Positions 1 through 33,359 of a DNA stretch of 33,359 nt are shown piece by piece; positions within the stretch are counted from its first letter, which is position 1, and every line of letters begins with the position of its first letter. Below the pieces are notes generated by a model. That model did not search any database and was not told the DNA's origin. It saw nothing but the letters and a program-made list of their open reading frames with translations. The translations under genes were made by a program, and so were the position numbers. The DNA is from Prevotellaceae bacterium. GTDB taxonomy: Bacteria > Bacteroidota > Bacteroidia > Bacteroidales > Bacteroidaceae. The stretch spans positions 1 to 33,359 of the forward strand of contig JAFLUW010000006.1 of NCBI GenBank assembly GCA_022508615.1. The letters run 5' to 3'.

Positions 1-75
1 AGACAACATTGACACACCTTCCAGCCTACTTTTTGCATATTAGGCCAAAACTTCAAATTCACGGGCGTTGTCGCT

Positions 76-552
76 ATGTGCGCACTCGTCCTCTCGGGAA
101 TGACTTCCTCGTGCAAAACTGCGCTTGATCTTAAGGAGTTCCGCTCCGTTCAACCGCAGGAAGCCCGCGTGCTGACGCATCTTTCCGCAGCCGATCTCGC
201 CCTCAGCCCCGATGCCACCTCGAAAATGCGTAAAAGCTTCACCTACACCTACGATCAGAAGCAGATGAAAGCCTTTGGCAAGAGCATGTCCGCCATGCGC
301 CGCGACGTATGCGCCCGTGCCTGCCAAGAAACAGGCTGCGACGTCATGATAGGCCCGATTTACAGCATCCAGTCCAAGAATCTGAAGAAAGGCGTGACCA
401 TTACGATGACCGGCTATCCCGCCTACTACACGCAATGGCAGAAAGCTCAGCTCAGCGACGAAGATCTCTACAGCGAAATGCGCAAGACAAGCAACTCTTC
501 GCAAGTGATCGTCAAGCAGAAAAAAGGCTTCAAAGGTTTGCTCAAACACTAA
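76..552 (+). CDS. Small putative lipoprotein, function unknown
   Basis: This 158-residue ORF has a hydrophobic N-terminus followed by TSSC, a plausible lipobox, so the mature protein would be a lipid-anchored envelope protein of about 145 residues. The rest is soluble-looking, with a Lys/Arg-rich middle and a cluster of cysteines (CARACQETGC). I do not recognise the family. The start is doubtful. From ATG 76 the signal peptide has no basic n-region, while the in-frame codons just upstream read NFKFTGVVA, which would complete a normal lipoprotein signal. No ATG, GTG or TTG exists in frame between the upstream stop (10-12) and 76. A weak promoter-like TACTTTTTG lies at 27-35. The next gene follows after 37 nt in the same direction, so the two are probably co-transcribed envelope genes. 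Confidence 0.6.
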   Translation: MCALVLSGMTSSCKTALDLKEFRSVQPQEARVLTHLSAADLALSPDATSKMRKSFTYTYDQKQMKAFGKSMSAMRRDVCARACQETGCDVMIGPIYSIQSKNLKKGVTITMTGYPAYYTQWQKAQLSDEDLYSEMRKTSNSSQVIVKQKKGFKGLLKH

Positions 553-589
553 AACGCCGAATTAAGATTCGTTTAAAACATTTTATCTC

Positions 590-1279
590 ATGAAAAAGAT
601 TTTTACTTTCATCGTTGTGTCCTGTTTGGCCTTTACCGCCTCGCAGGCCCAGATTTACACCGTGACGAGCAGCGAAAGCGAAATCGGAAAACTCTATTCG
701 GGCGATCTCAATATCGGTTTCGGCTTCGGCACCAAGTTTAAGTTCGACGGAAACACCTACAACGTGAACACCAACAGCGTCTTTCTCGAAACGATCCATG
801 GTGTGCGCCTGACAAAATACGCTTTCGTCGGTCTCGGCTTTGGTGCCCATTGGTACTACAAGGATAGCCAAGACTTCGAATATGAGTACCAATATCCGGA
901 ATCTGATGAAACCAGGACTTTCGACTGTAGCCTCGATATGCAGCATATGGTGGCTTTCCCGTTATTTGTCAATCTGAAAGGGTTTTATCCGATCAACGAC
1001 GATTTGAAAGCCTATGTCGGAACAAGCCTCGGCTATTCTTTCACTACGGAAGTCGGCAACTCTGCATATAATTATTGGAGTGGGTACTATCATCCCGAAT
1101 ATCAGCACGGATTCTATGGTACGTTCGACTTTGGCATACAGTGGAAGAAGCTGCATGTAGGTTTCGGTCTGACACATCAGACGCTGAACGTAAAAGAATA
1201 CAGCACGGGCGGCGATTATTTTGACGGCAAAGACATCAAGTTTAACAATTTTGCATTGAAATTCGGCTTCTGCTGGTAA
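590..1279 (+). CDS. Outer-membrane beta-barrel protein
   Basis: This 229-residue protein begins with a clear Sec signal peptide (MKKIFTFIVV... cleavage near SQAQ). The remainder alternates aromatic and polar residues in strands such as NIGFGFGTKFKF, KYAFVGLGFGAHWYY and LHVGFGLTHQTLNV, and ends NFALKFGFCW. This pattern fits an 8-stranded OmpA/OmpW-like barrel of the Bacteroidetes outer-membrane beta-barrel families. It ends in W rather than the usual F. No enzymatic motif is visible and the ligand cannot be inferred. The gene lies 37 nt downstream of the lipoprotein gene and is followed by a bidirectional terminator hairpin, so the two probably form a bicistronic unit. Family assignment rests on the strand pattern only. 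Confidence 0.75.
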   Translation: MKKIFTFIVVSCLAFTASQAQIYTVTSSESEIGKLYSGDLNIGFGFGTKFKFDGNTYNVNTNSVFLETIHGVRLTKYAFVGLGFGAHWYYKDSQDFEYEYQYPESDETRTFDCSLDMQHMVAFPLFVNLKGFYPINDDLKAYVGTSLGYSFTTEVGNSAYNYWSGYYHPEYQHGFYGTFDFGIQWKKLHVGFGLTHQTLNVKEYSTGGDYFDGKDIKFNNFALKFGFCW

Positions 1280-1301
1280 TCATGCCTTTTCATAAAGAAA
1301 C

Positions 1302-1339
1302 GAAAGCTGCGACAGTCTCGAAAGACTGCCGCAGTTTTC
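1302..1339. terminator. Bidirectional intrinsic terminator
   Basis: An inverted repeat (CTGCGACAGTCT, loop CGAA, AGACTGCCGCAG) is flanked by GAAA on the left and TTTTC on the right. It lies between the convergent ends of the beta-barrel gene (1279, +) and the ABC permease gene (1375, -), as expected for a shared terminator. The stem has two mismatches. Confidence 0.75.
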
Positions 1340-1374
1340 ATTTCCAACGCGGATATCCCGGCGGTTGGCGGCGC

Positions 1375-2670
1375 CTATTTGTAGCGGATCCAACGAATCA
1401 TTTCGCGGAGCGTGGGCTTCTTGCCGTACATCAGGATGCCGACGCGATAGATTCGGCCCGCAATCCAAATCATGCCCAAGGCCGAGCCGAAAAGCAGGGC
1501 GACAGACAGCACTTCCTGCCACAAAGGCACGCCGAACGGCACGCGCACCATCATCACGATGGGGCTGGTCAGCGGAAACAGCGACGCCCAGAAAGCCAGC
1601 GGGCCGTCGGTGTTCTCGATGCTGTACATCGCGGCGTAGAGGCCAAAGACCATGATCAGAACCATGGGCGTGACGAACTGCGAAGAGTCTTCCTGCGAGC
1701 TGACACTGGCGCCTACGGCGGCGTAGAACGAGGCATAGAGCAAATATCCGCCTGCAAAGCAGCAGACAAACATTATGCCCATTTCGAGATAGGGCAAGTT
1801 GAGCAGCGCTTCGAGCACTTCGGCGCCCTCACCCGCGGCTACGGCCTGCGCTGCCTCGGCTTGCGGAGCCGGAACGCCGGCTGCGGGCGACGAAAGCTCG
1901 GGCGAGGCGCCGAAGAAGATGCTTGCGGCTGCAATGATGGCGGCCAGCATCACGCCCCACACGATAAGTTGCACGAAACCCACCAGTGCCACGCCGACAA
2001 CCTTGCCTAACATCAGCTGGAAGGGCTTCACGCTCGACACCATCAGCTCGACGATGCGCCCTGTCTTTTCTTCGAGCACGCTCTGCATGACCATTGCGCC
2101 GTAGGCCATGACAAACATGTAGATGAGGAACGTAAAGAGGAAGCCGGCGCCCATGGCGACGTAGGTGTTCGACGATGTTTCTCCGCCGTCGGCGTTCCAT
2201 TTCACGGTGCGCACGTTTACGCCCTTTTCCAGTTCGGCCACGATGTCTTCGAGGCCGGCTATGCCCGAGGCGGCGAGACGATCCTGGCGCAGACGTTCGT
2301 CGAGACGCGAGGAGACGAGGCGGAGCAGGTCGGGCGACACTTCTTTTTCCGAATATATCTGTACGGCCGAGGGGTTGGCGGCCAAATCGGCCGAAATGAC
2401 GATGGTCGCTTCGTAGTCGGCGCCGGGTTCGAGCTGTGTCTCGGGAACGAAACGCCACGAAGCGTCGTCGGTGAACTCGCGGGCGTAGCGTCCCGTGTGG
2501 TCGATGAGGGCTACGGATTTCTGTCCGTCGTCTTTGATTTGCGCCAGCGCGACGGGAACGAAAATGAGGGCGGCAAAGACGAAAGGCATCAGCACGGTCA
2601 GGAGGATGAACGACTTTTTGTGTACGCGTGTCGTGAATTCGCGCTCGATGATGATGAGTGTTTTGTTCAT
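1375..2670 (-). CDS. ABC-2 type exporter permease (NatB/YhaP-like)
   Basis: This 431-residue membrane protein has one N-terminal membrane segment (about 22-44), a large extracytoplasmic domain (about 45-165), and a cluster of about five C-terminal segments (about 165-420). This is the usual layout of ABC-2 permeases of the NatB/YhaP type (COG1668). The loop near residues 265-285 is rich in Ala, Pro and Glu. The start codon overlaps the stop of the upstream ATPase gene by 4 nt (ATGA), so translation is probably coupled and the two products form one exporter. In characterised relatives the substrate is sodium or a drug or peptide. Nothing here identifies it. The gene ends at a bidirectional terminator. 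Confidence 0.9.
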   Translation of the reverse strand: MNKTLIIIEREFTTRVHKKSFILLTVLMPFVFAALIFVPVALAQIKDDGQKSVALIDHTGRYAREFTDDASWRFVPETQLEPGADYEATIVISADLAANPSAVQIYSEKEVSPDLLRLVSSRLDERLRQDRLAASGIAGLEDIVAELEKGVNVRTVKWNADGGETSSNTYVAMGAGFLFTFLIYMFVMAYGAMVMQSVLEEKTGRIVELMVSSVKPFQLMLGKVVGVALVGFVQLIVWGVMLAAIIAAASIFFGASPELSSPAAGVPAPQAEAAQAVAAGEGAEVLEALLNLPYLEMGIMFVCCFAGGYLLYASFYAAVGASVSSQEDSSQFVTPMVLIMVFGLYAAMYSIENTDGPLAFWASLFPLTSPIVMMVRVPFGVPLWQEVLSVALLFGSALGMIWIAGRIYRVGILMYGKKPTLREMIRWIRYK

Positions 2671-3572
2671 TGCGCTACGGTTTTGAGGAAGATTTCGTGC
2701 ATCGTGGGCAGTTGTTCGCTGAACAGTTGCAGCTCCATGCTTCGGGCTACGGCCGAGGCCAGCGCCGAGTTGGAGGTCGAGGGGGCTTTTGCGAGCAGAT
2801 AGCGCTGCAAGCCGCCGGCTTCGGTCTGCCCGACGATGTCGAACAGGCCGGGCACGGCCGCGAGCCGGCCTTGTCCGCAGACTTCGAAGCGTCCGGTGCG
2901 GAAGCGTTGCTTAATGTCGGACACTCGGCCTGAAAGCGCCACGCGCGAGCGGTCGATGAGCGCGATTTCGTCGCAGATGTCTTCGACCGAGGCCATGTTG
3001 TGCGTCGAGAAGATGATGGTGCGGCCCTGGTCGCGCAGTTCGAGAATCTCGCGTTTGAGCAGTTCGGCGTTGACGGGGTCGAAACCCGAAAAGGGCTCGT
3101 CGAAGATGAGCAGTTCGGGCTCGTGGAGCACGGTGATGACGAATTGCACTTTCTGGGCCATGCCCTTCGAGAGTTCTTCGAGCTTCTTGTCCCACCACGA
3201 GGTGATTTCGAGCTTTTCGAACCAGACTTTCAGCCGGCTCACGGCTTCCTGGCGCGAGAGGCCTTTGAGCCGGGCCAGATAGACGGCCTGTTCGCCGACT
3301 TTCATCTTCTTGTAGAGGCCGCGTTCTTCGGGCAGGTAGCCGATGGCGGCCAGATCGGCGGACCGAAGCGGGTGTCCGTCGAAGATGACCTGCCCTGTGT
3401 CGGGCGCCGTGATGCGGTTGAGTATGCGTATCAGCGTGGTCTTGCCTGCTCCGTTGGGGCCGAGCAGGCCGAACACTTTGCCGCGGGGCACTTCGAGGGA
3501 GACGTTGTCGAGTGCCGTGTGCCCGGCGTAACGTTTCGTCACGCTGCGCACGGAGAGAAAGTTTTCTGTCAT
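2667..3572 (-). CDS. ABC transporter ATP-binding protein
   Basis: This 301-residue ATPase carries Walker A (GPNGAGKTT, about 38-46), the ABC signature (LSKGMAQK, about residue 140), Walker B with catalytic Glu (LLIFDEP) and the switch His (STHNM). A C-terminal extension of about 85 residues after the ATPase core resembles the DUF4162-type tail of NatA-like ATPases. It partners the permease encoded immediately downstream with a 4-nt overlap and would energise export across the inner membrane. A TAACTTTG -7 element sits about 55 nt upstream of the start, giving an independent two-gene operon. The exported substrate is unknown. Confidence 0.92.
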   Translation of the reverse strand: MTENFLSVRSVTKRYAGHTALDNVSLEVPRGKVFGLLGPNGAGKTTLIRILNRITAPDTGQVIFDGHPLRSADLAAIGYLPEERGLYKKMKVGEQAVYLARLKGLSRQEAVSRLKVWFEKLEITSWWDKKLEELSKGMAQKVQFVITVLHEPELLIFDEPFSGFDPVNAELLKREILELRDQGRTIIFSTHNMASVEDICDEIALIDRSRVALSGRVSDIKQRFRTGRFEVCGQGRLAAVPGLFDIVGQTEAGGLQRYLLAKAPSTSNSALASAVARSMELQLFSEQLPTMHEIFLKTVAQ

Positions 3573-3627
3573 ATATCGGTTGGGTTCGTTTTTCGTTTCG
3601 GGCCGGTCGGGGCGGCCGTCGCTCCGG

Positions 3628-3635
3628 CAAAGTTA
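3628..3635 (-). promoter_or_regulatory. Promoter -7 element of the ABC operon
   Basis: On the minus strand this reads TAACTTTG, an exact match to the Bacteroidetes -7 consensus TAnnTTTG. It lies about 55 nt before the ATPase start. No perfect TTTG is present at the -33 position; a TTTC occurs about 25 nt upstream. Confidence 0.6.
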
Positions 3636-3782
3636 CGCAAAAGCGGCCGTGCAGCCGTCGCGAAAGGCGTCGTTTCGTGACATTAGACGCCTTCGGCCGG
3701 CAGAAAACTACATGCGACGGCTTTTTTCGCCGAAAATTTCGGGCCGGCGCGTGTCGGGCGGACGTTGTGCTGAGATACGGAA

Positions 3783-3845
3783 AACTTAGTCTGAGTAAGT
3801 TTGAACTATCTCAGACTAAGTTCGAACTATCTCAGACTAAGTTTT
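3783..3845. repeat. 63-bp three-unit intergenic repeat, copy A
   Basis: Three contiguous 21-bp units related to AACTTAGTCTGAGTAAGTT lie at 3783-3803 (forward), 3804-3824 and 3825-3845 (both reversed). The outer units extend into a perfect 21-bp inverted repeat, 3775-3795 against 3831-3851, so the RNA could form a long hairpin. The element lies downstream of the protease gene and upstream of the ABC operon promoter. Confidence 0.9.
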
Positions 3846-3961
3846 CCGTATGTTTTTTTGGTTGACTTTCTGCGGCTTGCCGGGCCGGAAAAATGCAGCG
3901 TCGCCGCCCGCCGGAAGGGGTCCGGAGGGCGGCGACGCGGAGTGGGGCGGAGCTGCGGGCT

Positions 3962-6340
3962 TTATTTGACGGCGAGCGTGCGCTCTATTTGATCGGCGAG
4001 GGCGGCATAGTGGGCCGAAGTGGCGGCATCGGCGCTGCGGGCCGAGGAGAGCCGCGTTTTGAGTTGACGCAGATTTTGCAACAGGGCGCTGCGCACCTCG
4101 CCGAGGCCGAGTTCGCCGAATTGGTTGCAGAGCGATTGCACGTAGGCCGTTTGCAGCGTGCGGCGGTAGCGGACGACGGCGCTGCCCGTGCGGGTTTCGC
4201 GGAAAAGGCGTGCGGTGAGCTCGCCGAGCAGGTCGGCTGCCGTGAAGTCGCCCGTAAGGCGCGCGAGCCGGGCGCTGCCGGTGAGCGCATTGACCACATA
4301 TTGGCCCACGCGAGCGGTCTGGCGCATGGGGTCGACGCCGAGACGCATGACGAAAGGCTCGTCGCGCAGCCACACGGGCTCGTCGAACACATGACTGTCG
4401 ATGAAGTCGAGACACTCCAACTGACGTGCGCGCGGCACGACCGTGTAACAGTCGGCAGGCGACTCGTCGACGGTGCGATAATTCTTCTCCACGCCGCCGA
4501 TCCATGCCATGACGTGACCCGTGTAGCGAAGGAACTGACCGACAATCTCGCTATACATGTCCGTAAGGTCGGCCGAGTAGATGTCGTCGGCGCGGAAGGT
4601 CCACTCGGGCAGGCGTTTCATCTCGCGTTTGAGGTTGAGAATGCCATAATGCGAGGCTTTGACGGCATCGTCGCCGAGGTCTTCGGTCTGGCAGCGGGGG
4701 TCGAAGCGATAGGTCTCGCCGTCGCCGAACCAGAGACGGCGGCTCGAAGCCATAGCCTCGCGCGTCATGGGTTCGAGCAGGCGATGGTCGCTCGCAGCGT
4801 CGGTCGCGCCGGCCATGGGACGGTAGCCCCAGCGAATGGCCCACTTGTCGTAGTCGCCGATGCGGGGGAATATGCCTTCGTGCGCAATGTTGTCTTCGGG
4901 TTGGGCCACATAGTTGAAGCGGGCGTAGTCCATAATGGAAGGCGTGTGGCCGTGGGCTTCGACCCACGCCTTGTTGCGCAGCGAATCGACGGGCACGGTG
5001 CTCGACGAGCCGAAGTTGTGGCGCAGTCCGAGCGTGTGGCCCACTTCGTGGCTGCTGACGAAGCGGATTAACTGGCCCATAAGCTCGGTGTCGTAGTTCA
5101 TTTTGCGCGCGGCCTCGTCGATAGTGCCGGCTTGAATCATGTACCAGTCGTGTACGAGCTTCATAACGTTGTGGTACCAGCAGATGTGGCTCTCGATGAT
5201 TTCGCCCGAGCGCGGGTCGTGGACGTTGGGGCCGTAGGCGTTGGCGATGGGGCTGGCCAAGTAGCGGATAACGCTGAATCGGGCGTCTTCCATGGACATC
5301 GTGCTGTCCTTAGGCCATTCCCGGGCCAGTATGGCGTTTTTGAAGCCGGCGCCTTCAAAGGCTTCCTGCCAGTCTTCTACGCCTTTGATGAGATAGGGCA
5401 CCCACTGGGCGGGCGTAGCCGGGTCGATGTAGTAGACGATGGGCTTCTTGGGCTCGACGGCGAAACCGCGGGCCAGCGAATCGGCGGCTTCGGGCGTTTG
5501 GGGTTCGAGGCGCCAGCGGGTGATGAAGCGCTCGCGCGACACACGCTGCTGGTTGTCGCTATATTCGTTGAACGAATCGGCGAAATAGCCCACGCGAGGG
5601 TCGAACGTGCGGCGCAGCATGGGCGTTTCGGGCAGCAGGACGAACGAAATGTTGATGTCGAACGTCACTCTTCCCGTTTTCCAGCCGGCTGTGGTCTGCG
5701 AAGCGCCCGCCGCGCTGTCGAAGGTCTTGACCAAGTGTACCTCGGTGTTCATCGGGAATGTTTTGATCGTATCGATATACGAAGCCCCGGCCTGTTGGCG
5801 CGACAAACTGAACTGGCGTTTCAGCGCATTGGTGCCGAAAGCGGAATTTTCTTCGTTGAAAAACTGCGTTACCTTGATTTTCGAGGCCTTTCCTTCGCGT
5901 CCCTCGACCTTGAATGCGCCGATAATGGGGTTTGCGTTCGAGATGCGCACGGCCTGGCTGATGTTATCGGCCGAATCGGCGTGGTTGATGAGCACGCTGG
6001 CACGCATCAGCAGGCGATTGTCGGCGGCGCGCTCGAAGTAGACCACTTGTTGGTCGAACTGTTCGCCGCCGTATTGGTCGGTGCCGCCGGGCGTGGCGAT
6101 GTAGCGCACGGTGGCGAGAATCTGACGGCCGACAATCGAATCGGGAATGGTGAGGAAATAGTCGGTAGCGTCTTTTTTCGTCTGTTTTTCTACGCCGAAA
6201 AGGCCGGACTGACGGACGCTCTGGGGCTGTTCGGCCTTGGGAGCGGCGGCAGGCGGCGGTGTCGGCTTTTTCTTGCGGGCTTCGGCGCCCTGGGAAAGGA
6301 CGAGCAGCAGCGTGAGCAGGAGAAGGAGCGGTTTTTTCAT
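3962..6340 (-). CDS. Secreted zinc-dependent metalloprotease (DUF5117/DUF5118 type)
   Basis: I placed the start at ATG 6340 rather than the track start 6406, because MKKPLLLLLTLLLVLSQGAEA is a classical signal peptide and the 22 residues before it are not. The product has 792 residues. The zinc-binding motif HEVGHTLGLRH (about 431-441) matches the metzincin pattern HExxHxxGxxH: His431, His435 and His441 would bind zinc and Glu432 would act as base. Length and motif position fit the Bacteroidetes DUF5117/DUF4953/DUF5118 proteins, which are exported peptidases of unproven substrate. The region after the signal is Lys/Pro/Ala-rich, probably a linker. The gene is last in the run rlmD-unknown-protease, 71 nt after its neighbour, and is followed by repeat copy A. 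Confidence 0.88.
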   Translation of the reverse strand: MKKPLLLLLTLLLVLSQGAEARKKKPTPPPAAAPKAEQPQSVRQSGLFGVEKQTKKDATDYFLTIPDSIVGRQILATVRYIATPGGTDQYGGEQFDQQVVYFERAADNRLLMRASVLINHADSADNISQAVRISNANPIIGAFKVEGREGKASKIKVTQFFNEENSAFGTNALKRQFSLSRQQAGASYIDTIKTFPMNTEVHLVKTFDSAAGASQTTAGWKTGRVTFDINISFVLLPETPMLRRTFDPRVGYFADSFNEYSDNQQRVSRERFITRWRLEPQTPEAADSLARGFAVEPKKPIVYYIDPATPAQWVPYLIKGVEDWQEAFEGAGFKNAILAREWPKDSTMSMEDARFSVIRYLASPIANAYGPNVHDPRSGEIIESHICWYHNVMKLVHDWYMIQAGTIDEAARKMNYDTELMGQLIRFVSSHEVGHTLGLRHNFGSSSTVPVDSLRNKAWVEAHGHTPSIMDYARFNYVAQPEDNIAHEGIFPRIGDYDKWAIRWGYRPMAGATDAASDHRLLEPMTREAMASSRRLWFGDGETYRFDPRCQTEDLGDDAVKASHYGILNLKREMKRLPEWTFRADDIYSADLTDMYSEIVGQFLRYTGHVMAWIGGVEKNYRTVDESPADCYTVVPRARQLECLDFIDSHVFDEPVWLRDEPFVMRLGVDPMRQTARVGQYVVNALTGSARLARLTGDFTAADLLGELTARLFRETRTGSAVVRYRRTLQTAYVQSLCNQFGELGLGEVRSALLQNLRQLKTRLSSARSADAATSAHYAALADQIERTLAVK

Positions 6341-6411
6341 AAGTAAGTGGGATTTTGGTGGATATACAAGGAAAATGGCGGTGCAGGCCGGGAGGCTTGC
6401 AGACACCTTAA

Positions 6412-7074
6412 TTATATATAGGTCAGGGTTTTTGCGAACGATTCGTAGGTTTCGTCGAGCCGGCTCAGCTGAAAGGGCTCGACGCGCAGGGAGAATGTGG
6501 CGTTCACGGGCGGCAGGCCGAAATAGGCCTGAACAAGGGCCGCCATGTTGAAGCTGAGGCTGTCGCCGCGGCGGATGAGCTCGAGGCAGAAGCGCGTTTG
6601 TATCTGCGGTTTGCCGTCGAGTTGTTTGAGTTCCTGAAAAAGGACGTAATAGCAGGGTACTGTGCCGCCGCGCACCAAAGCTATTTTCGAGGGATGCAGC
6701 GATGCGATTTCGGCAGGTGTGCGCAGTACGGGCAGGAAGGCGTCGGCAATTTTACGGGCGTCGACATCGGTGTAGTCGAGCGGAGGAAGGGCGAGCTCGA
6801 TGCGGCCTGCGTCGTAGAGGGCGGCTGCGGCTTTGAGCATGGTGCCGAGATAGGCTCGCGCGTTGCGGCTCACGAGCGACTTGAACAGCGTCCAAAAGCG
6901 CGAAGCCTCGGTCATGGCAGGCAAGAGCTTTTCGGCCAGCAGATAGCTGGCCGTGCGCCGGTCGGCATGGCTTAGCGAGTCGAGCGTATCGGCCAGCCGG
7001 TCGGTCTCTCCGGCCTCGACGAGCAGCGCAAGGCGCTGCTGCAGGGCAGGATTGTGCTTGCGGACGGTGGTCAT
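6412..7074 (-). CDS. Conserved hypothetical protein
   Basis: This 220-residue protein has no signal peptide or membrane segment. It begins MTTVRKHNPALQQRL and has a helical, Ala/Leu-rich N-terminal half (about 1-100), followed by a more mixed C-terminal half with PSKIALVRGGTVPCYYVLFQEL. I do not recognise a named domain or catalytic motif. The start lies 2 nt after the rlmD stop, so the gene is almost certainly translated from the same mRNA as the 23S rRNA methyltransferase. That could point to an RNA-linked role, but the link is positional only. The ORF length and tight packing support it being a real gene. Confidence 0.75.
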   Translation of the reverse strand: MTTVRKHNPALQQRLALLVEAGETDRLADTLDSLSHADRRTASYLLAEKLLPAMTEASRFWTLFKSLVSRNARAYLGTMLKAAAALYDAGRIELALPPLDYTDVDARKIADAFLPVLRTPAEIASLHPSKIALVRGGTVPCYYVLFQELKQLDGKPQIQTRFCLELIRRGDSLSFNMAALVQAYFGLPPVNATFSLRVEPFQLSRLDETYESFAKTLTYI

Positions 7075-7076
7075 AT

Positions 7077-8516
7077 TTATATTATGGGGAGTGGATCTCG
7101 GCGAACGAGCAGTACGACGTTTTCGACGTGGTGGGTCTGCGGGAACATGTCGACGGGCTGTACGCGGTCGACGAAATAGTCTGCGTCGAGCAGCGCGAGG
7201 TCGCGGGCCTGCGTTGCCGGATTGCAGGAAACATAGACGATGCGGCGCGGCGCGGCGCGAAGGATGGTGGAGACGACGTCGGGATGCATGCCGGCACGGG
7301 GAGGGTCTGTAATAATGACGTCGGGGCGGCCGTGGGTGGCGATGAAGGCGTCGGAGAGCACGTCTTTCATGTCGCCGGCAAAAAACAGGGTTTTGTCGTC
7401 GAGCCGGTTGAGGCGGGCGTTTTCGCGGGCGTCTTCGATGGCTTCGGGTACATACTCGATGCCGATTACCCGACGGGCGCTGGCGGCCACGAAGTTTGCG
7501 ATAGTGCCCGTTCCGGTGTAGAGATCGTAGACCAGCTCCTCGCCCGTGAGCCCGGCAAAGTCGCGCGCTACTTTATACAGCTCATAGGCTTGTTGCGTGT
7601 TGGTCTGATAGAAACTTTTCGGGCCGACCTTGAAACGCAGGCCCTCCATCGTTTCGTAAACATAGGGCGTTCCGCTGTGGCAGACGATGTCGAGGTCGCC
7701 GATAGTGTCGTTGCATTTCGTGTTGTTCACCCATAAGAGCGAGGTAATCTCGGGAAATTCTGTTTTCAAAAAATCGAGTACCTCGAAAGCCTGACGCTGT
7801 TCTTCGTCCGAACGGATGCAGAACTGAATGACGAGCATTAGTTCGCCCGTCTGGCTCGAACGCAGCATGATGTTGCGTAAAAGTCCTTCGCCGCGGCGCA
7901 AATCGTAAAAAGCAAGTTTGTGCTGGAGGGCAAATGCACGCAACCCGTTGCGAATATGATTGTTTACGGGCAGCATAAGGTGACATTCGTCGATGTCGAG
8001 AATCTTGTCGAATGCGCCGGAAATGTGAAAACCGAGCGCATTCATCGACTCGAACGCGATGCCTGAGCGTACTTCTTCAGTCGTGAGCCAACGTTTGTTG
8101 GAAAAACCGAATTCCAGCTTGTTACGGTAGGCGCGGTCGAGCGCAGAACCCAGAATCGGGCTGATTTCGGGGAGTTCGACTTTGGCTATACGCCTTAATG
8201 CGTCGCTTACCTGCTGTTGTTTCCACCGGAGTTGCTCGCCGTAGGGCAGACACTGCCATTTGCAGCCGCCGCAAACGCCGTAGTGGCGGCAAAAGGGCTT
8301 GGCGCGCTGCTCGGAACGCTTGTGGAAACGCACGATTACGGCTTCGGCGAACGAATGTTTTTTGCGGATCACCTGAAGGTCGACTATGTCGCCCGGAACA
8401 GCGTAGGGTACGAAAACGGCAAGCCCGTCGACATGGGCTACGGCCTTTCCTTCGGCTGCTACAGCCTCTATTTCGATACGTTCCAGCAGGGGAAGCGGTT
8501 TTTTCTTTCTGCTCAT
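7077..8516 (-). CDS. rlmD: 23S rRNA (uracil-C5)-methyltransferase, RlmD/RumA family
   Basis: This SAM-dependent enzyme of the TrmA/RumA class would make 5-methyluridine in 23S rRNA. An N-terminal TRAM-like beta domain (LERIEIEAVAAEGKAVAHVDGLAVFV) is followed by the cysteine cluster CRHYGVCGGC, which with a later Cys (DECHLML) matches the 4Fe-4S ligands of RumA. The methyltransferase core shows VYDLYTGTGTIANFVA (SAM binding), DPPRAGMHP and the catalytic-Cys motif SCNPATQARDL. I chose ATG 8516 (MSRKKKPLPLLERIE), giving 479 residues, over the track's GTG at 8531. A TAACTTTG promoter element lies about 26 nt upstream of ATG 8516. TrmA-type tRNA specificity cannot be fully excluded from sequence alone. 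Confidence 0.93.
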   Translation of the reverse strand: MSRKKKPLPLLERIEIEAVAAEGKAVAHVDGLAVFVPYAVPGDIVDLQVIRKKHSFAEAVIVRFHKRSEQRAKPFCRHYGVCGGCKWQCLPYGEQLRWKQQQVSDALRRIAKVELPEISPILGSALDRAYRNKLEFGFSNKRWLTTEEVRSGIAFESMNALGFHISGAFDKILDIDECHLMLPVNNHIRNGLRAFALQHKLAFYDLRRGEGLLRNIMLRSSQTGELMLVIQFCIRSDEEQRQAFEVLDFLKTEFPEITSLLWVNNTKCNDTIGDLDIVCHSGTPYVYETMEGLRFKVGPKSFYQTNTQQAYELYKVARDFAGLTGEELVYDLYTGTGTIANFVAASARRVIGIEYVPEAIEDARENARLNRLDDKTLFFAGDMKDVLSDAFIATHGRPDVIITDPPRAGMHPDVVSTILRAAPRRIVYVSCNPATQARDLALLDADYFVDRVQPVDMFPQTHHVENVVLLVRRDPLPII

Positions 8517-8541
8517 GAGTCTATTTAGCACATGGAGAATG

Positions 8542-8549
8542 CAAAGTTA
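8542..8549 (-). promoter_or_regulatory. Promoter -7 element of rlmD
   Basis: The minus strand reads TAACTTTG, matching TAnnTTTG, about 26 nt upstream of the chosen rlmD ATG. No convincing TTTG was found at -33. It faces away from the TPR promoter at 8623-8630, so this is a divergent promoter region. Confidence 0.6.
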
Positions 8550-8622
8550 CGTAAATCCGTCTGTTTCGGCCGGTTTCTTTCAATCTTTTTGGGTTCTTTC
8601 GCGTGCTTGCACGTTTTTTTGT

Positions 8623-8630
8623 TATCTTTG
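8623..8630 (+). promoter_or_regulatory. Promoter -7 element of the first TPR gene
   Basis: TATCTTTG exactly matches TAnnTTTG and lies about 38 nt before ATG 8668. The best -33 candidate is a TTTC at 8597-8600 with a 22-nt spacer. A T-rich stretch precedes the element. Confidence 0.65.
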
Positions 8631-8667
8631 CGGCGATTTGACGAAAAAACTAAATTAAACGAGAGAA

Positions 8668-10287
8668 ATGAAAAAGTTATTCATTGCCTTTTGTCTGTTA
8701 TGGATTGGTTTAGCTCCCTCTTCTGCACAGATTACTTATGAAGTTCCGGCTCTTTCGCCCCAACTCGACTCCATGTGCCGCGAGGTGGTGGATCTTCGTG
8801 TGAGCAATCCGCAAAAGGCTTATTTAAAATTTGCCAAAATCGCCATGCTCATACAGAACCGGAAAGACGATCTCATTGCCGTCGGCGACTATTTCCGCCG
8901 CAATAAGGTATATCCCTGCGATTCGCTCTGCGCCGAGAGGGCTTATGCTATTGCTGCGAATGATATCGACGCGCTTAAATTCCGTGCTGCAATGGTCGAG
9001 GGTGGAGGTAATTTGCCTGTCGCAGCTCAGATGTACGAAATACTCCTCGGGGAAGACTCTTTGAACGTGGATTTGCTGTATAAGCGGGGCTTTCTCAATA
9101 AAAACAGCAACGAATTTGTTGCTGAGGCCGACTTTCTGCATGTCGTTGAGCTCGATCCCCAACATTATGAAGCATGGCGCAACCTGGGCGATCTTTATGC
9201 CGGCAAACCCTCGCTTCAGGACGATGAAAAAGCAATAAACAGCTATACGGAATACTACAAGCGTTGTCCGAAAGATTCGCTTAAAGCCTATGCCTGCGCC
9301 AAGTTGCTCGATTTGACGTTTATCGACGCCGCTAATGCTGAAGAAGCCGAGATGTCCGCAAAATTTGAAGCGCTGGGCCATTTGGCGGATGAGTTGTCCT
9401 CCGTGCTGGGCAAGGACAACATATACTTGAAGCGCGTGAGAATGCTCTCTTTGTTGCAGACATACAGAGACCGTTTGGACGCAGAGCAAGCCGTGGCGGA
9501 AGTAAAGGATGCCATAAAATATGTAGAGGATAAAGCATACAATGATTCGATCTACAAGCCTTTCGATTACATCAATGTTTCAACCTTTTACGGAAATGAG
9601 AGAGACTATCCGAAGGCTATCGCTTATATGCAGCAGGCTATCGCCTGCGATTCTACTCAAATCGGCCTTTATTTGAATCTGTCCACCCTTTATCGGCGCA
9701 ACAACCAGTATGATGAGGCCATCGCAGCTTATAAAACGTACGCAAAAGGGAAAGGAGAGGACAAACTGGATACGTCCGACGATTACAGACTCATGCAATT
9801 GTATTTCTTTGCTGCCCGCGATGCAGAACTGTCTTCTGATGTAAAGGACAAATACATAGCTGACGGCGATGAGATATGCCAGAGCGTGATAAACAAGTAT
9901 CCGGATTTCTATATGGCCTATATATATAAAGCGTGGTTCCATGGCATAAAGGTCGGTATCAACCCGCTTAACGGAGAATTGGACGAGGAAGCGGCCGTTT
10001 ACTATGCAAAAGCCCTCGATATTATGCAGGAAAAGGATGCAGATCCGGATGCGATGAAAAGTTACATCCTGCCCTTGCTGATTTATCACCAGGGCGTGGC
10101 GGCAGCCGCTTCGGACGCAAACGACAGCAGCCGTTCGGAGAAAGAAATCTGGGCCGAAACATGGAAGTATGCCGAATGGTATCATAAGATAGACTCGACC
10201 AACGCGTCTGTCGAAAAGCTATATGAGGCGCTCAAACCGCTTTATGCCCCTGCGGCAAGAACTTCCGGGAAAAGAAAATCACGCTGA
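8668..10287 (+). CDS. Exported TPR-repeat protein, paralogue 1
   Basis: This 539-residue protein has a signal peptide (MKKLFIAFCLLWIGLAPSSAQ), so it is exported, probably to the periplasm. The mature part is built of helix pairs typical of tetratricopeptide repeats, e.g. PVAAQMYEILLGEDSLNVDLLYKR, HVVELDPQHYEAWRNLGDLY and IGLYLNLSTLYRRNNQYDEAIAAY. TPR arrays act as protein-binding scaffolds; no catalytic motif is present. It is a tandem paralogue of the next gene: both begin YEVPxLSPxL after the signal and share DLxAVGxxFxxNKVxPC and LSTLYRRNNQYDEAI. This copy is visibly richer in A/T than its neighbour. It has its own promoter and is followed by an intrinsic terminator. A paralogue-specific C-terminal tail is rich in Ser, Ala and basic residues. 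Confidence 0.85.
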   Translation: MKKLFIAFCLLWIGLAPSSAQITYEVPALSPQLDSMCREVVDLRVSNPQKAYLKFAKIAMLIQNRKDDLIAVGDYFRRNKVYPCDSLCAERAYAIAANDIDALKFRAAMVEGGGNLPVAAQMYEILLGEDSLNVDLLYKRGFLNKNSNEFVAEADFLHVVELDPQHYEAWRNLGDLYAGKPSLQDDEKAINSYTEYYKRCPKDSLKAYACAKLLDLTFIDAANAEEAEMSAKFEALGHLADELSSVLGKDNIYLKRVRMLSLLQTYRDRLDAEQAVAEVKDAIKYVEDKAYNDSIYKPFDYINVSTFYGNERDYPKAIAYMQQAIACDSTQIGLYLNLSTLYRRNNQYDEAIAAYKTYAKGKGEDKLDTSDDYRLMQLYFFAARDAELSSDVKDKYIADGDEICQSVINKYPDFYMAYIYKAWFHGIKVGINPLNGELDEEAAVYYAKALDIMQEKDADPDAMKSYILPLLIYHQGVAAAASDANDSSRSEKEIWAETWKYAEWYHKIDSTNASVEKLYEALKPLYAPAARTSGKRKSR

Positions 10288-10331
10288 GTCGCGGAAGAAA
10301 CGTTTCGCCAAAAAGTTTTCAGGCTTTCTCG

Positions 10332-10373
10332 AGCCGCTCGCTTTGCAAAAATGCAATGCGGGCGGCTTTTTTG
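10332..10373 (+). terminator. Intrinsic terminator of TPR gene 1
   Basis: AGCCGCTCGCTTTGCA pairs with TGCAATGCGGGCGGCT around a short A-rich loop (two mismatches), and T6 follows directly. It separates the two TPR paralogues into separate transcripts. Confidence 0.85.
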
Positions 10374-10478
10374 TTTCATGCGTGCAGGTGGCGGCCGTGT
10401 TCGTGTTGCGAAATGTCAAAAAGACGCTTTTCGGGGCGTTTTGGAGCTAAGATGACGCCCAATGTAGAAAATTTTATT

Positions 10479-10486
10479 TACTTTTG
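10479..10486 (+). promoter_or_regulatory. Promoter -7 element of the second TPR gene
   Basis: TACTTTTG matches TAnnTTTG and lies 48 nt before ATG 10535. It sits downstream of the terminator at 10332-10373, supporting an independent transcript. No clear TTTG lies at the -33 position. Confidence 0.6.
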
Positions 10487-10534
10487 TCCCGCTATCATTT
10501 GATTAGACAAGACGAAAACCATAAAAAACGAAAT

Positions 10535-12013
10535 ATGAAAAAGTTATTCCTCAGCCTTGCCGTAGCGCTTTTCGGCACACTCGGCGCTATGGCGCAGACC
10601 AATTACGAAGTGCCCGAGCTCTCGCCCGATTTGGCCGCCGCCTGCCAGAGCATTATCGACCTGCAGCTCGATGATCCCGAAAAAGCCAACAACCAGTTCG
10701 CCCGCCTCATGCGCAAAATCCGCAACAAGCGGAACGACCTGCTAGCTGTGGGGCATTTCTTCGTCGAGAACAAAGTGCTCCCCTGCGCCAATCAGTGCGC
10801 CCGCACCCTCTACGAAATCGCTCCCGAGGATATCGACGGCCTGATGTTTTCGGCTGAGGTCAACATGCTGCGCAAATCCTACGGCGAGGCCGGACAGAAG
10901 TATGACATCGTGCTCTCCATCGACTCCACCTACGTGCCCGCACTCAAGCGCCGCGCTTTCATCTATAAGAACGTCAATCCTTTCGTAGCCGTCGAGGACT
11001 ACGAGCACATTCTGCGCCTCGACCCCGCCGACATCGACGCTTACCGCAATCTCGGCGACATCTATTTCAAAACCGACGAGAACGAAAAGGCCGTGGCCAA
11101 CTACGACATCTACTACGCCAAGACGCCCAAGGCAGAACTCGACGTGCGCTCGTGCGAAAACTACGTGATGGCGCTCTTTGCGCTGGCCCAGTTCGACCGC
11201 GTCGCCCAGCTTTCGTCCGAATTCGCCAAACTCGACGAAAAAGACGTCATCTTCAAGCGCATGCTCTTCTTCGGACTCGTGCCTACCTACAGCGCACGCA
11301 CCGACATCGAGCAGGCAACGGCCGAAGTCCGCGCCGCCATGAAGTACATCACTGAGCAACAGTATGCCGACTCCGTCTACATCAACCTCGACTACCTAAA
11401 CGCCTCCAACTTTTGCAAGTTCGAGAACGAAATACCCGAAGCCATCAACTACATGAAGAAGGCCATCGAGCGCGATCCCGCGAAAGTGGACAACTATCGC
11501 GAACTCTCCACGCTCTACCGCCGCAACAACCAGTACGACGAAGCCATCTCCACCTACGAACTCTACATGTCGAAGAAAGGCGAGGACAACCTGAACCTCG
11601 GCGACCGCATGACGCTGGCGCAGAACCTCTTCTTCGCCGCCCAGCAGGACGACATCGCCCCCGAACTCAAGGAAAAATACATCGCCGAGGGCGACGCCAT
11701 CTGTCTGGCCACGCTCGAGAAAGAGCCCAAGGCCTATCAGGCCTACATCTACCGCGGCCGCTTCAACTGCCTCAAGCGCGGCGACAACAACCTCGACGCC
11801 GAGTCGGCCGAAGACTACGCCAAAGCCATGGAAATCATGCAGGCCGCCGAAAACCCCGAGTACTCCTTCATGCAAGACGTCTCGCTGCGTCTGGCCATCT
11901 ACTATTACATGAACGAAGACATGGAGAACGCCAAGAAATACGTCGGCATTCTCCACGAAGTCAACCCCGACCACTCCGTAGGCAAGCAGCTCTACGAAGC
12001 GCTCTATCAGTAA
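10535..12013 (+). CDS. Exported TPR-repeat protein, paralogue 2
   Basis: I start the gene at ATG 10535 because MKKLFLSLAVALFGTLGAMAQ is a signal peptide. The 17 track residues before it (MSRYHLIRQ...) overlap the promoter and leader. The product has 492 residues. TPR-like helix pairs run through the mature part (GEAGQKYDIVLSIDSTYVPALKRR, DPADIDAYRNLGDIYFKT, VDNYRELSTLYRRNNQYDEAISTY). It is clearly homologous to the preceding gene over nearly its whole length but lacks that gene's C-terminal extension. Its codons are far richer in G/C at third positions than paralogue 1. It probably works as a periplasmic protein-interaction scaffold; its partners are unknown. Repeat copy B follows about 68 nt after the stop. 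Confidence 0.86.
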   Translation: MKKLFLSLAVALFGTLGAMAQTNYEVPELSPDLAAACQSIIDLQLDDPEKANNQFARLMRKIRNKRNDLLAVGHFFVENKVLPCANQCARTLYEIAPEDIDGLMFSAEVNMLRKSYGEAGQKYDIVLSIDSTYVPALKRRAFIYKNVNPFVAVEDYEHILRLDPADIDAYRNLGDIYFKTDENEKAVANYDIYYAKTPKAELDVRSCENYVMALFALAQFDRVAQLSSEFAKLDEKDVIFKRMLFFGLVPTYSARTDIEQATAEVRAAMKYITEQQYADSVYINLDYLNASNFCKFENEIPEAINYMKKAIERDPAKVDNYRELSTLYRRNNQYDEAISTYELYMSKKGEDNLNLGDRMTLAQNLFFAAQQDDIAPELKEKYIAEGDAICLATLEKEPKAYQAYIYRGRFNCLKRGDNNLDAESAEDYAKAMEIMQAAENPEYSFMQDVSLRLAIYYYMNEDMENAKKYVGILHEVNPDHSVGKQLYEALYQ

Positions 12014-12080
12014 ACGCCTCTTTCCGCCCGTCCTCCGGGCCTTTTGCCGGGTGCGCAAAGCGCGGCAAAAAACACGGCGA

Positions 12081-12143
12081 AACTTAGTCAGCGTTAGTTT
12101 GAACTTAGTCAGTGTTAGTTCAAACTAACGCTGACTAAGTTTT
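12081..12143. repeat. 63-bp three-unit intergenic repeat, copy B
   Basis: Three 21-bp units lie at 12081-12101, 12102-12122 (both forward) and 12123-12143 (reverse). This copy carries a variant core (GTCAGCG instead of GTCTGAG) with matching changes in the reversed unit. As a result the flanks still pair over about 25 bp around a short loop. The right arm runs into TTTTTCC, like an intrinsic terminator for the TPR gene upstream. Confidence 0.9.
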
Positions 12144-12273
12144 TCCTATCTCCCGCCTTCTCTTCCGCCCCCTGCGCCATGCGGCTCGAAGCCCCTCACG
12201 CATGGCGTCCGCAAGCCCCCGTCAGCAGCCTGCGCAGCGTTGCGCTCCGGCAGCCCCAAGCCCCGCGCCGCCC

Positions 12274-12305
12274 TTTGTGCGGGTAAAAGGATTTTCGTAA
12301 ATTTG
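12274..12305 (+). promoter_or_regulatory. Full promoter of the putative porin gene
   Basis: TTTG (12274-12277) and TAAATTTG (12298-12305) are both exact matches to the Bacteroidetes consensus and are separated by 20 nt. The start codon follows only 7 nt after the -7 element, so the transcript should have a leader of only a few nucleotides or none. Confidence 0.8.
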
Positions 12306-12312
12306 CTGCCGC

Positions 12313-14532
12313 ATGAAAAAGAAACATCTCCTCGGCCTGCTCCTTGCGCTGATCTGTACGGCCGCGCCGGCCCAGCGCTCGCTGAAAGGCGGCGCCCTCA
12401 CGCTGCGCCCCGACGGACAGACGCCCGGCGGACACTTCGACCAAGGCTGGGAGAGCGACTCCGTGCGCAAAGAAGGCGTGCCGCAGGACATCCGCTTCTG
12501 GCGCATAGAGCCCCGCTTCGGCAGCGTGCGGCCCGCCGAGGCCGACACGCTGGCCCACGGCTTTCCGAACACGGTGCTGACCGACGGCATGCGCGGAGAA
12601 TACAACTTTACGGGCAACTACGGCGCCCCGCGTCAGCCGCGGCTCTACATGATGCGCGACGTCGAAGCCTTCGGCTCGCAATTCGTCTTCGAATCGCCCT
12701 ACGACTTCTTCCTCTTTCAGCCCGGCAACCTGCTCTTTACGAACACCAAGTCGCCGTTTACGAATCTCACCTACCATTCGTGCGGCAACAAGACCAACGG
12801 CGAGGACCGCATCACCGCACTCTTCGCCGTCAACGCCGGAAAGCCGCTCGGCGTGGGCTTTCGCATCGACTACCTCTACGGCCGCGGCTATTACGACAGC
12901 CAGTCGACCTCGCAGTTCGGCGGAACGCTCTTCGGCTCTTGGCGCAGCGACCACTATGAAATGCATGCCTACTACAACGCCAACCACTTGAAGACCACCG
13001 AGAACGGAGGCGTGGAAGACGACCGCTACATCACGCATCCCGAAGCCTTTGCCCAAGGATACAGTCCCGCCGACCTGCCCACGCGCCTCACGAAAACGTG
13101 GAACCGGCTTTACGTCAACACATTCTATCTCACCCAACGCTTCAACCTCGGCTTCGACCGCTATCGCGACGCCGAAGGCCGTCTCGCCGCCCGCCCGGCT
13201 GCGGCCGAGTCGTCCGCACGCCGCACGAGCGGCCTGGGAAAACTGCTGCTGGGCCTCTCGCGCGACACCCTTTCGGCCGAAACCGACTCGCTCCCGGCCG
13301 TTCGTCAGTCCGACTCACTGGCCGTCGCCGGTTCGGCCGAAGCTGTTGCCGAAGAACCGCAGCTGACCTGCGAATTCGTGCCCGTGACTAGCGTCGTGCA
13401 CACCCTCAGGCTCGAGCACAGCAGCCGGCGTCTGCTCTGCAACAAACTTGCCGACGACTATTTCGCCGATTACTACCTGCCTGGCGATTCGGCCAACGAC
13501 TTCACGAAAAACATCCGTCTCGTCAACACGCTTGCACTTGAATTGCGCGAAGGTTTCAACCGCTGGATGAAAACCGGCATACGCCTTTTCGCCGGACACG
13601 AGTTCAATAATTTCCGTCTGCCGGCGCCGGTGCGCGGCCGCGAGGAACTTTACACGACGAACGACTTTTTCGTCGGCGCCAGCCTGCTGAAAGAACAGGG
13701 CCGCGTGTTCCATTACAACGTGACGGGCGAGCTGCGCACGAGCGGCACGGACTGGGGCGAATTCAACGTGGAGGGAAAGGCCGACGTCAACCTGCCGCTG
13801 GGCCTCGACACGCTGCGCGTCGAGGCTGCGGCCTTCGTGCGCAACGAAACGCCGCCGTTCTATTTCATGCACTACCACGGACGCAACGCATGGTGGGACG
13901 ACGAGGGGCTGAGCAAAGTGTTCCGCACGCGCGCCGGCGGTATGCTGCGCTACGGCTCGACGCGACTGTCGGCTTATGTCGAGACGATACAGAATTACGC
14001 CTACCTGCGCGAAACGGTTCAGGCGTCGGAAGACCGTATGCGCTACGGCGTAGCCGTGAGCCAAAGCGCACGCAACATTCAGGTGGTGTCGGCCACGCTG
14101 GGGCAGGACTTCCGCTTCGGCATCCTGCACTGGGACAGCGAAGTGACGTGGCAAGCCACGTCGGACAAAGACATATTGCCGCTTCCGGCGCTCAATGTCT
14201 ACTCGAATCTCTATCTGAAATTCCGCATAGCCCGCGTGCTCGACACTGAAATCGGCGCCGACGTGCGCTACTTCACGCGTTATTATGCGCCGGCCTATGC
14301 TCCCGTGGTGGGGCTCTTTGCCGTGCAGGCGACCGAGGCGCCCCGCGTCAAATTGGGCAATTATCCGGTGGTGAATGCCTACGTCAATTTCCACCTGAAG
14401 CGCACGCGTTTCTACCTGATGGGCTCGCACGTCAATTTTAAGAAGGGCGCGGGCGCGCCTTTCCTCGTGCCGCACTATCCGCTGAACCGTCTGGTCGTTC
14501 ACATGGGCATTTCGTGGAATTTCTGGAACTGA
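12313..14532 (+). CDS. Putative porin (Bacteroidetes outer-membrane barrel)
   Basis: This 739-residue protein has a signal peptide (MKKKHLLGLLLALICTAAPAQ). The early region FWRIEPRFGSVRPAEADTLAHGFPN and the block YDFFLFQPGNLLFTNTKSPFTNLTYHSCGNKTNGEDR resemble the large 'putative porin' family (PF14121-like) of Bacteroidetes. The C-terminal half alternates aromatic and polar strands (YYDSQSTSQFGGTLFGSW, RFGILHWDSEVTWQ, LVVHMGISWNFWN), as expected for a many-stranded outer-membrane barrel. The transported solute cannot be inferred. An Ala/Ser-rich insertion near residues 295-355 has probably formed a surface loop or linker. The gene is monocistronic: it has its own full promoter, and the convergent repeat copy C follows it. 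Confidence 0.87.
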   Translation: MKKKHLLGLLLALICTAAPAQRSLKGGALTLRPDGQTPGGHFDQGWESDSVRKEGVPQDIRFWRIEPRFGSVRPAEADTLAHGFPNTVLTDGMRGEYNFTGNYGAPRQPRLYMMRDVEAFGSQFVFESPYDFFLFQPGNLLFTNTKSPFTNLTYHSCGNKTNGEDRITALFAVNAGKPLGVGFRIDYLYGRGYYDSQSTSQFGGTLFGSWRSDHYEMHAYYNANHLKTTENGGVEDDRYITHPEAFAQGYSPADLPTRLTKTWNRLYVNTFYLTQRFNLGFDRYRDAEGRLAARPAAAESSARRTSGLGKLLLGLSRDTLSAETDSLPAVRQSDSLAVAGSAEAVAEEPQLTCEFVPVTSVVHTLRLEHSSRRLLCNKLADDYFADYYLPGDSANDFTKNIRLVNTLALELREGFNRWMKTGIRLFAGHEFNNFRLPAPVRGREELYTTNDFFVGASLLKEQGRVFHYNVTGELRTSGTDWGEFNVEGKADVNLPLGLDTLRVEAAAFVRNETPPFYFMHYHGRNAWWDDEGLSKVFRTRAGGMLRYGSTRLSAYVETIQNYAYLRETVQASEDRMRYGVAVSQSARNIQVVSATLGQDFRFGILHWDSEVTWQATSDKDILPLPALNVYSNLYLKFRIARVLDTEIGADVRYFTRYYAPAYAPVVGLFAVQATEAPRVKLGNYPVVNAYVNFHLKRTRFYLMGSHVNFKKGAGAPFLVPHYPLNRLVVHMGISWNFWN

Positions 14533-14603
14533 AAACGCTTCGGTCTTTCCCGTCCGAAGCCCGCTTGCAGGCGGCTGAAAGCCACGCCGCAAGGTGTACG
14601 AAA

Positions 14604-14666
14604 AAATTAGTCTGAGTAAGTTTGAACTTAGTCTGAGATAGTTTGAACTTACTCAGACTAAGTTTT
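14604..14666. repeat. 63-bp three-unit intergenic repeat, copy C
   Basis: Units lie at 14604-14624, 14625-14645 (forward) and 14646-14666 (reverse). The left flank is A-rich (GAAAAAATTAG) and the right flank is CTAAGTTTTTCC, so the hairpin has a T-run on either strand. It sits between convergent genes (porin + and helix-hairpin-helix protein -), where a bidirectional terminator would be expected. No other terminator is visible in this gap. Confidence 0.9.
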
Positions 14667-14719
14667 TCCTATCTCAACGTTTCCTTGTTTCGAAGCGGAC
14701 GAAGCCGGCCGTTGCCGGC

Positions 14720-16771
14720 TCACAGCGTCCATTGCAGTTGCAGCGCGAGGTCGGCCTTCGCGGGCGAGAAAATCTGCATCGCGCCGCTGCTCTGCGTGTC
14801 GCGGTCGAAGTAGCGCAGACAGGCCACGCGCACCCCGCCCGTGAGCTTTCGGGCGAGGCGAATCTCGGCGACGGCGGCCGAGACGAAGCCCCGTCCGCGA
14901 TAAGCCGCGAGGCCGTACTGATAGCGCAGCGCCGGCTCGAACGCATAGAGCACGGCGTCCGAGCGGTCGCCCGAAAAGAGCGCGCCGTAGAGCGTCGCGC
15001 GCAGCCGTCGGGCCTCTTTCGTGGAGCAGCGCAGCGAAAGCATCCAGCCCCAGACGGCTGCCGAAAGCTGACTCGTGTGGACGACGCCGTCGGCGGCTGC
15101 CGACACGCGGAAGCGCCGGCCTCCGGCGTCGGCACGCAGCCGGAGGCGGTGCGTTTGCTCGTAAGCCAGCAGGTTGTCGTGTGCCGGCACGTCGCAGGCC
15201 CGTGCTCCGGCCTTGTAGCGCAGGCTAAGCGCGAGGCTGCGCCTCGTTTCGTAACGTATTTCGGCCCATGCCCTGAAGCCGTTCGAAGGAAGCGCGGCGC
15301 GCCAGGCCGCCCGCGGAAAGCGAAAGACGTCGGCAAAGGCCTCGAAGGCCAGCCGGCGCGAACGGGTGCAGGAAAAACCGAGCAGCAGGCCGTACTCGTT
15401 TTGCAAACGGCTGTTCTCGGCCGGATAACTGCCGAAAACCTCGACATATCGCGGCGAAAACATACGCCCCGAGGCCGTCAGCGACAAGCCGTCGCGCGGC
15501 GTGAAGCGCAACGTGTGGACTGTGGCCGGATGAAGCCGGCCGTCGAACGCCGCTTCGCCCGTTGCGCTGAACCGACGCAGGCTCAGCCGGTAGTCGGTCT
15601 GAATGCCGCCTGCCCTGCGGCCGCGGAGATAGTATTTATTATAGGTCCGTGCGGGCGGAGCGAAGGTTTTGTCGAACTTCGCGCCATATCCGCCCGCGGC
15701 GAGGCTGAAAAACTGCGAATGCCAACCTATTCGCGCGCCGCCGGCGACGACCTGCACGTTGTGTCGCCGCGCACGTTCCGTCGGGCTGCGGTGAAGGCCC
15801 GACGTGAGCCACGTGGTCACGCTGTCTCCGCCGAGGGCGGTGGCGTCGCGCCGGCTCAGGCTGCCGAACAACTGCATGCGCAGCCGGCTGGCCCGCACTT
15901 CGCTGGCCACGCCGCGGAAAAAGCGGTTTTCGTCGGTCGATGTGTGCGGCCGGAAAGGCGTATCGCCGTTTCCGCCGCGGACGACAGCCGCGCGGCGCAC
16001 AGGAAGAAAGCCGCTGCCGAGCAGCAGGCCCTGCCCGAAGTGAACTTCGAAATCGCCGGCCAGCAACTGCCAGCGGCGGGAGGGCGGCCGGAGAGAGACG
16101 TAGGCCGAAACGTAGTCGTAAGGCCTCGTGCCGTCGGTGCCGAAAGGCTCGAAGGCGTCTTTTTCGAGCGTCAGTCCGTAGCGCACAAGGCCTGCGGGCT
16201 CATCGTAGCGATAGCGCAGCACATGGGTCAGACGATTGCCGAGAAAGGCGTTTTGCGGATGCGAAGAAGGGTAGTCCGAAGGACCGCGGGGGTCGCCTGC
16301 GCGCGTATAGAGCGGAATGTCGAGCCGCGTCTCCAAACGGTGGCGCCCGCCGAACAGCCTTTGTCGGAGCGGAGCCGGCGGAACGGTTTCGGGAAGCAGG
16401 CGGACGAAAAGCGAAAGCCAGCGCCGCGTGCGCGCATCGAGACCCGTGACGAACATCAGCTCGCCGAGTGTCACGAAACGACCGCGCCGCTCGCGGTAAC
16501 GCAGCAGCGAGTCGGCCTGCGTCTCGTTGAGAAAAGGCAGACCGAGCAAATCTTCGCGCGTGGCGGCGTTCAGGTCGAGCGGAGCGGCGGCAAGCAGCTC
16601 GAGATGCTGACAAAGCGCATCGAGAGCGGTGTCGTCATCGTCGCCTGAAGCGGTTTCACTGTCAAGAAATTCAGAGAGAAAAGTGTCCCAGTCGGTATAA
16701 AGTTCGCGCGTCTGAGACCGCAGTGCCGCGGAGAGCAGAAAAAGGAGCGATGCAAGGGCGACGCGCGTCAT
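14720..16771 (-). CDS. Helix-hairpin-helix protein with probable beta-barrel C-terminus
   Basis: The track ORF starts far upstream inside pgeF. The real start is ATG 16771 ([20 protein letters not shown], a signal peptide), giving 683 residues and a 4-nt ATGA overlap with pgeF. Residues about 60-120 contain ComEA-like helix-hairpin-helix motifs (LDLNAATREDLLGLPFLNETQADSLLRYRERRG and FVTLGELMFVTGLDARTRRWL). In ComEA these bind DNA. The remaining 550 residues are Arg/Tyr-rich alternating strands (LTHVLRYRYDEPAGLVRYGLTLE) ending in LALQLQWTL, suggesting an outer-membrane barrel. A secreted HhH-barrel fusion would fit DNA handling at the cell surface, but that is inference. It is the last gene of a long minus-strand run. 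Confidence 0.8.
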   Translation of the reverse strand: MTRVALASLLFLLSAALRSQTRELYTDWDTFLSEFLDSETASGDDDDTALDALCQHLELLAAAPLDLNAATREDLLGLPFLNETQADSLLRYRERRGRFVTLGELMFVTGLDARTRRWLSLFVRLLPETVPPAPLRQRLFGGRHRLETRLDIPLYTRAGDPRGPSDYPSSHPQNAFLGNRLTHVLRYRYDEPAGLVRYGLTLEKDAFEPFGTDGTRPYDYVSAYVSLRPPSRRWQLLAGDFEVHFGQGLLLGSGFLPVRRAAVVRGGNGDTPFRPHTSTDENRFFRGVASEVRASRLRMQLFGSLSRRDATALGGDSVTTWLTSGLHRSPTERARRHNVQVVAGGARIGWHSQFFSLAAGGYGAKFDKTFAPPARTYNKYYLRGRRAGGIQTDYRLSLRRFSATGEAAFDGRLHPATVHTLRFTPRDGLSLTASGRMFSPRYVEVFGSYPAENSRLQNEYGLLLGFSCTRSRRLAFEAFADVFRFPRAAWRAALPSNGFRAWAEIRYETRRSLALSLRYKAGARACDVPAHDNLLAYEQTHRLRLRADAGGRRFRVSAAADGVVHTSQLSAAVWGWMLSLRCSTKEARRLRATLYGALFSGDRSDAVLYAFEPALRYQYGLAAYRGRGFVSAAVAEIRLARKLTGGVRVACLRYFDRDTQSSGAMQIFSPAKADLALQLQWTL

Positions 16772-17574
16772 TGCATCAGGATTCCGTTGAATATGCGGCC
16801 GGAATGCAGGCCGAGACGGCGGGCCGAGAAAAACTGGTCGGGGTGGCTGAACGTGCAAATGCCGCTCATGCGGATATGGTCGAGCGGAAGTCCGGCCGCT
16901 TCGAGTTGCAGAAAGTTGGCGGCGGGCAGGTCGATGTGCCATTTCGCACCTCGTCGCGCGGCAACGACGTGCATGGGAAAGCCGGCGGCCGCAAATCGCT
17001 CGTAAACCTCGTCGCCCACCTCGAAAGCCTCCATGCCTATGCCCGGCCCCACTACGGCGTGCAAGTTTTCGGGCTTGCAGCCCGCTTCGGCCTGCATCAT
17101 TTCGATGCAACGGGCCGCAATGCGCTCCACCGTGCCGCGCCAGCCGGCGTGAACGGCCGCCGATGTGCCGCTGACGGGGTCGGCCAGCAAAATGGGTATG
17201 CAGTCGGCCGTCGAAACGCCGATGCAGACGTTCGGCACGCGGCAAACGACGGCATCGACGCCCTCCAAGCGCCCACTTTGTTCGGCTCGGGGAAGCGCGA
17301 GAAAGGCTTCGTCGATAATAACATGGGCCGTGCCGTGCGTTTGGCGCGGCAAGATGAGCCTGTCGTCCGACAAGCCGAGCGCAGCGCAGAGCCGTTTGCG
17401 GTTTTCGGCCACGGCCTGCGCACTGTCGCCGCAATAGTGCGTAATGTTCAGCGAAGCGTAGGCGCCGACGCTCGCGCCGCCCTGCCGCATCGTAGAGAAA
17501 GCGCGGAAACCGGGGCACAAGGGATATTCGAGCAGCTGCGGCGCGCCGCAGGGAGGCGTGTCAGGCGTCTTCAA
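16768..17574 (-). CDS. pgeF: Peptidoglycan editing factor PgeF (YfiH/DUF152 family)
   Basis: PgeF/YfiH proteins are multicopper-like hydrolases that remove wrongly incorporated residues from peptidoglycan precursors; older annotations call them laccases. Family blocks are visible: [25 protein letters not shown] with the conserved Cys, [13 protein letters not shown] with the conserved His, and [16 protein letters not shown]. The track start (17697) lies deep inside obgE and its first 40 residues are low-complexity shadow. I chose TTG 17574, which gives 268 residues, a normal family length, and a 14-nt overlap with the obgE stop. No ATG exists in frame nearby. A GTG-less, TTG-only start is unusual but plausible. 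It overlaps the downstream helix-hairpin-helix gene by 4 nt. Confidence 0.88.
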
Positions 17575-18727
17575 GGTCTTCGATGTCGTAGATTTCTTCG
17601 CCTTCGTCGAGCGTATCGCCGTCGGCTTCGTCGTAGTCGCCCTGCCAGTCGGCAAAATCGCCCGAGAAGACGGCCGCGTCGCGGTCGCGGTGAACAATGG
17701 CGCCGCCTTCGGTAATGGCTTGCAACTTATTGCTCTCGCTGTTGAGTTCTTGCCAGAGCAAATCCTTCAACTTGTCGATGCCGTAGCCCGTGACGCTGGA
17801 AATAAACACGACGGGCAGGTCGTCGGGCAGGTCGTCGCGGAGCATTTCTTCGAGCTCTTCGTCTAAAAGGTCGCTCTTGGTGATGGCCAGCAGGCGCTGT
17901 TTGCCGAGCATGCCGGGGTTGAATTTCCCGAGTTCGCCGAGCAGCACTTCGTATTCGCGGCGAATGTTGTCCGTATCGCCCGGTACCATGAACAGAAGCA
18001 GCGAGTTGCGCTCGATGTGCCGCAAAAAGCGCAAGCCGAGGCCGCGTCCTTCGCTCGCTCCCTCGATGATGCCCGGGATGTCGGCCATGACGAACGACTT
18101 TCCCTCGCGCCACGGCACGATGCCGAGGCTCGGTTCGAGCGTCGTGAAGGGATAGTTGGCGATTTTGGGCCGGGCCGACGAAAGTGCCGAGAGCAAGGTC
18201 GACTTTCCGGCGTTGGGAAAGCCCACGAGGCCCACGTCGGCCAGCAGTTTGAGTTCGAGAATGACCATCATCTCCTGCATCGGCTCGCCGGGCTGGGCGT
18301 AGCGCGGCGTTTGGTTGGTGGCGGTGCGGAATTGGTAGTTGCCCAACCCGCCGCGGCCGCCGCGAAGCAGCATGACGACTTGCCCGTCTTCGGTTACATC
18401 GCAGATGTATTTTCCCGTCTCGGCGTCGTAGGCCACCGTGCCGCAGGGAACATCGATGTAGCGGTCGTCGCCGTCGCTTCCGTGCGAACAACATTTGCCG
18501 CCGTTGCCGCCATGTCCGGCGAAGACGTGGCGCTCGTAGCGCAAGTGCAGCAAAGTCCAATAATTGTGGTTGCCGCGCAGGTAGACGTGGCCGCCGCGGC
18601 CGCCGTCGCCGCCGTCGGGGCCGCCGTTGGGCTGGTATTTGGCGCGGTGCAGGTGCATCGAGCCGCGGCCGCCCTTGCCCGAGCGGCAATAGATTTTGAC
18701 GTAGTCTACGAAATTGCTTTCTGCCAT
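17561..18727 (-). CDS. obgE: GTPase Obg/CgtA
   Basis: This 388-residue essential GTPase acts in large-subunit ribosome assembly and stress control. The glycine-rich Obg fold is seen at the N-terminus ([31 protein letters not shown]). The G domain follows with G1 GFPNAGKST, switch region [13 protein letters not shown]3 DIPGIIEGA and G4 TKSD. The C-terminus ends in a strongly acidic tail ([23 protein letters not shown]) rather than a full OCT domain, as is common in this phylum. It follows adk on the same strand with repeat copy D in the 244-nt gap, and overlaps pgeF by 14 nt. Confidence 0.96.
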
Positions 18728-18813
18728 AGGATTGCGGGGTGGATAGTGCGCGCGGCGCCGCGCGAAGTTTTCTTCGTGCGGCTGGTTCGACGGACTATCG
18801 CCGTGTAAGCAAA

Positions 18814-18876
18814 AACTTACTCAGACTAAGTTCAAACTTAGTCTGAGTAAGTTCAAACTTAGTCTGAGTAAGTTTT
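18814..18876. repeat. 63-bp three-unit intergenic repeat, copy D
   Basis: Units lie at 18814-18834 (reverse), 18835-18855 and 18856-18876 (forward). On the minus strand the hairpin ends in TAAGTTTTTGC, which would suit termination after adk (stop at 18972). The adk-obgE gap is otherwise without features, so this copy may split an otherwise continuous operon. Confidence 0.9.
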
Positions 18877-18971
18877 CGCCCCTTGCGGGTGTTTGAAATT
18901 CAGTGCGTTGTAAAGTGGGATTTTTGGCCCTTCGGCGTGCGGTTGTCGGGGCTGAAGGGTCCGAAGGCGCG

Positions 18972-19541
18972 TCAGAGCGCGTCGATGACGGCGCAGAGGG
19001 CGGCGTTGATTTCTTCGAGCGAGCCGTAACCCTTGACGGTGTGGTGCAATCCCTCGCTCTCGTACCACTCGACGAGCGGCGCCGTCTGCGAGCGGTAGAC
19101 GTCGAGCCGCTTGCGAATGGTTTCGGCGTTGTCGTCGGCGCGTCCGCTGGTTTTTCCGCGATTGACGAGGCGCTCCATGAGCATTTCTTCGGGCACATCG
19201 AGCTCCAACATGGCGCCGACGCCCGTGTTGCGGTCGGCTAACATTTGTTTGAGGGCCTCGGCTTGGGGAATAGTGCGGGGGAAGCCGTCGAAAATGACGC
19301 CTTCGCAGGGGCCGAGGGCGTCGTAAGTGGCGGCCAGGATGTCGATGATCAGCGCGTCGGGCAGCAGCTGGCCTTTGTCGATGTACGAACTGGCCGTGCG
19401 GCCGAGCTCGGTGCCGGCTTTGATTTCGGCGCGCAGCACATCGCCGGTCGAAATGTGGCGGAAGCCGTATTTCTGCACGAGCAGGTCGCTCTGAGTTCCT
19501 TTGCCGGAGCCGGGAGCTCCGAAGATGACGATATTTTTCAT
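18972..19541 (-). CDS. adk: Adenylate kinase
   Basis: This cytoplasmic enzyme interconverts ATP + AMP and 2 ADP. The P-loop GAPGSGKGTQ (about 8-17), the AMP-binding region STGDVLRAE, the DGFPRT motif and the lid-proximal RADDNAETIRKRL block are all present. At 189 residues it is the short-lid form without the zinc-finger LID insertion, typical of Bacteroidetes. It lies 21 nt downstream of the membrane AraC-type regulator and upstream of obgE. Adk-obg proximity is common in this phylum. Confidence 0.97.
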   Translation of the reverse strand: MKNIVIFGAPGSGKGTQSDLLVQKYGFRHISTGDVLRAEIKAGTELGRTASSYIDKGQLLPDALIIDILAATYDALGPCEGVIFDGFPRTIPQAEALKQMLADRNTGVGAMLELDVPEEMLMERLVNRGKTSGRADDNAETIRKRLDVYRSQTAPLVEWYESEGLHHTVKGYGSLEEINAALCAVIDAL

Positions 19542-19562
19542 TGTTTCCGATTAAATGTGTCT

Positions 19563-20723
19563 TTACAAATTGGCCGCATCGCCCGGCTGCGGGTCCGTTT
19601 CCTGGGCGCTGCGCTTCTTTTTGCTCTCTTCGCCGCGGTGAAGGGCGAACCATTCTTCGAGCTTTCCGCCTTCGTAGCGCTCGAAGCTGGCCGCGGCTGT
19701 CTTGAGTGTGCGGAAGCCCACTTGTTCGCAGTCTTTCAGGTCGGCAAGCCGGCCGTCGAGCGTCTGCCGCCTGAGTTCGGCCACGCGGTAGCGCGCAATG
19801 TATTCGTGAATGTCGTTATATCCCTGCGAACGAAGGGTTTGCAACACGACATGCCGGTTGTACCCGGCCATACGGCAGAGTCGTTCGCGATTAAACAGAT
19901 AGTCGAGGTAGGGACGTTCGTGCTGCATGAGATATTCGATGGCTTCGAAGCGCTGAAAGTTGGCCGCATTGAAATCGGCGTTGTCGGCCACGGCGATAGC
20001 TTCGGGTGAGGGCGGCGCTTCGACGGGTTTGATCTGCGGATAGTCCATCGAGAGGATGACCGGCCGCAGTATGCGGAACGAAAGAAAGATATTGATGCCC
20101 GTGAAAAGGATTTCGTAGACGATAAGCCGCTCTATGCTGAACCATATCGTGACGGTCACGAAAAAAATGCAGCTTCCGCCGAGCAGAAGACCGTAGGAAA
20201 CGAGATCGCGCGGCAGTTCGAACTGCCGGACCAGCTTGTGGGGAAGGCGGAAGATGTTGATAATGTAATATCCCGAAAGACAAAGTGCCGCGAGCCGCAG
20301 CAAAACGTCGCCCGACAGCAGGCTGCTCAGCAAATCTTCAAGCTCGTACACGTGTGAAAGGTCGCTGCCCACGCTTGCTCCTATACTATATATAAATATG
20401 AGGGCGATTGCCGGCGTGGCATACTGCCACATGCGTCCCCACTGCAGATAACCGGGCATGCAGAGGCCGAGCGGATAAATACTTTGCAGATAAGAGGCGG
20501 CCAGCAGGTAGATAAGCAGCATCGGATTGAGTATGCCCAACTGCGGCACCCCGTTGCGCGCCAGAAACACCGTGGCTGCACCGTAGAATATGCTGAAAAT
20601 AAGCATAATCCAGGCTTGCGAGAGAAAGCGCACGCTTCGCACGGCGAACCGGAAGAGCACAAGCGAGAAGATGAAGTGCGCTACGGCGGCAAACTCGGTC
20701 GTGATGAGAAGGAGGGTCTGCAT
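19563..20723 (-). CDS. Membrane-anchored AraC-type HTH regulator
   Basis: This 386-residue protein has an N-terminal half of about six or seven membrane helices (e.g. ITTEFAAVAHFIFSLVLFRF, AWIMLIFSIFYGAATVFLA, LLLGGSCIFFVTVTIWFSI). A cytoplasmic C-terminal region carries the AraC/XylS helix-turn-helix pattern (YLFNRERLCRMAGYNRHVVLQTLRSQGYNDIHEYIARYRVAELRR, about 285-335). It probably senses a membrane signal and controls transcription, with targets unknown. The C-terminal tail is rich in Lys, Glu and Pro. It is the fourth gene of the tadA run, with a 70-nt gap behind birA containing an imperfect TAACTTCG element that may provide a separate promoter. The tail after the second HTH helix deviates from consensus, so DNA binding is inferred. 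Confidence 0.8.
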   Translation of the reverse strand: MQTLLLITTEFAAVAHFIFSLVLFRFAVRSVRFLSQAWIMLIFSIFYGAATVFLARNGVPQLGILNPMLLIYLLAASYLQSIYPLGLCMPGYLQWGRMWQYATPAIALIFIYSIGASVGSDLSHVYELEDLLSSLLSGDVLLRLAALCLSGYYIINIFRLPHKLVRQFELPRDLVSYGLLLGGSCIFFVTVTIWFSIERLIVYEILFTGINIFLSFRILRPVILSMDYPQIKPVEAPPSPEAIAVADNADFNAANFQRFEAIEYLMQHERPYLDYLFNRERLCRMAGYNRHVVLQTLRSQGYNDIHEYIARYRVAELRRQTLDGRLADLKDCEQVGFRTLKTAAASFERYEGGKLEEWFALHRGEESKKKRSAQETDPQPGDAANL

Positions 20724-20793
20724 AACTGCGGGCGAAGTTACATATTTTCTGCGAACTGCGGCCCGTGCCGGCGGGAAATGTGGCCTTGGCGGC

Positions 20794-21504
20794 TCATTTG
20801 ACGGCGAAGCTCACTTCTTTCAGCCCGTAGGCGCGCAGTGTCCCGTCGCTGCGGGCGAGCAGCAGCCGCCCGTCGGGCGCGACGTCGTGTATGCGGGCCT
20901 CGAAGCGGCCGCCTGCGTCGAGGTAAGCGTGGATTCCCGTGCGGCGATAGAGGCTTTTCATGTAGTCGGCGTGCAACCATTTGTCGTCAGCCTCGGCAAG
21001 TTCGGGCTGTAAGGCGATGTGTCGGAGCAAAGCGCGGAGCACCGCCTCGCGCTCGAAACTCCGGCCGGCCGCCTGGCGCATTGACACGGCGCAGGGCAGT
21101 GCAGCGGCCCACTCCGTCTGGTTGACGTTCAGCCCGATGCCGGCAATGCTCTCGTCGATGCGGCCGCCCGCGATTTTGTTCTCGATAATGAAGCCGCAAA
21201 TCTTGCGTCCGTCCACGTAAATGTCGTTCGGCCATTTGATTTCGGCCCGCAGTCCGAAGTCTGCCAGCGTTTCGCCGATGGCCAGCGCCAGATATTGCAT
21301 CAGCCTGAAGCGCCGCGCCGCGCTGAGCGCCGCCGGGCGAAGCCTGAGCGAGAGCAGCAGGTTCTCGGCCGGGCGGCTCAGCCAGCTGTTGCCGCTTTGT
21401 CCGCGGCCGCTGTGCTGATAGTCGGCCGTGGCGAGCGCGAACTGCGGATTTTCCGCGAGCAGCGTCATGGTCGAAGCCGTTTGGCGGACGTGCAGGCGGT
21501 TCAT
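20794..21504 (-). CDS. birA: Biotin--[acetyl-CoA-carboxylase] ligase
   Basis: This 236-residue enzyme activates biotin as biotinyl-AMP and attaches it to carrier proteins. The catalytic-domain motifs are visible: the adenylate-binding loop region SGRGQSGNSWLS, the KWPNDIYVDGRKICGFIIE block and GIGLNVNQTEW. A small C-terminal domain (about 190-236) ends the protein. There is no N-terminal DNA-binding domain, so it is a class I ligase rather than a repressor-ligase like E. coli BirA. The start overlaps the yraN stop by 4 nt (ATGA), which indicates co-translation. Confidence 0.94.
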   Translation of the reverse strand: MNRLHVRQTASTMTLLAENPQFALATADYQHSGRGQSGNSWLSRPAENLLLSLRLRPAALSAARRFRLMQYLALAIGETLADFGLRAEIKWPNDIYVDGRKICGFIIENKIAGGRIDESIAGIGLNVNQTEWAAALPCAVSMRQAAGRSFEREAVLRALLRHIALQPELAEADDKWLHADYMKSLYRRTGIHAYLDAGGRFEARIHDVAPDGRLLLARSDGTLRAYGLKEVSFAVK

Positions 21505-21896
21505 CGGAAATAGCCGCAGCCCTTGCCGCGCACGGTGTGCCAGTCGAAGGCCCGTTTGTGGTGGTCGATGCGGAAATTGCGGGCGCCGGTTCCCGTGAGC
21601 GTCACGATGTCGAAGCGGAAAGGCTTGTCCAAATGATAGTAGGCCATGAAGGCGGCGGCCGCGCGCAGCATGTTTTCGCGCTTCTCGCGGCCGACGGCTT
21701 CGAGCGCCTCGCCGGGCGAAGCGTGCGTGCGGGTTTTCACTTCGACGAAGACCACTTCGCCGTAGTCCTCGGCCACAAGGTCGAGCTCGAGCCGTCCGGC
21801 GCGCCAGTTGCGCGCCAGCAGGCGATACTCGAGCGCCGAGAGAAAGCGCGCGGCGGCCTCTTCGCCCTGTTTTCCCAAATCGTTGTGCCCGGCCAT
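21501..21896 (-). CDS. YraN/UPF0102 family nuclease-like protein
   Basis: The product has 131 residues from ATG 21896 (MAGHNDLGKQGEEAAARFL). The longer track start lies inside tadA and was rejected. The family core is present: GxxGExxAxxFL at the N-terminus, then LDLVAEDYGEVVFVEVKTR, which carries the D/E...EVK restriction-endonuclease-fold pattern, and the RFDIVTL strand near the end. The family is conserved and often linked to DNA processing, but its biochemical role is not settled. It lies 2 nt downstream of tadA and overlaps birA by 4 nt. Confidence 0.9.
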   Translation of the reverse strand: MAGHNDLGKQGEEAAARFLSALEYRLLARNWRAGRLELDLVAEDYGEVVFVEVKTRTHASPGEALEAVGREKRENMLRAAAAFMAYYHLDKPFRFDIVTLTGTGARNFRIDHHKRAFDWHTVRGKGCGYFR

Positions 21897-21898
21897 GG

Positions 21899-22333
21899 TC
21901 AGCGCTTTTTGCGGAAAAAGTCTTGCATCAGCGCGGCACACTCCTCTTCGAGCACACCGCTGCGCACCTCGGTGCGCGGATGGAGTGCGTCGGGCGCAAG
22001 GCGCGTATAGCCGCGCTTAGGGTCGGCTGCGCCGTAGACCACGCGCCCCGTCTGCGCCCAGCCGAGGGCTCCGGCGCACATGACGCAGGGTTCCACCGTC
22101 ACGTAGAGCGTACAGACGTCCAGATATTTGCCCCCGAGCGCTGCGGCCGCGGCCGTAATAGCCTGCATCTCGGCATGGGCCGTCACGTCGCCCAGCCGTT
22201 CGCACATGTTGTGGGCCTGTGCGATGATGTGTCCGTCGGGCGCGGCGACGACGGCCCCCACGGGCACTTCGTCCTCGCGTGCCGCCTGTCTTGCCTCGTC
22301 GAGCGCGCGGCGCATGTAGTCTTCGTCGGTCAT
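21899..22333 (-). CDS. tadA: Nucleoside deaminase, TadA-like
   Basis: This 144-residue cytidine/deoxycytidylate-deaminase-fold protein carries the zinc motifs HAEMQAI (His53, Glu55) and PCVMCAGAL (Cys83, Cys86). TadA enzymes deaminate A34 of tRNA-Arg to inosine. The surrounding sequence (ALDEARQAAREDEVPVGAVV, GRVVYGAADPKRGY) fits TadA well, though guanine-deaminase-like paralogues share the fold. It is the first gene of a tight run with yraN (2-nt gap) and birA, about 60 nt from the upstream tRNA gene and behind that tRNA's terminator. Confidence 0.9.
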   Translation of the reverse strand: MTDEDYMRRALDEARQAAREDEVPVGAVVAAPDGHIIAQAHNMCERLGDVTAHAEMQAITAAAAALGGKYLDVCTLYVTVEPCVMCAGALGWAQTGRVVYGAADPKRGYTRLAPDALHPRTEVRSGVLEEECAALMQDFFRKKR

Positions 22334-22361
22334 TGTTCAGGAGCGTTGAGTAAAGCAAATG

Positions 22362-22391
22362 AAAAAAGGAAAAAGCGCGGGGCTTTCTCCT
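22362..22391 (-). terminator. Intrinsic terminator downstream of the tRNA
   Basis: On the minus strand GGAGAAAGC pairs with GCTTTTTCC (one G-U pair) around CCCGC, with a T-rich run after. It begins 5 nt after the tRNA 3' end. Confidence 0.75.
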
Positions 22392-22395
22392 TTCG

Positions 22396-22469
22396 TAGCG
22401 CGAGACAGGCTTGAACTGTCGACCTTCGGATTATGAATCCGACGCTCTGACCAGCTGAGCTATCGCGCC
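22396..22469 (-). tRNA. tRNA-Met (anticodon CAU)
   Basis: The minus strand folds into a 74-nt cloverleaf. The acceptor is GGCGCGA/TCGCGCT with G1-U72 wobble, the D arm is GCTC...GAGC, the anticodon stem is CGGAT/ATCCG with loop TTCATAA (anticodon CAU), and the T arm is GACAG TTCAAGC CTGTC. The discriminator base is A and CCA is not encoded. Elongator Met is the likeliest identity. tRNA-Ile with lysidine-modified CAU remains possible. It is not an initiator, since the C1-A72 mismatch is absent. The promoter is at 22480-22511 and a terminator follows. Confidence 0.9.
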
Positions 22470-22479
22470 GTTTCGGCTG

Positions 22480-22511
22480 CAAAAGTAGACAATATTTTCC
22501 GCCCGGCCAAA
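22480..22511 (-). promoter_or_regulatory. Promoter of the tRNA gene
   Basis: The minus strand carries TTTG (22508-22511), a 20-nt spacer and TACTTTTG (22480-22487). Both elements match the phylum consensus exactly. The tRNA 5' end follows 10 nt after the -7 element, so the precursor leader is very short. Confidence 0.8.
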
Positions 22512-22665
22512 CAATCCGCCCGAAAAGTGGCCTTCCGCCCCGTGCTGGCCCCTCCGTCCGGCCTTTGTCTGCCGCCGTCTCTCCGCCTGCGGCGTCGTGT
22601 TCGTCTCGAAGCGCCTTTGCGCGGCCGCAGGCAGGCCTCTTTCCTGCTGCAAACTTACAGGGAGA

Positions 22666-22728
22666 AACTTACTCAGACTAAGTTTGAACTTACTCAGACT
22701 AATTTTCGACTAACTCAGCCTTTCTCGT
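22666..22728. repeat. 63-bp three-unit intergenic repeat, copy E (degenerate)
   Basis: Units at 22666-22686 and 22687-22707 are in the same (reverse) orientation. A third at 22708-22728 matches only over its first 13 nt (GACTAACTCAGCC). Without an oppositely oriented unit it cannot form the long hairpin. The upstream flank CAGGGAGAAACTTA is shared with copy G. This is the only copy in a divergent rather than a 3'-end setting. Confidence 0.8.
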
Positions 22729-22887
22729 TCCCGTCGCCGGCGCAACCCCTCCGCACGAGGTGCAAACTGCTCGTCCGCATCGCCTTCGCGCCGTTTTGCG
22801 CCGCCGTCAGGCCGCAATGTCTTTGTCCGCAGCCGGAGGGTCTGCCCTTCGGCCGACTCGCCGGCCGCCAACATTTCCGCCAACTTC

Positions 22888-22918
22888 TTGTTCGTAAAGC
22901 CGCTTTGTCGTATATTTG
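22888..22918 (+). promoter_or_regulatory. Promoter of the candidate structured RNA
   Basis: TTG (22888-22890), a 20-nt spacer and TATATTTG (22911-22918) form a near-perfect Bacteroidetes promoter. Predicted transcription starts about 22922, exactly at the first hairpin of the structured region. Confidence 0.75.
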
Positions 22919-22921
22919 CCT

Positions 22922-23217
22922 TGCCCGCCGTCCGCAGGACGACGGGCGGACATACGACGAAAGGGCGTTTAGCTGATTATCTCTTACAGGAATCTGGACA
23001 ATTCCACGTTGCGAAGATAACAGGCAGAAACGCCCGCATCTGCGTGATATAACAGGCCCGCCGCGGCATTCTTATATCATAAGGGTGTGGGCCTTTGCTT
23101 ATTATTTGTGACGGGCAGTCCAGAGCCTCTGTAAGGTAATAAGCCATCGTTCCCACGCCTTTTGCTGTTTTCTGAAGACAAGTCCGCCGGGAACGCGGAC
23201 AGAAAAAATCTGCGGGA
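22922..23217 (+). ncRNA. Candidate structured non-coding RNA or long structured leader
   Basis: A chain of helices can be read directly. They are 22923-22933/22937-22947 (11 bp, one mismatch); GGGCGTTT 22963-22970/AAACGCCC 23028-23035; inside it TTATCT 22977-22982/AGATAA 23015-23020 and GGAAT 22989-22993/ATTCC 23001-23005; TGATATAA 23045-23052/TTATATCA 23072-23079; AAGGGTGTGGG 23081-23091/CCCACGCCTT 23152-23161; GCTTATTA 23097-23104/TAATAAGC 23137-23144; and GTCCGC 23182-23187/GCGGAC 23195-23200. The loop AGGCCC (23054-23059) can pair with GGGCCT (23089-23094) as a pseudoknot. CGTTCCC (23149-23154) can alternatively pair with GGGAACG. It does not match tmRNA, RNase P RNA or SRP RNA as I know them. 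The 3' end is undefined, so it may be the leader of the LRR gene. Confidence 0.55.
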
Positions 23218-23280
23218 ATGAAACGAAATGAATTCCTCGGGGCGGCCTGCGGGCACTCCCGGCGCTGCAAGGGCGGCGCA

Positions 23281-23829
23281 ATGCATGGCGTGAAGGCTCC
23301 GGCGCGCTGGTCCGGACGACTTTGTCTGGCCGCCGCGCTGCTTTGTGCGGCGCTTCGGGTGCCGGCCGGCGATTTTTCGGACGGAGGGCTGGTGTTCCGC
23401 CCGGCAATGGCCGGCGGCCGGCCCGTGTGCAGCGTGGTGGCGCCCGTCGACCGCGGGGTCGGGAAAATTGTTGTGCCCGAAAGCGTGACGCACGGGACGC
23501 AAACCTACGCCGTGACGCATATCGGCGACAATGCTTTTGCCGGATGCAGCCGTCTCGGCGAGATAGTGCTCCCTTCGACGCTCGAACACATCGGCAGCCG
23601 GGCCTTTTCGCACTGTTACCGGCTCCGGGAGGTGCATGTGCCTCGCGGCGTGAGACACATCGGCCCGGGCGCTTTCATGCACTGCTACACGCTCGTCCGT
23701 GTCGTGCTGCCGCGGCGTGCGAAGCTGGGCCGCGGCGTGTTTTGCCAGTGTCTCGCGCTCGGCCGGGGGGCGATAAGGCGAGCTCGGAGGGCAGTCGCGC
23801 CGACCGACGCCGGAAAAAGCCGGCGATGA
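23281..23829 (+). CDS. Short BspA-type leucine-rich repeat protein
   Basis: From ATG 23281 this gives 182 residues. An upstream ATG at 23218 would add 21 residues. I prefer 23281 because MHGVKAPARWSGRLCLAAALLCAALRVPAG reads as a signal peptide. The mature part holds LRR_5 (BspA/TpLRR) repeats of about 23 residues: HIGDNAFAGCSRLGEIVLPSTLE, HIGSRAFSHCYRLREVHVPRGVR and HIGPGAFMHCYTLVRVVLPRRAK, then a fourth that decays after FCQCLALG into an Arg/Ala-rich tail. BspA proteins bind host matrix or other bacteria, usually with many more repeats and a sorting tail. This one is short and may be a remnant or a minimal form. It lies directly behind the candidate structured RNA. Confidence 0.7.
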   Translation: MHGVKAPARWSGRLCLAAALLCAALRVPAGDFSDGGLVFRPAMAGGRPVCSVVAPVDRGVGKIVVPESVTHGTQTYAVTHIGDNAFAGCSRLGEIVLPSTLEHIGSRAFSHCYRLREVHVPRGVRHIGPGAFMHCYTLVRVVLPRRAKLGRGVFCQCLALGRGAIRRARRAVAPTDAGKSRR

Positions 23830-23850
23830 TTTGCATACGGTAGAAACGAC

Positions 23851-23889
23851 GCGGGCTGCCGCCGCTCTCGTCGAGCGACGGCAGCCCGC
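23851..23889. terminator. GC-rich hairpin between convergent genes
   Basis: A 17-bp stem with one mismatch (GCGGGCTGCCGCCGCTC and its complement) closes a TCGTC loop. It is 21 nt after the LRR stop and before the end of the minus-strand small gene. There is no strong T-run on either side, so its terminator role is likely but not certain. Confidence 0.5.
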
Positions 23890-23952
23890 AGCGCTGAGCA
23901 AGCCGGACCAAGGCCTCGCCCTTTCCGTCCGGCGCCTCTCTTGCGGTAGCCT

Positions 23953-24156
23953 CTATTTGTGCCGGTTGGCCCGCTTGCGGCGTATCTCGGCCTTCATTTT
24001 GGCCGAACCCGAGCCGTGCAGCCCCGTGATGTAAGTTTTCTTCTTGGCCTTCGTTTTTACTTTGGCCTCGGCGGGCTTTTGTTTGAGTTTCGCGCCCTTG
24101 AAGACGATGCCCGTGGTGATGGCGGCGTGGATTTCTTGTTCTTCTGCCTTGCGCAT
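23953..24156 (-). CDS. Small basic protein, function unknown
   Basis: This 67-residue ORF starts at ATG 24156 (MRKAEEQEIHAAITTG). The longer track ORF begins inside the transformylase gene in another frame. The protein is very rich in Lys and Ala (KPAEAKVKTKAKKKTYI) and ends EIRRKRANRHK, so it could bind nucleic acid, but no domain is recognised. It lies 17 nt after the AICAR transformylase stop on the same strand, so it is probably co-transcribed. The ORF is kept because it is cleanly initiated and its composition differs from the surrounding shadow frames. Confidence 0.6.
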   Translation of the reverse strand: MRKAEEQEIHAAITTGIVFKGAKLKQKPAEAKVKTKAKKKTYITGLHGSGSAKMKAEIRRKRANRHK

Positions 24157-24173
24157 AGCGGTAGGTCGGCGTT

Positions 24174-25355
24174 TTAGTGGTGGAACAGGCGTATGCCGGT
24201 GAATGTCATGGCTATGCCGTATTTGTCGCAGGTGGCTATGACATGGTCGTCGCGCACCGAGCCGCCGGCTTGGGCCACAAAGCGCACGCCGCTGCGGTGG
24301 GCGCGCTCGATGTTGTCGCCGAAGGGGAAGAAGGCGTCCGAGCCGAGCGCGACGCCCGTGTTTGCGGCCAGCCATGCGCGGCGCTCTTCGGCCGTGAGGG
24401 CTTCGGGGCGCTCGGAGAAGAACTGCTGCCACGCGCCGTCGGCCAATACGTCCTCGGGATGGGCGCCGAGGTAGACGTCGATGCTATTGTCGCGGTCGGC
24501 ACGCCGTATGTCTGCGCGCCAGGGCAGGCCGAGCACCTTCGGATGCTGGCGCAGCCACCACGTGTCGGCCTTGTCGCCCGCCAGACGCGTGCAGTGTATG
24601 CGGCTCTGCTGGCCTGCACCGATGCCGATGGCTTGTCCGTCCTTGACGTAGCACACGGAGTTCGACTGAGTGTACTTCAACGTGATGAGGGCCACGACAA
24701 GGTCGCGGCGGGCGGCCGCCGGGAAGTCTTTGGTCTGTGTCGGGATGTTTTCGAAGAGCGCATCGGAGGCGAGATCGATTTCATTTCGGCCCTGTTCGAA
24801 GGTCAGTCCGAAAACTTGCTTGCGCTCTGTGGCCACAGGGCGGTATGCGGTGTCCATTTTCAGCACGACGTAGGTGCCTTTGCGCTTTGCGCGGAGCACT
24901 TCGAGGGCTTCGGGTGTATAGTCGGGCGCAATGATGCCGTCGCTCACTTCGCGTTTCAAGATGAGGGCCGTGGCGAGGTCGCAAGTGTCGCTCAGGGCTA
25001 CGAAATCGCCGTAACTCGACATGCGGTCGGCGCCTCGGGCACGGGCATAAGCCGTAGCCACGGGCGAGAGCGGCTCGGCGAGGTCGTCGACGAAATATAC
25101 ACGCGCCAAAGTCTCGTCGAGCGGCTCGGCCACGGCGGCTCCGGCTGGCGAAACGTGTTTGAACGACGCGGCGGCGGGCAAGCCGGTAGCTTCGCGCAGT
25201 TCGCGCACCAACTGCCACGCGTTCAGCGCGTCGAGAAAGTTGATGTAGCCCGGCCGTCCGCTCAGCACTTCGAAGGGCAGGTCGCCGTTTTCGGCATAGA
25301 TGCGGGCCGGTTTCTGGTTGGGGTTGCATCCGTATTTGAGTTCCAGTTCTTTCAT
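24174..25355 (-). CDS. Stand-alone AICAR transformylase (PurH C-terminal domain)
   Basis: This 393-residue protein matches only the transformylase half of PurH, which transfers a formyl group from 10-formyl-THF to AICAR in purine synthesis. Visible family motifs are KYGCNPNQKPA at the start, SFKHVSPAGAA with the catalytic Lys-His pair, KYTQSNSVCYVKDGQAIGIGAGQQSRIHC and the C-terminal GGSVRDDHVIATCDKYGIAMTFTGIRLFHH. The IMP cyclohydrolase domain (about 190 residues) is absent, and the upstream DNA shows no remnant of it. IMP cyclisation must therefore be encoded elsewhere, for example by a full-length PurH. The small basic gene follows after 17 nt. Confidence 0.92.
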   Translation of the reverse strand: MKELELKYGCNPNQKPARIYAENGDLPFEVLSGRPGYINFLDALNAWQLVRELREATGLPAAASFKHVSPAGAAVAEPLDETLARVYFVDDLAEPLSPVATAYARARGADRMSSYGDFVALSDTCDLATALILKREVSDGIIAPDYTPEALEVLRAKRKGTYVVLKMDTAYRPVATERKQVFGLTFEQGRNEIDLASDALFENIPTQTKDFPAAARRDLVVALITLKYTQSNSVCYVKDGQAIGIGAGQQSRIHCTRLAGDKADTWWLRQHPKVLGLPWRADIRRADRDNSIDVYLGAHPEDVLADGAWQQFFSERPEALTAEERRAWLAANTGVALGSDAFFPFGDNIERAHRSGVRFVAQAGGSVRDDHVIATCDKYGIAMTFTGIRLFHH

Positions 25356-25461
25356 AGAAGATATGTTTTTTGATGACGTATATACTGCATAAAGGCTGCG
25401 CCGGAGCGGCTGCTGTCAGGGCCGAATCGGCGTGTGCCGGGATTTTCCTTGTGTTTGTCTG

Positions 25462-25524
25462 AAATAAGTCTGAGTAAGTTCAAACTTACTCAGAGATAGT
25501 TCAAACTTACTCAGACTAATTTAT
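25462..25524. repeat. 63-bp three-unit intergenic repeat, copy F
   Basis: Units lie at 25462-25482 (forward), 25483-25503 and 25504-25524 (reverse). The last unit contains the TAA stop codon (25521-25523) of the sialate O-acetylesterase gene, so the element begins inside the coding sequence. The outer units pair as AAATAAGTCTGAGTAAGTT against its near-complement. Confidence 0.9.
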
Positions 25525-27734
25525 TCCGGCTTTTGTCGTGCCGGCGCGCCGGCGGGCGAAACGTCGATGCGAAACGTGCTGCAAGGCAATCCCGTGGCGC
25601 CCGTGAGGTTAGCCGTGGTATATGGCTGCCAGCCGTAGCGCACGAAGCGGACGTTGGTCAGGCCCTCGGGGCTGCGGAGCACGACGCAGTCGCCCTCGAT
25701 GCGGGCGTCTGCCGTGCGAAACAGGCCTTCGTGCCCGGCCGTCTCGAACGTGCGCGGCGGCTGCCCGTCCGAGGTGCGGAGCGCGGCGGCATGGGCGAAG
25801 CGGATGCGTATCTCGCCGTCGCAGCACTCGGCCGCCAGCGGCTCAGGGCCGCGGGCTTCGGTCTGGCTTCGGCCGTAGTGGTCGTGCAGGGCCAGCAGGG
25901 CCAGCCGGCGGCCCACGGGCGCCTTGTCGCGCGGATGTACGTCGGTCGGGTGGCCCGCGTCAGAAGAAACGGCCATGCCCGTGTGCGGCAGGCTCAGGGC
26001 CAGCCGCCGCTGACTCTCGCGGAAAGCCGGCCAGGAGGGGCGGCCGAGGCTGGAGAGCTGTACGAAGTAGACCGGAAGCGTGTCGCACGCCCAGTAGTCG
26101 CGCAAGCTGCGGACCATAAGGCCGAAAAGGTGCTCGTGGGCCTCGATGTTATGAGCGTTCGACTCGCCCTGATACCAGATGACGCCTTCGATGGGAAAGC
26201 GTTCGAGACTGCGTATGCCCGTTTCGTAGAGGTAGCACGGCTCGTAGGGATGTCGTTGCAGGGAAAGGCTGCGCCGGGCCGTGTTGCGCTGCGCGCGGCC
26301 GCGCACCCAGTCCTGTACGAAATCGTTTGTCATCCAGTCGCGGAGAATGGCGGGAAACTCGGCTTCGAGCAGCCGTCGCGACACCCACGCCTCGGTAGGC
26401 GAGCCGCCGATAGCGTTGCAAATCAGTCCGACGGGCACGCCGAGGCTGTCGCTGAGCACGCGGCCGAAGTGATAGCCCACAGCCGAAAAGCGCGCGGCGC
26501 TTTTCGGCGTGCAGCGCGTCCACGTTGCGGGCGCGTAGTAGAGGCCTGCGTTGACGGAGTCGAGCGCTTCGGGCGTCCATTCGCAGTTGTCGGTCTCCCA
26601 GCGAGCCTTCATGTCGTAGAGCCGCAGGCCCGGTCGTCCGGCTTCGGCCTGGTCTTGCTGCGCCGTTGCGCTTTGGCTGAGCGTGAAAGCCATGTTCGAC
26701 TGCCCGGAACAGAGCCATATTTCGCCGGCGGCCACATTGCGGTAAGTGAGCCTGCGTTTCGGCGTACTGACGTGCAGGGTGTAGCCCTCGCCGGCCCGTA
26801 ACGGGTCGAGACAGACGGACCAGCGGCCATAAATGTCGGTCACGGCTTCGCGTTGCTGGCCGCCGATGCCGACGGTGACGCGCTCGCCGGCGTCGGCGCG
26901 GCCCTCGATGCGGAATGTCCGTCCGTGGGGCAGAATCATGTCGTCGCTGTAGAGCGGCGACATGGCCAGTCCGCCGTAGTTTCCGGTCAGCAGTCGGCAG
27001 GCCGTGCGGGCCATGATTCCGGCGCCGGCCTCGTTGGGATGGATGGCGTCGGGAATGAGGTGCGGATGCGCGTAAAGCGGCTCGTGGAAGTCGATAAGCG
27101 TGGCTCCGGAGACTTCGCAGACGACGTCGATGGCGCGGTTCACGGCCTTTTGCCAGTCGCGCGTGCCCGACTCGAAGCGCTGGTGGCGGTGGGAAAGGGG
27201 AGTGGTGCGCGCTACGTAGAACCGGCAGCCGGGACTGGCTGCGCGCAGCGAGTCGATAAGGGCCAGGTAGTCGCCGACGAAGTCGTCGCCGTAATTGGGC
27301 CAGGCCCGCGGGTCGGTATCGTTGACGCCGAGGTGGATGATGGCGATGTCGGCCTGAAAGTCTTTGGCCTGTCGGTATTCTTCCTGGTCGAAATAGGGGC
27401 GGAAAGCCTTGCGCAGCAGCGTAGCGCCGGGTTTGCCGAAACGGCCCACCTCATAGCCGTCGCCCAGCAGGCGCTGGAGCTGTGCGGGATAGGAGTCGCT
27501 GTCGGGCCGTGCCATGCCGCTGCCGAAAGTGATGCTGTTGCCGATGCAGGCTACTTTGATTTTCTTGCGTGCCGGCTGTTTGCGTACACGCGGCGCGCTG
27601 TGGCGCGCGCGTTGCGGGGCGCGCGCGTTGTCCGACAGGGCGACGGCAGCGTTTCCCGCCGATGCCGCCGCCGCTTCGGCCGGTGTGTGCAGAAGCAGCA
27701 GGGCGAGGGCTGAAAATATGAGGGCGTGTCTCAT
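25521..27734 (-). CDS. Sialate O-acetylesterase with two SGNH hydrolase domains
   Basis: This 737-residue exported enzyme has the signal peptide MRHALIFSALALLLLHTPAEA. The first SGNH domain (about 58-255) has block I GNSITFG (Ser67), GVNDT (Asn138) and the DAIHP dyad (Asp229, His232). A beta-rich linker (about 260-335) precedes the second domain, of the sialic acid esterase class. That domain has LCSGQSNM (Ser346), GGSPTEAW, WYQGESN (520-526) and DVHP (598-601). Enzymes of this kind strip O-acetyl groups from sialic acid so that sialidases can act; NanS proteins with two such domains are known in oral Bacteroidetes. No other sialic acid genes are in the window. It lies downstream of the M23 peptidase gene with a terminator between them. 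Confidence 0.9.
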   Translation of the reverse strand: MRHALIFSALALLLLHTPAEAAAASAGNAAVALSDNARAPQRARHSAPRVRKQPARKKIKVACIGNSITFGSGMARPDSDSYPAQLQRLLGDGYEVGRFGKPGATLLRKAFRPYFDQEEYRQAKDFQADIAIIHLGVNDTDPRAWPNYGDDFVGDYLALIDSLRAASPGCRFYVARTTPLSHRHQRFESGTRDWQKAVNRAIDVVCEVSGATLIDFHEPLYAHPHLIPDAIHPNEAGAGIMARTACRLLTGNYGGLAMSPLYSDDMILPHGRTFRIEGRADAGERVTVGIGGQQREAVTDIYGRWSVCLDPLRAGEGYTLHVSTPKRRLTYRNVAAGEIWLCSGQSNMAFTLSQSATAQQDQAEAGRPGLRLYDMKARWETDNCEWTPEALDSVNAGLYYAPATWTRCTPKSAARFSAVGYHFGRVLSDSLGVPVGLICNAIGGSPTEAWVSRRLLEAEFPAILRDWMTNDFVQDWVRGRAQRNTARRSLSLQRHPYEPCYLYETGIRSLERFPIEGVIWYQGESNAHNIEAHEHLFGLMVRSLRDYWACDTLPVYFVQLSSLGRPSWPAFRESQRRLALSLPHTGMAVSSDAGHPTDVHPRDKAPVGRRLALLALHDHYGRSQTEARGPEPLAAECCDGEIRIRFAHAAALRTSDGQPPRTFETAGHEGLFRTADARIEGDCVVLRSPEGLTNVRFVRYGWQPYTTANLTGATGLPCSTFRIDVSPAGAPARQKPE

Positions 27735-27746
27735 GACAGTCTGAGG

Positions 27747-27815
27747 AAAAAGAAAAAAGGAATGAGACCTACCTCGTGCCGGCGTTTCGTTGCCGCTGGG
27801 TTTCTCTCATTCCTT
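27747..27815 (-). terminator. Intrinsic terminator with long loop after the M23 gene
   Basis: Read on the minus strand, AAGGAATGAGA pairs perfectly with TCTCATTCCTT across a 37-nt loop and is followed by TTTTTTC then TTTTT. It ends only about 13 nt before the esterase start codon. The esterase must therefore rely on readthrough or on a promoter hidden in this gap. Confidence 0.75.
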
Positions 27816-27849
27816 GTGGCTTCTACGGGATTTTCGCCGGACAATCCGG

Positions 27850-28770
27850 TCAATAGCGGAGAATTTGTCCGATCTGTAGTTTGGCATTCGGGCGCAGGCC
27901 GTTCATGGTGCGCAGCCGGTCGACGGTCGTGCCCAGACGCGAGGCGATGGCATAGAGCGTTTCGCCTTTCTTCACCTTATGGTAGTGATTGCTCCGCGTC
28001 CGTTTGTTTTTTGTCGCTTTTCCGGTGTCGGCCGCTTCGGGTTGTCCGTCGTCTTGCGCCAGCGTCCGGGCGCTTTCCCCGCCTTTTTTGCGGAACATGT
28101 AGAAGTCGCCCGTCACGTCCTGGGCGGCAAAGTCGAACATCTCGGCCGGATCGATGGCTTCGCCCAGAAAACGCGTCTCGAAGTGCAGGTGCGAACCGTA
28201 GGAAAGCCCCGTATTGCCGCCCAGACCGATGGGCTGGCCGGCTTTCACCTCGTCGTCGACGCTGACAAGCTGTTTCGAAAGGTGGCCATAGATGGTTTCG
28301 AGCCCGTTGGGGTGGCGCAGCACGACGTAGTAGCCGTAGCCGCCCGCGTCGTAGCGCACCACGCGCGTCTTGCCGTCGAAGGCGGCCACAATGGTGTCGC
28401 CCGTGTAGACCTTAATGTCCAATCCTTTGTGCTGACGGCGGAAGCGGGGGCGATAGCCGAAGTTGCTCGTCACGTTTCGGCTCGGCGTCGGCATGGCGAA
28501 GCCGCGCAAGTCGATGGCAAAGCTGTCGGGAACTTCCACGTTGGCGTAAGGGTGCGCCATAGTCGTGACCCACGAGTCGTAGAGCGCGTCTCCGGCGTCG
28601 GCCGAGGACGCTGCCGGCCGCAGATAGCGCTGTATGGCCACGCTGTCTACGGCTTTGAGTTTGCGATCTATGGGCGCTTGGCGCGCTATGAGGTCCTGCC
28701 CGAAGGCGCTCCCTGCGGAAACGCAGAGCAACAGGCCGGTCAGCAGGCTTTTTATGGCGATTTTTTTCAT
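27850..28770 (-). CDS. M23 family metallopeptidase with LysM domain
   Basis: This 306-residue exported protein has a signal peptide (MKKIAIKSLLTGLLLCVSAGSAFGQ). The lysostaphin-type domain (about 95-205) shows the zinc ligands HKGLD (His114, Asp118) and HLHFE (His194, His196), plus GYGYYVVLRHPNG and YGHLS. A low-complexity Lys/Arg linker leads to one C-terminal LysM motif (YHKVKKGETLYAIASRLGTTVDRLRTMNGL, about 262-306), which binds peptidoglycan. The protein probably cleaves peptide cross-links or activates amidases during cell-wall turnover. A TAACTTTG promoter element sits about 40 nt upstream, and the transcript ends at an intrinsic terminator. All zinc ligands are intact, so it is likely active. 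Confidence 0.93.
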   Translation of the reverse strand: MKKIAIKSLLTGLLLCVSAGSAFGQDLIARQAPIDRKLKAVDSVAIQRYLRPAASSADAGDALYDSWVTTMAHPYANVEVPDSFAIDLRGFAMPTPSRNVTSNFGYRPRFRRQHKGLDIKVYTGDTIVAAFDGKTRVVRYDAGGYGYYVVLRHPNGLETIYGHLSKQLVSVDDEVKAGQPIGLGGNTGLSYGSHLHFETRFLGEAIDPAEMFDFAAQDVTGDFYMFRKKGGESARTLAQDDGQPEAADTGKATKNKRTRSNHYHKVKKGETLYAIASRLGTTVDRLRTMNGLRPNAKLQIGQILRY

Positions 28771-28803
28771 GTATGCACGTTAAGGTTGAACACGTTTCGC
28801 CCG

Positions 28804-28811
28804 CAAAGTTA
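28804..28811 (-). promoter_or_regulatory. Promoter -7 element of the M23 peptidase gene
   Basis: The minus strand reads TAACTTTG, matching TAnnTTTG, about 33 nt from the start codon. The -33 region has TTTC rather than TTTG after a 19-nt spacer. Confidence 0.6.
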
Positions 28812-28935
28812 CGAATAATCTTTGAAATGCGAAAATCTCCATCCTGCGTCTTCCCTGCCGGCGTTTGCGCTGCGCTGCGCGGTGTGCAGTTTCCCGCTGT
28901 GGCTCCGGCCGCGTTCACCCTGCAAAACAGGGAGA

Positions 28936-28998
28936 AACTTAGTCTGAGTAAGTTTGAACTAACTCAGACTAAGTTCAAACTAACGCCCTGTTAGTTTT
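28936..28998. repeat. 63-bp three-unit intergenic repeat, copy G
   Basis: Units lie at 28936-28956 (forward), 28957-28977 (reverse) and a diverged third at 28978-28998 whose core is CGCCCTG. The AACAGGG just before the first unit (28926-28932) pairs perfectly with CCCTGTT inside the third (28986-28992). The hairpin is therefore kept although the core changed. Confidence 0.85.
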
Positions 28999-29043
28999 CC
29001 ATTACCCGGACTTACCGGAATCTGTGCCTTTCGGTGCGCGTAC

Positions 29044-29117
29044 ACACCCCGCATGGCAAACAAAAAATCCGGCAAACATCGTTCGTTTGCCGGATTTTTC
29101 GTTTGCCATGCGGGTGT
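29044..29117 (-). terminator. Very long nested hairpin terminator
   Basis: The inner stem is AATCCGGCAAAC with its complement around ATCGTTC, flanked by A and T runs on both strands. An outer 17-bp stem (GCATGGCAAAC... with one bulge) encloses it, for about 32 bp in all. It lies 34 nt beyond the stop of the 57-aa peptide gene on the minus strand. The sequence GGCAAAC/GTTTGCC occurs in both inner and outer stems. Confidence 0.8.
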
Positions 29118-29150
29118 CGTCATGCGAAGACTGCCGCATGGAGAGGCGGA

Positions 29151-29324
29151 TTAGTCTTCCTCAGTGTCGGTGTCGGTCCAGCTTTCGCTGTACCAACCGC
29201 CCTTCTTGTGCGTCCATTGGTCTGCTTCTTTCTCGGTGTCTATGTTGAGACTGGCAGCCAACAACGCACACTCCGTGCTAAGTCGGATTTCTTCCGTCTG
29301 GGGTATGATATAAGTTTTTTTCAT
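29151..29324 (-). CDS. 57-aa small peptide, unknown function
   Basis: This ORF is below the track cutoff. It runs from ATG 29324 to TAA 29151 and begins MKKTYIIPQTEEIRLSTE, continues CALLAASLNIDTEK and ends in an acidic tail (WTDTDTEED). The opening pattern (K-K-T-Y-x-x-P, then hydrophobic spacing to LLAAS) resembles many short Bacteroidales proteins of unknown role that I have seen described only as hypothetical. It has no classical signal peptide. It lies 37 nt after the stop of the 984-aa surface protein on the same strand, with an A-rich stretch before the start, and ends at a strong terminator. It is therefore probably the second gene of that operon. A secreted or processed peptide is possible but unproven. 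Confidence 0.7.
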   Translation of the reverse strand: MKKTYIIPQTEEIRLSTECALLAASLNIDTEKEADQWTHKKGGWYSESWTDTDTEED

Positions 29325-29361
29325 TTTTTTTTCGTTGTTTTTAGGTGTGACACACTATGTC

Positions 29362-32316
29362 TTAACGAACAAAAACCTTCTTGCCGTCTTTTACATAGAT
29401 TCCGTGGGTCGGAACGGCAATGCGCCGGCCGCTCAAATCGTAGAGCGTAGCCTTGCTCTCGTCCTGTCCGGCAACGGTGCTGTCAATGCCCGTAGGCTCA
29501 CCGAAGCTGAAACGCAGAACGTTCACGTTTTGTCCGGCAACCGAAGCAGGCAGATAGGCCTTGTTGGCTTTCAATGTAGTTGCGTTGGTTTTGTAGAGAC
29601 CAACTTTTCCGTCAGCCATGCCCAATACGAGATAGTCCTCAGGTGTGATGTCGGTCTGTTCGGTAAGCGTGCCTTGCAGGTCGCTGCTGGCAGACTCGGT
29701 AGCCTCTGTAATGTAGAGTGTGTAGGTGTCGGCTGTGCCTTTCAAGATAGCACCGGTCTCGGCAGGAAGCGTTTCGATTTCGTTCAGTTTCAGATATTCG
29801 CCGCTAACCGAGCCTGTCAAGATTTGCAGGTCGCTACCGTCTTGTGCGCTGACGCCGAACGGCAGGTAAGTAGAGGCCCAATAGCTGCCTTCGCCCTCGT
29901 TCAAAGCGATTTCGATGTCGGTAGCCGGGATAATGTACCATGCTCCGTCCGAATCTTTGGGGTTCGGGTTCCAACTGCCAACGCTGCCGCTGCTGTATAT
30001 CACAAGGTTTTGATTGTTCCCATCCTTAATGTTGAACTGCGCTCCGCCGAGATCGACCAAACGGTAGCGACCGCCGTTTTGATATGTATCGGACAGAGAA
30101 TTGTCATTTGCAGGCTTCATGTAACCCTTCTGGTTGGGAGAGTAAATCTTGTAGCCGACTTCGCCGTTTTCCGTGCAATCTTCGAATTTCCAGATATAGG
30201 AAACATCGGTTTTTCCTGCATCCGAGGCAATGCGCTGACCATTGTTGTTCAAGCCGATCATTTTTCCATTCCCGGCATTGTCCTTGCGGAGATAGTTCTG
30301 AATGCGATAGTAGCGGCCGGCAACCATTTCAACAATGCTGTTGTCGTCAATCTGATTTAATAAAGCGGAGAGCGTAGTCATCTCGCTTTCATTATGCGGA
30401 TTGGCCGTAACGTTTTCTACTGCTGTTTGCAGCTGTGCGGAAATGGCAGTAATGCTTGTGTTTGTCCCTACAGCTCCGGCAGGTGCTTCAGAATGTGATA
30501 AATAAGCCTCGGCGCAGTTGAGCATGAATGTCGAAGGAGCAAAGAAACGGCAAGAGGAACCGTAGTCGCGAGCAGTCCAAGTTTTCAATAAGTGAAGACT
30601 TCCCTCGTTCTCGGTCTGATGATTGATGAAGTTTGTGCCGTCTAACGTGAAGCATGTTGCCCCGTCTAAATACAAGGAGGTCTGAATTTTGAGAATGTTG
30701 TTGTCGTCGGTTGTACTTAATTCAAAAGCAGAAGTCCCTTTGCGTAGAGTCATAGATTCGCCGGCAGCCTTGTTGTAAATTTTGAAACCGTCAATAAGAT
30801 TTCCGACAAAGCACCACAAATGTTCGTCTGCAATAATATTTTTCGACGAGGTAGTTAAGACTGGCGTCTGTACGTTTTTCTCGTTATCGGATACGTATGT
30901 CCAATAGTAGTTATTCTGGTTGCTATGAATGTCAACAGCATACCACGTGGCATTAGCAAAGTTTGTAGAAGCCGTAAAAGGCAAGTTCTCCTTACAAATG
31001 ACGTTTACGGTAGCATCTTCCGTGACAGTGGTATTTGTAAAGTCGTGAGAAAGGATTGTCACATAATCCTTTTCGGGAACAGACAGCGATATGTTTTTGT
31101 CATGCTCCACAATGTCGCGGGTATATTCGCGTCCGTCAATATAATAGATGAACGTAATGGTTGCGGCATTTTCATATCTGTCTACAGCAGCAGCAATGGT
31201 GGATTGCATTTCTTCCGTAATTTCGGCGATTTCGGATATTTGATAAGTATTGCCGCCGTCGGTTAGGTTATTGTAACCACCTTCCCAACTTACTACACCG
31301 TGTGCCCCGGCTGTGCCGGCCGTGTTCAAAGCCCACTTATTGGTGGACAAAACGAAAGGATAGCCGGCATCGGCTGCGTTGGACATCCGGATTTCCACAT
31401 CGTTGGTAATCGCCGAAACCAAGGCAACAGGCTTTGAGTCGCCATCGGTGGAACTTCCGATGAACTTTTCGCCGGCCACACTGTAGAAATAATATTTTCC
31501 GGTTTTTTCAGATTTGTAGATTGCCCAATGGAATTGAGAATTCGCAGGCGAAAATTTCAGATTGGGGTAACCGCTGCCGTAGGTCGAAGCAACATTGTCC
31601 GGGCATTCGGAATGGTAGATCAAGAAACCTTGGTTTGCTCCCCAATTGCCCCGATTGGTCTTCAATGTGTAGATGTGGTTGTTGTCGATTTCGTCGATCG
31701 AAGTGAGAGAGCGTCCTTCGAATTTGACCACAGCCGCTTCGATAGCAGCGATAGTTGGGTCTTCGAGATCGCCGATCTCGATAAAGCTGAACACATTGCC
31801 GGCGTCGTTAGTTTGGTTATAACCACCCCTCCAATTGAGGACACCATGACAATTTGCTTTATCGGCTACATTCAAAGCACCTGTTCCATTGGTGGAAAGC
31901 AGAAAGCGGAAAGGATCGTCCGACTCTTTGACTCTGATTTCGGTTGTATTAGTAATGGTTTCGGTCATGGGTATTGGATCGTTGTCTCCGTCGGAATGCC
32001 CCACGAACATATTGCCGGCAATACTGTATAAATAATAGAATCCAGTTTTTGCAGATTGGTAAATAGCAAAATGGAAAGCGGTGTCGTCTTCAGAAAACGT
32101 TTTGTTTACACCTGCGTTACTATAATTGGAAGCCAAATTGTTGGGAGCCGACGCGGCATCATACAATAAGTACTTCTCGTTCCCGTTATCGCGAGCTGAT
32201 TTGATAGCATACACTTTGCTATTGGATAAGTCGCTGAGCGACGCGACTGACGTCTGCGCCACTGCGCCTATGCAACCGAGCAATAGGGCGTAAAAAAGAA
32301 AAGTGATTTTTCTCAT
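29362..32316 (-). CDS. Large secreted surface protein with type IX-like C-terminal tail
   Basis: This 984-residue protein has a signal peptide (MRKITFLFYALLLGCIGAVAQ). Two homologous modules of about 180 residues follow (about 22-205 and 206-385). Both contain a FHxAIYxSxKTGxYYxYSxAGxxFxG block, TxxxEIR, a FxLSTN strand and HGVxxWxGGYN. A third, more diverged beta-rich region (about 450-800) has RYYRIQNYL and GYKIYSP motifs. The C-terminus (ATLYDLSGRRIAVPTHGIYVKDGKKVFVR) resembles the short sorting tails of Prevotellaceae secreted proteins handled by the type IX system. No catalytic motif is seen, so adhesion or glycan binding is an inference. The gene is richer in A/T than its neighbours. 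Its promoter contains an 11-C tract, and a 57-aa gene follows. Confidence 0.82.
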   Translation of the reverse strand: MRKITFLFYALLLGCIGAVAQTSVASLSDLSNSKVYAIKSARDNGNEKYLLYDAASAPNNLASNYSNAGVNKTFSEDDTAFHFAIYQSAKTGFYYLYSIAGNMFVGHSDGDNDPIPMTETITNTTEIRVKESDDPFRFLLSTNGTGALNVADKANCHGVLNWRGGYNQTNDAGNVFSFIEIGDLEDPTIAAIEAAVVKFEGRSLTSIDEIDNNHIYTLKTNRGNWGANQGFLIYHSECPDNVASTYGSGYPNLKFSPANSQFHWAIYKSEKTGKYYFYSVAGEKFIGSSTDGDSKPVALVSAITNDVEIRMSNAADAGYPFVLSTNKWALNTAGTAGAHGVVSWEGGYNNLTDGGNTYQISEIAEITEEMQSTIAAAVDRYENAATITFIYYIDGREYTRDIVEHDKNISLSVPEKDYVTILSHDFTNTTVTEDATVNVICKENLPFTASTNFANATWYAVDIHSNQNNYYWTYVSDNEKNVQTPVLTTSSKNIIADEHLWCFVGNLIDGFKIYNKAAGESMTLRKGTSAFELSTTDDNNILKIQTSLYLDGATCFTLDGTNFINHQTENEGSLHLLKTWTARDYGSSCRFFAPSTFMLNCAEAYLSHSEAPAGAVGTNTSITAISAQLQTAVENVTANPHNESEMTTLSALLNQIDDNSIVEMVAGRYYRIQNYLRKDNAGNGKMIGLNNNGQRIASDAGKTDVSYIWKFEDCTENGEVGYKIYSPNQKGYMKPANDNSLSDTYQNGGRYRLVDLGGAQFNIKDGNNQNLVIYSSGSVGSWNPNPKDSDGAWYIIPATDIEIALNEGEGSYWASTYLPFGVSAQDGSDLQILTGSVSGEYLKLNEIETLPAETGAILKGTADTYTLYITEATESASSDLQGTLTEQTDITPEDYLVLGMADGKVGLYKTNATTLKANKAYLPASVAGQNVNVLRFSFGEPTGIDSTVAGQDESKATLYDLSGRRIAVPTHGIYVKDGKKVFVR

Positions 32317-32377
32317 GTTTTTGGGTTTTAAGTTGGTTGTTTTTTCTTATTTTTGAGTGTTCTATGTGGTTGATTGC

Positions 32378-32410
32378 GCAAAAATACGGATTTCCCCCCC
32401 CCCTTCCAAG
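32378..32410 (-). promoter_or_regulatory. Promoter of the surface protein gene with C11 tract in its spacer
   Basis: The minus strand carries TTG (32407-32409), a 21-nt spacer and TATTTTTG (32378-32385), an exact -7 match. The spacer includes eleven consecutive G's on this strand (32393-32403 as C's on +). Changes in tract length would change the -33/-7 spacing. The leader is A-rich and about 60 nt long. Confidence 0.72.
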
Positions 32411-32462
32411 AAAGTTGCGGACTTTTTAATTAAATAGTTGAAAAATGGATGATTACGGGCAG

Positions 32463-32492
32463 CAAAAAGACCTTTGCAATCGGCAGAGGTCT
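32463..32492 (-). terminator. Intrinsic terminator of the TrmN6-type gene
   Basis: On the minus strand AGACCTCTGC pairs with GCAAAGGTCT (one G-U type mismatch) around CGATT and is followed by T5. It begins 43 nt after the methyltransferase stop. Confidence 0.8.
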
Positions 32493-32534
32493 GCAAAAAC
32501 GGGCTGTTCGACGGGAAAACTGATTTGTCGGGCC

Positions 32535-33239
32535 CTACAAATAAAGATCGCGGGTTAGTGCGGCGTGTTCGGCCGAGCGCGAGCCGTCGGCATCGGTCAG
32601 TACGAGCGTGTCGCGCCGCGTGGCGGCGTCGGGCGACGTCGGGCTGAGGCAGAGCAGTGTGCGGCGCGGCGGCTTGGGGCTTCTGGTGACGACATCTGTG
32701 CGTCGCACGAGGGCGAAACCCTGCGCAGCGGCCTGCGACAGAAGCGTGTCGGCGCGTTGCGCGGGCAGAATCAGCGAAAAGAGGCCGTGCGGCGTGAGCA
32801 GTCGTCGGGCGGCCGTGAGCAATTCGTCGAGCGCGAGGCCTTGTGTGTGGCGCGCTTGCGCGCGACGGGCGTCGGGCGGCAGCAGGTTCTCGTCGAAAAA
32901 GGGCGGATTGCTCACAATGCAGTCGAATGGCGCGGCGGTCAGCGTGCGGATGTCGGCCGTGAGAAGCTCGATGCGCAGCCCGAAGGGCGAATGGTCGGCG
33001 TTTTCACGCGCCTGACGGATGGACGCTTCGTCGATGTCGACGCCTGTGACGCGGGCCTCGCGGTTGCGTTGGGCGGCGATCAGCGCAACGAGGCCGCAGC
33101 CGCAGCCTATGTCGAGAATGCGTGTCGCGTGTTCCACCGGCGCCCACGCGCCGAGCAGCACGCCGTCTGTGCCGACTTTCATGGACGAACGGTCGTGCCA
33201 CACGCGAAAGTTTTTGAAATCGAAATAGGGATTAGCCAT
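32535..33239 (-). CDS. trmN6: tRNA1(Val) (adenine(37)-N6)-methyltransferase-like protein
   Basis: This 234-residue SAM-dependent methyltransferase belongs to the YfiC/TrmN6 family, which makes N6-methyladenosine at A37 of tRNA1-Val. The N-terminal FKNFRVWHDRSSMKVGTDGVLLGAW block is characteristic. SAM-binding motif I is DIGCGCGLVALIAA (43-56), GVDID is motif II, and the catalytic NPPF (111-114) is the hallmark of amino-methyltransferases. The target nucleoside is taken from the family, not proven here. It is monocistronic: a full promoter (TTG, 20-nt spacer, TATTTTTG) lies about 22-54 nt upstream and a terminator follows. Confidence 0.92.
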   Translation of the reverse strand: MANPYFDFKNFRVWHDRSSMKVGTDGVLLGAWAPVEHATRILDIGCGCGLVALIAAQRNREARVTGVDIDEASIRQARENADHSPFGLRIELLTADIRTLTAAPFDCIVSNPPFFDENLLPPDARRAQARHTQGLALDELLTAARRLLTPHGLFSLILPAQRADTLLSQAAAQGFALVRRTDVVTRSPKPPRRTLLCLSPTSPDAATRRDTLVLTDADGSRSAEHAALTRDLYL

Positions 33240-33261
33240 GTTTTTGTGCGGACGCTGGCTG

Positions 33262-33293
33262 CAAAAATACGTCTTGCCGGCCTAAACGACAAG
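33262..33293 (-). promoter_or_regulatory. Promoter of the TrmN6-type gene
   Basis: The minus strand carries CTTG (33290-33293), a 20-nt spacer and TATTTTTG (33262-33269), matching the phylum consensus. The start codon is 22 nt downstream of the -7 element. Confidence 0.7.
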
Positions 33294-33359
33294 ACTGTGC
33301 CGGCGTTTTCTCTTTGTCTTTCACGTGCGCGCGCGTCCATAAGTATTATATATCCTTTT

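Follow-up and report, generated by a model that had tools for sequence, protein, structure and literature searches.

The window analysed here, a 33,359-nt stretch of DNA from a Prevotellaceae bacterium, contains a structured RNA in front of an LRR gene. The RNA is confirmed to be real; its most fitting place is in a class of its own among structured leader RNAs, marked by an unusual loop-to-loop pseudoknot. A sequence-only reading of the window had proposed that an RNA of several helices is transcribed here from a dedicated promoter. The core of that proposal is supported, and the RNA described there at a single locus is a member of a phylum-wide, multicopy leader class.

Overall structure of the element

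The element lies on the plus strand. Its predicted promoter is of the Bacteroidetes type and spans positions 22888–22918, with TTG at 22888–22890, 20 nt, and TATATTTG at 22911–22918. A predicted 5′ hairpin formed by GCCCGCCGTCC and GGACGACGGGC (22923–22947) lies at the presumed transcript start. Hairpin A (22963–23035) comprises P1, which pairs GGGCGTTT (22963–22970) with AAACGCCC (23028–23035), and P2 (22977–22982 with 23015–23020); P1 extends P2 in the window sequence. The interval between hairpins A and B contains a spacer hairpin (TGATATAA, 23045–23052, with TTATATCA, 23072–23079). This hairpin is variable among members, and the length of the spacer also differs. Hairpin B (23084–23159) is built from P4 (23084–23091 with 23152–23159) and P5 (GCTTATTA, 23097–23104, with TAATAAGC, 23137–23144). 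P4 is directly followed by a U-run, TTTT at 23160–23163, which forms an intrinsic-terminator-like end. The downstream gene (23218–23829, plus strand) encodes a BspA-type LRR_5 protein of 203 aa (Pfam LRR_5, E = 5.8e-17). The promoter and the three perfect 8-bp helices (P1, the spacer hairpin and P5) lie exactly where the sequence-only reading had placed them.

Compared with shuffled sequences, the plus strand folds with z = −6.0 over 22964–23160 and z = −5.3 over 22927–23217, whereas the minus strand of the latter region folds more weakly (z = −2.65). A conserved minus-strand protein can be dismissed as the explanation of the region, since anchor spacing differs by single nucleotides among homologues.

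Support for the putative promoter is comparative and comes from homologues rather than from window statistics. A scan with a 19-nt spacer returned 9 matches against 5.0 expected, which is not significant within the window alone, and it missed the real site because the real spacer is 20 nt. A TAnnTTTG box is found upstream of 89 of 134 homologues and in 6 of 134 reversed controls; it is absent, within the stretch examined, from about one third of members. The full arrangement TTG-N20-TAnnTTTG can also be recognised by eye in the homologues of genomes G046, G015 and G001. In addition, TCGTAT at 22908–22913, which overlaps the −7 box, can pair with ATACGA at 22953–22958. Homologues in G046, G015 and G001 (TCTAAA/TTTAGA) preserve this complementarity despite base changes; the promoter box itself is presumably untranscribed.

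Pseudoknot architecture and covariation

Hairpins A and B are joined by three long-range helices. K2 pairs CTTACAG (22983–22989) with CTGTAAG (23129–23135), K1 pairs TCTGGAC (22993–22999) with GTCCAGA (23118–23124), and K3 pairs about 23007–23015 with 23105–23113. From 5′ to 3′, the strands are ordered P2, K2, K1, K3, P2′, P4, P5, K3′, K1′, K2′, P5′, P4′, so that the two hairpins pair through nearly the whole of their ~30-nt loops. P2 abuts K2 (median gap 0) and P5 nearly abuts K3′ (median gap 1). On these sequence relations, P2, K2, P5 and K3 take the layout of a four-way junction, in which K1 bridges the opposite arms K2 and K3 by way of two conserved, asymmetric internal loops. The pairings themselves are demonstrated; we infer that the A–B junction closes in three dimensions.

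The compensatory changes by which the sequence-only reading had proposed to judge the RNA are abundant in homologues. In the seven-sequence seed alignment, 90.5% of cells are paired and 15 of 24 pairs are changed on both sides. RNAalifold recovers the same helices without guidance, K2 included. In an alignment of 64 matches, 95% of cells are paired, compared with at most 48% in slid controls, and double-changed cells number 487 versus 147 in shuffles. Both-side changes occur at all seven pairs of K2 (98% of cells paired), at six of the seven pairs of K1 (98.8%), and at all eight pairs of K3 (93%).

Because the 64-match alignment was fitted to the structure, an alignment-free test was added, in which duplex energies of an element's own strands were compared with those of strands borrowed from other elements (n = 134 non-redundant elements). 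Cognate K3 duplexes average −9.9 kcal/mol versus −4.1 for noncognate ones and are better in 93% of comparisons. The corresponding values are −9.5 versus −5.9 kcal/mol (86%) for P2 and −24.4 versus −15.6 kcal/mol (92%) for P4/P5. The K2 duplex gives −6.7 versus −0.3 kcal/mol, with the cognate better in 99%, a figure that is partly by construction because the collection required at least 5 of the 7 K2 pairs; the seed, K3, P2 and P4/P5 results are unaffected by this requirement.

Conservation of sequence is mostly confined to the internal loops that flank K1 (AA/RCCU and AAUU/GGYA), and part of it was imposed by the collecting pattern; the pattern that gathered many homologues also fixed part of the K1 motif. 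The fitted K3 and P2 helices, which are greedy stem fits, overlap by a few nucleotides in many members, so an alternation between the two is conceivable.

Alternative pairings

A pseudoknot had been anticipated from the sequence, and one does exist and is conserved, namely the K2/K1/K3 pairing between hairpins A and B. The specific pairing put forward, AGGCCC (23054–23059) with GGGCCT (23089–23094), is not conserved: it lies in the spacer, which in relatives is absent or different and in most of them shorter, and the closest one, G046, lacks the pairing. The minimum-energy fold, a single long rod, was likewise rejected, as just its inner part K2-K1-K3 covaries and the outer rod shows no signal (cognate better in 53%). 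A local hairpin P3 (GGAAT/ATTCC) has no overall cognate signal (55%).

An optional helix X pairs CGTTCCC (23148–23154) with GGGAACG (23189–23195). It joins the strand before P4′ to a site 3′ of the U-run and overlaps the 3′ strand of P4. This alternative pairing, also suggested earlier, is present and enriched, and is limited to a subset: at least seven contiguous pairs occur in 40% of 111 members, versus 17.6% for noncognate strands and 14.7% for a control region 75–150 nt downstream. Most members lack it. Once transcription has passed the U-run, helix X could exert an effect close to the start codon. The complementarity of GTCCGC (23182–23187) with GCGGAC (23195–23200), pointed out in the same reading, is present in the window. 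The 21 bases at 23195–23215 (GCGGACAGAAAAAATCTGCGG), just upstream of the LRR gene, have an exact match at an unrelated site in G033 (L005, 371–391); the stretch is a small dispersed repeat.

Homologues and distribution

When 101 related genomes were searched at the DNA level, G046, G015, G060 and G001 proved to carry clear relatives. Read in the sense direction, these keep AATCTGGA, TCCAG[AG]GCCTC and the terminator-like end CACRC-TTTT. A search with the motif GGNANTCCAGRGCCTC added two further relatives, in G106 and G076; its other matches lie, by eye, mostly in open coding sequence. Two covariance models were built, R1 from the seed of seven sequences and R2 from the 64 matches. R1 matches 36 of 301 genomes of the family and 37 of 344 of the order, and R2 matches 50 of 396 genomes of the phylum; these broad-search counts are undercounts, since just 8–14 candidates were scored per genome. 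With more candidates scored per genome, R2 matches 26 of the 39 genomes examined within the window's genus, where a single genome can hold as many as nine copies.

A DNA pattern retrieved at least 116 stretches in named genomes, many of them MAGs. The matches listed include records of Prevotella, Xylanibacter, Bacteroides, Alistipes, Dysgonomonas, Pedobacter, Fibrobacter and Kiritimatiellae; some outlying taxon names could reflect MAG binning errors. The same pattern has 17 matches in viral contigs. Among IMG/VR sequences, L207–L223 form a distinct phage-associated subfamily with a 5′ hairpin GAAGC-TGACGC-GCTTC, ahead of an unrecognised protein of ~450 aa. Pfam gave no match for two of these proteins, and a phage-borne copy compared by blastn with named phages had no match either.

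Several copies occur per genome, each before different genes. The window's own genome holds at least one further clear copy (C108:212–349, L236), which has K1 altered on both strands to TCGGCAA/TTGCCGA and precedes a gene for a 495-aa protein with a signal-peptide-like start. It is strongly diverged from the window copy. A further weak copy lies on contig C30. The 15-mer ACTTANTCAGACTAA is a very abundant interspersed repeat of this 1.87-Mb genome, with 306 occurrences at up to one mismatch and 0 in a reversed control, often in inverted or tandem pairs; it is present at 22660–22720 of the window and also upstream of the second RNA copy (L236, 1–55). In one pair of genomes (L066 and L072), two RNAs stand in tandem ~205 nt apart, followed by a single gene. 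The G015 copy (L003, about 1597–1793) carries a ~200-nt insert in its spacer, bordered by inverted repeats AGAAACTGTTTTGAATTT and probably a MITE.

Genomic context

In 115 of 134 homologues, four or more consecutive T come after hairpin B at the same place; about 14% lack such a run. Of the nearest downstream genes, 105 share the strand of the RNA and 10 lie on the opposite one, compared with 75:34 for upstream genes (binomial p = 1.3e-8 relative to the upstream rate). Same-strand genes also form the majority downstream in a further set, drawn from the window's genus. The distance from the U-run to the start codon has a median of 69 nt, and a TAnnTTTG box occurs in 4 of 90 such gaps. With so short a gap, and a box in so few of them, transcription of the gene from the promoter upstream of the RNA is the simplest reading. 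Several features expected of an attenuation leader are present: an upstream promoter, a same-strand gene in reach, and a hairpin with U-run between RNA and gene. In leaders L031, L035–L037, L099, L137 and L236, the interval between promoter and hairpin A contains CCTATGNNNTAA, a two-codon reading frame.

The downstream genes are diverse. Exported-looking proteins are encoded by 60 of 125 downstream and 8 of 91 upstream genes under a crude signal-peptide rule, the gene calls being crude heuristics as well. By Pfam, BspA-type LRR proteins are the commonest (LRR_5, 11 of 104), followed by many other kinds that occur a few times each, DNA methylases and PLD helicases being examples; restriction-modification genes are among them. 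This diversity argues against a pathway-specific riboswitch. A role in defence only was also rejected, as no PADLOC model among those shown matched more than 3 of the 104 downstream proteins.

Comparison with known RNAs

The proposal that the RNA belongs to no known family stands. The RNA does not reach the gathering score of any Rfam 15 family; the sole Rfam match in the window is a tRNA at 22396–22469. At 39 homologous or neighbouring loci, Rfam likewise matches only the unrelated neighbours DUF805b and rteR. No description was found in Rfam 15 or in the literature searched, which included PMC2864571, PMC7366714, PMC8632094 and PMC11109978; a 2017 survey of 224 candidate RNAs lies outside this coverage, so the class may have been mentioned earlier without an Rfam entry.

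6S RNA shares with the present RNA a long rod-like minimum-energy fold and occurrence in Bacteroidota. However, no 6S family matches these loci. In 61 relatives searched, RF00013 had no match and 6S-Flavo (RF01685) had two weak matches, in distant genomes at other loci; Bacteroidales-1 (RF01693), labelled 'suggested 6S', had none by cmscan of the window and homologous loci. Moreover, 6S RNA acts in trans, whereas the present class is multicopy and tied to downstream genes.

Two riboswitch systems offer further parallels. The HMP-PP (thiS motif) riboswitch is a terminator-embedded aptamer before thiamin genes (PMC6478431). As in the window class, regulatory fold and terminator hairpin overlap in one compact structured leader. 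The window class differs in having no Rfam match, in preceding unrelated accessory genes, and in pairing two whole loops. A riboswitch candidate from a 50-genome survey, linked to a folate gene in a text that names no Bacteroidota, has a terminator loop that may form a pseudoknot with the preceding hairpin (PMC11109978). It resembles the window class in this potential for pairing between the terminator hairpin loop and an upstream hairpin, but the window class has long loops, three covarying loop–loop helices and a phylum-wide range.

Proposed mechanism and alternatives

Judged from sequence and its comparison, the RNA probably represents a new structural class of cis-acting leader that works by transcription attenuation. 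Synthesis of the RNA would start just after the TATATTTG box and yield the 5′ hairpin, hairpin A (P1/P2), the variable spacer, and hairpin B (P5/P4 with the U-run). The ~30-nt loop of A pairs almost entirely with that of B through K2-K1-K3. Hairpin B with its U-run may bring about intrinsic termination before the gene is reached, and formation of the A–B pseudoknot, or its co-transcriptional route, may choose between stop and read-through. The K helices sit in the loop of hairpin B and mostly share no nucleotides with P4/P5; since they do not compete directly with these helices, the logic of the switch cannot be read directly from the sequence. The conserved internal loops flanking K1 could be the site of action of a ligand, an ion, a protein or RNA polymerase. 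The signal is expected to be a general cellular cue rather than the metabolite of one pathway, because the controlled genes are diverse accessory genes, often exported.

A stand-alone small RNA gene, with a transcript that ends at the U-run and acts in trans, would also have its own promoter box and U-run, and multicopy occurrence suits a paralogous sRNA family; the neighbouring gene would then be incidental or a target. Such a gene needs no particular neighbour, yet the downstream genes are overwhelmingly on the same strand, close, and mostly without a promoter box in the gap, and we regard this reading as unlikely. Another possibility retains a leader whose main effect is on translation or on the stability of the mRNA, with a weak or structural U-run and with helix X re-pairing the 3′ strand of P4 near the start codon. 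Helix X is enriched in a subset that includes the window, and in some members the U-run ends just 2–40 nt ahead of the predicted start codon. Set against this are the majority of members, which lack helix X, and the U-run after a GC-rich hairpin in 115 of 134 homologues, which is the standard design of a terminator; this reading is likewise unlikely.

The class also recalls DNA-level elements such as MITEs or folded recombination sites, in which covariation would merely reflect matching ends. Integron attC sites keep their structure despite sequence variation and adjoin diverse accessory genes in one orientation. The window class is similarly conserved in structure, variable in sequence and multicopy beside diverse accessory genes in one orientation, and hairpin A resembles the reverse complement of B in layout. 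In contrast to attC sites, it has promoter and terminator features that argue for RNA, and it was not seen in cassette arrays. The promoter box and U-run are conserved in fixed places, a strong strand bias is confined to the downstream gene, and the two copies compared in the window's genome are too diverged to be recent transpositions. A DNA-level element is therefore very unlikely.

Significance

Bacteroidota are dominant in the gut, and to our knowledge few RNA switches have been described in them. The present class is widespread in the window's genus and phylum-wide, in gut and environmental Bacteroidota alike, yet has no Rfam entry. It lies nearly always directly upstream of an accessory gene, a different one each time. 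Some Fibrobacter and Kiritimatiellae MAGs, outside Bacteroidota, also carry relatives. The loop-in-loop fold, if closed, would be an unusual RNA architecture. Tentatively, the members may be phylum-wide switch RNAs that Bacteroidota use as an all-purpose leader before genes of accessory, exported and defence functions; whole-loop pairing into a closed, ring-like junction would control an embedded terminator on a general signal. If such switching is true, genes for surface proteins, BspA-type repeats and restriction-modification would answer to one signal as a common regulon.
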